Source: Candidatus Altimarinota bacterium (lineage in GTDB: Bacteria > Patescibacteriota > Gracilibacteria > UBA4473). From it: 50,247 bases of DNA. The position numbers and the translations under genes are program-made. Below, in pieces: positions 1 through 50,247 of the stretch (its first letter is position 1; the number at the start of each line of letters is the position of its first letter). Below the pieces are notes generated by a model. The model was not told where the DNA came from. It saw nothing but the letters and a program-made list of their open reading frames with translations, and did no database searches. The stretch is taken from contig JAIPGU010000001.1 of NCBI GenBank assembly GCA_021735575.1, forward strand, positions 1 to 50,247, given 5' to 3'.

Positions 1-2
1 CC

Positions 3-107
3 CCTTACAGTCCTGATCTTAATCCTATTGAGAAAAAATGGGCTCAAGCCAAGGCAATCAGACGTGAATTTCGTTGTAATCCTTTTGAACTTTTTTCTTA
101 TGTTTAA
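3..107 (+). CDS. IS630-family transposase, C-terminal fragment (runs off the window)
   Basis: The first 34 codons read in frame 3 as the end of a DDE transposase: YSPDLNPIEKKW followed by about 20 residues and a TAA stop. The segment SPDLNPIE is the classic third-acidic-residue block of IS630/Tc1-mariner transposases, with the glutamate supplying the last catalytic acid. Only the end is visible, so the completeness of the element cannot be judged. I could not recognise the right terminal inverted repeat in the bases that follow. The next gene starts only a few bases later, so the element may lie against or inside that gene's original 5' region. Confidence 0.8.
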   Translation, partial: PYSPDLNPIEKKWAQAKAIRREFRCNPFELFSYV

Positions 108-111
108 TTTT

Positions 112-597
112 ATGACTTTTTATATTGAACTAGCTATAGCATTTTTGCTTGAAGAGAATGTTGATTCCGAAACAGCTGAGGAAAGTGTGCAAGATGTTCT
201 TTTGATGACACGTCTCAAAAATTCTGATGATGAATATGAACTTGATTTGAAAGCCTATTTATGGGAAGTAGAAAAATCTCTTTTTGCGACGTTTGCCAAA
301 GGTATCGGCGATATTGGAGACAATGCCCAGGCAGAGCTTCTCCCTAAACAATTTGGAAAGTTCACGGAAGGATATGTAGCATTCTTTTGGAAACACTGGA
401 GCGCTCTGCAAAAACTTCCCACGGTTCAAAAAACAATGGAAGTCATCGGGAAAGCAAACCCTACTCTCTGTGAAGTATTCAAAACCGAAGTACGAAATCG
501 AACAAAAACAGTTACCTCTTCACAAACTCCTTCGCCAGTTCATCCACCTTCCCCGCTCCCACAAAAGCCAGCACGTCTCCCGTCTGAAGTTGCGTAA
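112..597 (+). CDS. hypothetical acidic protein, possibly 5'-disrupted by IS630
   Basis: This open frame of 161 codons begins at the first in-frame ATG after the transposase stop; the frame is open further upstream only through the transposase in another frame. The protein has a hydrophobic start (FYIELAIAFLLEE), an acidic helical middle and a proline-rich tail. I do not recognise a family. The last 86 bases run antisense over the 3' end of murC, and exactly that stretch codes for the low-complexity Pro-rich tail. This suggests that the ancestral stop was lost or moved. The nearby transposase raises the possibility that the true N-terminus was removed. Alternatively, it is an intact small gene of unknown role. 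Confidence 0.5.
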   Translation: MTFYIELAIAFLLEENVDSETAEESVQDVLLMTRLKNSDDEYELDLKAYLWEVEKSLFATFAKGIGDIGDNAQAELLPKQFGKFTEGYVAFFWKHWSALQKLPTVQKTMEVIGKANPTLCEVFKTEVRNRTKTVTSSQTPSPVHPPSPLPQKPARLPSEVA

Positions 598-1771
598 ACA
601 CTTTGTTTATATCTCCAGCACTTTCAATTCTTATCGCATCAGGAATAGAATTAATCAATTTTGAGGTCGGCATTTTTTTCTTATCTTCTTCCGTGTCTCG
701 TGCGGGATAAATCGGATAAATACCAACAAAATCAGGAAGTTGAAGCACCTCCGCAAATCCATCAAAAAACTGAATTGTTCGTGCGTGCTGATGGGGTTCG
801 AAGATCACGCCCAGTTTTTGCTTGGGATATTGTTCGCGAAGAGCGGTAAAAAGTGCTCTGAGTTCTGTAGGATGATGTGCATAGTCGTCATATACGTGTA
901 TTCCATTTTTTTCTCCCAGATATTCTTGTCTGCGTCCGGGTGCTTGAAAATGCTGAAGTCCCGTCTGGAATTCTTTTTTGTCGACCTGCAATAATTCTGC
1001 CACTGCCAAAGCAAGGCGGGCATTTCGACGATTATGTTCTCCGATAATCCTAGACTCGAATGTCGAATAATTGGGATTTGGGTCTGCGAGAGCAATCCTT
1101 TCCCCAGCAAAGTGTTTCAAAATATGCCGAGATTTTTCATTATCGTGATAGACCACGGTTTTGGCTTTTGTACAAAAGTCAGAAAATGCTTTCCAGTAGG
1201 AATCTTCTGTTGGAAATGCATCTGGGTGGTCGTAATCTAAGTCCACCAAGACCACAATTTCTGGTGCAAGAAACCGAAAGTTTTGGCGATATTCACACGC
1301 CTCCACCAAGAGCCAATCATTGGTTCCTGCATGAAAATTCGTATTTTTAAACTGAGGAATTGTCGTGCCGACAATGACCGTCGGATCAAAATCGGTATTG
1401 AACAATCCAGCAGAGAGAAGCGCCACAGTGCTGGTTTTTCCGTGTGTTCCACACACCGCAATGGTTCTATATTTCCTCGAAACTTCTCCCAAATACTCAA
1501 AATATGATTTTTGTGGAATGTTTTTTTCTGTAGCAAATTGGCGTTCGGGATTACTTTTAGGCACCGCTTCCGAGTAAACAAGCAGGTCGGTATCCATCGG
1601 CACGCTTTTTTCGCTTTGCAACATGAAAATTTTCACGCCCATGGCCCGAAGCTCGGGCAAAATAACCGTTTCCTGCATCTCCGACCCAGTCACCCGGTCA
1701 CCTCGAGAAAGGCACAATTGTGCCAAAGCAGAAATGCCGATCCCCCCGATGCCAGCGAAATGGATGTTCAT
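512..1771 (-). CDS. murC: UDP-N-acetylmuramate--L-alanine ligase MurC
   Basis: This cytoplasmic ligase adds L-alanine to UDP-MurNAc with ATP hydrolysis, the first peptide step of peptidoglycan synthesis. The 419-residue protein has the Rossmann-type N-terminal motif GIGGIGIS (residues 7-14), the Mur ATPase loop GTHGKTS (108-114), the acidic block VEACEYR in the central domain, HNRRNA, and the C-terminal YDDYAHHPTE and FEPHQHART motifs typical of MurC rather than MurD, E or F. The length is slightly below the usual 450-490. Its 3' end is overlapped antisense by the preceding gene. Other mur genes are not in this window, but the adjacent VanW and Ctp genes on the same strand also concern the envelope. 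Confidence 0.96.
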   Translation of the reverse strand: MNIHFAGIGGIGISALAQLCLSRGDRVTGSEMQETVILPELRAMGVKIFMLQSEKSVPMDTDLLVYSEAVPKSNPERQFATEKNIPQKSYFEYLGEVSRKYRTIAVCGTHGKTSTVALLSAGLFNTDFDPTVIVGTTIPQFKNTNFHAGTNDWLLVEACEYRQNFRFLAPEIVVLVDLDYDHPDAFPTEDSYWKAFSDFCTKAKTVVYHDNEKSRHILKHFAGERIALADPNPNYSTFESRIIGEHNRRNARLALAVAELLQVDKKEFQTGLQHFQAPGRRQEYLGEKNGIHVYDDYAHHPTELRALFTALREQYPKQKLGVIFEPHQHARTIQFFDGFAEVLQLPDFVGIYPIYPARDTEEDKKKMPTSKLINSIPDAIRIESAGDINKVFTQLQTGDVLAFVGAGKVDELAKEFVKR

Positions 1772-1921
1772 ATCCGTGGGAAATGTAAAATGTTAAAGGT
1801 AAAAGGTAAAAAGAATTTTTAATTTCCAATTTTTAATTTTGAAATTCATCATTCGAAATTGTTTTGATATTAGTGCTTGAAATTTCTTTTAAAATTTAAC
1901 ATTTAACCTTTAAAATTATTT

Positions 1922-1940
1922 TGTATACCCCCAGTATACA
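1922..1940 (-). repeat. 19-bp sense-oriented hairpin motif, copy 1 (after the vanW stop)
   Basis: Read on the minus strand the motif is TGTATACTGGGGGTATACA: 7-bp arms TGTATAC/GTATACA around a 5-base asymmetric loop. It starts 5 nt after the TGA stop of the VanW gene and is followed by an A/T-rich run. It is one of five perfect-arm copies in the window. Confidence 0.85.
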
Positions 1941-1945
1941 CTCTG

Positions 1946-3211
1946 TCACTCGTTATCTTGTCCCATGTCCCTTGTCCCTTGATCCCCCATTGACACTTTT
2001 GTTCCGATTTGTTGACGAGCCGGCCAGGGTTGGTATTCAGAAACAAATGTTTCAATATCTGATTGGTTTCCGTATTCCACTCGCCTAATCCATTCAGAAC
2101 GAAATCCGTCATGTGCGGAGGAAAGTTCTACGATTTCTCCTTTCGGGAGATCCTCTGTTCGGTATACGATAGCGTCGGGAGCAGGGGTGTAATCAGAAAT
2201 AAATGGACCTTCAGTTACCACTTCTCGTCCATCATCCGTCCCGTAAAATACGAAAAATAAATTATCTCCTTCGGTAAATGTTTGGATGAGAATGTCTCCC
2301 AGCGTGTTATTACGAAATCTGAAGTCGAGCGCACCAAGATAAATTGCCGCGTCAAGTCCGTATGGTTTGTAGTAGGGGACGGCATACGAGTGATTCCGCC
2401 GTTGTGTGATAGGAAATCCTCCTGAAAATGCCGCTCTGAACGCTGTTGTTGATACTTGGCATACGCCCCCCCCCAATTCTTTTTCTGTTTTATTGCCTTT
2501 GATAACTAGCTCTCGTACAAAACCATCTTCTTCTTCCACTGATTCCAAAATGTGGTTAAAAGAAAAAACTTTCCCCTTTGGAACAAGAATTCCATTGAAT
2601 TTATTGGCTCCGGCAATAATGTTCTGCTTTCTCGCTTCCGAAGATCCTGCAAAATTTGACTCCCCAACAGCGATGATTTCCTGTATTCCTCGTTCTTTGA
2701 GTGTCGGGTGAACCACAACGTCAGAAAAAATTTTTTTCGCCGGAACGCGAACGAATTTTTTCTCGTACAGGAGAGCATTGTTAATGAGTTGTACCAATTT
2801 TTCCTGCTCTATTTCGAAACCGTCATGAGGAGTGCCTTCAAAAATGATATTTCCCTCTTCGGCAACTTGTATTTCTACAGAACGTTTATCCTTGTGATCT
2901 CGAAGAATGGAAGCGGATTCAAAAAATTTTTGCAGTTCTACAGGAGATATTTCTGTGTGAAATTGAGTTTCAATATCAATAAACTCCGTTCTGTCAGGAA
3001 GAACGTTCCCAAAATCAACCGGAAGAGAAATTCCGTTCACATTCCAAGAGTGAGAAGGAACATTTTGTAATAACTCCGGTTGTGCCGAAAAATTAAGTGT
3101 AATAGTTCGATCCGGAAAAATGAGGGCAAGCTCCTTAGAGATATTCCCCGCATGCATCAAAGTCGGAAAAAAAATCCCCACAATACCCACGAGAATCATT
3201 CTTTTCATCAT
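1946..3211 (-). CDS. VanW family exported protein
   Basis: The 421-residue protein starts with a signal peptide (MMKRMILVGIVGIFFPTLMHA). It then has a region resembling the peptidoglycan-binding-4 domain that usually precedes VanW (about 85-200), then the VanW core: GKVFSFNHIL, the signature ELGGGVCQVSTT and HSYAVPYYKPYGLDAAIY. VanW domains were named from vancomycin-resistance clusters. Their biochemical role is unsettled, but exported versions are common in Gram-positives and CPR and are presumed to act on peptidoglycan. There are two adjacent ATG codons at the start. It lies downstream of the Ctp protease on the same strand with a gap of about 75 nt, so the two may be cotranscribed. Confidence 0.92.
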   Translation of the reverse strand: MMKRMILVGIVGIFFPTLMHAGNISKELALIFPDRTITLNFSAQPELLQNVPSHSWNVNGISLPVDFGNVLPDRTEFIDIETQFHTEISPVELQKFFESASILRDHKDKRSVEIQVAEEGNIIFEGTPHDGFEIEQEKLVQLINNALLYEKKFVRVPAKKIFSDVVVHPTLKERGIQEIIAVGESNFAGSSEARKQNIIAGANKFNGILVPKGKVFSFNHILESVEEEDGFVRELVIKGNKTEKELGGGVCQVSTTAFRAAFSGGFPITQRRNHSYAVPYYKPYGLDAAIYLGALDFRFRNNTLGDILIQTFTEGDNLFFVFYGTDDGREVVTEGPFISDYTPAPDAIVYRTEDLPKGEIVELSSAHDGFRSEWIRRVEYGNQSDIETFVSEYQPWPARQQIGTKVSMGDQGTRDMGQDNE

Positions 3212-3287
3212 TTTTAATGTAGAGAAAATGAGAGAAACCGCAAGGGATAATGCGATAAAACGAAAGACACATGACAGGAATCAAAAA

Positions 3288-4628
3288 TTATTCCTCTTCC
3301 TGTATTTCCTCCGAAGAAGACTCTTCCAATTCTTCCGGCGATCCAGCTCCGCGCTCCATAAGAATAGATTTCATCTCATCGGTTCCAACGATGTCAAGAG
3401 CTCTTGTGAGTACCGGATCACGTCCTTCCTCTCGGTCTGCAGGCGTCATTGTAATAATCTCATCCGGAGTGATTCCCTTTTCATTGATAGATCGTCCGGA
3501 AGGGGTAAGCCACTCGGCAATGGTTACTTTAAGACTTGATCCATCCGAAAGCGGAATTACATTCTGTACCGACCCTTTTCCGAAGCTTGTTTCCCCTAAT
3601 ACAAGTCCTCGCGCATGGTCCTGAATAGCTCCGGCAAAAATCTCCGAAGCGGAAGCAGATCCTTCGTTAATGAGAACTACTACTGGAGTATTGATAAACG
3701 CTCCATTGCGCCCGCTCATAATATCTCCCGACTCTCCAAATTTTCGTCCTTTTGTGCGGACAATTACTTGTTGATCCAAAAACTCAGAGGCAACTCTTAC
3801 ACAAGCATCAAGTAATCCGCCACCGTTATTGCGGAGATCGAGGATAATACCACGAGGATTTTGCAAAAGAATTTGTGATACTGCTTCTTGGAATTCTGCC
3901 ACCAAGTCTGTTCCGAACTGAGAGACTCTCATAATGGCTACATCGTCTTGCATCTCCCATTCCAAACTTTTAACGACTATGTTGTCACGTACAATAGTGA
4001 TATCAATGGGATTTTTTTCTCCTTCTCTCAACACAGATAAAACTACTTTTTCTCCCTTCGGGCCACGGATAAGTGTTACCGCTTTTTCGATAGATATACC
4101 CTGCGTTGTTTGAGCATCAATTTTAAAAATCCTATCACCCGCTCGCACTCCAGCAAGTTCAGCCGGCGATCCTTTGAGAGGAGTGACAATGAGCAATTGC
4201 TCATCCCTAATGCCAATTTCAGCACCGATCCCTTCAAATTCACCAGAAATAGATTCTTCAAATTTCCTCGTTTCTTCCGGTGTCATGAAGACTGTGTAAG
4301 GATCTTCCAAAGAACTTATAAGTCCTTTTATAGCTCCATAAATCTGTTGAGGAACTTTCAGCTTGTCTTGATGGAGGAAGCTCTCATCCATTGCATTCCA
4401 CGTTTCCCAAAAGAGTGATAAATCAACATCGCGAGGTTTAATATTTCGTTTGGTGATTTTAATTTGCGGTTCAGTGATAGTCTCACTTGCCGAAGGAGAT
4501 TCCACTTTTACTGTCACCGATGGACCTTGTTCGGAGTTTTTTTGACTCAAACTCCATCCGAGCAAAAACCCTAAAATCGGGAGAACAAGAAAGAGAACAA
4601 GCCGTATATTTCTCTGATAATGAGGCAT
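3288..4628 (-). CDS. S41 C-terminal processing peptidase (CtpA/Prc-like)
   Basis: Membrane-anchored serine protease of family S41, which trims the C-termini of exported or wall-remodelling proteins. An N-terminal signal anchor (residues 8-26, RLVLFLVLPILGFLLGW) is followed by a PDZ domain (about 125-210) and the protease core with ILDLRNNGGG. The catalytic dyad is visible: Ser326 in GSASASEI and Lys351 in FGKGSVQ, with the usual 25-residue separation. The C-terminus is a very acidic tail (EELEESSSEEIQEEE). The length of 446 is normal. The upstream spacer contains a degenerate short repeat and no clear Shine-Dalgarno site. Confidence 0.95.
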   Translation of the reverse strand: MPHYQRNIRLVLFLVLPILGFLLGWSLSQKNSEQGPSVTVKVESPSASETITEPQIKITKRNIKPRDVDLSLFWETWNAMDESFLHQDKLKVPQQIYGAIKGLISSLEDPYTVFMTPEETRKFEESISGEFEGIGAEIGIRDEQLLIVTPLKGSPAELAGVRAGDRIFKIDAQTTQGISIEKAVTLIRGPKGEKVVLSVLREGEKNPIDITIVRDNIVVKSLEWEMQDDVAIMRVSQFGTDLVAEFQEAVSQILLQNPRGIILDLRNNGGGLLDACVRVASEFLDQQVIVRTKGRKFGESGDIMSGRNGAFINTPVVVLINEGSASASEIFAGAIQDHARGLVLGETSFGKGSVQNVIPLSDGSSLKVTIAEWLTPSGRSINEKGITPDEIITMTPADREEGRDPVLTRALDIVGTDEMKSILMERGAGSPEELEESSSEEIQEEE

Positions 4629-4675
4629 GATTAATGAGTAATGAGTAGCGAGTAATGAATAATAAATCCATTCTC
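4629..4675. repeat. degenerate 9-mer tandem spacer (AATGAGTA-like)
   Basis: The spacer immediately before the Ctp gene start consists of repeated variants of TAATGAGTA. Similar degenerate short tandems adjoin cysS, tsaD, purB, holB, pheT and others in this window. Confidence 0.6.
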
Positions 4676-4897
4676 AACATTTCTTCCTTTCATTCTGGCG
4701 GAGCGTACAAACTTTTCTAAATTTTGCAATTGACAACCGTTTTTTTTCGCATGCTCATAGGTTGAAAATTATATATAACGGAAAGAAACAGGGGCAAGAG
4801 GTTATCAAATACAAATATCAGGTTTTTAAGATACAGAGAATTTCTTTCTCTTCTTTTTTTGTCAGCAAAAAAAGAAGCAAAAAAACTGCGTTGCGGT

Positions 4898-5029
4898 TGT
4901 CATCTTGCGAAACGACAAATCCACTCATTCGCTAAAATACCCCAACTCGTCCTTCACTTCGTTCAGGACTCAGACACTGGGTATTTCTTTACGCTCATTT
5001 CGTGGTGTCGTTTTAGCTCTCGATGACAA
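4898..5029. repeat. composite palindromic intergenic element (about 130 bp)
   Basis: The ends form an imperfect inverted repeat (TTGTCATC…GCGAAACGAC against GTCGTTTTAGC…GATGACAA). An inner pair (AATACCCCAACTCG…/…CACTGGGTATT) and a central palindrome around GTCCTTCACTTCGTTCAGGAC complete it. It fills the spacer between uvrC and the Ctp gene and contains no gene. The remainder of 4676-5053 is A/T-rich without anything recognisable. Confidence 0.65.
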
Positions 5030-5053
5030 GTGCAACGGAATGGAATAAAGAAT

Positions 5054-6931
5054 TTATATACTTTTTCGAAGATTTTTGAGTTGCGTGGGAGATAGAATTT
5101 TTCGTAAATCTTTATCAGATGCTTCTGTGACACCGCCGACTGATCCAAAATGTTGGATGAGTTTTTTGCGGGTAGCGTTTCCGATTCCCGGAATAGAATC
5201 GAGAATGGAAGTCGTGGCAGTCTTCTTTCGCACTGATCGGTTAAAGGTAATAGCGAATCGATGCGCCTCATCTCGAATACGTTGAAGAAGTTTGAGTGCG
5301 GGAGAGTCGAGTGAAATTTCGAGATGATCTTTTTTCCCAGGACGAAAAATCAGTTCTTCCCTTTTTGCAAGGGCGATAATTTGTTTGGAGGGCTTGAATG
5401 ATGGAGGGAATTTCTTTCCTTTTCTACATTCTCCTACCGCCTTCATAACTGAGGAAAGCTGTCCTTTCCCACCATCAATAACTATGAGATCCGGTATATT
5501 TTCCACTAAGTTTTGTTGTTTCTTTTTTTTCTTTTCCCCCTCCTCCAACTTTTCTTTTTTTAAAGGAGAAGAAGCAAGTCGGGCAAACCGGCGGGATAAA
5601 ACTTCTTTCAACGCCGCGAAATCATCAATTTTCCCGTCCTCCAATGTTCTCACGTGGAATCGCCTGTACTGGGATGTTTTTGGTTCCCCATCGAGAAATA
5701 CCACTTGACTGGCAACGGTAGCCGTGCCACTGAAATGTGAAATATCGAAACATTCGATACGTCTGGGAGGGGCGGAAAGTTTTAAAATCTGAGATAATTC
5801 CGGCAATGCTTTGGCAAAGTTTTCGGCATGAGAAAGCGCTTCTATTTTTTTGCGTTCAGCGAAATGTGCCGCATTTTTCCGTGCCATATCAAGGATGTTT
5901 TTTTTGTCTCCTCGTTGAGGAACTTGTAGGGACACGCCATGGCGTGTCCCTACGGATAATAAAATTTCTATTTTTTGTTTTTCTTCGATTTCTGATGGGA
6001 TATAAATTTCTTCCGGTTTTTCCACGACGTGTTCGTAAAACTGAAGCAAAAATCCTTCTATAATTTCCGCGTCATTAGAAAATTCTGGTGCGGCAAATTC
6101 TAATTCGTTCTGATCGAGCAATTTCCCGTTTCGAAAAGCAATGCGTATACAATACGCCGATGATCCTTCGCGAACGAAATCAATAAAATCCCGATCTTTG
6201 GTGTCGGAGAATTGGACAATTTGCTTTTGTGTGGAAGTTTCAATGGACGCAATCGTATCTCGCGTGCGGGCGGCGGCTTCGAAGTTTTTATCAGTGGCAA
6301 AGCGCATCATTCGTTCCTTCAGCACGCGTAGCACATCTTCCGTGCGTCCTCGGAGAAATTGTTTCATGAGATCTACTTGGCGGTTGTATTCGGCTTGACC
6401 TGATTCCAAGCCCCCTGTAACCACGAGCGGATAGTAATCGAGAGAAGATTTTACCATGCGCACGCGGAAAAATTTTTGGCAGAACCGGACGGTTGCCCGA
6501 AATTCTTTGACCGATGTTTTGGGACCGATATAGACCGAACCGTCTCGTACAATGCGTCGTGTGATTTCCATTTTGGGAAAATCTTCGTGCGTGATGCGGA
6601 GGTAGACAAAATTTTTATCGTCTTTTAGACGAACATTGAATCGGGGGTGGAGGTCTTTGACGAGATTGTTTTCCAAGATTAGGGCTTCTGTTTCCGACTG
6701 TGTGACACGTGTTTCAATGCGAGCAATTTTGGAGGTCATAATCTCCGTGCGGGTGACACCCTCATGAACCTCTTTTTTGGAAGATTGAAAATAACTTGAG
6801 ACTCGTTTTCTGATATTTTTTGCTTTTCCGACATAGAGCAAATGATCGTTTTGATCCCAAAACAGATAGCATCCGGAGGAGGAAGGAATACTTTTTGGTT
6901 GAAACGAAAATGCTTTTTTTTCTTTCTTCAC
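5054..6931 (-). CDS. uvrC: excinuclease ABC subunit C (UvrC)
   Basis: UvrC makes both incisions in nucleotide excision repair after UvrB is loaded at damage. The 625-residue protein has the GIY-YIG nuclease domain (about 15-95; SGCYLFWDQNDHLLYVGKAKNIRKR), the UvrB-binding UVR helix pair (about 200-235), the RNase H-like endonuclease domain containing IECFDISHFSG and LIVIDGGKGQ, and C-terminal helix-hairpin-helix repeats (SIPGIGNATRKKLIQHFGS). The start codon is GTG, preceded 8 nt upstream by TATACA, so the transcript may be leaderless. A 28-bp palindrome lies in frame at residues 327-336 (VGTRHGVSLQ). A Lys/Glu-rich low-complexity insert precedes NLVENIPDLIVIDGG. uvrB is also in this window but distant. 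Confidence 0.97.
   Translation of the reverse strand: MKKEKKAFSFQPKSIPSSSGCYLFWDQNDHLLYVGKAKNIRKRVSSYFQSSKKEVHEGVTRTEIMTSKIARIETRVTQSETEALILENNLVKDLHPRFNVRLKDDKNFVYLRITHEDFPKMEITRRIVRDGSVYIGPKTSVKEFRATVRFCQKFFRVRMVKSSLDYYPLVVTGGLESGQAEYNRQVDLMKQFLRGRTEDVLRVLKERMMRFATDKNFEAAARTRDTIASIETSTQKQIVQFSDTKDRDFIDFVREGSSAYCIRIAFRNGKLLDQNELEFAAPEFSNDAEIIEGFLLQFYEHVVEKPEEIYIPSEIEEKQKIEILLSVGTRHGVSLQVPQRGDKKNILDMARKNAAHFAERKKIEALSHAENFAKALPELSQILKLSAPPRRIECFDISHFSGTATVASQVVFLDGEPKTSQYRRFHVRTLEDGKIDDFAALKEVLSRRFARLASSPLKKEKLEEGEKKKKKQQNLVENIPDLIVIDGGKGQLSSVMKAVGECRKGKKFPPSFKPSKQIIALAKREELIFRPGKKDHLEISLDSPALKLLQRIRDEAHRFAITFNRSVRKKTATTSILDSIPGIGNATRKKLIQHFGSVGGVTEASDKDLRKILSPTQLKNLRKSI
5926..5953. repeat. 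28-bp REP-like palindrome inside uvrC
   Basis: A perfect 28-bp palindrome starts GTAGGGACACGCC and ends with its complement CTAC; the centre is CCATGG. It is read through in frame by uvrC as VGTRHGVSL. The same sequence with two changes lies at the folE-folK junction. Confidence 0.92.
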
Positions 6932-6939
6932 GCAAAAAT

Positions 6940-6966
6940 TGTATACACATACTCTGTACCGAACAA
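6940..6966 (-). promoter_or_regulatory. possible uvrC promoter
   Basis: On the minus strand TTGTTC, a 15-nt spacer and TATACA lie 8 nt before the GTG start. The spacer is short and the -35 overlaps the neighbouring palindrome, so support is moderate. Confidence 0.35.
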
Positions 6967-6985
6967 GGGGGTTAACCCCCTTGTT
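6962..6985. repeat. 24-bp palindrome (AACAAGGGGG type)
   Basis: A perfect palindrome with arms AACAAGGGGGTT and its complement lies between the divergent uvrC and DUF5665 genes. A near-identical one (AACAAGGGGTTT arms) occurs at 14560-14583 upstream of tsaD. Confidence 0.85.
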
Positions 6986-7071
6986 AAAAAAGTAGGGGCA
7001 GGATACGAACTCTAGTTTTTTTTAGTATGTACGGTATACTTTTTTTTGAAAAAAATTTAAACTCAGTCCTG

Positions 7072-7386
7072 ATGAATTTATTCAAAAGATCGGGAAAAGA
7101 AAAGCACGAAGACGACAAAAGTTTGGCGGATGGGTTCCGGAGGGCTGTTTTTGGAAACGAGATGGCAGACTTTGTACGTTATTTGCGTTCACCTTGGCGC
7201 ATTATGTGGTCTAATTTTTTGGGTGGGATGTTTCGGGGGTTGGGATTTGTCATTGGCGTTACCGTTGTATTGGCCCTCTTGATTTGGTTCCTTACGAAGC
7301 TGGTTGATTTTCCGTTGATTGGAAGTTATTTCCAACAGTTATTGGATTTGATTAAGCAATATACTCCTCAAAACGGTATTCGATGA
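7072..7386 (+). CDS. DUF5665-like small membrane protein
   Basis: This 104-residue protein has a charged N-terminus (NLFKRSGKEKHEDDKS), then SPWRIMWSNFLGGMFRGLGFVIG and one strong membrane segment (about residues 65-86). That arrangement matches the DUF5665 family found widely in CPR and Firmicutes, whose function is unknown. The frame is open to an ATG at 7027; I prefer 7072 because conservation begins after it, but no Shine-Dalgarno site decides. Its stop overlaps the start of the YggT gene by 4 bp (ATGA), so the two are translationally coupled. Confidence 0.75.
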   Translation: MNLFKRSGKEKHEDDKSLADGFRRAVFGNEMADFVRYLRSPWRIMWSNFLGGMFRGLGFVIGVTVVLALLIWFLTKLVDFPLIGSYFQQLLDLIKQYTPQNGIR

Positions 7387-7643
7387 TGGTTCAGTTCCTC
7401 GTTTCTTTCGTAAGCATTCTTTTCAATTTATTATTTTGGGCTGTTTTTATTTCCGTCATGCTGTCCTGGTTTTCTCGCGGAAGAACGCAACTGGGGGTAT
7501 GGTTGGAACAAATTGTACGTCCGGTTTTGGCGCCATTTCGATGGGCGCGCATTGGAATGCTGGATTTTTCACCGATTGTGGCATTGCTCGTACTTGATTT
7601 TTTGAGAGGGATTGTATTGCAACTCTTGATGCGGTTGCTGTAA
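7383..7643 (+). CDS. YggT family membrane protein
   Basis: The 86-residue integral membrane protein has two hydrophobic segments and the family pattern FISVMLSWFSRG followed by VRPVLAPFR and DFSPIVALLVLDFLR. YggT proteins are small two-helix proteins, often in division or SepF neighbourhoods, with a suspected role in membrane-associated division or ion stress; the exact function is unknown. It overlaps the preceding DUF5665 gene by 4 bp. The downstream spacer before cysS carries a degenerate GATTACA-like tandem. Confidence 0.9.
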   Translation: MMVQFLVSFVSILFNLLFWAVFISVMLSWFSRGRTQLGVWLEQIVRPVLAPFRWARIGMLDFSPIVALLVLDFLRGIVLQLLMRLL

Positions 7644-7644
7644 A

Positions 7645-7683
7645 AACAGATTACGAGATTACAGGACTACAAGATTACCAGAA
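7645..7683. repeat. degenerate GATTAC-like tandem spacer upstream of cysS
   Basis: Variants of a unit near GATTACgaG / GATTACAg / ACTACAA / GATTACC follow one another between the YggT gene and cysS. It is the same type of degenerate short tandem as at 14600-14640 and 12050-12085, where related ATCT/TTAT units occur on the other strand. Confidence 0.5.
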
Positions 7684-7733
7684 AGCAATTTTAAATATTG
7701 ATTTTTCCTGTCGAATTTGGCATGTTAGCGCGG

Positions 7734-9275
7734 ATGAAAAAGGAATTTCCGACTATTTTTTTGTACAATACTCTGACGGGAGAAAAAAACCCTTTTAAAC
7801 CTTTGAAGGAAGGAGAGGTAAAAATGTATTCCTGTGGCCCGACGGTGTATGACTTCGCGCATATTGGGAATTTTCGGTCATTTTTGGTGTCGGACCTTTT
7901 GGTGCGTGTGCTGAAGTACGCAGGGTACAAAGTCACCAAAGCCCAAAATATCACTGATGTTGGACATCTTGTGGCGGATTCGGATGACGGAGAAGACAAA
8001 ATTTTAAAAAAAGCCCGTCTTGAAAAAAAAGATCCGTTTGCGATTGCGCGTGCCTTTGAAGACGCATTTGTCGCAGACGAAAAAGTTCTTCGTATTTTGC
8101 CACCAGAGTTTCGTCCCCGCGCAACTGACTTTATCCCAGAACAAATTGCGCTGGCAGAGAAATTAATTCAAGAAGGATATGCGTATGAGGCGAATGGATC
8201 GGTGTATTTTCGGACGAAGAAATTTAAAACCTATGGCACACTCTCCGGCAATAAATTAGAAGATGTGATGGCTGGTGCGCGAGTGGAGGTAAACTCAGAA
8301 AAAGAGGATCCGCTCGATTTTGCCCTTTGGAAACGAGCCGAAGAAAATCACCTCATGCAATGGAATTCCCCTTGGGGGCGTGGATTTCCAGGATGGCATG
8401 CAGAATGTTCGGCGATGAGTGCGAAACTCTTGGGATTGCCGTTTGATATTCACACGGGCGGGGAAGATAACATTTTTCCGCACCATGAATGCGAAATTGC
8501 GCAGAACGAATGTTCATCTGGCGTATCGCCATCGGTTCGGTATTGGCTCCACGTAAAGCATTTACTTGTAGACGGAAAGAAAATGTCGAAATCGCAAGGC
8601 AATTTTTTTACGATTCGGGATTTAATTGAGAAAGGATGGAAAGGGGAGGAGATACGGTTTGCATTGCTGAAATCTCACTACAAAACGGAATTTAATTTTT
8701 CGGAGCAACGTTTAGAAGAAGCGAGATCCAACATACGTAAAATTAGAGATGCTTATAAAATTTTTAAGAAAGTTAGCCAAGAAGAGAGAGAAACTCCTTT
8801 ATCTTTAGATCAAAAATTTGAAGATACATTTAAAAATCAGAAGAATCATTTCAAAAGAGCTCTTTTTGATGATTTAAATGTACCCCAAGCTCTTTCGGAT
8901 GTTTATGAAATGATTGATTTTACGATAAAGGGAGCAGAAGCAATGGGGTCAGATATTTTACCGGAAGAAGCAACAAGACTTGCTGATTTTTTAGAGAACG
9001 ATTTTGATTCTGTTTTTGATGTCCTCAAAGGCGAAGAAAACCCAGAGGAACAGGAATTATTCTCCAAAAAAGTTCAACCGTATATTCGGGAACGTCTTAA
9101 ATTTCGCGCGGAAAAAAATTGGGAAGAAGCAGATAGAATTCGTGATTTGTTGCTCAATAAATTCAATGTGGAATTAAAAGATGAGAAAGCACAAGGGGAT
9201 AAAGAAAAAACTGTTTGGCAGGAGAAGACTGGAAAAGCTGCCGGTACGGAATTTTATCCCTACTTAGATATTTAA
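7734..9275 (+). CDS. cysS: cysteinyl-tRNA synthetase
   Basis: This class I synthetase charges tRNA-Cys. With the chosen ATG the protein has 513 residues. The N-terminus LYNTLTGEKNPF leads to the zinc cysteine in MYSCGPTVYD and the HIGH-type signature HIGN (43-46). Later come GWHAECSAM, the zinc-binding GGEDNIFPHHECEIAQ, and the KMSKS loop in KKMSKSQGNF. The frame also opens at a TTG (7698) and an ATG (7722). The TTG forms part of a possible promoter (TTGATT, 17 nt, CATGTT) ending 7 nt before 7734, which favours the internal ATG and a leaderless transcript. The C-terminal extension after DLLLNKFNVELKDE is variable in this family. Confidence 0.97.
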   Translation: MKKEFPTIFLYNTLTGEKNPFKPLKEGEVKMYSCGPTVYDFAHIGNFRSFLVSDLLVRVLKYAGYKVTKAQNITDVGHLVADSDDGEDKILKKARLEKKDPFAIARAFEDAFVADEKVLRILPPEFRPRATDFIPEQIALAEKLIQEGYAYEANGSVYFRTKKFKTYGTLSGNKLEDVMAGARVEVNSEKEDPLDFALWKRAEENHLMQWNSPWGRGFPGWHAECSAMSAKLLGLPFDIHTGGEDNIFPHHECEIAQNECSSGVSPSVRYWLHVKHLLVDGKKMSKSQGNFFTIRDLIEKGWKGEEIRFALLKSHYKTEFNFSEQRLEEARSNIRKIRDAYKIFKKVSQEERETPLSLDQKFEDTFKNQKNHFKRALFDDLNVPQALSDVYEMIDFTIKGAEAMGSDILPEEATRLADFLENDFDSVFDVLKGEENPEEQELFSKKVQPYIRERLKFRAEKNWEEADRIRDLLLNKFNVELKDEKAQGDKEKTVWQEKTGKAAGTEFYPYLDI

Positions 9276-9287
9276 AGATGAATTTTA

Positions 9288-9318
9288 AAGATTGCTTCGC
9301 TTCGCTCGCAATGACAAG
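9288..9318. repeat. half copy of an intergenic palindromic repeat
   Basis: AGATTGCTTCGCTTCGCTCGCAATGACAA is one half of the GTCATTGCGAG…GAAGCAATCT repeat, whose fuller version is at 20071-20155. It lies just after cysS. Confidence 0.6.
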
Positions 9319-9371
9319 TGTAGTAGGATGGGAAAATTCTTTCTTCTTTCTTCTTTCTTCTTTTTCATAAG

Positions 9372-10349
9372 ATGCTTGAATTCCTTCTCCTCGCTCTCTT
9401 TTCCCAAAAAGATCAGAATTTTCTTTCCCACCAGACAGAGAGAATACTGCCAGAGATAGAAGCATTGGCGCCTGCGTCTCTTCCCCAAAAAAAACCGGAG
9501 CAAGTTGCTCCTCGGCTTTTAGAAAATCCAGCGACGGCGGTACTCGCATTTGATAGCGCTTCGGGGAAGACTTTACTCGAAAAACATGCGAATCGACCAC
9601 AGCCCATTGCTTCGCTTTCCAAGCTCATGACGGCGTTGATCATTTTGGAAAATCATGATTTGGATGAAATTGTGACTATTCCCTTAGAAGCCACGCAAAT
9701 AAATAGTTCAACCATTGATGTATATCAGTATGAGCAAATGACCGTGCAGACCCTTTTGGAAGCGTCTCTCATCGCTTCCGCCAACGATGCAGCACTCGCT
9801 TTGGCGATGTATCATTCGAGGAACGAGTCCGAATTTGCAAAAGCTATGAATGAAAGAGCTAAAGCATTGGGACTGAGTTCTGCAAAGTTTTTTAATGCGA
9901 CAGGACTCGATATTTTTCCGAATAGTGATGAAGAACAAAAAGCGGGAGAATCGATGGCAATGTCGGTGCAACGCCTCTACAAAAGTGAAGAATTAACGAA
10001 AGTTCAAGGGAATATGATGTCTACTTATGATGTATTGAAATTGATGCGCTTGCTTTTGAAATATGATTTTGTGCGGGAAACGATTGCGCAGGATCACTTT
10101 TATGGGACATCGGCAGATGAAAAATTCTTCCATGAAAAACCATCAACCAATCAATTGCTTAATACTGAATTTCTCAGTATCACGGGTGGAAAAACTGGAT
10201 TTACGTATTTAGCGGGAGAATGCTTTGTCGCGGTGGGGCACACGCCAGACGGACATGAGGTGATTACGGTACTTCTTGGATCGCTTGATCGATTCGGGGA
10301 GACAAAAGCACTGCTCTCCTGGATTTACGATAGTTTTGAGTGGAAGTGA
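9372..10349 (+). CDS. D-alanyl-D-alanine carboxypeptidase (S11 / PBP5-like)
   Basis: Exported serine peptidase that removes the terminal D-Ala of peptidoglycan side chains and so limits cross-linking. All three penicillin-binding motifs are present in the 325-residue protein: SLSK (Ser81 to Lys84), SAN (136-138) and KTG (274-276) in ITGGKTGFTYLAG. The short hydrophobic start (MLEFLLLALF) is a weak signal peptide or anchor, followed by an Ala/Pro-rich linker before the domain. No C-terminal amphipathic PBP5 anchor domain is present. It stands alone behind cysS with a gap of 96 nt containing a palindromic repeat and pyrimidine-rich triplets. Confidence 0.94.
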   Translation: MLEFLLLALFSQKDQNFLSHQTERILPEIEALAPASLPQKKPEQVAPRLLENPATAVLAFDSASGKTLLEKHANRPQPIASLSKLMTALIILENHDLDEIVTIPLEATQINSSTIDVYQYEQMTVQTLLEASLIASANDAALALAMYHSRNESEFAKAMNERAKALGLSSAKFFNATGLDIFPNSDEEQKAGESMAMSVQRLYKSEELTKVQGNMMSTYDVLKLMRLLLKYDFVRETIAQDHFYGTSADEKFFHEKPSTNQLLNTEFLSITGGKTGFTYLAGECFVAVGHTPDGHEVITVLLGSLDRFGETKALLSWIYDSFEWK

Positions 10350-10436
10350 GTTCAATGAGCAGTGAGCAATGAATAATGTCCAAAAAGATAAATTTTTTGC
10401 GAAGCATTAAAACGCATTTTTTGCTTTTTTGTAATG

Positions 10437-10620
10437 TAGAGCAGATTCAGAATAAAATGACATGATATATAAATGTCTTTCTGAGCGATCCCGCGTACGC
10501 GGGAGAGTCGAAGGAACTTCAAAATAAGCATTTTAAAGGATATAATGAAGATTCTTCTCCCCGCCTTGGCGGGGCTCAGAAAGACAAAATTAAATATCAT
10601 TTTATTCTGAATCTGCTCTA
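10437..10620. mobile_element. MITE-like element with perfect 24-bp terminal inverted repeats
   Basis: The left arm (10437-10460, TAGAGCAGATTCAG… ending AAAATGA) and the right arm (10597-10620) are exact reverse complements over 24 bp. The outermost bases are TA on both sides, which fits TA target duplication as made by IS630/Tc1-type transposases; an IS630-type transposase end lies at the start of the window. The inside is another composite repeat (10475-10585, GTCTTTCTGAG…CTCAGAAAGAC). No gene is present. The element could instead be a single long hairpin formed by nested repeats. Confidence 0.6.
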
Positions 10621-10775
10621 TCAGGGTTTCCTAAAGACATTCAATTATTTATACATTCTTAAATTCTCTATTGTTTCAAAATTCGAAATTAAAAATTCAA
10701 AATCACATTTCCCTTGTCTTATACTCTTTTTTGCTTCTTTCTTTTATTGAAAATTGACAATTGAAGATTGATATA

Positions 10776-10794
10776 TGTATACCCCCAGTATACA
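10776..10794 (-). repeat. 19-bp sense-oriented hairpin motif, copy 2
   Basis: On the minus strand it reads TGTATACTGGGGGTATACA. It lies 57 nt after the stop of the 54-codon gene and behind that gene's terminator-like hairpin. The arms are identical to copy 1. Confidence 0.85.
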
Positions 10795-10812
10795 AAATAA
10801 TACATAAAGAAT

Positions 10813-10836
10813 GCCCCCCGAGCGAACTCGGGGGGC
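10813..10836 (-). terminator. strong GC hairpin downstream of the 54-codon gene
   Basis: GCCCCCCGAG, a CGAA loop and CTCGGGGGGC form a perfect 10-bp stem. On the minus strand it is followed by ATTCTTTATG, a weak U-tract. It sits 15 nt after the stop of the small gene. Confidence 0.7.
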
Positions 10837-10851
10837 GAGGGCAGTGCTCTG

Positions 10852-11016
10852 TCAGGAGAATGTCCACGCGCGACTTCCGTCGGAACGGACTTCATCCGGT
10901 ATCGGGAGATGTTCATCACCACGGTTGTCGCTAGGGAGGTGCTCCAGCGCTTCCGTTACTTCTTCGTCCGCAGCGGCCTGTGCGGCTCTCTCGGACTCAG
11001 AGACTACTTGTGGCAT
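10852..11016 (-). CDS. 54-residue acidic protein of unknown function
   Basis: An ATG is preceded by one of the few clear Shine-Dalgarno sites in the window (AAAGGAG, 6 nt spacing). It opens a 54-codon frame ending in TGA. The product begins MPQVVSESERAAQAAADEEV and ends SDGSRAWTFS; it is hydrophilic, rich in Glu/Asp/Ala, and has no membrane segment. The frame is richer in G+C than its surroundings. It has a structured leader (11044-11094) and a strong terminator-like hairpin, so it looks like a complete one-gene transcription unit in an otherwise gene-free stretch. I do not recognise the family. A noncoding RNA with a chance frame is the alternative, but the ribosome site argues for translation. 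Confidence 0.65.
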   Translation of the reverse strand: MPQVVSESERAAQAAADEEVTEALEHLPSDNRGDEHLPIPDEVRSDGSRAWTFS

Positions 11017-11043
11017 ACAAAACTCCTTTTTTAATCCTGAATC

Positions 11044-11094
11044 CGTCAGGTTACGGCGAACAGACTTCTCTATCTGCTCGGGTATAACCTGACG
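11044..11094 (-). promoter_or_regulatory. structured 5' leader hairpin of the 54-codon gene
   Basis: The outer stem is perfect over 10 bp (CGTCAGGTTA with TAACCTGACG). An inner stem pairs CGAGCAGA with TCTGTTCG, with one G-U pair and an 8-nt loop. The structure ends 27 nt before the ATG, just upstream of the ribosome site, so it could act as a regulatory leader. No known riboswitch signature is apparent. Confidence 0.6.
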
Positions 11095-11153
11095 ATGTAG
11101 TTTTTTATCAGAGCCCTGTCTCTCTACTTCAAACTATCGCGAGATATTTTTTG

Positions 11154-11167
11154 TTCTTCTAGAAGAA
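11154..11167. promoter_or_regulatory. 14-bp perfect palindrome, possible operator
   Basis: TTCTTCTAGAAGAA is a perfect dyad located 138 bp upstream of the 54-codon gene and 60 bp above its structured leader, where an operator would be expected. It has no recognised regulator. Confidence 0.35.
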
Positions 11168-11280
11168 AAGAAAACATCATACACCATGAGAAATAAAGAG
11201 AATAAGACCCTTCTATATGAGATAAAAAAGAACAAAACATATCACGTGCGAGTGAAATATATATTTGTTTTTGAGAATGT

Positions 11281-11347
11281 GCAAAATCTCCCCGCCAACT
11301 GCTAATCCTGTTTTAAAATAAGGTGCAGGGCGGGGACAAAATTTTGC
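11281..11347. ncRNA. candidate structured RNA: long multi-stem hairpin
   Basis: GCAAAAT/ATTTTGC, CCCCGCC/GGCGGGG, CTGC/GCAG and CCT/AGG stack as successive stems around an A/T-rich loop, giving one elongated hairpin of about 67 nt with small internal loops. It lies in a gene-free stretch of more than 600 bp. The strand of transcription is unknown. It resembles no RNA family I can name. Confidence 0.45.
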
Positions 11348-11483
11348 ATCGAGATGGTTTGTACCAATTCCAAAATTTCTGTCAAACTTTTTTTCAAAAA
11401 GTGGAAAAAATCCATACCAAGTATTACGTATTTCGTATATGGTATAAAGGAAAGTGTATACTTCCGAGACGTAATAAAGTGTT

Positions 11484-11575
11484 GTCTTTCTGAGGAATTC
11501 CGCATGTGCGGAATGACGAAGAATCTTCTTTTTTTAAAAAAATGGAAGATCTTTCATTTCGACTCTGAGAAATTG
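11484..11575. repeat. composite palindromic element (GTCTTTCTGAG type), diverged
   Basis: GTCTTTCTGAG, a small palindrome (TTCCGCATGTGCGGAA), GAAGAATCTTC, an A/T-rich linker, GGAAGATCTTTC and a diverged CTCTGAGAAA follow each other. This is the same order as the elements at 10475, 18857, 26770 and 34073. Confidence 0.6.
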
Positions 11576-11633
11576 TGCTATTGAGCAGAATTGTTTTTCG
11601 TCTCCATTCAAGAAGACATTTTGAAATATTGCG

Positions 11634-11661
11634 GTGACAAAAGCAGAAAAAATATTACTAT
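11634..11661 (+). promoter_or_regulatory. possible promoter of tRNA(CAU)
   Basis: GTGACA, a 16-nt spacer and TACTAT end 19 nt before the tRNA 5' end. The spacing agrees with other promoters in the window. Confidence 0.5.
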
Positions 11662-11680
11662 ATGACACGTAAAAGATAAT

Positions 11681-11756
11681 GGGCGAGTAGCTCAGTGGTT
11701 AGAGCAGGGCGCTCATAACGCTTTGGTCGCAGGTTCAATTCCTGCCTCGCCCACCA
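11681..11756 (+). tRNA. tRNA with CAU anticodon, probably tRNA-Ile2
   Basis: The 76-nt cloverleaf is complete: acceptor GGGCGAG/CTCGCCC, D arm GCTC/GAGC, anticodon arm GGGCG-CTCATAA-CGCTT, T arm GCAGG-TTCAATT-CCTGC, discriminator A and encoded CCA. The anticodon CAU could be elongator Met or the lysidine-modified Ile (AUA) tRNA. The GGTCG-CAGG context after the anticodon arm resembles bacterial Ile2, and a second CAU tRNA at 38697 looks more like Met. A diverged copy of its 3' half follows at 11902. Confidence 0.93.
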
Positions 11757-11901
11757 CTCAAGATAACTGTGAAAAAATAGCAAAGCCCTGCTCTGGGGTC
11801 CCCGAAAAAGCGAAGCTTTTATGGGGAGAGGAGGAGATGATGTATTACTGAAAGTAAATCTTGTAAAGATTTGCTGTAAGTATGAAATCATCGACGACGA
11901 C
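11757..11901. other. hairpin-rich spacer between the tRNA and its 3'-half copy
   Basis: The 145-bp spacer contains a hairpin around GGTCCCCGAAAAAGCGAAGC with complementary GCTTTTATGGGGA, and a perfect AAATCTT/AAGATTT stem. It ends in the motif CGACGACGACGG directly before the tRNA fragment; a similar CGACGACGG precedes tRNA-Arg at 37933. It contains no gene. Confidence 0.4.
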
Positions 11902-11951
11902 GGCGCTCCATAACGCTTTGGTCGCAGGTTCAATTCCTGCCTCGCCCACCA
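11902..11951 (+). pseudogene. 3'-half copy of tRNA(CAU)
   Basis: The copy starts in the anticodon stem and runs through the T arm, acceptor strand and CCA, identical to the tRNA at 11681 apart from one inserted C in the anticodon loop (CTCCATAA). The 5' half is missing, so it is not a functional tRNA by itself. Confidence 0.85.
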
Positions 11952-11955
11952 CGCT

Positions 11956-12018
11956 AGATCACTTCGTTAAACTCGCTATCCCGCCAAGGCGGGATAGCTC
12001 GTCGTACTCCGTGATCGC
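11956..12018. repeat. palindromic hairpin element downstream of the tRNA fragment
   Basis: GCTATCCCGCC and GGCGGGATAGC form a perfect 11-bp stem with an AA loop, enclosed by GATCAC…GTGATC. It lies between the tRNA fragment and the end of topA. The sequence at 12040-12085 is a degenerate ATCTCG tandem. Confidence 0.6.
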
Positions 12019-12089
12019 TCCTCTTCCTCGCATGGAGGACTGAGGAGAAGGTGCTTACTTGTTATCTCGGAGTCTCGTGATCTCGTAAT

Positions 12090-14417
12090 CTATTTTTTAA
12101 ATCGTCTACGAGATCCTTTCGCTGGAGCATCTTTGAGGAGTTTTTCACACTCTGCGAGCGTCAATTTTTTTGGTTCTTTGTCTTTTGGAATCTTGGCATT
12201 TTTTTTACCATCCGTAATGTAGGGACCGTAACGACCATTCAGCACTTTGATACCATTGTCAAAAATCTGAATATTTTTTTCGGCTTCTTGCTTTTTCTTT
12301 TCGGCGATAAGTTCCAACGCTTTTTTGTGCGTAATAGTGAATGGATCTTCGGGTTTGATAGATACAAATGTCGAACCAAATTTTATATAGGGTCCAAATC
12401 GTCCAAAATTCGTTGTAATCTCCTCTCCTTCTTCCGTTTTCCCAACACTTCTCGGGAGCTTAAAAAGTTCCAAAGCTTCCTCAAGTGTGACTTCTTCCAT
12501 TTTTTGGTTCGGAAGAAGAGACGCAAAACGCGGTTTTTCTTCATCGTCTTTGGTTCCCATCTGGACCATCGGTCCAAATCGTCCGATGCGGACAAAAATC
12601 GGTTTTTTCGTTTCCGGGTCTTTCCCCAGTTCTCGCATTTGACTGGCTTCTTCACGTGATACGTCTTCTGATTTTTTCACCTCTTTGTGGAATGGTTCAT
12701 AGAAATCCGAAATCATACGGTTCCATTTCTCTTTCCCTTCCGCTACGCGGTCAAATTCTTCTTCAACGCGAGCAGTAAAATTATAATCGAGTACATTAGA
12801 AAAATTCTTTACCAAGAAATCATTAACCACTTCTCCCATTTCCGTAGGAAAAAGTTTGGCACGTTCGGCGCCCGTAATTTCTGATTGTTCATCACTTTCA
12901 ATTTTGTCTTTTTTGAGAACAAGGACGGTAAAAAATCTTTGGCGTCCTTCCCGATCCCCCTTCTCGATGTACCCACGATCCTGAATCGTGGAAATCGTTG
13001 GTGCGTAGGTGGACGGACGTCCGATGCCCATCTCTTCCATTTTTTTAACTAAACTCGCTTCTGTGTACCGAGCTGGCGGACGAGCGTATGTCTGCCGTGC
13101 CTGCATGTGATCGAGTTTGAGTTCCTGTCCGACTTTGATTGGCGGAAGCATCTTATCCTCGAGAGGATTGGTCCCACTGTCATCATCAGTACTTTCGAAA
13201 TACACTTTCAAAAATCCATCAAACTTTATCACTTCACCTTGCGCACTGAGTGTGCGATCAGTGGTGGAAATTTTAATAGTCGCTGTTGTACGTTCCAGCT
13301 CTGCTTCGGCCATTTGGCTTGCGATAGTGCGTTTCCAGATAAGGTTGTAAAGTCGTTCTTGTCCAGAATCGCCAGAAATTGTATCTTGGGAAAGGTTCGT
13401 TGGACGAATCGCTTCGTGCGCTTCCTGAGCGCCTGCCGATTTCGTTTTATATTTTCTGGTTTGGACGTATTTTTTACCAAACTTTTTTTCTATCTCTTTC
13501 GCAGCCTGTGATAACGCTTGATTTGAAAGATTAACAGAATCAGTACGCATATAAGTAATTTTTCCTGCTTCATATAACCTTTGCGCAGTCATCATGGTTT
13601 GTTTCACGGAAAATCCCAATTTGCGACTGGCTTCCTGTTGAAGCGTGGAAGTGGTAAAAGGGGCTGCAGGAGATCGTTTCGCGGGTTTTGTTTCCAGATC
13701 CGAAACCTCGAATTCCGCCCCAACACATTTTTTCAAAAACTCGTGTGCCTCTTTTTCTGTTTTGAATTTTTCAGGAAGTTCGGCTCGTAACAGCGACGGC
13801 GCCGTCGCTGTTCCAGAGGAAAGATCAAATTCTGCCGTCACTTTGAATGAAGACGTGCTTTCGAACCCCTCGATTTCCTGTTCGCGTTCAACAATGATTC
13901 GCACAGCAACGGATTGAACGCGTCCAGCAGAAAGTCCGGTACGAATTTTTTTCCAAAGTACCGGCGACACCTCGTATCCCACGAGTCGGTCGAGTACTCG
14001 TCGTGCTTGCTGTGCGTCGACAAGATTCTTATCAATATGACGCGGATGCGCAACCGCTTCTTCCAATGCGGATTTTGTTATCTCATGAAAAACAATACGT
14101 TTTGTTTTTTTTTCATCAAGCTTGAGAGCAATGCTCAAGTGCCACGCAATAGCCTCTCCTTCGCGGTCTTCATCCGATGCCAGCCAGACCGTTTTGTCTT
14201 TGGCGGCTTTTCTCAATTCCGAAACGACTTTTGTTTTATCTTCCGAAATTTCGTAGGTTGGTTCAAATGTTCCATTTTTGATATCAATGGACATTCCTTT
14301 TGAGGGTAAATCCCGAATGTGTCCTAAACTGGATTTTACTTCAAAGTCCTTCCCCAAGTACTTTTCAATGGTTTTTGCTTTTGCGGGGGATTCTACAATT
14401 ACTAAGTTTTTTGCCAT
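12090..14417 (-). CDS. topA: DNA topoisomerase I (type IA)
   Basis: TopA relaxes negative supercoils by single-strand passage. The 775-residue protein begins with the TOPRIM domain (KNLVIVESPAKAKTIEKYLG, then DEDREGEAIAWH) and carries the active-site Tyr289 in ITYMRTDS. Instead of zinc fingers the C-terminus has three glycine-rich repeats (GRFGPMVQMG, GRFGPYIKFG, GRYGPYITDG), followed by a basic tail (GSRRRFKK). An in-frame palindrome lies at residues 203-210 (TATAPSLL) in a surface linker of domain II. A TATACT hexamer lies 12 nt upstream of the ATG, implying a very short leader. A 24-bp palindrome and tsaD lie upstream, divergent. Confidence 0.97.
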   Translation of the reverse strand: MAKNLVIVESPAKAKTIEKYLGKDFEVKSSLGHIRDLPSKGMSIDIKNGTFEPTYEISEDKTKVVSELRKAAKDKTVWLASDEDREGEAIAWHLSIALKLDEKKTKRIVFHEITKSALEEAVAHPRHIDKNLVDAQQARRVLDRLVGYEVSPVLWKKIRTGLSAGRVQSVAVRIIVEREQEIEGFESTSSFKVTAEFDLSSGTATAPSLLRAELPEKFKTEKEAHEFLKKCVGAEFEVSDLETKPAKRSPAAPFTTSTLQQEASRKLGFSVKQTMMTAQRLYEAGKITYMRTDSVNLSNQALSQAAKEIEKKFGKKYVQTRKYKTKSAGAQEAHEAIRPTNLSQDTISGDSGQERLYNLIWKRTIASQMAEAELERTTATIKISTTDRTLSAQGEVIKFDGFLKVYFESTDDDSGTNPLEDKMLPPIKVGQELKLDHMQARQTYARPPARYTEASLVKKMEEMGIGRPSTYAPTISTIQDRGYIEKGDREGRQRFFTVLVLKKDKIESDEQSEITGAERAKLFPTEMGEVVNDFLVKNFSNVLDYNFTARVEEEFDRVAEGKEKWNRMISDFYEPFHKEVKKSEDVSREEASQMRELGKDPETKKPIFVRIGRFGPMVQMGTKDDEEKPRFASLLPNQKMEEVTLEEALELFKLPRSVGKTEEGEEITTNFGRFGPYIKFGSTFVSIKPEDPFTITHKKALELIAEKKKQEAEKNIQIFDNGIKVLNGRYGPYITDGKKNAKIPKDKEPKKLTLAECEKLLKDAPAKGSRRRFKK
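13789..13812. repeat. 24-bp palindrome inside topA
   Basis: A perfect palindrome with arms AACAGCGACGGC and its complement, centre GGCGCC. topA reads it as TATAPSLL; the ACG GCG CCG frame is the same as used in korA, tsaD and the RAYT gene. Confidence 0.9.
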
Positions 14418-14559
14418 GCTGTTATAAATAGTATAGAAGCTTAAAAGCTTAAAAGTTGAAAAGTAAATTTTTATTTAAAATTTATTCGCAAGAACGGTAA
14501 AGGAAAAAAATTTTTTTGGCAAAAAATTGATAGAATTATCATATCTCATATTCAATTTT

Positions 14560-14583
14560 AACAAGGGGTTTAAACCCCTTGTT
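14560..14583. repeat. 24-bp palindrome (AACAAGGGG type)
   Basis: A perfect palindrome with arms AACAAGGGGTTT lies in the topA-tsaD divergent spacer. Its sister copy at 6962 also sits in a divergent spacer. Confidence 0.85.
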
Positions 14584-14642
14584 GGTGGAAGAAAGAATTA
14601 TTTGTATTATCTTGTTATCTCGTTATCTTGTCATCTATTTCT

Positions 14643-15716
14643 ATGAAAATTCTTGCTTTTGAAACCTCTTGCGACGATACAGGAGTAGCAATAGTCGAAA
14701 ACGGAACACGTGTGCTGGCAAATGTGAAACACTCACAAGTGGAACACAGTGTGTGGGGAGGCGTGGTACCGGAAATTGCCGCTCGACTTCATGCGGAACG
14801 GTGGCGGACAGTATTAAAAGAATGCTTAGCGCAACTTAGTTGCACTATTGATGATGTTGACGCGCTAGCCGTGACTGCGGGACCGGGACTACAGACGTCT
14901 TTGCTGGTGGGCACAACAGCGGCGAGTTTCCTATCTCTCCTAACCCCGAAAAAACTTATTCCTGTCCAGCATATTGCCGGACATATTGCGTCGGTGGCGT
15001 TAGAGCGTCCTGAATTCCAGAACCCCTCTGTCCGCCATGGCGGACATCTCCCCTTGCAAAGGGGAGCATTTCCAGCCCTAACGCTTGTAGCATCAGGCGG
15101 ACACACAGAATTCTACCGAATAGAAGATTTTGCACATGTCCAGAAAGTCGGACAGACGATCGATGATGCGTCAGGGGAGGCGTTTGATAAAGTGGCAAAA
15201 ATGCTGAAACTTGGGTATCCCGGGGGACCTTTGGTTTCCGCACAAGCCGAGAAAGGAGATGGCACAGCATTCGATCTTCCGCGACCATTACTTGCAAAAG
15301 ACTCTTTGGATTTTTCGTTTTCCGGGGTGAAAGCCGCGATTTATAGAATCGTCGCTGAGACGGCGCCGTCTCAGCGACAGAGTGAAAAATTTATTGCTGA
15401 CGTATGCGCAAGTTTTGAACAATGTGTCGTCGACATTTTCTTAAAAAAACTCGACCGAGCGCTCGACCGGTTTCCAGAATGCAGAGCCGTTCACTTTGTC
15501 GGAGGCGTATCTGCCAATAAGAGGCTTCGGGCAGAAATAGAAAAATTTTGCGAGAAAAACAATGTACAGTTTTATACAACCAAAAAGTTTGAATATTCTA
15601 CGGATAATGCCGCAATGATTGGTGCAGCGGCGTATTTTGCATACCAAAAGCATCCTGATATTGCGCAAGTGCAGTTCGTGGATGCGAATCCAGGGTTAGG
15701 GATAGTTAGAGAGTGA
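14643..15716 (+). CDS. tsaD: tRNA N6-adenosine threonylcarbamoyltransferase TsaD
   Basis: TsaD transfers the threonylcarbamoyl group to A37 of ANN-decoding tRNAs together with TsaB and TsaE. The ATG chosen gives 357 residues beginning MKILAFETSCDDTG. The metal-binding histidines are H110 and H114 in HIAGHIAS; ASGGHTEFYRI and FSFSGVKAAI follow, and the second half has GGVSANKRLR and TDNAAMIGAAAY. Two foreign-looking palindromic insertions are in frame: residues 130-142 (VRHGGHLPLQRGA, between two conserved blocks) and 237-246 (AETAPSQRQ). The upstream spacer is a degenerate TTATCTCG tandem that may mask the promoter. Confidence 0.96.
   Translation: MKILAFETSCDDTGVAIVENGTRVLANVKHSQVEHSVWGGVVPEIAARLHAERWRTVLKECLAQLSCTIDDVDALAVTAGPGLQTSLLVGTTAASFLSLLTPKKLIPVQHIAGHIASVALERPEFQNPSVRHGGHLPLQRGAFPALTLVASGGHTEFYRIEDFAHVQKVGQTIDDASGEAFDKVAKMLKLGYPGGPLVSAQAEKGDGTAFDLPRPLLAKDSLDFSFSGVKAAIYRIVAETAPSQRQSEKFIADVCASFEQCVVDIFLKKLDRALDRFPECRAVHFVGGVSANKRLRAEIEKFCEKNNVQFYTTKKFEYSTDNAAMIGAAAYFAYQKHPDIAQVQFVDANPGLGIVRE
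15030..15066. repeat. double palindrome inserted in tsaD
   Basis: Two adjacent hairpins, GTCCGCCATGGCGGAC (15030-15045) and CTCCCCTTGCAAAGGGGAG (15048-15066), are translated in frame. The first core recurs with one change at 20083 and 38669. Confidence 0.85.
15351..15378. repeat. 28-bp palindrome inside tsaD
   Basis: A perfect palindrome with arms GTCGCTGAGACGGC and its complement, centre GGCGCC, is translated as VAETAPSQR. Confidence 0.9.
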
Positions 15717-15801
15717 GAGAGATGGAGAGATAGAGAGTAAGAAAAATAGAGAGTTTAGATTTTTGCTCTCATACTTTCTCGCTCTCCCGCTCTCTTACTA
15801 C
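15717..15801. repeat. GAGAGA-rich degenerate tandem spacer
   Basis: Between convergent tsaD and folE lies a run of GAGAGATAGAGAG-like units followed by a CTCTC-rich stretch. Together they could pair as a weak hairpin and separate the convergent genes. Confidence 0.5.
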
Positions 15802-16350
15802 TCACGATGACATAATCTGATTGAAAAAATCAGTTTTTAAACTGTTCTCCTTTTTGAAGGCTCCGCGGAAAGCCGTCGTAACGGTTTCGGCGTTGTCTTT
15901 GTGTACGCCTCTTCCGCTCATGCAGAGGTGTTTTCCTGTGAGTTGCACGGCGACGCCTCGGGGTTTGAGTTCTTTTTGAAGGGTGTCGGCGATCTGAATC
16001 GTAAGTCGTTCTTGATTTTGGAGTCGGCGAGCAAATATATCGACCATGCGCGGGAGTTTGGAAAGTCCAGTGATATGTGCGCCGGGAAGATAGGCGATGT
16101 GGGCTACGCCAAAAAACGGCACCATGTGATGTTCACACGTCGAGAAATATTCGATATTTTTTACCAAAATCATTTCCTCGTATCCATTGGCGGGAAACTT
16201 TTTGATAATTTTTTGAGGATCTTCTGAATAACCTGCAAAAATTTCTTTGTGCATGCGGGCGATTCTGTCGGGGGTTTCTTGTAAATCTTCACGATCCGGA
16301 TTTTCTCCGATGTTTTTGAGAATGTGACGGATGCAAATTTTGGTATCCAT
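15802..16350 (-). CDS. folE: GTP cyclohydrolase I
   Basis: FolE converts GTP to 7,8-dihydroneopterin triphosphate, the first step of folate synthesis. The 182-residue protein carries the zinc ligands Cys72 and His75 in STCEHHMVPFF and Cys143 in HLCMSGRGV, plus the family blocks GLSKLPRMVDIFARRLQNQERLT and VTTAFRGAF. The length and motifs are typical of FolE type I. It heads a minus-strand group with folK and a small transporter. Only these two folate enzymes are visible here. The 38-nt gap to folK is almost filled by a 28-bp palindrome. Confidence 0.97.
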   Translation of the reverse strand: MDTKICIRHILKNIGENPDREDLQETPDRIARMHKEIFAGYSEDPQKIIKKFPANGYEEMILVKNIEYFSTCEHHMVPFFGVAHIAYLPGAHITGLSKLPRMVDIFARRLQNQERLTIQIADTLQKELKPRGVAVQLTGKHLCMSGRGVHKDNAETVTTAFRGAFKKENSLKTDFFNQIMSS

Positions 16351-16364
16351 GATTTATCTTGTTG

Positions 16365-16392
16365 GTAGGGACATGCCATGGCATGTCCCTAC
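16365..16392. repeat. 28-bp palindrome supplying the folK stop codon
   Basis: A perfect palindrome starting GTAGGGACATGCC and ending CTAC, centre CCATGG. folK reads into it from the minus strand and stops at the TAG (16389-16391) formed by the GTAG end. Confidence 0.92.
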
Positions 16393-16853
16393 GAGGTTAA
16401 TTTTCTTATCAGACTTCCGAGTGCTCCCAATGTAGGAATTTCGAGCGTTTCGTCAACGAGTTCGCTTAGTGGCTTGAGTACAAATATACGATTTGAGATT
16501 TCTGGATGCGGAATTTGTAATTCCGGAATATTTATAATTTCATCATGAAAAATCAAAATATCCAGATCCAACGTTCGGTCATCCCACTTCTTTTCACGGG
16601 TTCTGCCGTGATCGGTTTCGATTTTTTGGAGAATTTTTAGCAATTGTAGGGGTGCGATTAATCGCGCCTCTACAGGTTCAACCTGCCACACGGCATTTGA
16701 GAATTCATTTTTTGCCACTCCTCCGATCGGAGGATTTTTCAAAATACTCGATTTTTTCACGACCTGAATCCCCTGTTCTATGAGCAATTTTTCGACACTC
16801 GCAAAAATTTCTTCAGCGTTTCCAATTGAAGACCCAAGCCCAATAAAAATCAT
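16389..16853 (-). CDS. folK: 2-amino-4-hydroxy-6-hydroxymethyldihydropteridine pyrophosphokinase
   Basis: FolK transfers pyrophosphate from ATP to hydroxymethyldihydropterin in folate synthesis. The 154-residue protein has the N-terminal GLGSSIGNAEE, NPPIGG, and the catalytic block GRTREKKWDDRTLDLDIL (84-100), then IPHPEISNRIFVLKPLSEL. A 28-bp palindrome is in frame at residues 61-70 (VEARLIAPLQ), between FSNAVWQVE and LLKILQKIE, which are normally nearly adjacent. The TAG stop lies inside a second palindrome, so the natural C-terminus may have been altered. Its start overlaps the next upstream gene by 4 bp. Confidence 0.95.
   Translation of the reverse strand: MIFIGLGSSIGNAEEIFASVEKLLIEQGIQVVKKSSILKNPPIGGVAKNEFSNAVWQVEPVEARLIAPLQLLKILQKIETDHGRTREKKWDDRTLDLDILIFHDEIINIPELQIPHPEISNRIFVLKPLSELVDETLEIPTLGALGSLIRKLTS
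16646..16673. repeat. 28-bp palindrome inside folK
   Basis: An imperfect palindrome running GTAGGGGTGCGATTAATCGC and then GCCTCTAC. It has the same GTAG/CTAC ends as the others but an ATTAAT centre, and is translated as VEARLIAPL. Confidence 0.88.
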
Positions 16854-17257
16854 TTTTCAAAAAAGACGACGAGACAAACTCCAATGATGGCTAGAATGAT
16901 ACCAAGTATCTGAATCCAATTGAGATGTTCCCGAAATACAATAAAAGAAACAAGCGTTGCCACAATCAATGATAGTTCTACTATGACGGCAACAGGTCCT
17001 ATTTTCCCACCGGTATTCAGAGCGAGAATAAGTCCCACAGTCGCGAGGGTCGAAAAAGAAAGAAAAAATCCAGTAGGAATAGAGGAAGGATCAAACCATG
17101 TTTTGTAGAGCAGTTTTGAGAGGAAAGGGAGTATCAGAACCGAAAGTGCTCCCCAGACAATAAGCGGAGAAAGAGGGTTTTGAGTAGGAAAAAATCGAGG
17201 CGCAAGGTACCAAATCGTTGAGCCCATCATTGCCACTAGTGCCCAAAATATCCACAT
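16850..17257 (-). CDS. half-size EamA/DMT-type transporter
   Basis: The 135-residue protein has about five membrane segments and ends with the EamA-like pattern (VAVIVELSLIVATLVSFIVFREHLNWIQILGIILAIIGVCLVV). It corresponds to the short, half-size members of the drug/metabolite transporter superfamily, which act as dimers. The substrate cannot be inferred. Its stop overlaps the folK start by 4 bp, so it is cotranscribed with folK, but that does not prove a folate role. Confidence 0.82.
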   Translation of the reverse strand: MWIFWALVAMMGSTIWYLAPRFFPTQNPLSPLIVWGALSVLILPFLSKLLYKTWFDPSSIPTGFFLSFSTLATVGLILALNTGGKIGPVAVIVELSLIVATLVSFIVFREHLNWIQILGIILAIIGVCLVVFFEK

Positions 17258-17286
17258 ATGGTTAATTCAAAATAAAGGGGGTATTG

Positions 17287-17392
17287 TCATTCCAACCGAA
17301 ACGGAGGAATCCCTTGCACCCTAAAACAATGCAAGAGATCTCTCCATTCCGTTCGCCGCAGCGAACTCCAGTCGAGATGACAAGGAAAGGAT
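17287..17392. repeat. composite palindromic intergenic element (GTCATTCC type)
   Basis: GTCATTCCAACCG…GGAATCCCTT and GAGATCTCTCCATTC…GTCGAGATGAC form an inverted pair around a short spacer. The element separates purB from the transporter and is related to the one at 49982-50072. Confidence 0.6.
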
Positions 17393-17410
17393 AAACTTTT
17401 TTTTTCAGTA

Positions 17411-18733
17411 TCATCTTACAAATTTCTCGACTAATTTTGCAGATAGCCCTGTATATTTCCCGGGAGTGAGAGCGAGCAGTTCTTTTTTGGTATGCGCTGG
17501 CAGTTTTGTTTTCCCAATGAATTCTCGAATTTGTTCGAGGGTAAGAGCTTGTCCGCGAGAAAATTTCTTGAGCTGGTCGTACGCATCCGCGACGCCGTGT
17601 GCGCGAAGTACGGTTTGCACAGCTTCGGTAAGTACTTCTGGAGCGTGTTTGAGATCGTCTCGTAGTGCCTTTGGTTTGAGTTCCAATTTCCCGAGTCCTT
17701 TCTCCAAACTCTTTAGTCCAAGCAAAAAGTGTCCAAACACGAGTCCCAAATTTCTCTGCAAGGTTGAGTCTGTCAAATCTCTCTGCCAACGGGAAATCGG
17801 CAACTCATCAGCAAGCGTCCGGGCAATCCCTCGTGCAAGTTTGAAGTTTCCTTCGGCATTTTCAAAATCAATCGGGTTGACCTTGTGCGGCATAGTGGAA
17901 GATCCGACTTCACCTTCTTTTTGCTTTTGCCCGAAGTACCCGAGCGAAATATAGCCCCACGTGTCGCGACAGAGATCGATGAGGACGGCTCCCGCTTGCG
18001 AGAGTTCATTCAGCAAAAGTGCCTGTCCATCATGCGGTTCGATTTGTGTGGTCAGTGGATTCCATGTCAGTCCCAGACGTTTTTCGACAAATTCTTGAGA
18101 GTACTTTATCCAATCTATTTTTGGAAAAGCCACAGAATGCGCGGCAAAGTTTCCCGTCGCCCCGCTAAACTTTCCGTACACGGGCACCATGCGGAATGTT
18201 CCTGTGATCATTTTCAGCCGATGAAAAAACACGGCGAATTCCTTGCCCATGGTGGTCGGGGTGGCGGTTTGTCCGTGGGTTCTAGCGAGCATAGCACTTG
18301 ATTTCCATGCACGGGATTTTTTACTGAGATCTTTCAGTACGTCGACGAGTTTTTGTGTGAGGAGTGTTTGTCCTTCGCGAATCATCAGACCATACGCGGT
18401 GTTATTAATATCTTCACTTGTGCATCCAAAGTGAATCCACGGCCAAAATTTCTTTGACACCTGTTTCCGGAGAAAAAGTTCCACAGCTTTGACGTCGTGG
18501 TTTGTTTTTTGTTCAATTTTTTTTACTGCTTCGTAGTCTTTTTGGGAAAACTTTTTCGATTTTTTCCGGAGAGATGCCCAATTTCCTTTGGGAGCGATCT
18601 TTTTCTCAGACAGAAAAATCAGCCATTCTGTTTCCACTCTCACACGTGCATGCACCAACCCGAATTCCGAGAACACCGGTTCCAGTTCGGCAACTTTTTC
18701 TCTGTACCGGTCATCGAGGGGGGAGAGAGGCAT
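17411..18733 (-). CDS. purB: adenylosuccinate lyase
   Basis: PurB catalyses two fumarate-releasing steps of purine synthesis (SAICAR to AICAR and adenylosuccinate to AMP). The ATG at 18733 gives 440 residues starting MPLSPLDDRYREKV, as in the E. coli-type PurB. Present are FGCTSEDINNTAYGL, RTHGQTATPTTMGKE and the fumarase-superfamily signature GSSTMPHKVNPIDFENAEGN (about 277-297), which contains the catalytic serine loop. An ATT codon three residues upstream extends the frame but is unlikely to initiate. The sequence directly before the ATG is an AATTACGA tandem shared with holB. No other purine genes are in the window. Confidence 0.97.
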   Translation of the reverse strand: MPLSPLDDRYREKVAELEPVFSEFGLVHARVRVETEWLIFLSEKKIAPKGNWASLRKKSKKFSQKDYEAVKKIEQKTNHDVKAVELFLRKQVSKKFWPWIHFGCTSEDINNTAYGLMIREGQTLLTQKLVDVLKDLSKKSRAWKSSAMLARTHGQTATPTTMGKEFAVFFHRLKMITGTFRMVPVYGKFSGATGNFAAHSVAFPKIDWIKYSQEFVEKRLGLTWNPLTTQIEPHDGQALLLNELSQAGAVLIDLCRDTWGYISLGYFGQKQKEGEVGSSTMPHKVNPIDFENAEGNFKLARGIARTLADELPISRWQRDLTDSTLQRNLGLVFGHFLLGLKSLEKGLGKLELKPKALRDDLKHAPEVLTEAVQTVLRAHGVADAYDQLKKFSRGQALTLEQIREFIGKTKLPAHTKKELLALTPGKYTGLSAKLVEKFVR

Positions 18734-18734
18734 G

Positions 18735-18785
18735 GGAATCAATTACGAATTAAAAATGACGAATTACGAATGGAGAATAGAAACA
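18735..18785. repeat. AATTACGA-type degenerate tandem upstream of purB
   Basis: TCAATTACGAATTAAAAATGACGAATTACGAATGG-like units lie directly before the purB start; nearly the same sequence lies before holB at 19748-19778. Confidence 0.65.
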
Positions 18786-18856
18786 TTAGAAATGTACTGC
18801 GGAATGAACAAAAATACAAGTGAACGAGTCTACAAGTCAACGAGTGAAAAAATAAA

Positions 18857-18962
18857 CGTCTTCCTGAGGAGGCTCTACTTGTAGAGACGACAAAGGATCT
18901 TCCGAATAAGAATTCTTATAACGAAGATTCTTCGTCCCGACGAGTCGGGACTCAGAAAGACA
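18857..18962. repeat. composite palindromic element (GTCTTTCTGAG type)
   Basis: The order is CGTCTTCCTGAG, a small palindrome, GGATCTTCC, the linker GAATAAGAATTCTTATAA, GAAGATTCTTCG, the palindrome TCCCGACGAGTCGGGA and CTCAGAAAGAC. It is a nearly complete copy and occupies the purB-holB spacer. Confidence 0.75.
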
Positions 18963-18982
18963 GAATTTTATTGTGGGTATTT

Positions 18983-19747
18983 CTAACTAGTAATTTTCAC
19001 CGCCAACCTCTCCAGCGCAAATCTCGGATTGATATTTTGTGAAATCGATTGATGAGTTTCAAAAAGAAGATCAAGGTGTTTTCGATGCTGGTCAAAGAGC
19101 CGAGCATGTTGAATTGTTCGCTCCAGAAAGTCATAAAAAACAGTTCGATTTATTTTTTTGTCTTCATTATCTTTGGATTTTTTTTGCAGGTCTTCGATAA
19201 GTTGAAATTTACGAATGAGATCCGTATGATCTAAAAATTCCCGTATTTCATCCGATACTTCAAAATCTCTGTGTTCTTGTGCCAATCGTACAACGGTCAT
19301 GCGGGAAAGAATTGTATCAAGCAGTTGATGATGATTCCGTGTGGTAAAGAGAAATACAGATCGAGCAGGAGGTTCTTCAATGAGCTTCAAAAGCGCATGG
19401 GGCGCGACATGTGAAACTCGTTCCAAGTTCTCCAAAATAATTATTCTATATGTCCCTTCTGTCGGTTTTTGGTGCGCCCAGCGAATCATGCCACGAACAT
19501 TTTCATACTCACCTTGTCCTTCTTTTTTGGCAGTATCAGACCAATCAATTTTGAAGCTTTTCCCTGTGTCACGAAATAGAATCGTATCAGAATGAATTCC
19601 TTTTTCGATTTTTTCGCGAGGAAAATCTTGTAACTGACTCGCTACTTCGATTGCCATATCCAGTGCGCTCTTGTCTCCAGACAGAATGACGCGCTGAGGA
19701 AAAGCGTCAGCACGAAGCCATTTCTGAATTTTGCTGGGAATGAGCAT
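18983..19747 (-). CDS. holB: DNA polymerase III delta-prime subunit (HolB-like)
   Basis: Clamp-loader ATPase-like subunit. The 254-residue protein keeps the clamp-loader pattern ENVRGMIRWAHQKPTEGTYRIIILENLERVSHVAPHALLKLIEEPPARSVFLFTTRNHHQLLDTILSRMTVV, with SRM in the position of the arginine-finger SRC motif. No Walker A motif (GxxGxGKT) is visible, as expected for delta-prime subunits that lack ATPase activity. The N-terminal part is reduced compared with the usual 320 residues. A TTG just upstream extends the frame by one codon, but ATG at 19747 is preferred. Confidence 0.85.
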   Translation of the reverse strand: MLIPSKIQKWLRADAFPQRVILSGDKSALDMAIEVASQLQDFPREKIEKGIHSDTILFRDTGKSFKIDWSDTAKKEGQGEYENVRGMIRWAHQKPTEGTYRIIILENLERVSHVAPHALLKLIEEPPARSVFLFTTRNHHQLLDTILSRMTVVRLAQEHRDFEVSDEIREFLDHTDLIRKFQLIEDLQKKSKDNEDKKINRTVFYDFLERTIQHARLFDQHRKHLDLLFETHQSISQNINPRFALERLAVKITS

Positions 19748-19780
19748 CAATTACGAATTAGAAATTACGAATGAAAAAAA

Positions 19781-20035
19781 TTATTTATTGGCATTTTCCC
19801 AAAATGCGCGCAGTGGACGCACGGTCATTTGCTGCAGGAGATATGCGCCTGCTGGAATCATCGCTCCATATACTGCATTTTCTGCATGGATAATTCTGAG
19901 AAAAATATACGTTGCCACGTAGCTGAGGACGGCAAGAAATATTCTGCGTGTCCAAGAAGTCTCCCATTTTTTATCAAGTTCTACGCGATTATTGCGTTCT
20001 TTAATAGTTTCAATCTCATGTTTTAAATTTTCCAT
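19781..20035 (-). CDS. small coiled-coil/membrane protein, unknown
   Basis: The 84-residue protein starts with a charged helix (MENLKHEIETIKERNNRVELDKKWETSWTRR) and then has two hydrophobic segments (IFLAVLSYVATYIFLRII and VYGAMIPAGAYLLQQM). It ends with the conserved-looking VRPLRAFWENANK. Small proteins of this layout are widespread in CPR with no assigned role. An upstream TTG would add five residues. It lies 33 nt before holB on the same strand and may be cotranscribed with it. Confidence 0.7.
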   Translation of the reverse strand: MENLKHEIETIKERNNRVELDKKWETSWTRRIFLAVLSYVATYIFLRIIHAENAVYGAMIPAGAYLLQQMTVRPLRAFWENANK

Positions 20036-20070
20036 TTCACTAGAGTCCAATCAACGTAGGATGACGTACA

Positions 20071-20155
20071 TTGTCATTGCGAGTCCGCCACGGCGGACGA
20101 AGCAATCTCTTTTGTACAAGTGTGAGGTTGCCACACTTCACTCGCGATAACAAAG
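20071..20155. repeat. composite palindromic element (GTCATTGCGAG type)
   Basis: TTGTCATTGCGAGTCC…GAAGCAATCT and TGCCACACTTCACTCGCGATAACAA form an imperfect inverted pair; the first half contains the palindrome GTCCGCCACGGCGGAC. It occupies the spacer between the DUF4349 gene and the small membrane protein gene. Confidence 0.65.
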
Positions 20156-20162
20156 GGAGAAA

Positions 20163-21104
20163 TTATTTTCTTCGTCTCAAAAACTTCCGATCCACCCACC
20201 ACAAAATCAAGAGAATCGGAATCCAAATTGGTGCATAAACGACTGCTTTTATCAGTTTATCAGTAATGTGCTGACTACTCGTGAGAAAGTCATTGACTGC
20301 CATTCTCCAAGATTTTTTTGCGTTCCAATGCGGATCCTGCACGTCGCCAATCTGCGGTTCAGGACGGAGCGTGAGGTTAAGTGTCGAGTAAGCCACATCA
20401 GTGTCGCGTCGGTTCTGAGAACGTTCAAGGTTCTCAATTTCGTTCTGTACATTCGCCAATTCTCGATCTATCGCGAGTATATCAGCCAATTTGTCAGTTT
20501 CTCGTCCCATCATTTCTCTTAATCTGTCACGTCTGGCGCGAAGATTTTCAAGCCTGTTTTCTGTATCCTGATATTGAGCAGTGATATCTGAAATATTAAA
20601 ACTTTCTGATTTTTTTATTCCAAGCTCTGTAAGTCGTACGACGATGTCTTCCAGCTTTTCAGATGGAACGCGTAAAGTAAAATTATACGCCAATATTCCC
20701 GGACGCGTCTCCCACGAATTGAGATTTGTGATGGCTCCCCCTTCTTCTTCGATAATATTTTCCGCCTGCATTCGAGCTTCTTCGGTGTCGGTCACTTCCA
20801 TATCCAAACTTCCATTTTTAATAATCTTCCGATCTTCGGCATCTGGAATAAAGTTGTTGTCCATCTGGGGCATAATTGATCCCCCATAGTTTGCACCTGT
20901 TGCACGGGAATACATCATTTTTGGCGCCATCGCCATTTCTTCCATGGCTCCGTCAGTATCATACGACATTGATTCTCCACGGAATACAGGACGAGGATTC
21001 TGTTCCCAAATCCACCAACCAGCCAAAACAAGCAAAATAATCAGGAGCAAGTGCCCCTGAACAAAATGATTTAAACGAAACCAGAGAGATTCTTTTTGTG
21101 CCAT
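20163..21104 (-). CDS. DUF4349 domain membrane protein
   Basis: The 313-residue protein has an N-terminal membrane segment (HLLLIILLVLAGWWIW), a Met-rich low-complexity stretch, and the DUF4349 body: IIKNGSLDMEVTDTEEA…YNFTLRVPSEKLEDIV, a long coiled coil (YQDTENRLENLRARRDRLREMM…VQNEIENLERSQ), and VAYSTLNLTL. A C-terminal membrane segment (VVYAPIWIPILLILWWV) and a basic tail (RKFLRRRK) end it. DUF4349 proteins are anchored envelope proteins of unknown function, often lipoproteins. It lies downstream of aroD with an 81-nt gap. Confidence 0.9.
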   Translation of the reverse strand: MAQKESLWFRLNHFVQGHLLLIILLVLAGWWIWEQNPRPVFRGESMSYDTDGAMEEMAMAPKMMYSRATGANYGGSIMPQMDNNFIPDAEDRKIIKNGSLDMEVTDTEEARMQAENIIEEEGGAITNLNSWETRPGILAYNFTLRVPSEKLEDIVVRLTELGIKKSESFNISDITAQYQDTENRLENLRARRDRLREMMGRETDKLADILAIDRELANVQNEIENLERSQNRRDTDVAYSTLNLTLRPEPQIGDVQDPHWNAKKSWRMAVNDFLTSSQHITDKLIKAVVYAPIWIPILLILWWVDRKFLRRRK

Positions 21105-21160
21105 TTTATGTGTGTTAGAAACAGCCTGAAAGGTAGCTCAAAAATTTCAAAAGTCAACTG

Positions 21161-21189
21161 GTAGGGACAGGTTTCAAACCTGTCCTTAC
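21161..21189. repeat. 29-bp palindrome supplying the aroD stop codon
   Basis: GTAGGGACAGGTTT and AAACCTGTCCTTAC form the arms around a single central base. The TAA stop of aroD (21186-21188) is formed by the outer end of this palindrome. Confidence 0.9.
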
Positions 21190-21863
21190 GAAATTTCATC
21201 CAATGTTTTTTGTCCCTTCGCGGTTTTACTTTCTTCATCCAAAGCGAAAAACGCTCCCCAACTTCTACCGAGCTTCTCAATCTGTTCTCGTCCTTCACGT
21301 CCAAACGTACCCATGGTAGTAAAGATCGTATCATGTTCTACGGGGAAGGTTTTTACAAATTGCAGAAAATTCTCCAGTTCTGTCGGCGTATTGGTCGTAA
21401 CCGCAAATTTATAAACACTTGGAGAAAAGAAATACATGCGTGCAAAAATATCATCCAAATTTTCTGGCATACCATCAAAATCATGAAAGCTCAAAATCAG
21501 TTTCTGGTGAGGCAGAGATTTAATCACGGCTTCGTCATTCCGCATAACGTCCATGTCGACGAAGTCACCTCCCGCGTCCAAAAATTTCTGCAAAATTGCT
21601 ACGCGTTCCGCGCTCGTTCCTGAAAAATTCCCCCGTTCATCAGGGGATTTGCAGACGCCCAGAAGTTTTACCTTGTCATGCTGAACTCGATGAGACTCCG
21701 TCACCATTCTGGTCAGTATCTCTGAGATCCCGCACCAAGTTCTGGATGACAAAGAAAGTTGATCAAGCCATATTTCGATCACATCCGCTCGGTTGTTAAT
21801 TTTTTGTACCAATACTTTGAGCTCGGATATGGTGTGGGGACGGATGGGGACGATGATGTTCAT
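21186..21863 (-). CDS. aroD: 3-dehydroquinate dehydratase, type I
   Basis: Converts 3-dehydroquinate to 3-dehydroshikimate through a Schiff base. The 225-residue protein shows RADVIEIWLDQL (substrate-binding E-x-R-like block, here EIW), SPDERGNFSG, the catalytic His in LSFHDFDGMPENL, the Schiff-base Lys in VYKFAVTTNT and a C-terminal TMGTFGREGRE…GAFFALDEESKTAKGQ. A stretch of about 27 residues (SSRTWCGISEILTRMVTESHRVQHDK) after LDQLSL is encoded by an intergenic-type palindromic repeat and interrupts the conserved strand order. The stop codon also comes from a palindrome. These changes make activity uncertain. Confidence 0.88.
   Translation of the reverse strand: MNIIVPIRPHTISELKVLVQKINNRADVIEIWLDQLSLSSRTWCGISEILTRMVTESHRVQHDKVKLLGVCKSPDERGNFSGTSAERVAILQKFLDAGGDFVDMDVMRNDEAVIKSLPHQKLILSFHDFDGMPENLDDIFARMYFFSPSVYKFAVTTNTPTELENFLQFVKTFPVEHDTIFTTMGTFGREGREQIEKLGRSWGAFFALDEESKTAKGQKTLDEIS
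21672..21753. repeat. composite palindromic element inside aroD
   Basis: CTTGTCATGCTGAACTC… and …CAAGTTCTGGATGACAAAG are the inverted outer arms, as in intergenic elements at 4898, 17287 and 49982. Here the whole unit is translated in frame by aroD. Confidence 0.75.
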
Positions 21864-21867
21864 CTCG

Positions 21868-21895
21868 TTGATTTTTCCACAAAATTGACCACAAT
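21868..21895 (+). promoter_or_regulatory. flavodoxin promoter, leaderless type
   Basis: TTGATT, a 16-nt spacer and CACAAT end 9 nt before the ATG at 21905. It overlaps the start of aroD on the other strand. Confidence 0.5.
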
Positions 21896-21904
21896 GAAAG
21901 TCGT

Positions 21905-22363
21905 ATGTCCCACATCAAAATCATCTATGGAACCACCGGCGGAAACACGGAACTCGTGTGTCAGTTTGTCGCAGAAAAATTGAAGGATAAGCATGCCGTA
22001 ACGCTTGAGCGGTGCGAACTTACAGATCCGAAAAAAGTCACCGATTGTGATTTTCTCATTCTTGCCTCGCCTACCTATGGACACGGAGTACTGGAAATGC
22101 ACTTTGCGCAGTTTTTTCCAAAGATTCAGGATGTTGATCTTGGAGGCAAACCGTGCGCAGTGATCACGCTTGGCGACCCAAAATACGACATGGATTATTT
22201 TTTGGAGTCGGGGAAAATTTTGACGGAATTTCTGGAAACGCATGGTGGTCGTGTCGCGCTTGATTCTCTCAAAATCGCGAAAACGCCGTTGCCGTATTTG
22301 AGTAAAAGCGTAATGATGTGGGTTCAAAAGCTGTGTGAGATATTGAAAGGGAATAAGAAGTAA
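21905..22363 (+). CDS. flavodoxin
   Basis: The 152-residue FMN-binding electron carrier has the phosphate-binding loop IIYGTTGGNTELV at the N-terminus and the FMN-contact loops SPTYGHGVLE and TLGDPKYDMDYF, in the order and spacing of short-chain flavodoxins. It is directly upstream of the 2-oxoacid:ferredoxin oxidoreductase genes on the same strand, which suggests that it is an electron acceptor or donor for that enzyme. The gap of 136 nt is A/T-rich and repetitive, so cotranscription is not certain. Confidence 0.92.
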   Translation: MSHIKIIYGTTGGNTELVCQFVAEKLKDKHAVTLERCELTDPKKVTDCDFLILASPTYGHGVLEMHFAQFFPKIQDVDLGGKPCAVITLGDPKYDMDYFLESGKILTEFLETHGGRVALDSLKIAKTPLPYLSKSVMMWVQKLCEILKGNKK

Positions 22364-22365
22364 GA

Positions 22366-22499
22366 ATCAAGAATGAATTTTTAATTTCCAATTTTTAATT
22401 TTGTAAATAATGTCTCAATGTCTTAATTTTAAAAATTAAAAATTCAAAAAATTATTTAAAAATTACAAAATTTAACATTAAAAATTATTGTAGCAGAAT
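22366..22499. repeat. A/T-rich degenerate repeat spacer
   Basis: AATTTTTAATTTCC / AATTTTTAATTTTG and AAAATTAAAAATTC units dominate. The same type of sequence fills 1796-1860 and 24279-24360. Only A/T-rich repeats are visible. Confidence 0.5.
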
Positions 22500-24278
22500 A
22501 TGACTTCTCAAATTCGTCCCACTACTTCTTCCCCTTGTCCCTTGACGCGAACGCGCCTCAGAATTGTCGGACAAAGCGGATCCGGACTGCTCACAGTCGG
22601 CGAGATCGTCTGTAAAGCGCTACAGAATCTTGGGTTTTATCTGTGTGCAGATCGTGAGTATCTTTCTCTTATCAAGGGCGGGCATTCTGCATTTACCATA
22701 AATTTTGGGGCTTCTCCCGTGCATTCTCTGTCTCGGGAAGCTGATATTTTAGTCGCCATTGATAAGCATAGTTTAATGGAATATCATGATTCTCTTGTTC
22801 CAGAAGGAATATTTGTACACGGATATGAGAGAGTACAGGGAATCTCAGACATTCTGGATTCTATGAAAAAGAAAAAAGTAAATGTGGTTTCTGCTCCTGC
22901 CAGAACTCTTGCCACAGAAAATGGTGGCACGGTGCAGATGACCAATATGATTTTACTCGGTATGACGTGGGGGGTGCTGGGGTTTGATTTCAGCGTGGTG
23001 GGAGATTTGGTGCGAGAAAAGTTTAAGAAGAAAAAGGGAATTTTGGAAGTGGCGGTGAAGTGTTTAAAAGCTGGATTTGAATCCGTAACCGACACGGCGC
23101 CGTGTCGGCTACAAACACCAAAAAAGAAACCGAAAACATTGCTTCTCAACGGCAACCATGCAATTGCGCTCGGTGCGGTACACGCTGGAATGAGAGCATA
23201 CATCGCCTATCCCATGAGTCCGTCGAGTACGATTCTGGAATACGCCGCGCATATGGCGCGGGATACTGGGATTGTCGTCAAACAAGCCGAAGATGAAATT
23301 ACCGCCGCACAGATGGCGCTTGGGGCGATGTTCGCAGGCACGCGCGCATTGGTTGCGACGTCTGGTGGAGGATATGATTTGATGACAGAAACGGTAAGCT
23401 TGGCGGGAATTATAGAGAATCCACTCGTGATCGTTCTTGCCCAACGTCCTGGACCCGGAACAGGATTGCCAACATGGACCGCGCAGGGAGATTTGAATTT
23501 GGCGATTCATTCCTCGCACGGAGAATTTCCACGGGTGGTGATTGCATGTTCTGACCCTTCAGATGCATTTACCGGGATACAGCACGCTTTTAATCTGGCG
23601 GAGAAATATCAGATTCCGGTGATTTTTTTGACTGAAAAAGTGATCGCCGAATCCAATATGACGGTTCCCGAGTTTTCGCAGAAAAATATCCCCATTGAAC
23701 GAGGACTCGTGGAGGGGAAGAAATTGGAAAGTCTCAAAAGTTCTGACAGGTACCGAATTACAAAAGACGGCGTATCATTGCGGTGGATTCCGGGATCGAG
23801 TGAGACGCATTATTTCGCGAATGGCGATGAGCATAACGAATCTGGAGAAATTGATGAATCAGAGCGTACGGGAGAGATGTATGCCAAACGCATGAGAAAG
23901 CTAGAAACTCTCAAAAAAGATATCCCCGAGCCCGAAGTTTTTAGCGTGAAAGAAAACGCCGATATCTCTTTTGTCGGATGGGGAGGCTCTCTTACTGTGA
24001 TGCGGGACATTATCGAGATGATGAAGGAGCGGGGGGTAAAAGTGAATTATTTGCACTACCAGTATGTGTGGCCTTTGAAGACTGATTTATTGAACACATT
24101 TTTTGTTCACAATAAAAACATTCATCTTCTGGAGGGAAACTATGAAGGACAGTTGGGAACGAAGCTAGAAGGACTGACGGGGAAGAAATTCGCGGGGAAA
24201 TTGCTGAAATGGAATGGGAGACCGTTCTTTATCGAGGATATACAGAAGTATATAGGGAAGGCTTTAAAAAATTTTTAA
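22500..24278 (+). CDS. 2-oxoacid:ferredoxin oxidoreductase, fused gamma-alpha subunit
   Basis: Oxidative decarboxylation of a 2-oxoacid (2-oxoglutarate or a branched-chain acid; the exact substrate is not decidable) to acyl-CoA with reduced ferredoxin. The N-terminal gamma domain (about 18-185) has RIVGQSGSGLLTVGEIVCKAL and LIKGGHSAFTINF. The alpha domain (215-592) has NGNHAIALGAVHAGMRAYIAYPMSPSSTILEYAA, VKQAEDEITAAQMALGA and VATSGGGYDLMTE. The palindrome-derived peptide VTDTAPCRLQ (about 196-205) lies exactly in the linker between the two domains. The 592-residue fused form is normal for KorA-like proteins. The beta chain follows 96 nt downstream. Confidence 0.94.
   Translation: MTSQIRPTTSSPCPLTRTRLRIVGQSGSGLLTVGEIVCKALQNLGFYLCADREYLSLIKGGHSAFTINFGASPVHSLSREADILVAIDKHSLMEYHDSLVPEGIFVHGYERVQGISDILDSMKKKKVNVVSAPARTLATENGGTVQMTNMILLGMTWGVLGFDFSVVGDLVREKFKKKKGILEVAVKCLKAGFESVTDTAPCRLQTPKKKPKTLLLNGNHAIALGAVHAGMRAYIAYPMSPSSTILEYAAHMARDTGIVVKQAEDEITAAQMALGAMFAGTRALVATSGGGYDLMTETVSLAGIIENPLVIVLAQRPGPGTGLPTWTAQGDLNLAIHSSHGEFPRVVIACSDPSDAFTGIQHAFNLAEKYQIPVIFLTEKVIAESNMTVPEFSQKNIPIERGLVEGKKLESLKSSDRYRITKDGVSLRWIPGSSETHYFANGDEHNESGEIDESERTGEMYAKRMRKLETLKKDIPEPEVFSVKENADISFVGWGGSLTVMRDIIEMMKERGVKVNYLHYQYVWPLKTDLLNTFFVHNKNIHLLEGNYEGQLGTKLEGLTGKKFAGKLLKWNGRPFFIEDIQKYIGKALKNF
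23085..23112. repeat. 28-bp palindrome inside the oxidoreductase gamma-alpha gene
   Basis: GTAACCGACACGGC and GCCGTGTCGGCTAC pair with one mismatch around a GGCGCC centre. The core is identical to the copies in and next to the RAYT gene at 45873 and 46201. It is translated as VTDTAPCRL. Confidence 0.93.
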
Positions 24279-24374
24279 TTTCAAAATAATGTCTCAATAT
24301 TCAAATTTTAAAAATTAAAACATTAAAAAATTATTTAAAAATTATAAAATTACAAAATTGAAAATTCTCTCAGG

Positions 24375-25271
24375 ATGGATAAAAAAACAGTAGAAACACT
24401 CGCCTCTTGCGCCGATCAGTATATGGCGTACGAGACCGACCAAGTCATGACTTGGTGCGGGGGATGCGGAAATTATGGGATTCAGAATGCATTGAAGCGT
24501 GCACTGGTACTTGAAAAAATTAAGCCACGCGACACGCTGATGTGTTTTGATGTGGGGTGTAATGGAAACGGCTCGGACAAAATTGATTGTTACACGATTC
24601 ATGGACTGCACGGGAGAGTCTTGCCATTGGCTGCGGGGGCGAAAATTGCCAATCCTAAGTTGACAGTGATTGCTTCTGCTGGAGACGGAGCGACGTTTTC
24701 AGAAGGCGTGAGTCATTTGGTACATGCGATTAGAAGCGACTATCCGGTCGTGTTTTTACATCACGATAATCAGAATTATGCATTAACCACTGGACAAGCA
24801 TCTTCGACAACACCTGTCGGGTGTCATAAAACAGCTACTCCAGACGGGGTTGTTACAGAAAATCTCAATCCTCTGGCAATGGTGCTGGGACTTTCCCCTT
24901 CATTTGTGGCGCAAACATTTTCAGCTGATGTTGACCATATGACCAAAATTTTCCAAGAAGCACTGCACCACAAAGGATTTTCCTTTGTGCAGATTTTGCA
25001 GAGTTGTCCGACGTATAATCGCGAAACATCAGATGCGTGGTACAGTGAGCATGTGTTTGATGTAGAAAAAGAAAAACATGATGTGGAAGACATCTGGGCA
25101 GCAAGAAAAATCGTTGAGAATCCAAAGAAACTTCCTTTGGGAATTTTGTATCGGAATCCACAAAAAAAGAATTTTCTGGACAGTGTACTCCATCGCGACC
25201 ACTTAAAAACAACATTGACTGAAGAAGTACGACATACAGATATAAGCAAGTTTCTGGAGAAAATTTCCTGA
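24375..25271 (+). CDS. 2-oxoacid:ferredoxin oxidoreductase beta subunit
   Basis: The 298-residue thiamine-diphosphate-binding chain has the CxxC of the iron-sulfur site in MTWCGGCGNYGIQNAL, FDVGCNGNG, the ThDP motif ASAGDGATFSEGVSHLVHAIRSDYPVVFLHHDNQNYALTTGQASSTTP and a later cysteine in LQSCPTYN, as in KorB-like proteins. It forms an alpha2beta2-type enzyme with the preceding fused chain. No delta ferredoxin subunit is encoded nearby, so a separate ferredoxin or the adjacent flavodoxin should carry the electrons. Confidence 0.95.
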   Translation: MDKKTVETLASCADQYMAYETDQVMTWCGGCGNYGIQNALKRALVLEKIKPRDTLMCFDVGCNGNGSDKIDCYTIHGLHGRVLPLAAGAKIANPKLTVIASAGDGATFSEGVSHLVHAIRSDYPVVFLHHDNQNYALTTGQASSTTPVGCHKTATPDGVVTENLNPLAMVLGLSPSFVAQTFSADVDHMTKIFQEALHHKGFSFVQILQSCPTYNRETSDAWYSEHVFDVEKEKHDVEDIWAARKIVENPKKLPLGILYRNPQKKNFLDSVLHRDHLKTTLTEEVRHTDISKFLEKIS

Positions 25272-25337
25272 ACTACGACAAACTCTATTATTCCCAAAAA
25301 TACAAAAGATTCTCCCCCAATGAGGTTTCATTCGTTA

Positions 25338-25365
25338 TTGTCTTTCCCCTGAAATTTCCTACAAT
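25338..25365 (+). promoter_or_regulatory. promoter of the PH-domain gene, leaderless type
   Basis: TTGTCT, a 16-nt spacer and TACAAT end 7 nt before the ATG at 25373, so transcription would begin at or next to the start codon. Confidence 0.6.
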
Positions 25366-25372
25366 CCGGAAC

Positions 25373-25843
25373 ATGGGAAGGTTGGAAGATTACACGGGAC
25401 CAGGAGAAAACATACGATTGCGATTTGGTATGTCGATTCAATTTTTTGTCTTTCAAGTACTCACCATTGCGCTCGGATTTTTTCTTTTCGCATGGCTCTT
25501 AAAAGATGTCCCCTATTTCATGTGGATCATTACTGGAGCGGGAGCGATAGGAATTTTATACTACACGCTCGTGTTTTTTGCGACACGATACTTCGTGACA
25601 GAAAAGAAAATTTATAAACGAACGGGTATTTTTTGGACGAAAGTTATTTCTATCAAGCAGGAGGAAATAGAAAATATGGAAGCCAATCAACCGTTTCTTG
25701 CGGGGAAGTTTTTTAACATGGGAACACTCATTTTTAGTACCGCTGGCACTTCAGCATTTCAAATAGAGTTAAAAAACGTCCACGATCCATTCAGACGGAG
25801 AAAACAAATTGAAGCGGTATGGAATATGCCACACGCTCTGTAA
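25373..25843 (+). CDS. bacterial PH-domain (DUF304-like) membrane protein
   Basis: The 156-residue protein has two adjacent membrane helices (FFVFQVLTIALGFFLFAWLL and MWIITGAGAIGILYYTLVFF), followed by the bPH_2 pattern TRYFVTEKKIYKRTGIFWTKVISIKQEEIENMEANQPFLAGKFFNMGTLIFST. Proteins of this type are anchored in the membrane and have unknown roles. It has its own promoter and ends in a hairpin shared with the convergent TauE/SafE gene. Confidence 0.85.
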   Translation: MGRLEDYTGPGENIRLRFGMSIQFFVFQVLTIALGFFLFAWLLKDVPYFMWIITGAGAIGILYYTLVFFATRYFVTEKKIYKRTGIFWTKVISIKQEEIENMEANQPFLAGKFFNMGTLIFSTAGTSAFQIELKNVHDPFRRRKQIEAVWNMPHAL

Positions 25844-25881
25844 GGAAACACTGGGAAAGTGTGGTTTTTCAGTGTTTCCTT
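25841..25881. terminator. bidirectional hairpin terminator
   Basis: TAAGGAAACACTG and CAGTGTTTCCTTA form a perfect 13-bp stem with a 15-nt loop containing TTTTT, exactly between the stops of the convergent PH-domain and TauE/SafE genes. The stem itself supplies the PH gene stop and touches the other stop. Confidence 0.75.
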
Positions 25882-26725
25882 AAGAAAGTATCTGTGTTAT
25901 TGCTAGCTGAAACGTAAATAAACTTAAGGCAATAATCATCAAGGACACCATCAAAAGTAAAACTTTTGGTGGTAATTTTTTGCAGATGAACGCAGAAAAA
26001 GGAGACGCGATAATCCCTCCCCCCAAAAGTCCCACAATAACTGGCCAATTCTCAAGACCGATGAGGGTAAGAAATGTCAGAGAAATTGTCAGAGTAACAA
26101 AAAATTCTGTCGCCCCTGTAGATCCGATACTATACCGAGGATCATGCCCTTTGGCGATCAGCGTAGAGTTAACCACGGGACCCCATCCTCCTCCTCCGAC
26201 CGAATCAAGGAGACTTCCCAAGAATCCAAGTGAACTGATAAAACGAGAAGAGAGTTTCGTTCCTACCGGACGAAAAAGATGAAGTACTGCTGAAACTCCA
26301 CGAGAAAGAAGAAATAATGGGAAAAACCGCCTCTGAACCTCTTCCTCATGAAATTCTCCCAATGATCTGTGAAGAATCGTATAGCCCAAGACCAAAAGAT
26401 ACAACGCTACAAACGGTTTAATAAAAACACTCTCAATATTGCTGAGTACATACGCTCCGAGTGCTCCTCCAATGATTCCGGGAATGAGCAGAGTGAGGAA
26501 CAGTTTTTTTTCTACATTGCCAAAACGCCAATGAAAAATTCCCGCCGCTCCGGATGTAAACACTTCGGATGTATGGACGCTCGCACTTGATACAGCAGGA
26601 GGAATCCCAAGTGCGATAAGTACCGTATTTGAGACAATCCCAAACCCCATACCGATCCCCCCATCAATGATCTGCGCCCCAAACCCGATGGCGGCAAAAA
26701 TCAAAACATCATGGAGTTCTGGCAT
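25880..26725 (-). CDS. TauE/SafE family membrane transporter
   Basis: The 281-residue protein has about eight hydrophobic segments and the family patterns GAQIIDGGIGMGFGIVSNTVLI near the start and SLGFLGSLLDSVGGGGWGPVVNSTLIAKGHDPR at the repeat in the second half. TauE/SafE proteins export or import sulfonates, sulfite or related organic anions; the substrate here cannot be told. The gene stands alone, convergent with the PH-domain gene. Confidence 0.92.
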   Translation of the reverse strand: MPELHDVLIFAAIGFGAQIIDGGIGMGFGIVSNTVLIALGIPPAVSSASVHTSEVFTSGAAGIFHWRFGNVEKKLFLTLLIPGIIGGALGAYVLSNIESVFIKPFVALYLLVLGYTILHRSLGEFHEEEVQRRFFPLFLLSRGVSAVLHLFRPVGTKLSSRFISSLGFLGSLLDSVGGGGWGPVVNSTLIAKGHDPRYSIGSTGATEFFVTLTISLTFLTLIGLENWPVIVGLLGGGIIASPFSAFICKKLPPKVLLLMVSLMIIALSLFTFQLAITQILS

Positions 26726-26769
26726 ATCTTCATTGTAGCATGAGAAGATTTATGAAAATATATTATTTA

Positions 26770-27052
26770 CGTCTTCCTGAGTGTTCCGCAGAGCAGAATA
26801 CGAAGGAACTTCGAAATAAGTGAAACCCCATTAGACAGAAGCTATCGCTTTTGCCTAAATGACGAGACCTCTGGGCTTCGCAAGGCGCGAGGTTCATCAA
26901 ACCCCGCCACAGACCTTGGAGAGGGTTCCCCTCTCGCCTTCCGGAAACCCCTGTCAAAAGATCTCCGGGTTTACGTCCGTGGCAATTTTGAGTATTTCAA
27001 ATACACGAAGCAGAAGATTCTTCGCTCCGCCAAGGCTGAACTCAGAATGACG
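26770..27052. repeat. composite palindromic element with a GC-rich structured core
   Basis: The ends are the usual CGTCTTCCTGAG…GAAGGAACTTCG and GAAGATTCTTCG…CTCAGAATGACG. Unlike other copies, the middle (about 26859-26990) is a G+C-rich block with GAGAGGGTTCCCCTCTC as a hairpin and GCCACAGAC pairing with GTCCGTGGC about 80 nt away. It may be a structured RNA or a second insertion within the repeat. No gene is visible. Confidence 0.6.
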
Positions 27053-27101
27053 TTCTTTACTTTTCTACCTAATACGAAATACGTACTGCGTAATACGAAA
27101 A

Positions 27102-27120
27102 TGTATACTCCCAGTATACA
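27102..27120 (-). repeat. 19-bp sense-oriented hairpin motif, copy 3 (after the uvrB stop)
   Basis: On the minus strand it reads TGTATACTGGGAGTATACA, beginning 2 nt after the uvrB stop and followed by TTTTCG, so it could act as the uvrB terminator. Confidence 0.85.
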
Positions 27121-27122
27121 TT

Positions 27123-29093
27123 TTATTTCTTCTTCCTTTTTTCTAATTCTTCTATTTCATCCCGCAATACAGCCGCTCGTTCGAAATCCAAGTTTTTAAT
27201 GGCAATATCCATTTCTTTTTCCAATTCCTCTATCATTCGCTCAATCTGATCTCGCTTTTTCAGTTTATCAAAATTACGCACAGTCCCGCCGGTAAGGTCT
27301 TTGGAAATATCCACGATACGCTTCACGATGGTCGTCGGCGTGATATTATGTTTTTTGTTATACGCTTCCTGAATCATTCTTCGGCGATCGGTCTCTCCGA
27401 TAGCATTTTTCATGGCGGTGGTTGTTCTGTTCGCATACATAATAACCCGTCCATCGGAGTTTCTTGCCGCACGCCCAATTACTTGCAACAACGAATCACG
27501 AGAACGCAAGAACCCTTCTTTATCTGCATCCAGAATACAAATGAGTGCCACTTCTGGAAGATCGAGTCCCTCACGCAATAAATTAATTCCGACCACGACT
27601 TCTATTTTCCCATGACGTAAATCTGTCAAAATATTGATCCGTTCCAGTGTTTCGATTTCTGAATGCAAGTATTTCGCACGCAATCCCGCTTCTATTAAAT
27701 ACTCCGCCAAATCCTCGGCGGATTTTTTCGTCACGGTAGTAATGAGTACTCGATATCCTCTGGCAATGGTCGCTCGCACCTCCTTCATCAAATCATCAAT
27801 TTGATGTTGTGCCGGACGAATCTCAATGGGCGGATCCAGAAGCCCCGTAGGGCGAATAATTTGCTCCACAATCTCCTTTTTTGAGCAATATTCATATTCA
27901 TACTTTCCGGGCGTCGCCGAAACGTAAATCGCTTGTTTGATGCGAGATTCAAATTCAGAGAATTTGAGCGGCCTGTTATCAAGGGCGGAAGGCAAACGAA
28001 ATCCGTGTTCCACTAATGTTGTTTTTCGACTTAAGTTCCCGTTAAACATTCCTCCCACTTGAGGGATGGTGATATGTGACTCATCAATAAAACATAAAAA
28101 ATCATCTGGGAAATAGTCCATAAGCGTTGAAGGGGGATGTCCCGCCGGAACACCTGATAAATATCGTGTATAGTTCTCAATCCCGTTCACATATCCCATT
28201 TCCCGTAGCATTTCCAAATCATATGTCGTGCGCTGCTGAAGACGATGGGCTTCCAAATTTTTTCCCATTTTTTTGAGTTCCGCCAACCGAACAACCAAAT
28301 CCTGTTCTATTCCCTTTGCCGCTTGTTCAATGCGATCAGGTGTCGTCACTTGGTGCTTTGCTGGAAAAATAATTACACTCTGTTTCTCTTCCAGGAGTTC
28401 TCCCGTAAATGCATCTACCACCGAAATTTTATCCAAATTATCGCCCCAAAATTCCAACTGATAAGCAGTATCGGAATGCGGAGAAAAAATCGTAATTACA
28501 TCGCCCAACACCTCAAATGTTCCGCGGGAAAGATCTGTTTTGGTGCGCTGATATTGAATATCTACCAATTTTCTCAAAAGCTCTTGGCGTGGGTAGTCTT
28601 TGCCTTTCTCAATCGTGAATGCCAACGCTTCGTATGTTTCCACATCTCCCAAACCATAAATACAAGAAACGGAACTGACAATGATCACGTCCCGACGTGT
28701 AAGCAGATTAATGGTGGCCGCATGACGGAATTTTTCTATTTCTTCATTAATAGTCGCTTCTTTTTCTATAAACGTATCAGTGCGCGGCATATACGCCTCT
28801 GGCTGATAATAATCATAATAACTCACAAAATAACTCACCGCATTGTCCGGAAAAAACTGCTGAAATTCCGCGCACAGCTGCGCCGCCAAGGTTTTATTGT
28901 GCGCTAAAATCAAGGTCGGACGTTGCGTTTGAGCAATAATATTTGCCATCGTAAACGTTTTTCCCGTCCCCGTCGCCCCCAGAAGTGTCTGATGACGCAA
29001 ACCCTTCCCAAGACCTTGCATGAGAGTCACAATAGCCTTTGGCTGATCTCCCGTAGGAGTAAAATCCGATACTAATCTTAATTCCTGAGACAT
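27123..29093 (-). CDS. uvrB: excinuclease ABC subunit B (UvrB)
   Basis: UvrB is the damage-verifying helicase of nucleotide excision repair. With ATG at 29093 the protein has 656 residues, near the family norm, and begins MSQELRLVSDFTPTGDQPKAI. It shows Walker A in LLGATGTGKTFT, the beta-hairpin YDYYQPEAYMPRTDTFIEKEA, the Walker B variant FLCFIDESHITIPQVGGMFNGN, motif VI VIGRAARNSDGRVIMYA, and a C-terminal UVR helix pair (FERAAVLRDEIEELEKRKKK) for UvrC contact. The frame stays open another 55 codons upstream, but a promoter-like TTGCCA-17-CAGAAT lies between, supporting the internal start. Confidence 0.96.
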   Translation of the reverse strand: MSQELRLVSDFTPTGDQPKAIVTLMQGLGKGLRHQTLLGATGTGKTFTMANIIAQTQRPTLILAHNKTLAAQLCAEFQQFFPDNAVSYFVSYYDYYQPEAYMPRTDTFIEKEATINEEIEKFRHAATINLLTRRDVIIVSSVSCIYGLGDVETYEALAFTIEKGKDYPRQELLRKLVDIQYQRTKTDLSRGTFEVLGDVITIFSPHSDTAYQLEFWGDNLDKISVVDAFTGELLEEKQSVIIFPAKHQVTTPDRIEQAAKGIEQDLVVRLAELKKMGKNLEAHRLQQRTTYDLEMLREMGYVNGIENYTRYLSGVPAGHPPSTLMDYFPDDFLCFIDESHITIPQVGGMFNGNLSRKTTLVEHGFRLPSALDNRPLKFSEFESRIKQAIYVSATPGKYEYEYCSKKEIVEQIIRPTGLLDPPIEIRPAQHQIDDLMKEVRATIARGYRVLITTVTKKSAEDLAEYLIEAGLRAKYLHSEIETLERINILTDLRHGKIEVVVGINLLREGLDLPEVALICILDADKEGFLRSRDSLLQVIGRAARNSDGRVIMYANRTTTAMKNAIGETDRRRMIQEAYNKKHNITPTTIVKRIVDISKDLTGGTVRNFDKLKKRDQIERMIEELEKEMDIAIKNLDFERAAVLRDEIEELEKRKKK

Positions 29094-29108
29094 ATGAGCG
29101 TGCGGAGG

Positions 29109-29137
29109 ATTCTGCCTTAAAAAATATTTTTTGGCAA
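29109..29137 (-). promoter_or_regulatory. possible uvrB promoter
   Basis: On the minus strand TTGCCA, a 17-nt spacer and CAGAAT end 15 nt before the chosen ATG. No LexA-type operator was recognised. Confidence 0.5.
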
Positions 29138-29182
29138 GCGAAGGACGTACAAAATACCTCTTTCTTTTCTTTATTCTTTCCG

Positions 29183-29210
29183 TTGACATTTTTATAAAAT
29201 AATTTATAAG
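29183..29210 (+). promoter_or_regulatory. acyltransferase promoter, leaderless type
   Basis: A consensus TTGACA, a 16-nt spacer and TATAAG end 9 nt before the ATG at 29220. Confidence 0.65.
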
Positions 29211-29219
29211 ACGTTTCTC

Positions 29220-29996
29220 ATGGTAGAACAATTCGATATCCACACCCTCGAAAGACAAAAAGAAATCGAAAGAGTAAACACCATTACGCGTAAGTATTGG
29301 GGAATGGTCATGACAGATCCGTCAGGGGCTCGAGAAGCTGTCAGACAAATGTGTGAAGAGATATTTGATGAAGAACGTATTACAACAAATATAACCGGAC
29401 TCGACCATATACCTCCCAACCAAGGTCCATACATATTTGCCCCCAATCATCCAACCGTATTAGAGGAACATAAAATATTCGAAATGTTCGGAGCGAAATA
29501 TTCTGTTCCTTACTACATTCTCCTTTTCGACCATCTGATGAGTCAACATCTGGAAAAACCCGTTCATTTTGTGGTAACCGGACCGGATAACGATCAATAT
29601 AGAAAAGTACATGAAAGCCTGGGATATATCCTTGTGCCACATAGGCCGAACGGAGAAAAACTTTCTATTCCAGAAATGAAGACTATAAACACTCAAGTAC
29701 AAGCCTATCTGAACAAAGGGGAAAGTATTGTCATCTTCCCTGAGGGGAAATTTTATGGAAAGGGGAATATTGGTCCTTTGCAACCAGGAACTTTTCATTT
29801 AGCTGAAAAGTTCGGAGCTCCTGTAACCCCAGTTCTGATGGATGGCTTTGATGAACCTTATTCTCATATTTCCTTTGATATTGCCGCGCCAAAAGAAGTC
29901 CCCGCTGGCTTACATCCTCGAGATGCCGCAACTATATTTCGTTGTCGCATTATTGAAGAACTCGGTCTTCGCCCCGTAGAAACAAGAGAAACCTAA
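29220..29996 (+). CDS. PlsC-like 1-acyl-glycerol-phosphate acyltransferase family protein
   Basis: The 258-residue protein has the acyltransferase layout: GPYIFAPNHPTVLEEHKIF in place of the NHxxxxD motif, and the later substrate motif SIVIFPEGKFY, then GTFHLAEKFGAPVTPVLM. The catalytic motif normally is His-X4-Asp; here the fifth position is Glu (H-PTVL-E), an unusual substitution that might alter activity or mark a subfamily. No clear membrane helix is present, so peripheral attachment is likely. It is transcribed divergently from uvrB and overlaps the PEGA gene antisense by 4 bp at its end. Confidence 0.82.
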   Translation: MVEQFDIHTLERQKEIERVNTITRKYWGMVMTDPSGAREAVRQMCEEIFDEERITTNITGLDHIPPNQGPYIFAPNHPTVLEEHKIFEMFGAKYSVPYYILLFDHLMSQHLEKPVHFVVTGPDNDQYRKVHESLGYILVPHRPNGEKLSIPEMKTINTQVQAYLNKGESIVIFPEGKFYGKGNIGPLQPGTFHLAEKFGAPVTPVLMDGFDEPYSHISFDIAAPKEVPAGLHPRDAATIFRCRIIEELGLRPVETRET

Positions 29997-30928
29997 TCCG
30001 AAAACTTCACTTCCCACACCTCCTCATTTCCCTTGAGATAGAGCGCTTTTTTTTCAAACCAGAATTGATAAAACTGGCTTATATTTTCTGATATCTTATA
30101 GATTTTTTCCTCGCCCAAAAACACTTCTCCAGTCTTTGATAATCGCCAGAATCCCCCATCTAGAAACGCAGCCACGAGAGTGTCCTCCGGTAGTATTTGA
30201 AACGATTTTCCATCAAAACGAAGCCACCTATCGAGCTCTTTTCCTACAAACACTCCTTCATTTCCCACGGAAATTTGTTCCCACCGCCTCATATCCCCCT
30301 CCCATATTTTTTGTTTCCGTCGAAGCGCAAAATCATAGAAAAAAAGAGTTTTCTTCTCCGGAATGACAATCCCTGATTCTTGCAATCGAAAATTCCGATG
30401 CATATCAAGCAGTTCGAATGTTCCGTGAATTGTGGTAAGAATTTTTCTATCTCCTGAAATATTAACGACAAAAATCGAAAGAGCTTCCTTTTGTTCTTCT
30501 CCGAATACAGCAAATGCACCATCCGGATCAAAAAGTATCGGTCCATGAACATCTAACTTCAAAGCACGAAAAGGTGTTTCTCGCTCCGAGCGTATTTGTT
30601 CAAATGCCGGAAGAGAAAATTTTTCTCGCACGGGAGAAGGTTTCATATCAAGAGAAACTATTTCTGTACGAAACGCCGGCACGAGTTTCACGCGAAACGG
30701 AGTCGGAAAAAATCCTTTTGCCACTACTTTCCCTTGGAATGCCTTCCCTGCTCGCACACGTAGTCGACAAGGCGATGTTTCGCATTGTACTTTCTCTCCA
30801 CTCTCCAAAAGAATCTCAAATGCTTCCACCGGAGTTACAAATTGTACCGTTCCTCGCCAAAAAAAGAACCATCCCAATCCTAGAATAATACCTCCGCATA
30901 CAAATCCTAAAAATATTTTTCGTTGCAT
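29993..30928 (-). CDS. PEGA-domain-like membrane-anchored protein
   Basis: The 311-residue protein has an N-terminal signal anchor (IFLGFVCGGIILGLGWFFFW), a PEGA-like beta domain (about 28-95; VEAFEILLESGEKVQCETSPCRLRVRAGKAFQGKVVAKGFFP), and a C-terminal region of repeated short strands (FDGKSF, FLGEEKIYKI, YLKGNEEVWEV) suggestive of a beta-propeller. It is probably exposed outside the membrane. Its function is unknown. The start overlaps yraN by 22 bp, so the two are cotranscribed. Confidence 0.7.
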   Translation of the reverse strand: MQRKIFLGFVCGGIILGLGWFFFWRGTVQFVTPVEAFEILLESGEKVQCETSPCRLRVRAGKAFQGKVVAKGFFPTPFRVKLVPAFRTEIVSLDMKPSPVREKFSLPAFEQIRSERETPFRALKLDVHGPILFDPDGAFAVFGEEQKEALSIFVVNISGDRKILTTIHGTFELLDMHRNFRLQESGIVIPEKKTLFFYDFALRRKQKIWEGDMRRWEQISVGNEGVFVGKELDRWLRFDGKSFQILPEDTLVAAFLDGGFWRLSKTGEVFLGEEKIYKISENISQFYQFWFEKKALYLKGNEEVWEVKFSD

Positions 30929-31311
30929 GGAGTGCTGAAATCATCAAGTCCTATGTCCTCGATATGTTGGCAAAAAATCTTGGCTCCGTCAATGCGCACA
31001 ATTACAGCATCAATCCGAAAAAAGGGAATTTCTTTTATCTCCAATTTCCGAAGAAAAAAATCTTCTGCCGCTGATAAGATTTTTTCGAATTTTGCAGGTG
31101 TAATAGATACTTCTCCTTCTCCAAAAGCGTCCGAACATCGTGTTTTTACTTCCACAATGACATATTCGTCTTTTTCAGTATCCAAAAAAATGAGATCTAT
31201 TTCTCCCCCCAACGCATGGTAATTTTGTTCCAAAAACTTACACCCCCGTCCCTCCAGAAAGCGACGAGCAATAGCTTCTCCGCGATTTCCGATGCTCTTT
31301 TCTTTTCTCAT
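30907..31311 (-). CDS. yraN: YraN family (UPF0102) endonuclease-like protein
   Basis: The 134-residue protein matches UPF0102: GNRGEAIARRFLEGRGCKFLEQNYHALGGEIDLIFLD, then YVIVEVKTRCSDAFGEG. The GEIDLI…EVKTR block is the predicted PD-(D/E)XK nuclease core. The biological role is not established; it is often near ribonuclease HII or signal peptidase genes, which are absent here. It overlaps the PEGA gene by 22 bp. Confidence 0.95.
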   Translation of the reverse strand: MRKEKSIGNRGEAIARRFLEGRGCKFLEQNYHALGGEIDLIFLDTEKDEYVIVEVKTRCSDAFGEGEVSITPAKFEKILSAAEDFFLRKLEIKEIPFFRIDAVIVRIDGAKIFCQHIEDIGLDDFSTPCNEKYF

Positions 31312-31321
31312 CGTGTCCCTG

Positions 31322-31349
31322 AGTCTAACGGAAAAGAATTGTTTTTCAA
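31322..31349 (-). promoter_or_regulatory. yraN promoter, nearly leaderless
   Basis: On the minus strand TTGAAA, a 16-nt spacer and TAGACT end 10 nt before the yraN ATG. Confidence 0.55.
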
Positions 31350-31364
31350 AATCCTAAGACTACA

Positions 31365-32258
31365 TCAGGAAATGGATGCCCGTTGCAATCGCTCAATACG
31401 TTCATCAATGGACGGATGAGTCGAGAAAAGACGCCCAAAGTGACTTTTTTTATCTGATATTTTCATCGTTGCAAGCGATTTTTGGCGTGAATCGATTTTT
31501 TGAGATAGTTGGTCAAGTCGTTTCAGAGCGGCAATCATTTTTTGCTTCCCGACAAAACGAGCCCCCCCGTAATCCGCTCGAAACTCTCTGTAACGAGAAA
31601 AAGCAAATACAACCAAAGAAGCTAAAATACCAAATACGATCTGAAAGACGATGGCAATAAGATAATAGGACAGATAGCCGATTTCTTCATTTTTCGCTAA
31701 AAATTTACTCACTCCGTATGCTGCCACGCGTGACGCAAAAATCACAAAGGTATTCAAAATTCCTTGCACCAGTGTCATCGTCACCATATCGCCGTTCGCG
31801 ACATGCGCCATTTCGTGGGCGAGCACCCCTTCCAGCTCCGTATCATCCATTTCTCGCAACAATCCCGCAGACACCGCCACCAATGCATGATTTTTGGACC
31901 ACCCGGTCGCAAAGGCATTAACCTCCGGGGACGGATAAATGCCAACTTCAGGCATTTTCATATTCAAACCCTGTGCAATATTCTGAATTATGTGCACTAA
32001 TTTGGCTTCGTGCGCGTCTTGAGACGAAGTAATGACACGTACTTTCATCATCCATTTCGCCATTAATTTTGACAAAAAGAGCGAAATAAAACTTCCGGCA
32101 AACCCGATAATAGCTGAATAAATTGCTAACGATGTCAGATCTAGTCCGTAAGGCGTGAGATACGGACGAATACCAAAAACACTCACCACCGTGGTAAGGA
32201 TCGCAATAATGGCAATGTTGACCACCAAAAAGAGGAAAATTCGTTTGAGAAATCGCAT
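31365..32258 (-). CDS. htpX: M48 metalloprotease HtpX
   Basis: Membrane-bound zinc protease involved in quality control of membrane proteins. With ATG at 32258 the protein has 297 residues. Two N-terminal membrane helices come first (IFLFLVVNIAIIAILTTVVSVFG and LAIYSAIIGFAGSFISLFLSKL). The zinc motif lies in LEGVLAHEMAHVANGD, two more helices follow, and the third ligand block is in FSRYREFRADYGGARFVG. The C-terminus FSTHPSIDERIERLQ is typical. TAATAC lies 7 nt before the ATG, again suggesting a leaderless transcript; the upstream in-frame start at 32288 is less likely. Confidence 0.95.
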   Translation of the reverse strand: MRFLKRIFLFLVVNIAIIAILTTVVSVFGIRPYLTPYGLDLTSLAIYSAIIGFAGSFISLFLSKLMAKWMMKVRVITSSQDAHEAKLVHIIQNIAQGLNMKMPEVGIYPSPEVNAFATGWSKNHALVAVSAGLLREMDDTELEGVLAHEMAHVANGDMVTMTLVQGILNTFVIFASRVAAYGVSKFLAKNEEIGYLSYYLIAIVFQIVFGILASLVVFAFSRYREFRADYGGARFVGKQKMIAALKRLDQLSQKIDSRQKSLATMKISDKKSHFGRLFSTHPSIDERIERLQRASIS

Positions 32259-32368
32259 GGGAAAAGTATTACAAGAGGACTCGAGCATAGAAAATCATCC
32301 CGAAAAATCAAGAAGAAGCCATGCCGTTCTCTCGGTTACACATGATATGTAATACACCATGAGTTTTG

Positions 32369-32581
32369 CTAGTCAGGTTCATACCCCAAAAATCGCAATC
32401 CTTTCCTCCCGAATTTGTCAAAAATATATTTTCTCACCCTTCCTCGTAAATTTCCGGGGACAAGTAAACGAAACACGTCCCCTCGTACCGAAGCCGAAAA
32501 ACTTTCTGGCGGAGTAATTTGATGGCAACTTACATCCAGTCTTTTTTTTCTTTCTGGATTTCCTATTTCTCGTGTTTCCAT
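32369..32581 (-). CDS. 70-residue basic protein, hypothetical
   Basis: This small frame lies between the RimK-like gene and htpX on the same strand, 50 nt after the former. The product (METREIGNPERKKRLDVSCHQ… ending KFGRKGLRFLGYEPD) is basic, with Arg/Lys-rich termini and no membrane helix. Its codon pattern resembles that of its neighbours and it fills an otherwise empty 340-bp gap. I do not recognise the family. It may be cotranscribed with the ATP-grasp ligase. Confidence 0.5.
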   Translation of the reverse strand: METREIGNPERKKRLDVSCHQITPPESFSASVRGDVFRLLVPGNLRGRVRKYIFDKFGRKGLRFLGYEPD

Positions 32582-32631
32582 GTCTGTTTTGTAGTTATAG
32601 TCAGAAATGCGTCAATAGCCACCTCTAATTC

Positions 32632-33528
32632 TCATCCGAGCCGCACCTGTGCAAACTGGAATATCTCTTGCGGAATATTTTTCCCCGTAGCGGCTTCGAA
32701 TCCCTTAAAATACGGTGATGAATTTACTTCGCAGACTTTATAACTCCCTTTATCAATTAATATATCCACTCCGGCAATTTCAAGTTTGAGTGCCTTAGCG
32801 CTTTCTACCGCCAACCATTCAATTTCAGAACTCAATGGAAAAGGTGCTACCGTTCCTCCCGCAGAAAAATTCGCCTTAAACGACCCTTTTTTTCCCGTGC
32901 GGAGCATAGCCCCGATCGCTCTTCCTCCAATAACAAACACACGAATATCTTTGCCACTGCTATCGGACACAAATTCCTGCAGAATAATATTCTGCTTCCC
33001 GTCAGATGATTTTTGAATGAGTTCCAGTACGTCTTGAAGTTGTGCTATATTTTCACACAGCATTATTCCACGACCTTCAGATCCAGACACCGGTTTGACC
33101 ACAATGGGAAATTTGAACTCTTTTTTAATGAGACTTGTTCTAATGGTAGACTTCGCCAACATGGTTTTGGGAAGAGGGATATTGTTGGAAGCCAAAATTT
33201 GCGTTGCCTCCAGTTTATCTTTTGAACTCTCAATCCCTTGTGCATGGTTCAACAAAAATACTCCCAGCTGCTCCAATTGCCGAAGCACTGCCAAACCAAA
33301 ATACGTTGTCCCGCTCCCCATCCGAGGAATAACGAAATCAGGAAGTGCCACCGGCTTATGCCGGTACAGGATTGTCTGATTCGAGTCTCGTGGCTCTAGT
33401 ATTTCAAAATCTTCCGGCGTAACGAGTTTCATTTCTATCCCATTCTTTTCGGCTTCCGCTAAAAATCGCTTGTTTTCATACGTCTTTTGTTTTTCTTTTT
33501 TGGCAAAAATCCAGATTTTCATGTGCAT
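32632..33528 (-). CDS. RimK-family ATP-grasp ligase
   Basis: The 298-residue ATP-grasp enzyme begins MHMKIWIFAKKEKQ; a second ATG two codons later is an alternative start. The core shows IPLPKTMLAKS, FPIVVKPVSGSEGRGIMLCE (ATP-binding loop), IILQEFVSDSSGKDIRVFVIGGRAIGAMLR and AGVDILIDKGSYKVCEVNSSPYFKGFEAATG (metal ligands in EVNSSP). RimK-type enzymes add glutamate or related amino acids to a protein or small molecule. The substrate is not evident; rpsF is not nearby. Confidence 0.9.
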   Translation of the reverse strand: MHMKIWIFAKKEKQKTYENKRFLAEAEKNGIEMKLVTPEDFEILEPRDSNQTILYRHKPVALPDFVIPRMGSGTTYFGLAVLRQLEQLGVFLLNHAQGIESSKDKLEATQILASNNIPLPKTMLAKSTIRTSLIKKEFKFPIVVKPVSGSEGRGIMLCENIAQLQDVLELIQKSSDGKQNIILQEFVSDSSGKDIRVFVIGGRAIGAMLRTGKKGSFKANFSAGGTVAPFPLSSEIEWLAVESAKALKLEIAGVDILIDKGSYKVCEVNSSPYFKGFEAATGKNIPQEIFQFAQVRLG

Positions 33529-33579
33529 GGGAGGTGACAGAGCGAGATATTACCCTCCTTCCAAAAGTTGTCTAATAAA

Positions 33580-34008
33580 TTATTCCGGAAATGGGAAATA
33601 AATGTTACGGGGTCTATTTCCAAAACTCTTCCATGATTGATACCGCACTCGAGGATAAAAAAATTCTTGATCTGATACGTTTATTTTTGCACGAACACAA
33701 CGCGACCTGTCTTCTGACGGCTGAAATCCATCCCGACAAACGCAGTTAGAAGCGCTATATGAGTAGTCCGCGTTCGAAGGACAAGAAACCGTTTTGGGAG
33801 GGAAAAGCGTAAAATCCATGCTCGGAGCAGTATGCGTCCATGTTCCCCCACAAATAGAAAAAGAATCCGTTGTCCCATCATTACAAACATATTGCCCATC
33901 CGTGCCGCAATAACTCATTCCTCCGTGCCGATCACATGCGTTACTTTTTGCCGAAGCTCCCCCTGCAAGCAATATTCCTGCCACGACCAAGAAAACAAGA
34001 TATTTCAT
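33580..34008 (-). CDS. cysteine-rich exported small protein
   Basis: The 142-residue product has a clear signal peptide (MKYLVFLVVAGILLAGGASA) and a mature part with eight cysteines in short spacings (ACDRHGGMSYCGTDGQYVCNDG…ICGG…VSCPSNADYSYSASNCVCRDGFQPSEDRSRC). The last segment looks EGF-like. Disulfide-stabilised extracellular function is likely, for instance surface contact, but no family is recognised. It has its own leaderless-type promoter. Confidence 0.75.
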   Translation of the reverse strand: MKYLVFLVVAGILLAGGASAKSNACDRHGGMSYCGTDGQYVCNDGTTDSFSICGGTWTHTAPSMDFTLFPPKTVSCPSNADYSYSASNCVCRDGFQPSEDRSRCVRAKINVSDQEFFYPRVRYQSWKSFGNRPRNIYFPFPE

Positions 34009-34017
34009 ATTGAGTGT

Positions 34018-34046
34018 TTTGTAAAATATTTTTTACAAATTGTCAA
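34018..34046 (-). promoter_or_regulatory. promoter of the cysteine-rich protein gene
   Basis: On the minus strand TTGACA, a 17-nt spacer and TACAAA end 9 nt before the ATG. Confidence 0.55.
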
Positions 34047-34072
34047 CTTATTTCTCATCAAAAAATAAGAAT

Positions 34073-34202
34073 CGTCTTTCTGAGAACTCTGCCCCTGAGC
34101 GCAGAGAAGAGGAAGAGGGCGAAGAATCTTCCTCTTAAGAAATCAGTTGCAAGATTTTATAAAGAAGATCCTTCTCCCGACAAGTCGGGATCAGGATGAC
34201 GT
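34073..34202. repeat. composite palindromic element (GTCTTTCTGAG type)
   Basis: CGTCTTTCTGAG, a CTCTGCCCCTGAGCGCAGAG palindrome, GAAGAATCTTCC, an A/T linker, GAAGATCCTTC, the palindrome TCCCGACAAGTCGGGA and CAGGATGACG. It occupies the spacer between the lactate-permease gene and the Cys-rich protein gene. Confidence 0.7.
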
Positions 34203-34209
34203 ATTATAT

Positions 34210-35781
34210 TTACAAGAAAATGCCACATACCCCCGCAATAACCGCATACGCCAACAGCGGCCATATAGTATGTCTTAAGATCGTTCCCGTTTTATTTATC
34301 AGTCCCACTACAGCGCTTCCAGCAATAATATTTTGAATGCTGACCATGTTCCCAAACGCTCCGCCAACGTTTTGGAGCGCCAAGACAACTGTTTCTGGAA
34401 GGGACAAAGAAACGGCGGTTGTCTGCTGAATAGCACCAAACGTAAGATTGGATACCGTATTTGAACCAGAGAAAAATGCCCCTAGCGCTCCAAGCAACGG
34501 ACTGAAAAAAATCCACGTTTTTCCGGAAATCGAAGCCAATGTTTCTCCCAGCACCACCGCTGGCGAAACATCTCCCACCATGAGGAGTTTCACGAATACA
34601 AGTGCCGCCGAAAGCGCAAGAATAGGTCTTTTCATGCGCTTCCATGTTTTAGAAAATACTTTTTTTCGCTCTTTCCATGAAAACGAAAAAATCAAAAAGG
34701 AAAAAAGTGTCACCGCCAAAAATGGTACAAAAGAAGGCACGTACAGTGTCGCATGAGACCATGATTCTCCCGTTCCTAATATATTCTTCAATCCCAGCAC
34801 CAAGGAAGGGGAAATCGAAAAAGTTCCTACTTGTCCCAATGCGACACTCCACGAGGAAGCGGAAGAAGTAAAAAACGATTTGAGCCCTATCCATTCCAGC
34901 CGTGTTGCAACTAAGAGAACTATTACCAAGACAAGGGGGGCGAAAGCGCGAAAGAGTTTTTTATAATCAATAACACGAGTCGAAGGTTGTACAGAGTCCC
35001 TTGCCAATCCGATATTGCGACGCGCAAGAAAAATTGTAAGTACAATTCCAACCGCTCCTCCAATCAATGCAGGAAATTCCGTACTCCACAGAGAGAGCGC
35101 CAGAAATGGAATAGTACATGACAAAATAGACAATAAAATAAAACGCCAGTTTTTTCGTATTTCCTCCCAAGAAAGTAAAAAGCGAAGTGCCAGAAACGGA
35201 ATGATCAGTCCCGCAAAAAAGTGAATAAGTGCTGTGTTCTGTCCGATACGCAGAATTTCTTCGGAAGGAAGCCCCAATGCTCCAAGACCAAACCATGTAG
35301 GCGTTCCCACCGCTCCGAAAGAAACCGGAACACTATTCATAACTAAACAAAGCATAACGACACGGAGCGGAGAAAACCCAAACTGCACCAAAAGCGGCGC
35401 TGCGAGTGCTACCGGTGTTCCAAATCCGCTCACCCCCTCTATAAAAAAAGAAAATGCCCACGCGATCAACATCACTTGTTCGACACGGTGTTCGGCAAGC
35501 GTTTCCAACCATTCATGAATGGTTTTCAATGCCCCAGATATTTCGAGCATTTGAAATAAAAGCACCGCCCCCCAAATAACCAAAATCGGCGTCCAAGCCA
35601 TGAGAAGCCCCGAAATCACCCCCGCATGAAGCAAGATAGTGTCAGCCTGAAAAACAAAAATTCGAATTATGTAGAGCACCGCTACCGCCAGTGGAAGAGC
35701 CTGAAAGGATGGCATCCCTCTGCGTCGCACCATAAGCCAGACGAGGAGAACGATCGGAAAAGCCGAGAAAAAAACGTTCAT
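34210..35781 (-). CDS. L-lactate permease family transporter
   Basis: The 523-residue integral membrane protein has twelve or more hydrophobic segments and the LctP family patterns AWTPILVIWGAVLLFQMLEISGAL, FSFFIEGVSGFGTPVALAAPLL, VMNSVPVSFGAVGTPTWFGLG and, near the end, GALGAFFSGSNTVSNLTFGAIQ. It would move lactate (or glycolate) with protons. In a fermenting CPR cell export is as plausible as import. It overlaps the upstream lipoprotein gene by 4 bp, forming a three-gene unit with it and the 116-residue membrane protein gene. Confidence 0.93.
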   Translation of the reverse strand: MNVFFSAFPIVLLVWLMVRRRGMPSFQALPLAVAVLYIIRIFVFQADTILLHAGVISGLLMAWTPILVIWGAVLLFQMLEISGALKTIHEWLETLAEHRVEQVMLIAWAFSFFIEGVSGFGTPVALAAPLLVQFGFSPLRVVMLCLVMNSVPVSFGAVGTPTWFGLGALGLPSEEILRIGQNTALIHFFAGLIIPFLALRFLLSWEEIRKNWRFILLSILSCTIPFLALSLWSTEFPALIGGAVGIVLTIFLARRNIGLARDSVQPSTRVIDYKKLFRAFAPLVLVIVLLVATRLEWIGLKSFFTSSASSWSVALGQVGTFSISPSLVLGLKNILGTGESWSHATLYVPSFVPFLAVTLFSFLIFSFSWKERKKVFSKTWKRMKRPILALSAALVFVKLLMVGDVSPAVVLGETLASISGKTWIFFSPLLGALGAFFSGSNTVSNLTFGAIQQTTAVSLSLPETVVLALQNVGGAFGNMVSIQNIIAGSAVVGLINKTGTILRHTIWPLLAYAVIAGVCGIFL

Positions 35782-36281
35782 GGTTCTCTTTTGAGTTTGG
35801 CTTCACACGCAAGCGAAAACTCAAGTGCCGTATCTCCATCCCCTCCTTCAAGCAACCAATACTCTGTCCTAACGTCACTTCTAACGTTCGGAATATTGTC
35901 CGGCGGATTGAGAATAATAACACGACTGTCCAGAGAAAAAGAGATTCCAAATTGAGATTTGAGTGGAAGAAAAATAATTCTCCCCGTGCGAGCATCGATC
36001 ACGGCGTGTTGTCGACAATTTTTTCCACACGACCGAGAAGTAATCGTATAGCTTCCCGCAAAATTTGGCGGACGTTTACTGCCGGCACGAAGCATACTTT
36101 GAAATTCGGAACCGGCAGGATGGCTTTGTATATTAACTGGAGACGGCACACCGACATATTTCACTCCTGCCGGAAAATTTGTAAGCGAAAATTCCGCGCA
36201 CGGATTTTCTATTGTATTCGTTTGTTCCGCACATCCCGCCAAAACAAACGACAGGAAGCTCAAAACAAGTAATTTTTTCAT
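35778..36281 (-). CDS. predicted lipoprotein
   Basis: The 167-residue protein starts with a lipoprotein signal (MKKLLVLSFLSFVLAGCAEQ) whose lipobox LAGC places the modified cysteine at residue 17. The mature part has NFAGSYTITSRSCGKNCRQHAVIDARTGRIIFLPL, a pattern seen in small secreted proteins of unknown function. The start overlaps the upstream gene by 4 bp and the stop overlaps the transporter start by 4 bp. It could be a transport-associated lipoprotein, but only position supports this. Confidence 0.8.
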   Translation of the reverse strand: MKKLLVLSFLSFVLAGCAEQTNTIENPCAEFSLTNFPAGVKYVGVPSPVNIQSHPAGSEFQSMLRAGSKRPPNFAGSYTITSRSCGKNCRQHAVIDARTGRIIFLPLKSQFGISFSLDSRVIILNPPDNIPNVRSDVRTEYWLLEGGDGDTALEFSLACEAKLKREP

Positions 36282-36628
36282 TTTTTCTTTTTTTCTGAAC
36301 CCAATACTCGTATAAAAATATCACTTCCTTTGTACCCCGCATATATCATCCCCAAACCAATAAGTACCAAAAGTATCTCTCCAAATGCATCAAGGAACAC
36401 GGAAAGGAGCACTACAAGACCTAAAAAGAAGATAATCCTACGATCAACTGGTAGTTGCATGATTTCTTTTTCAAATTCCACTACTTCTTCTCCCACGCTT
36501 GAAAGCGCCTTTTTCCCAGCTTCCACCGCTTTTTGACCTGTTTCGCGAAGCTGTCCCGCCACGTTTTTAATCGGTTCCGAATTGGCTGATGTCGGTTTCT
36601 TGGATGGAGCCGGTTTCTTTTCTGCCAT
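36278..36628 (-). CDS. small membrane protein with basic N-terminus
   Basis: The 116-residue product has a Lys/Pro-rich start, an amphipathic helix (VAGQLRETGQKAVEAGKKALSSVGEEVVEFEKEIM) and two hydrophobic segments (IIFFLGLVVLLSVFLDAF and ILLVLIGLGMIYAGYKG), ending in a Lys-rich tail. No family is recognised. It is the first gene of the three-gene minus-strand unit and diverges from dus. Confidence 0.7.
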   Translation of the reverse strand: MAEKKPAPSKKPTSANSEPIKNVAGQLRETGQKAVEAGKKALSSVGEEVVEFEKEIMQLPVDRRIIFFLGLVVLLSVFLDAFGEILLVLIGLGMIYAGYKGSDIFIRVLGSEKKKK

Positions 36629-36657
36629 AAGAGAAAGAATGAGTTTTTTTCAATTTT

Positions 36658-37641
36658 ATGGTACAACGCCCCGCGATGCAAAGGAATTTCTGGACTACCC
36701 TCCCGCGCCCTATTCTCGTTCTTGCTCCCATGGCAGGATACACCGAAAGCCCTTTTCGAAGACTGATAAAAGAAATCGAGCCTTCTACTGTTTTGATATC
36801 TGAACTGATTTCCGCCGAAGCACTTCGTAGAAAAAACGAAAAAACTATGAGATTGGCGGAGTTTATGCCGGAAGAAAAACATTTTTACTGCGTGCAATTG
36901 TTCGGAAAAACAGAAATCGCCTTTTTGGAAGCGGTAAAAGTGGTAGAAGAACTGGGCGCTGACGGAATTGACCTGAACCTCGGCTGTCCTTCTCCAAAAG
37001 TGGTCGGCTCTGGACATGGATCAGCACTACTTCAAGATCCGTGCTCTACAGCCACTCTTATCGAACAGATTGTAAAAGCAACAAAACTTCCGGTGTCCGT
37101 CAAAATGCGACTTGGATTTTATGACGATAAGAATCTTATTCAAACAGCCAAAGCATTTGAGTCGGCGGGAATATCTTCCCTTGCTATTCATGGAAGAACC
37201 ACCAAACAAAAATTCACTGGTCAGGCAGACTGGAATCGGATCTATGAAGTAAAAGAAAATGTACGTATTCCCGTACTTGGAAACGGAGATATTACCAGCG
37301 CACAAATTGCAAAACAAAAATTAAAAAATCTCGATGGCATGATGATTGGACGAGCGGCTCTGCGGAATCCTTGGATCTTTGCTCAGTGCCGAGCGGCGTT
37401 TGCGGGAAACCCTATTCCTCCCAAACCCACACTTCCCGAACAACTCGATTTTTTTCGCCGTCATGCACAACTTGCAACAGAATTTAAAAATGAAACCTGG
37501 GCGATGATCGAACTCCGCAAACATTTTGCTCATTTCGTCCGAGGCATCCGTGGTGCGGCTCAATTTCGCGACCGACTTATTCGAGTAGAAAGTTTGGTAG
37601 AAATGGAAGAAATTTTTGAGGAGATGGCGAAAGAATTTTAA
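36658..37641 (+). CDS. dus: tRNA-dihydrouridine synthase
   Basis: FMN-dependent reduction of uridine in tRNA D-loops. The 327-residue protein shows the family blocks ILAPMAGYTESPFRRLI, VQLFGKTEIAFLEAVKVVEELGADGIDLNLGCPSPKVVGSGHGSALLQDP (catalytic Cys in GCPSP), PVSVKMRLGF, LAIHGRTTKQKFTGQADW and NGDITSAQIA…GMMIGRAALRNPWIF. It is closest in pattern to the DusB branch. A second ATG at codon 7 may be the true start. The strong promoter and tRNA-Arg follow it. Confidence 0.95.
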   Translation: MVQRPAMQRNFWTTLPRPILVLAPMAGYTESPFRRLIKEIEPSTVLISELISAEALRRKNEKTMRLAEFMPEEKHFYCVQLFGKTEIAFLEAVKVVEELGADGIDLNLGCPSPKVVGSGHGSALLQDPCSTATLIEQIVKATKLPVSVKMRLGFYDDKNLIQTAKAFESAGISSLAIHGRTTKQKFTGQADWNRIYEVKENVRIPVLGNGDITSAQIAKQKLKNLDGMMIGRAALRNPWIFAQCRAAFAGNPIPPKPTLPEQLDFFRRHAQLATEFKNETWAMIELRKHFAHFVRGIRGAAQFRDRLIRVESLVEMEEIFEEMAKEF

Positions 37642-37662
37642 AAAATTCTTTTCTGAGCTTTA

Positions 37663-37690
37663 TTGACAAAGGAAACTCTAAAAATACAAT
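37663..37690 (+). promoter_or_regulatory. strong promoter upstream of tRNA-Arg
   Basis: TTGACA, a 16-nt spacer and TACAAT. Transcription would start near 37697, about 235 nt before the tRNA, so it produces a long leader or a separate RNA. Confidence 0.7.
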
Positions 37691-37696
37691 CGCCAA

Positions 37697-37932
37697 GCAA
37701 ATCGCAAGGGAATACCATCCAAAAGTTTGTTCTTTAAATGGAGTCTCCAAAAATCGTAGATTTTTTCTCCGAGTATGGGGTAGCTGAATGCGAGTAGTTG
37801 TTGGTGAGTGTAACGAATCAATGACGTAAAACGAGCATGAAGATCTCCGTACGAGGAAAATGGAGCGAGGACGAAACAAATTGAGCTAATCGCAAAGCGA
37901 TTCGCGAGATAGTGCAGTCCTCCAGCGACGAC
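37697..37932 (+). ncRNA. untranslated leader or ncRNA upstream of tRNA-Arg
   Basis: The segment between the promoter and the tRNA has no open frame of useful length. It holds small hairpins (AATCGTAGATT-like, ATCGCAAAGCGAT) and ends in CGACGACGG directly before the tRNA. None of the conserved motifs of RNase P RNA, SRP RNA or tmRNA were seen. Confidence 0.4.
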
Positions 37933-38007
37933 GGTCTCGTAGTTCAACGGATAGAACGCCAGTTTGCGGAACTGGTAATTCAGGTTCGATTCCTGACGAG
38001 ACTACCA
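37933..38007 (+). tRNA. tRNA-Arg (anticodon GCG)
   Basis: The 75-nt cloverleaf has acceptor GGTCTCG/CGAGACT, D arm GTTC/GAAC, anticodon arm CCAGT-TTGCGGA-ACTGG, T arm TCAGG-TTCGATT-CCTGA, discriminator A and encoded CCA. A20 in the D loop, an Arg identity base, is present. The anticodon GCG would read CGC and CGU; bacteria normally use ACG with inosine here. Confidence 0.88.
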
Positions 38008-38019
38008 TAGAAAATTCTG

Positions 38020-38051
38020 CCCACCCCTTGCGGGTGGGGATAATTTTTTAC
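38020..38051 (+). terminator. probable tRNA-Arg terminator
   Basis: CCCACCC, a CTTGC loop and GGGTGGG form a 7-bp stem followed by GATAATTTTTTA. Confidence 0.6.
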
Positions 38052-38165
38052 ATTGGCTTTGCCAATGGGAAGCGAACCGTAGGTTCGCATTTTCACAGCG
38101 AGCGTACGAGCTGATGAAAATGTTTTCGACTGCGCAGTGAGCAAAGCGAACGAGCATGAGAGAAT
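38051..38165. other. string of hairpins between tRNA-Arg and its 3' copy
   Basis: CATTGGC-TTT-GCCAATG, GCGAACC-GTA-GGTTCGC and CATTTTC…GAAAATG follow each other. With the terminator-like hairpin before them they fill the whole spacer. No gene is visible. Confidence 0.5.
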
Positions 38166-38183
38166 TTCCTGACGAGACTACCA
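38166..38183 (+). pseudogene. 3'-end copy of tRNA-Arg
   Basis: TTCCTGACGAGACTACCA repeats the last 18 nt of the tRNA including CCA, 158 bp downstream. From here to 38363 nothing further is recognised. Confidence 0.75.
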
Positions 38184-38363
38184 AAATAGCAAGATAATGC
38201 CCTATGGCATTGTTGCTACATTCCTCGCTTGCTCGCATATAAAGGAAAGCTGTGGCGGGCTGACTCCTTTTGGATGAAAGCTTTTCTTTTTGTTTGAAGA
38301 ATTAGAGATAGAACTGAAAACTAATGAACCTTCGATTGGAGAAAAGAATTTGCGTATAAAAAT

Positions 38364-38391
38364 TTGACAATAATATTTTTTAAAGTATAGA
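38364..38391 (+). promoter_or_regulatory. promoter of the 57-codon gene
   Basis: TTGACA, a 16-nt spacer and TATAGA end 20 nt before the ATG at 38412. Confidence 0.65.
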
Positions 38392-38411
38392 GGGGTAAAT
38401 TAAAATTAAAA

Positions 38412-38585
38412 ATGTCTAAAATTCTTGAACAGAATGGATTGGATTGGAATAGTAGTAAATGTGGAACAACTTTTGAATATTTTACCCTCCTTTCTGAAAT
38501 AGCTGAATCAAACGACAAAAGTCCTGAAATCATGGTGGAGGTAAATAGGGTTCTAAGAAACCTCCAAATATGTATCTCAGAGTAG
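38412..38585 (+). CDS. 57-residue hypothetical protein
   Basis: An ATG behind a good promoter opens a 57-codon frame: MSKILEQNGLDWNSSKCG… ending LRNLQICISE. The composition is ordinary for a soluble helical protein, with two cysteines. No ribosome site of good spacing is seen (GAGGGG lies 16 nt upstream). I recognise no family. It could also be a fragment of a larger gene, but the promoter distance suggests a genuine short transcript. Confidence 0.5.
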   Translation: MSKILEQNGLDWNSSKCGTTFEYFTLLSEIAESNDKSPEIMVEVNRVLRNLQICISE

Positions 38586-38596
38586 AATAATTTTTT

Positions 38597-38668
38597 TGGT
38601 GCCACGAGGCAGATTTGAATTCGCCACGGCGAACCTTTGGCTCCCGACCTCCGGGTTATGAATCCAAC
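38597..38668 (-). pseudogene. tRNA-Met 3'-half copy split by a palindrome
   Basis: Read on the minus strand, GTTGGATTCATAACCCGGAG and GTCGGGAG copy the tRNA at 38697. Then CCAAAGG and the palindrome TTCGCCGTGGCGAA interrupt the T arm, after which TTCAAATCTGCC…GCACCA resumes to a CCA end. It cannot fold as a tRNA. Confidence 0.75.
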
Positions 38669-38684
38669 GTCCGCCGTGGCGGAC
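38669..38684. repeat. 16-bp palindrome GTCCGCCGTGGCGGAC
   Basis: An imperfect palindrome (T-G centre) between the tRNA-Met gene and its 3'-half copy. It belongs to the same family as 15030 and 20083. Confidence 0.75.
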
Positions 38685-38696
38685 TACTGTGATATT

Positions 38697-38773
38697 TGGT
38701 GTCAGAGGGGAGATTTGAACTCCCGACCTCCGGGTTATGAATCCGACGCTCTCACCAGCTGAGCTACTCTGAC
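38697..38773 (-). tRNA. tRNA-Met (CAU), elongator type
   Basis: The 77-nt cloverleaf has acceptor GTCAGAG/CTCTGAC, D arm GCTC/GAGC, anticodon arm TCGGA-TTCATAA-CCCGG (one mismatch at the loop-proximal pair), T arm GGGAG-TTCAAAT-CTCCC and encoded CCA. The pairing of the first base excludes an initiator tRNA. The alternative, Ile2, is better matched by the tRNA at 11681. Confidence 0.9.
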
Positions 38774-38818
38774 ACAAGTGGTTTCTTTTTTAACAATAGT
38801 GCTATGGGCGGGGTGAAA

Positions 38819-38852
38819 ATCCGACGCTCTCACCAACTGAGCTACTCTGACA
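38819..38852 (-). pseudogene. 5'-half copy of tRNA-Met
   Basis: On the minus strand it repeats the first 34 nt of the tRNA (GTCAGAGTAGCTCAGTTGG…GTCGGAT) with one substitution, then diverges. It lies 45 bp upstream of the intact gene. The palindrome GCCCGCCTCAGGCGGGC follows at 38888-38904. The rest of 38853-39032 holds nothing recognisable. Confidence 0.75.
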
Positions 38853-39032
38853 TCGTCGCTATGGCGGAGCACGGCCGGATTCGCTGACGCCCGCCTCAGG
38901 CGGGCTACTCATCCTCAGCTACCCCGCGCTCACGGAAGATACTTTTTAGCTTTTCAGCTTTTTGACTTTTAAACTGTTCTCCAAAGAACTCGCCGATTGT
39001 ATGATTTCGAGCCCCTAGGTCAAGCAAAGGTT

Positions 39033-39060
39033 TTGATTTTATCCTGAAAATCCGTACTAT
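39033..39060 (+). promoter_or_regulatory. promoter of the tRNA-binding-domain gene, leaderless type
   Basis: TTGATT, a 16-nt spacer and TACTAT end 7 nt before the ATG at 39068. Confidence 0.65.
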
Positions 39061-39067
39061 CTGCGCG

Positions 39068-39553
39068 ATGAATTTTTGGAAAAAGTTATTCGGTATCGGA
39101 CAAAAGCAATCTTGCTGCGGTGGAGACTGTTGCGCGCATGCCGAAAATATGCAGACACTCCTCTCCCTCACAGAGGAAGATATGAACGTACTGAAAAATC
39201 TAGATGAACGGATTGTCGTGGGAAAAGTACTCGAAGTCACGCCTCATCCTGACCCCAGTATCACCAAAGTCCGCGTCACTCGCACTGATCTGGGCAATGG
39301 AACGACCGAACAAATTCTTTGCGGAGGAACGAATCTCGAAGCTGGATTTATCGTCCCTGTCGCAACGATAGGTGCGAAGCTGTCGGAAGACTTTGAAATC
39401 GGCGTACGAAAGATCGCCAACGTCGAAAGTCGTGGCATGATTTGTGCTCGTGCAGAACTTGGATTATCACCTAACGGCGAACAAAAAGGCGAAATTTGGT
39501 CTTTACCGGAAGAAGCGGAAAAATATTTGGGGAAGTGTTTAAGGGAGTTATAA
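39068..39553 (+). CDS. free-standing tRNA-binding (EMAP-II/PheT-N type) domain protein
   Basis: The 161-residue protein consists of a short N-terminal part with a cysteine cluster (SCCGGDCCAH, residues 15-24) and an OB-fold tRNA-binding domain (about 48-155: IVVGKVLEVTPHPDPSITKVRVTRTDLG…ILCGGTNLEAGFIVPVATIGAKL…IANVESRGMICARAELGL). It resembles the domain at the N-terminus of PheT and the C-terminus of MetG. pheT downstream carries its own such domain, so this is not a split PheT. It may deliver tRNA to MetRS or another synthetase. The cysteine cluster could bind zinc or an iron-sulfur cluster. Confidence 0.88.
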   Translation: MNFWKKLFGIGQKQSCCGGDCCAHAENMQTLLSLTEEDMNVLKNLDERIVVGKVLEVTPHPDPSITKVRVTRTDLGNGTTEQILCGGTNLEAGFIVPVATIGAKLSEDFEIGVRKIANVESRGMICARAELGLSPNGEQKGEIWSLPEEAEKYLGKCLREL

Positions 39554-39555
39554 GG

Positions 39556-39906
39556 TTATTCTATTTCTGATTCTCCGTTTATTTCTCGCTCCAACCTCAA
39601 TCGAATCTCCTTTTTTAACTTTTCTATTTGTCTTCTTTTTCCTTTTGTTTTTGTCCTTTCCGGTCTTTCCTTTTTATGATTTGAATAAAATACTTCTGTG
39701 GCACAATGCCCTGTTTGAGAAGAATCACATTCTTTTCTGCAACGATCATTCACCCATGCTGTTGCTTCTCGCACACTACGAGTAGTAGATAAAGCGCTTT
39801 TTAAAAGATAAAAATTACCGCAATCTTTTCTTTTTTGTTCTTTCGGACTTGTTTTTATTTCCCACCTTACTTCTGCTTCCAAAGCTTTCCTATCTGTTTT
39901 TCCCAT
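39556..39906 (-). CDS. hypothetical highly basic protein
   Basis: The 116-residue product is very charged (MGKTDRKALEAEVRWEIK…; KKERPERTKTKGKRRQIEKLKKEIRLRLEREIN) with four cysteines in the middle (KDCGNFY, DRCRKECDSSQTGHC). These could form a metal-binding site. The C-terminal half is a predicted coiled helix. I recognise no family. It lies convergent to the tRNA-binding-domain gene and divergent from pheT, with a promoter-like sequence upstream. Confidence 0.6.
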   Translation of the reverse strand: MGKTDRKALEAEVRWEIKTSPKEQKRKDCGNFYLLKSALSTTRSVREATAWVNDRCRKECDSSQTGHCATEVFYSNHKKERPERTKTKGKRRQIEKLKKEIRLRLEREINGESEIE

Positions 39907-39939
39907 AACCGAACTTGAAAATATATTAAAAGTCTTGTG

Positions 39940-39968
39940 GTATTTATATTGTATATTTACTTTGTCAA
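39940..39968 (-). promoter_or_regulatory. possible promoter of the basic hypothetical protein
   Basis: On the minus strand TTGACA, a 17-nt spacer and TAAATA, about 34 nt before the ATG. Confidence 0.4.
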
Positions 39969-39986
39969 CTTTCCTCGCATTTATTT

Positions 39987-40016
39987 TTGACTAGACTTCA
40001 TCTAAATTGCTATCTT
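39987..40016 (+). promoter_or_regulatory. possible pheT promoter
   Basis: TTGACT, an 18-nt spacer and TATCTT, 42 nt before the pheT ATG. An ACTAAGGACTAAAAGCTAAAAACTAA degenerate tandem fills the leader. Confidence 0.45.
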
Positions 40017-40058
40017 CCTTTTGTTAAAAACTAAGGACTAAAAGCTAAAAACTAATTT

Positions 40059-42476
40059 ATGAAACTTTCCTATAATTGGCTTTCCACCTTCGTTGACCTC
40101 AAGGGAATCACTCCCGAGGATATACATGCTCATCTCACGCTTCACACTGCTGAGGTTGAGGAATCAATTCCTCTGAAGCCTTATTTTGAAAAGGTATACG
40201 CCGGCATGCTCGTATCCGTAAAATCGCACCCTCAATCAAAGAAATTACATATTGGAACGTTTGATCTAGGGAAAATGGGGAAAAAACAGATTATTTTTGG
40301 AGAGGTCCATGAACTCAAAAAAGAAGAAATCTATCCCCTCGCTCTGGATGGAGCGATACTACGATCGGGAATAGAAATCAAAAATACGGAAATTCGCGGC
40401 GAAAAGTCCGAAGGAATGGTCGTCGACAACCAAGAACTAGGAATGAAAAATGACGGACTTATACGTTGGACCGATCCGAAACTACTCGGACGATCGCTTC
40501 CCGACATAGAAGCAAATTTTTCGGATATTATTTTTGAAATTGACAACAAATCCCTGACACACCGTCCGGATTTATGGAGTCATTTAGGCATGGCACGAGA
40601 ACTCTCGGGAATTTTCGGGCGAAAAATGTATACTGGGGGTATACACCCCTCCAAAGGAATCGAAGATCATGTGCGAAAAGCAAAGGGTTCAAAAGTTTCT
40701 GTTTCCATTGAGACCGAAAAATGCCCCCGGTTTTGCGCACTCCGTGTATCTGGTATTCAGGTAGCTCCTTCTCCCTTGTCAGAGCAAATCTTGCTAGAAA
40801 ACTTAGATATTCGCGCTATTTCCAATTTAGTGGATATTACCAATCTGATCCTCACCGGATGGGGACAGCCAATGCATGTATTTGACGCGCAAAAAGTCGA
40901 AAAAGGATTTGTCATCCGCCAGGCTCGTCAAAATGAAACAATAGTGGCCCTCGACGGGGAAGAATATGAACTCTCTCCTGATGATACCGTTGTGGCAGAT
41001 ACGCAAAAAGCATTGTCTATCGCCGGCATTATGGGAGGAGAGCTTTCTGGAGTAAGTGACAAAACCACAGACGTAATTTTTGAGTGCGCCAATTGGAATC
41101 CCGTCTCAACTCGACATACTTCCACGCGTCTCGGACTTCGTTCCGACAGTTCTATTCGATATGAAAAATCATTGGATTCAGAAATGTGTCTTCCTGCGTT
41201 ACTGATGGCGACAGAAAAAACACTTCACGCTTCTCCGAACGCTCAGATCGCGTCCATTCTCACTGACGAATATCCTCAAAAAAATAAAGATATGACGCTT
41301 TTTCTTGATCCCGATACAGTAAGAGCGCATTCTGGTATCCTCGTTTCCGATTCGGAAATACGAAAGAAGCTCGAATCAATTCATTTCGGTGTCACTGAAA
41401 AATCCGGAAAATGGAGCGTAAAAGTCCCCAGTTGGCGCTCTACAAAAGACATATCTATTGCTGAGGATCTCACGGAAGAAGTGGTACGTTTGTATGGATT
41501 TGAAAACATAGCACCCTCTCTGCCGGAATTGCCCATTCATCCTCCGCGTGTTAATTGGCTTCGAAAAATGGAATGGCAATGCCGTGACACACTCTCTGCC
41601 AGAGGATTTCAAGAAATACTCAACTATTCCTTTGTCCCACGGGAAGATACAACATTTACGGAAAAAAAATCATATGTAACCCTCGAAAATCCACTTTCGG
41701 ACGAACAAGCACAATTAAGACAGACACTTATTTCAAACATCGTTCAAAACCTAGAGTCAGAACTTCGCACGCACGGCGAACTTCATTTTTTTGAGTTTGG
41801 AAAAGTATATGAACCATCTGTCGGAGAAATCCTTCCTCAGGAAATCTCTCACCTGGCATTGCTTTCTGCTGAAATTTCAACCGACCCTGAAACGGAAAAC
41901 AAACTCTTTTTTTCGCTCAAAGAAGAAATACAAAATCTTCTAAGTTCCCTTGTCCTCACTGTGGAATTTCGCCCCGGGAAGCATCCTCTTTCTTTCGCTC
42001 ACCCCTCCAAAACGGCTGATATATTTATTCAAGAAGAAAAAATCGGAACGGTCGCTGTTCTACACCCAAGCAAAAACAATATCAAAAATGCCTCCATCTC
42101 ATTCGTTGAAATAGACACTGAAATAATGCTTTCTCACATGCGTCATACGACTGTCTCTTATTCCCGACTATCTCCGTTCCCACTTGTCAGGCGGGATATC
42201 TCTCTCGTCTTAGACCAAAAAGTGCTTATGGCAGAAGTGCGCCAAGAAGCATTTAAATCATCTCCCTTGTTGGCTAATATGGAACTTTTCGATGAATTTG
42301 AAGATGAGAAAAAATTTGGCGCACACCAAAAAAATCTCTCGTTTCATTTAGAATTTTCTTCTCCAGACCATACTTTGAGTGAAAAAGAAATTGACGAAAC
42401 TTTTTCTCGCATAGCACAAATACTGGAAAAAAAGTTTCAAGCAACGCTGCGAAATGAATCAAATGCTCCCGCATAA
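40059..42476 (+). CDS. pheT: phenylalanyl-tRNA synthetase beta subunit
   Basis: The 805-residue beta chain starts MKLSYNWLSTFVDL. It has the N-terminal tRNA-binding domain (about 40-155), the B3/B4 editing domain (LRVSGIQVAPSPLSEQILLENLDIRAISNLVDITNLILTGWGQPMHVFDA, ALDGEEYELSPDDTVVAD), B5 (RLYGFENIAPSLPELPIHPP precedes the core), the catalytic-like core with NYSFVPRE…NPLSDEQAQLRQTLI, and the C-terminal ferredoxin-fold FDX-ACB domain (SPFPLVRRDISLVLD…). A copy of the 19-bp hairpin motif is read in frame as MYTGGIH (about residues 190-196) in the linker before B3. The pheS partner is not in the window. Confidence 0.97.
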   Translation: MKLSYNWLSTFVDLKGITPEDIHAHLTLHTAEVEESIPLKPYFEKVYAGMLVSVKSHPQSKKLHIGTFDLGKMGKKQIIFGEVHELKKEEIYPLALDGAILRSGIEIKNTEIRGEKSEGMVVDNQELGMKNDGLIRWTDPKLLGRSLPDIEANFSDIIFEIDNKSLTHRPDLWSHLGMARELSGIFGRKMYTGGIHPSKGIEDHVRKAKGSKVSVSIETEKCPRFCALRVSGIQVAPSPLSEQILLENLDIRAISNLVDITNLILTGWGQPMHVFDAQKVEKGFVIRQARQNETIVALDGEEYELSPDDTVVADTQKALSIAGIMGGELSGVSDKTTDVIFECANWNPVSTRHTSTRLGLRSDSSIRYEKSLDSEMCLPALLMATEKTLHASPNAQIASILTDEYPQKNKDMTLFLDPDTVRAHSGILVSDSEIRKKLESIHFGVTEKSGKWSVKVPSWRSTKDISIAEDLTEEVVRLYGFENIAPSLPELPIHPPRVNWLRKMEWQCRDTLSARGFQEILNYSFVPREDTTFTEKKSYVTLENPLSDEQAQLRQTLISNIVQNLESELRTHGELHFFEFGKVYEPSVGEILPQEISHLALLSAEISTDPETENKLFFSLKEEIQNLLSSLVLTVEFRPGKHPLSFAHPSKTADIFIQEEKIGTVAVLHPSKNNIKNASISFVEIDTEIMLSHMRHTTVSYSRLSPFPLVRRDISLVLDQKVLMAEVRQEAFKSSPLLANMELFDEFEDEKKFGAHQKNLSFHLEFSSPDHTLSEKEIDETFSRIAQILEKKFQATLRNESNAPA
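40627..40645 (+). repeat. 19-bp sense-oriented hairpin motif, copy 4 (inside pheT)
   Basis: TGTATACTGGGGGTATACA, identical to copies 1 and 2 and in the sense of pheT. It lies in frame in a variable linker. Confidence 0.85.
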
Positions 42477-42499
42477 AACTAAAAATACCCTCGGGCATA

Positions 42500-42529
42500 T
42501 TGACAATACATATCAATACATGATATAAT
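42500..42529 (+). promoter_or_regulatory. consensus promoter of the YtxH-like gene
   Basis: A perfect TTGACA, an 18-nt spacer ending in the extended -10 TGA, and a perfect TATAAT. The start should lie near 42536, 14 nt before the ATG. Confidence 0.85.
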
Positions 42530-42549
42530 AAGGAGATAAGCTACAAAAC

Positions 42550-42738
42550 ATGAAAGAAAAAAAGAAAAAATCAGGGCTTTTGACAGGAATTATTGTCGGA
42601 GGAGCTGTGGGATCTGTCCTCTCTCTTCTATTTTCAACCGAATCTCAGCGACGAAAAGTACGAAAACTTTCCAAGCAAGTGCTGAACGAAGGGAAGTCAG
42701 CGGCAGAAAAATTTTTGGACACGTATAGAAAAAAATGA
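42550..42738 (+). CDS. YtxH-like small membrane protein
   Basis: The 62-residue protein (MKEKKKKSGLLTGIIVGGAVGSVLSLLFSTES…) has one glycine-rich membrane segment after a Lys-rich start and an amphipathic C-terminal helix (KVRKLSKQVLNEGKSAAEKFLDTYRKK). This is the layout of YtxH/gas-vesicle-like stress proteins. It has the strongest promoter in the window, so high expression is likely. The function is unknown. Confidence 0.82.
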   Translation: MKEKKKKSGLLTGIIVGGAVGSVLSLLFSTESQRRKVRKLSKQVLNEGKSAAEKFLDTYRKK

Positions 42739-42843
42739 AGACTCTCTGTTTTGGGTTCCAAACAAAACACCTCTCACCACAATTCCCACAGAAGAGCAAT
42801 GAAATTTAGTCTACAAATTTGACGAAGCGAGGAAAGACATTGA

Positions 42844-42878
42844 AAATGAAGGTTAGCTATTTTTTAACCTCCTTTCAT
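42844..42878 (+). promoter_or_regulatory. hairpin immediately before the DUF378 start
   Basis: AATGAAGGTTA and TAACCTCCTTTCATT pair with a small bulge around a GCTATTTTT loop. The structure ends right before the ATG at 42880 and may hinder initiation or mark the end of the upstream transcript. Confidence 0.4.
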
Positions 42879-42879
42879 T

Positions 42880-43092
42880 ATGGGCACCAATAGTTGCTCT
42901 CCTCTCGGCAAAATTGCCTGGGTACTTCTTATTATCGGGGGACTGAACTGGGGTCTGGTTGGATTTTTCCAGCTTGATCTCGTGCAAGTTCTCTTTGGCG
43001 GAATGCCAATGATTGGGACGATTGTATACGTCCTCGTCGGTCTTTCCGCGCTTTACGCTCTCTTCGCAAGAGGAAGTAGTTGTAAAAAATAA
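42880..43092 (+). CDS. DUF378 family small membrane protein
   Basis: The 70-residue protein has two hydrophobic segments: VLLIIGGLNWGLVGFFQLDLVQVLFG and MIGTIVYVLVGLSALYALF. The GGLNWGLVG motif is diagnostic of DUF378 (YuzA-like). The N-terminus (MGTNSCSPLG) and C-terminus (SSCKK) carry extra cysteines. The role is unknown; a terminator-like hairpin follows. Confidence 0.9.
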   Translation: MGTNSCSPLGKIAWVLLIIGGLNWGLVGFFQLDLVQVLFGGMPMIGTIVYVLVGLSALYALFARGSSCKK

Positions 43093-43122
43093 GCGGTTTG
43101 TTTCGGAAATGAACAAAAAATT

Positions 43123-43156
43123 CTTTCCCTCTCCCAAGTGGGAAGGAGTTTTTTGT
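43123..43156 (+). terminator. probable terminator after the DUF378 gene
   Basis: CTCTCCCA and TGGGAAGGAG form an imperfect stem followed by TTTTTT. Confidence 0.5.
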
Positions 43157-43261
43157 TCCCTTTTTGTTGTTGAGACACAATTTCCTCTCTATTTGTTTCG
43201 AAATATTGTATAATACACCTTCTTTTCCAGAAGAAAAAAAGCCCAGAAAAGTGAAAAAGTC

Positions 43262-43291
43262 TTGACAGAGCATAGAAAGGGAAATTAGAAT
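43262..43291 (+). promoter_or_regulatory. promoter of the small lipoprotein gene
   Basis: TTGACA, an 18-nt spacer and TAGAAT end 33 nt before the ATG at 43325. Confidence 0.7.
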
Positions 43292-43324
43292 CTCTCACGT
43301 ATATATTTTTTAATTTCTTTCTTA

Positions 43325-43531
43325 ATGAAAAAATTACTCGTTTTAGCACTCGGATTGTTCTTGGTAGCCTGTGGACAATACACGACTCCTGAAGAAGGAA
43401 CTGAAGAAGTTCCAGCCGTAGAGGTAGAAGGAGAAGCTATGATGCAGGAAGAATCAGTGATGTCAGAAGAAGACGTTGAGATGCCAGAGGAAGGAGAGGA
43501 AGCCATGATGGAAGAAGAAAGCGCTGAATAA
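43325..43531 (+). CDS. small, very acidic lipoprotein
   Basis: The 68-residue precursor has a lipoprotein signal (MKKLLVLALGLFLVACGQ, lipobox LVAC) and a mature part made almost wholly of Glu, Val and Met (EEGTEEVPAVEVEGEAMMQEESVMSEEDVEMPEEGEEAMMEEES). It is probably an anchored acidic surface peptide. No family assignment is possible. It has its own promoter and terminator. Confidence 0.78.
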   Translation: MKKLLVLALGLFLVACGQYTTPEEGTEEVPAVEVEGEAMMQEESVMSEEDVEMPEEGEEAMMEEESAE

Positions 43532-43563
43532 TTCTTGCACGATATTATTTGCACGATAAAAAG

Positions 43564-43602
43564 ACCATATTTGAGAATAGTGCTCGGATATGGTTTTTTT
43601 TC
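43564..43602 (+). terminator. terminator of the lipoprotein gene
   Basis: ACCATAT and ATATGGT form a 7-bp stem around a 17-nt loop, followed by a run of seven more T. Confidence 0.7.
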
Positions 43603-43683
43603 GTTTTTGCACATATGGTCAAACAAAAGGAAAGTCATATTCGTTTTTCCCATTCCTCACATTTTCCATTACAATAACGCGGA

Positions 43684-44730
43684 ATGAGCGATTACAATGC
43701 GAATGGATACCAATTTTTTTCTCTGACAGATGCAAATACAAAAGAATGGAATGCATTTGTCCTCTCATCTCAGTTGGGATCTATCCATCAAATTTCCGAC
43801 TGGAAAAATTTTCAAGAACAAATTCCTGGACGCGGACCAGTGCTCGGATTCGGAGTAAAAGAAAAAGGGGAAATAAAAGCTACTATTTTTTGCGTTCGTA
43901 TGGGAACAGGATTCTTAGGAAAATACTGGTGGTACTCTGCGCGTGGTCCAGTTTTCGATCCAAAAGAAAAAGCCGTTGGCATATTCCTCATAGAAAAAGT
44001 GACGGCAGAACTGAAGAGAAAAGGTGGGATGTTTTGGCGATTTGATCCATATTTTCCCCAAGCGTTTGAACTCCCTGGCGTTCAAACCCGAAACGCCACT
44101 CAAAATTACCAGCCCACTGACACACTTGAAATTGATCTCACACAGACCAATGATGAAATCCTTTCCTACATGAAACGAAAAGGACGATATAACATCAACC
44201 TGGCTCAAAAAAAAGGAGTTCGTGTTACATTCATTCTCGGCAACGATATCACAAAAAAAGACATCGATGATTTTTGGCGATTAAATACAGAAACCACTAG
44301 GAGAGATAGTTTTTCCGGACACGAAAAATCATATTATGAAAAATTTTTAAAACATTTGAAAAAATATGCCGTGCTTTTTTTTGCGGAATTTGAAGGAAAA
44401 CGGATTGCTAGCGCTATTTCCACTTTTTGTGGTAGCAAAGCCATTTACTACTTTGGTGCATCAAGTTCAGATGCTCAAACACGCCCCCTCATGGCGCCGT
44501 ACCTCCTCCAATGGGAGATGATGCAATATGCAAAGAAAAAAGGATGTCTCACCTATGATTTCCTCGGCATTGCGCCCGAAGACGAGACGAATCATCCCTA
44601 CGCCGGAATTTCCGAATTCAAATGGAAGTTCGGCGGGGAAAGAAAAACATATGCCTCGGGACAGGAAATAGTCTTTCAAAGCGTATGGTATACACTGTAC
44701 CGACTTGCGAAAAAGCTAAAAAGAGTGTAA
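43684..44730 (+). CDS. FemAB/FemX-type peptidoglycan bridge aminoacyltransferase
   Basis: The 348-residue protein has the double-GNAT layout of Fem ligases, which attach amino acids from aminoacyl-tRNA to the peptidoglycan stem. Recognisable blocks are GSIHQISDWKNFQEQIPGRGPVLGFGVKEKGE at the N-terminal fold, WWYSARGPVFDP, MKRKGRYNINLAQKKGV, FAEFEGKRIASAISTFCGSKAIYYFGASS and YDFLGIAPEDETNHPYAGISEFKWKFGGE at the end. These are typical of the family. TACAAT lies 8 nt before the ATG, so the transcript may be leaderless. Confidence 0.93.
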   Translation: MSDYNANGYQFFSLTDANTKEWNAFVLSSQLGSIHQISDWKNFQEQIPGRGPVLGFGVKEKGEIKATIFCVRMGTGFLGKYWWYSARGPVFDPKEKAVGIFLIEKVTAELKRKGGMFWRFDPYFPQAFELPGVQTRNATQNYQPTDTLEIDLTQTNDEILSYMKRKGRYNINLAQKKGVRVTFILGNDITKKDIDDFWRLNTETTRRDSFSGHEKSYYEKFLKHLKKYAVLFFAEFEGKRIASAISTFCGSKAIYYFGASSSDAQTRPLMAPYLLQWEMMQYAKKKGCLTYDFLGIAPEDETNHPYAGISEFKWKFGGERKTYASGQEIVFQSVWYTLYRLAKKLKRV

Positions 44731-44823
44731 AAATACGCTTGTGTAAAATGGAAAGTCGCCAAAAAATAGGCTTTTCCGGATTACCAGGGAAAGTTTATTC
44801 TTTTTGAAACCGAGGAGGCCGTT

Positions 44824-44916
44824 GTGAAAAAAGCAATCGTCGTCACGATCAGCCTTGTCTTCATCCTGCTGTTTTCTTTAATGGTATGGGTGGGACAAGA
44901 ACTCCCATCGAATTAA
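44824..44916 (+). CDS. 30-residue single-span membrane peptide
   Basis: A GTG start is preceded by a very good ribosome site (GAGGAGG, 5 nt spacing), rare in this window. The product is one membrane helix with a short polar tail: (M)KKAIVVTISLVFILLFSL, then MVWVGQELPSN. It ends in TAA and is followed by a good terminator. The leader contains a GGAAAG…CTTTTCC hairpin. This is a complete tiny gene of unknown role, perhaps a regulatory or envelope-associated micropeptide. Confidence 0.7.
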   Translation: MKKAIVVTISLVFILLFSLMVWVGQELPSN

Positions 44917-44924
44917 CTTTCTCC

Positions 44925-44966
44925 AGAGTCCCGACATACATTGTTTGTGTCGGGGCTCTTGATTTT
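44925..44966 (+). terminator. terminator of the 30-codon gene
   Basis: AGAG-CCCGACA and TGTCGGG-CTCT form a long stem with one bulge around TACATTGTT, followed by TGATTTTC. Confidence 0.75.
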
Positions 44967-44995
44967 CTATCATGGATTTGTAATTTCTAATTGTC

Positions 44996-45535
44996 ATGGT
45001 CTTGCTTCATTCAGTATCGGTGCCTCTCGGAAGTCCTCTCCCGAAATTCAACCTGAAAGGCACGGACGAGAAGATGTACTCTCCGACTTCTTTTGTGAAT
45101 AAAAAAGTGTTGGTCATCGTTTTTACCTGTAACCACTGTCCATATGCCAAAGCGGTAGAACAAAGACTTATTGCCCTTCACGAGAAATACTCGCCAAAAG
45201 GAATGCAACTGGTATGTATCAATGCAAATGATGCAGAAACTTATCCCGACGATAGTTTTAAGCATATGCAAGAAAAGCATTACCCTTTCCCCTATCTCTA
45301 TGATGAAACGCAAAGTGTTGCATGCCTTTTCCAAGCGCAATGCACGCCAGACATTTATGTCTATGATCATGCGCAAAACTTAGCCTACCACGGCCGATTT
45401 GATGATAACTGGCAGGATGAACATGCTGTCACTTCACATGATACCGAAGAAGCGGTTAAGGCACTCCTTTGTGGACAGAAGCCGAATCAAAATCAACAAC
45501 CATCTATGGGATGTTCTATTAAGTGGAAGGCGTAA
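44996..45535 (+). CDS. thioredoxin-like/redoxin family protein
   Basis: The 179-residue protein has the AhpC/TSA-Redoxin fold: GSPLPKFNLKGTDEKMYSPTSF, then VLVIVFTCNHCPYAKAVEQRL with a CxxC pair (Cys45/Cys48), INANDAETYPDDSF and the cis-Pro-like TPDIYVYD. It lacks a signal peptide, so it is probably cytoplasmic. Proteins of this subgroup (CNHCPY) are thiol peroxidase-like or disulfide reductase-like, with exact substrate unknown. Confidence 0.9.
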   Translation: MVLLHSVSVPLGSPLPKFNLKGTDEKMYSPTSFVNKKVLVIVFTCNHCPYAKAVEQRLIALHEKYSPKGMQLVCINANDAETYPDDSFKHMQEKHYPFPYLYDETQSVACLFQAQCTPDIYVYDHAQNLAYHGRFDDNWQDEHAVTSHDTEEAVKALLCGQKPNQNQQPSMGCSIKWKA

Positions 45536-45548
45536 ACCCTTAGACGTT

Positions 45549-45643
45549 TAACTGACACGACGCCGTGTCAGCTACAATAAAACACCGTGTCAGATACGGT
45601 AAAACGCCATATCAGCTACACTAAGGCGCTATGTCAGTTATAG
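45549..45643. repeat. 22-bp tandem degenerate REP array at the RAYT 3' end
   Basis: After one near-complete palindrome (TGACACGACGCCGTGTCAG) there follow four units of exactly 22-bp period (45562, 45584, 45606, 45628). Each contains a variant of GCCGTGTCAGCTACA. The last unit overlaps the stop of the transposase gene. Confidence 0.85.
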
Positions 45644-46189
45644 TTCGTCGATGAGATCGGGAAAATGTAAAGAAGTGTATTTCCAGTCTTCCGGTAATTC
45701 GTGTTTGTCGAAATTATATACGGTGTATTTGTAATGCTCCTCAAAATCTCTTTCATCGCGGATCACATGATCATAAAAAGAGCGTTGCCAACGGAAACAA
45801 GGGAAAAGGTGAGAATGTCCGTATTTTTGGGAAAATCGTTGTTGAAAAACCTCGATTTTTGATGATATTTGTAGCCGACACGGCGCCGTGTCGGCTGTAT
45901 CGGATATGACTTTATTGGCATCACGAGAAAAATTCTCTTTAAAAAATTTCATCACCTTCGAAACATCAAACTCCTCGCACGGACGCAAAAGCATATGAAA
46001 ATGATCGTAATTCAAACAAAACGCAAACAACTCAAATTTCTTCAGTTCTTTGCACAACCGCAATTCCCTCACCCACAATTCACACAAAATCTTTTCGCGA
46101 AAATATAGATACTGATTTTCCGTGTTAACCGTCACAAAATATACCGCCTCCGGAATGATGATTCGCTTTGTTCTCTTTAAAAACAACAT
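45638..46189 (-). CDS. REP-associated tyrosine transposase (RAYT, Y1_Tnp)
   Basis: IS200/IS605-like single-strand transposase domesticated to move or process REP palindromes. The 183-residue protein has the HUH motif HFH (63-65) in NYDHFHMLLRP and the tyrosine helix region FYDHVIRDERDFEEHYKYTVYN with Tyr155 or Tyr158 as nucleophile. Its own coding sequence contains the palindrome as DTADTAPCRLQ (98-107), in the middle between the HUH and tyrosine halves. It is flanked by a complete palindrome upstream (46201) and a tandem array downstream. The insertion may have inactivated it. Confidence 0.9.
   Translation of the reverse strand: MLFLKRTKRIIIPEAVYFVTVNTENQYLYFREKILCELWVRELRLCKELKKFELFAFCLNYDHFHMLLRPCEEFDVSKVMKFFKENFSRDANKVISDTADTAPCRLQISSKIEVFQQRFSQKYGHSHLFPCFRWQRSFYDHVIRDERDFEEHYKYTVYNFDKHELPEDWKYTSLHFPDLIDEL
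45873..45896. repeat. 24-bp palindrome inside the RAYT gene
   Basis: Perfect palindrome with arms AGCCGACACGGC, identical core to 23085 and 46201; GTAG arm on the left only. Confidence 0.93.
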
Positions 46190-46196
46190 TTTTTTA

Positions 46197-46631
46197 TCAG
46201 AGCCGACACGGCGCCGTGTCGGCTATAAATTTCTTTTTATTTTCAATATATTCTCCTCGTCCCGCAAAGTGCGTCGAAGAAAAACACAGCATGACCGCAT
46301 CCGAAGAGAAGTTTTTGAATTCATGCCAGCAAAGCGCACTGACATAAAGTCCCTTGTTTTTTTCATTCAAAACGACTTCTTGTTCTCTTTTTCCATCATG
46401 AAGAACCGCTGTCACACTCCCCGACACCGCTACAAACACTTCCTCCTCACATGTGTGTGCATGTCCTCCGCGAGTCTCTTCTGATGTACCAGTGATAATG
46501 TAAACACGTTTCACAGGAAACGGGAAACGGTTATCCAGTTCGAACGGAACTGTTTCTCCACGTTCATCGGAGAAGAAGGGAAATTCCAAAATTTTCCACC
46601 GTGGAACCGTATTCGATTTTGGATTTCCCAT
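46197..46631 (-). CDS. FdtA/WxcM-like cupin (sugar isomerase family)
   Basis: The chosen ATG gives 144 residues and begins just after the protease stop; an earlier ATG (46697) would overlap the protease. The cupin core reads RVYIITGTSEETRGGHAHTCEEEVFVAVSGSVTAVLHDG, with the HAH metal/substrate pair, then WHEFKNFSSDAVMLCFSSTHF. This is the pattern of FdtA-type dTDP-4-keto-6-deoxyhexose 3,4-ketoisomerases and WxcM-like proteins in glycan synthesis. The last eight residues (ADTAPCRL and the stop) come from the REP palindrome, so the native C-terminus was replaced. Confidence 0.82.
   Translation of the reverse strand: MGNPKSNTVPRWKILEFPFFSDERGETVPFELDNRFPFPVKRVYIITGTSEETRGGHAHTCEEEVFVAVSGSVTAVLHDGKREQEVVLNEKNKGLYVSALCWHEFKNFSSDAVMLCFSSTHFAGRGEYIENKKKFIADTAPCRL
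46201..46224. repeat. 24-bp palindrome ending the FdtA-like gene
   Basis: Perfect palindrome with arms AGCCGACACGGC. It encodes the last residues of the FdtA-like protein, whose TGA stop (46197-46199) lies directly beside it. Confidence 0.93.
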
Positions 46632-46632
46632 T

Positions 46633-47625
46633 TTATCGTTTAGATCGAAAATAATTCGTTCGAATAGAGGCAAACGAAGAAGACTGGGCTTTTTCATTTT
46701 CTGGGTCTAATCGCCTCGGAATACGGCGAAGCATCCGCCAACGAAGCCCCTGCGATAAACTGTCAATACTGTGTTCTTCCTTTTGTGATTGTACTGTTGT
46801 TTTAGACGTTTGTTGGTGATAAAAACGTAAAACTTCGGCCAAAACGTTGGGGCGTTCTGATCGATGAAGCAATATCCAATTTTGCAACTGCGGATATGCC
46901 AAAACGAGTGCATTCGAGTCAGTATCCTTCAAAGTTGGAATCCCCACAAAAACTCCGGTTTCATCAAATGCTGCTCCTCCGGAATTTCCAAAATTCACCT
47001 TCACATCAGTCAGATAATATATCTCTCCTGTATCCTTTCTTTGCGCCACGATTTGAATCGTCCCTCGTGTAATCGTAAGTGTATCTCCTCTTGCTTCTAT
47101 CGGACCACCCTCCTCTTGCCATTTTTTTATGTTTTCAAACGTTTTTGTACTCCCGAAATTCTGCATCCCTTCTGAAGGTCTCGGAAATCCGTAAATCCGA
47201 ATACGATCTCCCACACTGCTCCTTTGCAACGCGGTGCGAACGCGTGGAAAAAACACGCGAGAAGAGAGAGGGCGTACCAATGCCGTATCAAATTCTGGAT
47301 GTACTGCTACCACCGCCGCCGGAATGTTGCATTCTACCGAATGAGTTGCCTTTGATTGCGCCGGACAAAGAAGTAAAAAATCAGCGATAGATCCATCTTC
47401 ATGCGTAACGACGTGTTTATTCGTCAGAACTAAATCCTTTTCTATCGCCGTTCCCGATCCGAAAGACCGAACTTCTAGTTCTTCAGATATCTCGTTCCAA
47501 TCAAAAACAACAATCTGCAACAAACTCGGAGAGGAGTTTGCTTGCGCTATAAAGGGGATAAAAAGCCCTGCGCACAAAAGAAAGAATGATAATTTTTTCA
47601 CGCGAAAACCGTACGGATTTTCCAT
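46633..47625 (-). CDS. exported trypsin-like serine protease
   Basis: The chosen ATG gives a 330-residue precursor with signal peptide VKKLSFFLLCAGLFIPFIAQA; a GTG at 47601 directly before KKLSFF is a good alternative start. The catalytic triad is readable: His in VLTNKHVVTHEDG, Asp in HPEFDTALVRPL and Ser in VNFGNSGGAAFDETGVFVGI. It is a Deg/HtrA-like chymotrypsin fold without a PDZ domain. It lies divergent from the large exported protein, which could be its substrate, but this is only positional. Confidence 0.9.
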   Translation of the reverse strand: MENPYGFRVKKLSFFLLCAGLFIPFIAQANSSPSLLQIVVFDWNEISEELEVRSFGSGTAIEKDLVLTNKHVVTHEDGSIADFLLLCPAQSKATHSVECNIPAAVVAVHPEFDTALVRPLSSRVFFPRVRTALQRSSVGDRIRIYGFPRPSEGMQNFGSTKTFENIKKWQEEGGPIEARGDTLTITRGTIQIVAQRKDTGEIYYLTDVKVNFGNSGGAAFDETGVFVGIPTLKDTDSNALVLAYPQLQNWILLHRSERPNVLAEVLRFYHQQTSKTTVQSQKEEHSIDSLSQGLRWRMLRRIPRRLDPENEKAQSSSFASIRTNYFRSKR

Positions 47626-47712
47626 TTGAAAATCAAATGCATTTTTTCTTCCTCCGAAAGACGGAAAAACTTGTCTTTCCGACAAGAATTTGAAAAAATA
47701 AGAAAAAACAAA

Positions 47713-49845
47713 ATGAAAAAATGTTCATTGCTCGGATTCGGGATAGCAATCTTTCTTCCTGCTATTGCATTTGCCTCTTCCGGAATAGACTGGAGCGCAT
47801 CAATGATGCAAGTGGATTTTGAGCGTCCGGCAGGAATATCAGAGCCGGATTTTGAGTGTTTTGGAAACACAATAGAAAACCCTCCATTCCAAGTAACTGA
47901 AACACTCGCAAATCTCGGATATGACAACGATACATCTGATCCCAGCATTGATAACTGCTTTCAGCAAGCGGGAGATTATACCGTTACAATTACCCTCATT
48001 GATAACGCCGGGAATACAACATCCGAGGAAGCACTCTATTTCCAGATGGCGCCTTCCGATCCCGATGTCGGGAAATCAAATGTCGGTCCAGCGAATTGTA
48101 CGGGGATAGTGGCAGATGGATCAACATCGTGCAATTTGTACATTGACCTGAAAGACCGTTTTCAAAATCCCGTCACACAAATAAATCAAGCTGAATTTTA
48201 TTCAGGTACGGGAGAATTTGAGGATGATGCCAACGACGAAACAAGATTTCGTAGCGGGTTGCGAATACAAGATTCACTCGCAGATAATATCCCAGTGCCC
48301 GATGGAGCAAATCCGATTACTATAACCGACAACAATACTCCTGATGACGGACGTGTTCATTTCTCACTAAAAGCCGTTGCTCCTAGTATCGCCAAAGCAG
48401 GACTGCATCTCGCAAAAAGAATAGCCCGTGTGCTGACTTTTTCCGCTACGGTTGAAATTATTGGCGAAGATGGAGACCCTACCGGCATTCCAAGTATTGA
48501 GATTGCTTCTCCCCTTACCGTACAATTCGATCCACCTTTTTCCCTCAGACCTGAGGGGACATCCTTCGTCTGGAACGCCGAAGAAGGGGCACAAGGAGAT
48601 ATCGTGCTTACACTTGGTGGGCTTGATATTGGTGAAGTTGATAATCTTGCCGGAATGCTCCTCAGCCAAAACCCAGAATTTGAATACTTGAACGAACCTC
48701 TTCCCGAAGATCCTTTTGGTATAGAAGAAAGAATAATAAACCATTCCACTACTGTACGTCCGGCAGGATTTAATGACGGTGTTGTTATCAATGACAATAC
48801 AAGTCTCGCACTCACAACAGAAATCGAATACCAAATCGGAGAACTTTCGGTGAAGTATCCTGCCGGAGGAGTCGGAATGGCAAACTTCAATGGTCCCGGA
48901 GGAGATCCATCGGAGCACGATGATGTTATCGGTTATAATGTCGCCCCGCTAAATTTCGAGGTTGTTGGAGCCGACATTGAGGGAGGAATTGTCGGAGATG
49001 AAGGACAAATGGTCATTCAGGCCGTTACAGGCAATGACAATACGTTTCAACTCGGACGAGCCAATACTGATTTCCGACAAATCATTCTTGAAAATACTGC
49101 ACGACTCTCGCGCGGAGCAGAAAATATCTATGATGAAAATGATAGTTATGATTTTTCTGAGTTTGAACTTGATTTTGACGAGTCTGACACTGTCATCGTA
49201 GAATTTGAAAACGCAGGAACCATTACCATCTCCGCAGATACGACACTGCCCGAAGGACGTAATACATTGATCATAAAAAATGGAAATCTCGTCATAGATG
49301 GAGATGTATGGTACGACGATGAGCGACCTGAAGACTCTTTCGGATTTATTTTGGTGAACGACAATCAAGAGGTCATTCCGCCAGCAACCGGAAACATATT
49401 CATTCGCCCCGATGTTCGAAATCTGGTGGGAACTTTCTATGCGGATGGAGGACTTATGACCAATGATAGTCTTGAGCCAACAATCGCAAACGGTCCCCCC
49501 TTAGAAGATTTGAATACAGGTCATACAATACAATTACTTTTGACGGGCACACTTTTCACCAAAAACACCCTCGGAGGATCGCTTATTGTGAATGACGGAA
49601 ACTTCTTCACTCCGTGGGGAACGACAGATAATCAGTTTGAAGCCCGAAAATACGATCTTCACTATATTCGAAGATATATCGAAGATCTCAATCCCGATGA
49701 CGGACAAAATGGAGACAACCTCGCCTTCTGTGCACCAATCGCTGGAAACTGTGATGAGAACAAAAATGCATTTGTCATCCGCATCGACCGAAAAGCCTCA
49801 CTCTTCACTCCTCCGGGATTTGGAGACCAAGGAACAATTCGATAG
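47713..49845 (+). CDS. large exported surface protein
   Basis: The ATG at 47713 starts a signal peptide (MKKCSLLGFGIAIFLPAIAFASS), giving 710 residues; an upstream ATG at 47626 is unlikely. The mature part is rich in Asp, Glu, Asn and Gly, with Ig-like strands (DYTVTITLIDNAGNTTSEEALYF; FSATVEIIGEDGDPTGIPSIEIASPLTVQF) and a beta-helical second half (TLIIKNGNLVIDGDVWYDD…GNIFIRPDVRNLVGTFYADGG). Paired cysteines occur near the start and end. It has no C-terminal anchor or LPXTG. It may be a cell-surface or S-layer-associated protein of the Patescibacteria type. Confidence 0.8.
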   Translation: MKKCSLLGFGIAIFLPAIAFASSGIDWSASMMQVDFERPAGISEPDFECFGNTIENPPFQVTETLANLGYDNDTSDPSIDNCFQQAGDYTVTITLIDNAGNTTSEEALYFQMAPSDPDVGKSNVGPANCTGIVADGSTSCNLYIDLKDRFQNPVTQINQAEFYSGTGEFEDDANDETRFRSGLRIQDSLADNIPVPDGANPITITDNNTPDDGRVHFSLKAVAPSIAKAGLHLAKRIARVLTFSATVEIIGEDGDPTGIPSIEIASPLTVQFDPPFSLRPEGTSFVWNAEEGAQGDIVLTLGGLDIGEVDNLAGMLLSQNPEFEYLNEPLPEDPFGIEERIINHSTTVRPAGFNDGVVINDNTSLALTTEIEYQIGELSVKYPAGGVGMANFNGPGGDPSEHDDVIGYNVAPLNFEVVGADIEGGIVGDEGQMVIQAVTGNDNTFQLGRANTDFRQIILENTARLSRGAENIYDENDSYDFSEFELDFDESDTVIVEFENAGTITISADTTLPEGRNTLIIKNGNLVIDGDVWYDDERPEDSFGFILVNDNQEVIPPATGNIFIRPDVRNLVGTFYADGGLMTNDSLEPTIANGPPLEDLNTGHTIQLLLTGTLFTKNTLGGSLIVNDGNFFTPWGTTDNQFEARKYDLHYIRRYIEDLNPDDGQNGDNLAFCAPIAGNCDENKNAFVIRIDRKASLFTPPGFGDQGTIR

Positions 49846-49904
49846 GACTATTGGAATTTTAATTTTAAAATTTTGTAATCCGAAAACGGGTGACTTGTAG
49901 AGGA

Positions 49905-49923
49905 TGTATACTGGGAGTATACA
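49905..49923 (+). repeat. 19-bp sense-oriented hairpin motif, copy 5
   Basis: TGTATACTGGGAGTATACA in the sense of the preceding surface-protein gene, 60 nt after its stop. It is identical to copy 3. Confidence 0.85.
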
Positions 49924-49981
49924 CGTCATCAATAGCCGAACAATTATAAAATGACACACAAGAAAAAATTCTTCTCTGGCA

Positions 49982-50072
49982 TTGTCATCTCGACCGAGTC
50001 CCGCCGAGGCGGGACGAGTGGAGAGATCCCTTTCGTTTTCTAAGGGATTCCTCCGTTACAGTCGGAATGACA
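49982..50072. repeat. composite palindromic element (GTCATCTCGAC type)
   Basis: GTCATCTCGACCGAG, the palindrome GTCCCGCCGAGGCGGGAC, GAGAGATCCC and GGGATTCCTCC…GTCGGAATGAC. It is related to 17287 and to the copy inside aroD. Confidence 0.65.
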
Positions 50073-50173
50073 AAGATTGGCAGGTGTAAGAAAATTGGTG
50101 TCTAAAAATGGTATTTAATGCAGTCAGGAACTGTGTTAAAGTTCCTTTTTTTACAATGAATTATAAAAAACAC

Positions 50174-50247
50174 CGTCTTCCTGAGTATTTTGCGAAGCAA
50201 AATGCGAAGGATCTTCCGAATAAGAATTCTTATAGTTGATTAAAAAT
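50174..50247. repeat. composite palindromic element, cut by the window end
   Basis: CGTCTTCCTGAG, the palindrome TATTTTGCGAAGCAAAAT, GGATCTTCC and the linker GAATAAGAATTCTTATA match the first half of the element at 18857. Confidence 0.7.

Follow-up and report, generated by a model that had tools for sequence, protein, structure and literature searches.

Why does the gene of a REP-associated tyrosine transposase (RAYT) carry, in its own reading frame, a perfect copy of the palindrome that stands beside it? The question arises in the window, the whole stretch of 50,247 nucleotides analysed here, which belongs to a Candidatus Altimarinota genome (G000; 835 kb, 55 contigs, about 71% complete). 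The first-pass annotation had described the gene as surrounded and interrupted by its own palindrome, and the following features make up the locus.

45638-46189, minus strand: RAYT (TnpA-REP) gene, 183 aa, supported by ORF, profile match, alignment and model
45995-46006, minus strand: DHFH motif of the RAYT
45725-45727, minus strand: codon of the catalytic Tyr155
45871-45898: internal REP, in frame in the middle of the RAYT gene, with a 24-bp perfect palindrome at 45873-45896
45871-45874, plus strand: GTAG foot of the internal REP
46201-46224: REP hairpin on the 5' side, ending 11 bp before the start codon (ATG) of the RAYT gene
46197-46697, minus strand: FdtA/WxcM-like cupin gene upstream of the RAYT (ORF and Pfam)
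45549-45640, minus strand: 3' array of half-REPs (GTAGCTGACACGGCG-TTTTATT on that strand), period about 22 bp

Both the palindrome inside the gene and the copy directly upstream were found as first described: each consists of AGCCGACACGGC followed by GCCGTGTCGGCT and is 100% self-complementary. The internal copy is translated as part of the peptide ISDTADTAPCRLQIS and covers about residues 98-106 (TADTAPCRL), while the 5' copy encodes the C-terminus of the cupin (..IADTAPCRL). The 22-bp array of half-copies at the RAYT stop was likewise recovered, with a tandem-repeat core at 45563-45624 (2.8 copies, 77% match); it stays in register to 45640, at the stop codon, and its far side closes with one imperfect full palindrome (45549-45576). 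The GTAG expected at the hairpins is present at the internal copy and within the 3' array, but the 5' copy has lost it and carries ATAG/AGAG feet. Folding of the internal and 5' hairpins as single-stranded DNA was predicted at -12.3 and -12.4 kcal/mol (z about -5), and a 22-mer of the REP, with up to three mismatches, occurs three times in the window versus 0 in 100 shuffles. The 22-mer GTARCYGASACGGCGCCGTSTC had no match in a search of genome contigs, a set that may not contain the organism's own genome.

The assignment of the gene to a RAYT with its own REP family was borne out by the cognate flanking copies and by the NF047646 REP-associated tyrosine transposase profile, which matches over positions 1-145 of 146 with 83 bits (cut-off 80); Pfam Y1_Tnp also matches. 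The HUH pair (H63, H65) and Y155 are invariant across homologues in an 11-sequence alignment (A2) and align with those of E. coli TnpA-REP (4er8), which is also the top structural match of the predicted structure (mean pLDDT 86). The two enzymes thus share fold, HUH and tyrosine residues and association with REPs. The ORF is open throughout, including across the palindrome as first noted, and the gene is apparently intact. The Y motif, Y155-TVYNF, keeps Y and N and lacks the P of the class 2 TnpA-REP motif, given as Y---NP (PMC6006769); NP is found in several close homologues, and the closest one (in genome G002) likewise has YNF. In-frame TGA codons occur in the RAYT genes of several members of the class. 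Judged by its residues and predicted fold, the window RAYT is apparently an active enzyme.

The REPs on either side of the RAYT have further copies elsewhere in the genome. Seven exact 16-nt cores (GACACGGCGCCGTGTC) were detected, together with several GAGACGGCGCCGTCTC copies and degenerate ones, which agrees with the recurrence that the first-pass annotation had anticipated; the GCGACGGCGCCGTCGC type is represented by two exact copies and three with one mismatch. Within the window, REPs outside the RAYT locus lie at the following positions.

5926-5953: GTAGGGAC..GTCCCTAC REP, in frame in uvrC (LLSVGTRHGVSLQVPQ)
13789-13812: REP with the GCGACGGCGCCGTCGC core, in frame in topA (SSGTATAPSLLRAEL)
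15353-15376: sister REP (GAGACGG core), in frame in tsaD (RIVAETAPSQRQS)
16365-16392: GTAGGGAC..GTCCCTAC REP, intergenic
23087-23110: REP of the RAYT's own family, its third copy in the window and one that the first-pass annotation had not listed, in frame in a 2-oxoacid:ferredoxin oxidoreductase gene (FESVTDTAPCRLQTP)

The window's REP family is dispersed and for the most part intragenic. Its hosts comprise genes for RluD-like (PseudoU_synth_2), POR/KorA, IleRS, TsaB-like, TsaD, glycerate kinase, UvrD/PcrA-like (two adjoining copies) and TopA proteins, the RAYT and the end of the cupin; TsaB, PcrA and some other names are presumptive, taken from recognised sequence features without a profile match. 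All 11 in-gene copies of the GASACGG type are read in the D/E-T-A-P frame. One of the three frames meets a TAG in the foot, which leaves only two open, so that chance alone would seldom place 11 of 11 copies in a single frame (probability about 0.001). A second family, GTAGGGAC-tip-GTCCCTAC, is the type of the two other G000 RAYTs and has 26 members in the genome, often intragenic, with several different tips that are each perfectly palindromic; we take its hosts to include uvrC, dxr, radA, ribD, aroA, valS and tilS. A match to the core on contig C28 was set aside as chance: it is a conserved stretch, reads as a TyrRS gene and has no palindrome.

Several further observations concern these genes and repeats. 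The RluD-like gene on contig C22 (L019) contains REPs of both families in frame, and its N-terminal region has an NDELRIKN repeat-like stretch absent from orthologues. The UvrD/PcrA-like gene (C30:7825-7861, L032) contains two adjacent REP cores that differ from each other. A genome from another family of the class (G033) holds six exact GACACGGCGCCGTGTC repeats with GAAGGC/GCCTTC-type feet (L033-L038), none clearly intragenic, unlike the G000 copies. AT-rich tandem repeats at 24307-24359 and 22429-22487 (27-bp and 20-bp units) are unrelated to REPs. The ileS gene on contig C21 of G000 (L026, L200) contains a His_Phos_1 histidine phosphatase (phosphoglycerate-mutase-like) domain in frame, between the catalytic and anticodon domains.

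Orthologues of the host genes in a genome of the same genus (G001) and in the family are without the REP peptides; G001 itself gave no RAYT match at the threshold used and no copy of the core. At 13 sites, manual reading of alignments gave a net length difference from the G001 orthologue of +2.0 aa on average (range -1 to +5). Clean insertion into the host genes was rejected, as 28-30 bp would add 9-10 aa. The double copy in pcrA corresponds to about 17 aa gained, and the second rluD copy and the tilS copy are length-neutral. Given the small net gain, the REP copies in host genes look like replacements of host sequence, an event that we infer from comparison with distant orthologues (mostly 50-80% identical). 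In radA of a genome from another genus (G012), a REP occupies the same site and differs by one compensated pair (GTAGGGAC..GTCCCTAC versus CTAGAGAC..GTCTCTAC). Di Nocera et al. (2013, PMC3733652) described in-frame REPs with GTAG in genes for repair proteins, tRNA synthetases and pseudouridine synthases. The copies reported here are similar in lying in frame in ordinary genes of the same kinds, and differ in the net gain of about 2 aa and in that all in-gene copies of the window family use one frame. Rickettsia palindromic elements (RPE) are also palindromic repeats that protein-coding genes read in frame; CGTC tags mark RPE-4/6, for which no association with a transposase was found (PMC3733652), whereas the window REP has a GTAG foot and a cognate RAYT.

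All three RAYTs of G000 carry their own palindrome between HUH and Tyr, the other two (contigs C16 and C41) with a different palindrome from that of the window gene; therefore the survey was extended to 112 RAYT genes of the class. An internal palindrome was detected in 41 of them, distributed over 27 of 49 genomes, compared with a mean of 1.35 in synonymous shuffles, and nearly all fall within 0.44-0.64 of gene length. A second set comprised 80 RAYTs from many phyla that are related to the C41 RAYT and overlap the class set by a few genes; 48 have an internal palindrome (shuffles 0-3), a rate that may be somewhat high because these genes were ordered by their similarity to a query that itself bears a palindrome. 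In this set, 46 palindromes lie between HUH and Tyr. The counts are conservative, since the first palindrome scan missed the internal copy of the G002 RAYT (L159) over a mismatch. Some RAYTs with a long linker carry no internal palindrome. In 87 kb of other genes, a single such palindrome was counted. The internal copies resemble the flanking palindromes of their own locus (median identity 0.90) far more than those of other loci (0.46). RAYT pairs that are 57-67% identical can share identical 28-nt palindromes, with third positions elsewhere agreeing at 40-50%. Over 95 pairs, mean identity is 0.68 in the palindrome versus 0.64 in the rest of the gene, and 0.64 versus 0.46 at third positions; averaged in this way, conservation of the palindrome exceeds that of the remaining gene only slightly.

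RAYT-like Y1_Tnp domains were also observed in frame in the editing-domain region of IleRS genes (L192, L193 and L194, in G025, G055 and G046) and LeuRS genes (L195, L196, L197 and L198, in G096, G018, G124 and G137). Pfam confirms Y1_Tnp within L192 and L197. The synthetase-embedded domains have seemingly intact HUH and Tyr motifs, with palindromes within the domains or immediately ahead of them; no description of such domains was found in the literature searched.

An internal REP is not in itself new. In-frame REPs between HUH and Y of tnpA-REP were described for subclass 2.4 and called unique to it (Quentin et al. 2018, PMC6006769); REPs of this subclass are double-footed, the insertion is at beta3:alphaC and the HUH motif is NH[IFV]H (PMC6006769). 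The window locus resembles it in having an in-gene REP between HUH and Y, a GTAG..CTAC double foot, and copies both beside the gene and dispersed in the genome. Subclass 2.4 also accommodates the C16 and C41 RAYTs: both have NH[IFV]H, and in the model of the C41 RAYT the REP peptide lies in the loop between strand 88-95 and helix 119-137, i.e., beta3:alphaC. The window RAYT differs from subclass 2.4 by having DHFH in place of NH[IFV]H, YNF in place of NNP, and its REP in alphaC:beta4 instead of beta3:alphaC. In its model, the REP-coded stretch avoids the HUH and Tyr motifs and joins helix 76-95 to helix 110-123, the alphaC:beta4 connection. Residues 99-106 form a disordered loop with pLDDT below 50, a possibility that the first-pass annotation had raised for the insert. 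In the E. coli enzyme (4er8) the WQ motif follows alphaC after only about five residues, which leaves no room there for a REP-coded loop. The in-gene REP is thus already published for one RAYT branch; here it is fixed and hairpin-preserving in a second branch, in a different loop. No report of the second loop, the covariation described below or the replacement-like pattern was found in the literature searched.

The window clade was defined by protein similarity as the RAYT homologues of at least 35% identity (n = 23). In 22 of the 23 genes, 12-14 of 14 pairs are kept. The first-pass annotation had considered self-insertion between HUH and Tyr unusual, a view overturned by this carriage, by the three of three RAYTs in G000 and by the published subclass. 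In the clade alignment, which was centred on the palindromes and so leans towards pairing, 97.8% of cells are paired, two-sided changes occur at 12 of 14 pairs, and covariation reaches 0.716, compared with 0.152 when shuffled and at most 0.14 when slid; alignment A3 additionally contains a row for the consensus of the window's REP family. The foot is conserved (GAAGGCG in most genes), and the tip varies on both sides together; most other members have GAAG feet, versus GTAG in the window gene. In L119, 7 of 14 pairs stand in the fixed register, yet a 9-bp hairpin with a GTAG foot and a 4-nt loop is present. The palindrome is read in two frames in the clade (18 versus 4 genes, n = 22) and in two among GTAG-type RAYTs (28 versus 13, n = 41), so that the peptide is not what is conserved.

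The same pattern appears between genomes. The first-pass annotation had reasoned that its reading would fail if all homologues had the same residues on non-palindromic DNA. This is not the case in the closest homologue, from G002 and 56% identical: the corresponding codons read SATAPSRLQ and are formed by another palindrome, GTAAGCGCGACGGCGCCGTCGCGCCTGC, whose core has 27 copies in the G002 genome at up to two mismatches. The idea that REP type had switched completely between G000 and G002 was rejected, since G000 retains two exact and three near copies of the G002 type. The dispersed GAAGGCGACACGGCGCCGTGTCGCCTTC of G033 and GTAGCCGACACGGCGCCGTGTCGGCTAC of G000, from genomes whose RAYTs are 52% identical, lie two compensated pairs apart; the inner 16 nt are identical and the differing pairs lie in the feet. 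Taken together, carriage by 22 of 23 genes and covariation at 12 of 14 pairs indicate that a DNA hairpin is preserved and not a peptide.

We therefore favor, at a probability of roughly 55%, that the locus is a REPtron, a RAYT with cognate REPs on the 5' side, within the coding sequence and at the 3' end, in which the palindrome is kept as a DNA (or mRNA) hairpin useful to the element as a cis site and the peptide is merely tolerated. By analogy with the biochemistry of E. coli TnpA-REP, the enzyme would recognise the foot of the single-stranded hairpin and cleave there, and REP copies could then spread through the genome via the lagging strand, presumably surviving in genes where a surface loop is replaced in frame. 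The internal copy may be retained because it acts as a master copy, linked to the enzyme and moving with it, or because it offers a site for self-limitation. More tentatively, and with the odds somewhat against it, we hypothesize that the internal REP is a selected part, acquired independently in at least two RAYT branches and in two loops, whereby a self-carried target would link enzyme and target in horizontal transfer and may limit expression, and that REPs enter genes by equal-length replacement at the fork.

Two rival accounts are serious: a cis-acting hot spot combined with a loop that tolerates the repeat, and correction of one arm templated by the other. If RAYT action is largely in cis, the transposase gene itself would be hit more often than others, and linker loops that tolerate 28-30 bp in frame would collect REPs neutrally. 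The dispersed REPs in surface-loop-like places of many other G000 genes, the use of two different RAYT loops, as permissive loops would lead one to expect, and the enrichment of flanking copies all suit this account, as does the published view that the internal REP has little impact on activity (PMC6006769). However, palindrome density falls from 3.1-4.0 per kb in the linker to 1.0-1.6 in the 100 bp bordering the gene and mostly to 0-0.3 at distances above 200 bp; the linker thus stands 2-3 fold above adjacent non-coding flanks that should tolerate more, and the near-universal carriage and covariation in the window clade exceed what is expected of a tolerated insertion. We regard a purely neutral hot spot as somewhat unlikely.

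Quasipalindrome correction is an established mutational process that can keep palindromes perfect without selection. Template switching between the arms could maintain the hairpin in this way, in which case the covariation would be silent on function, and the perfect pairing of GTAGGGAC copies with their various tips is what such a process would produce. It explains neither the constant position within the RAYT gene nor the clade-wide conserved foot beside varying tips, and we consider it unlikely.

A role for the REP-coded residues in the protein, for example in hairpin recognition near alphaC:beta4, appears quite improbable. Arg105 is invariant in the 11-sequence alignment, and alphaC:beta4 is near the REP-binding region in subclass 2.2 (PMC6006769), but 4 of 22 clade members use another frame, the segment is disordered in the model, and GTAG-type RAYTs use two frames and another loop. 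Selection on the REP peptide was accordingly judged unlikely. That the gene is an inactive relic of a formerly mobile RAYT scarred by its own repeat, as the first-pass annotation had allowed, is very improbable: YNF in place of NP and the missing GTAG of the 5' copy would fit, but YNF recurs in the closest homologue, the frame is open, HUH and Tyr are conserved, the profile match is full, the confident fold has 4er8 as its best match, and the palindrome is kept across homologues.

The REPtron reading bears on the spread of REPs and on the persistence of RAYTs at low copy. A cognate hairpin held in a coding sequence and kept paired by compensating changes offers an experimental handle, since synonymous recoding would part the DNA hairpin from the protein. 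The replacement-like pattern, if upheld in closer relatives, would point to a mode of integration that IS200/IS605 insertion models, which involve no loss of target sequence, do not predict.
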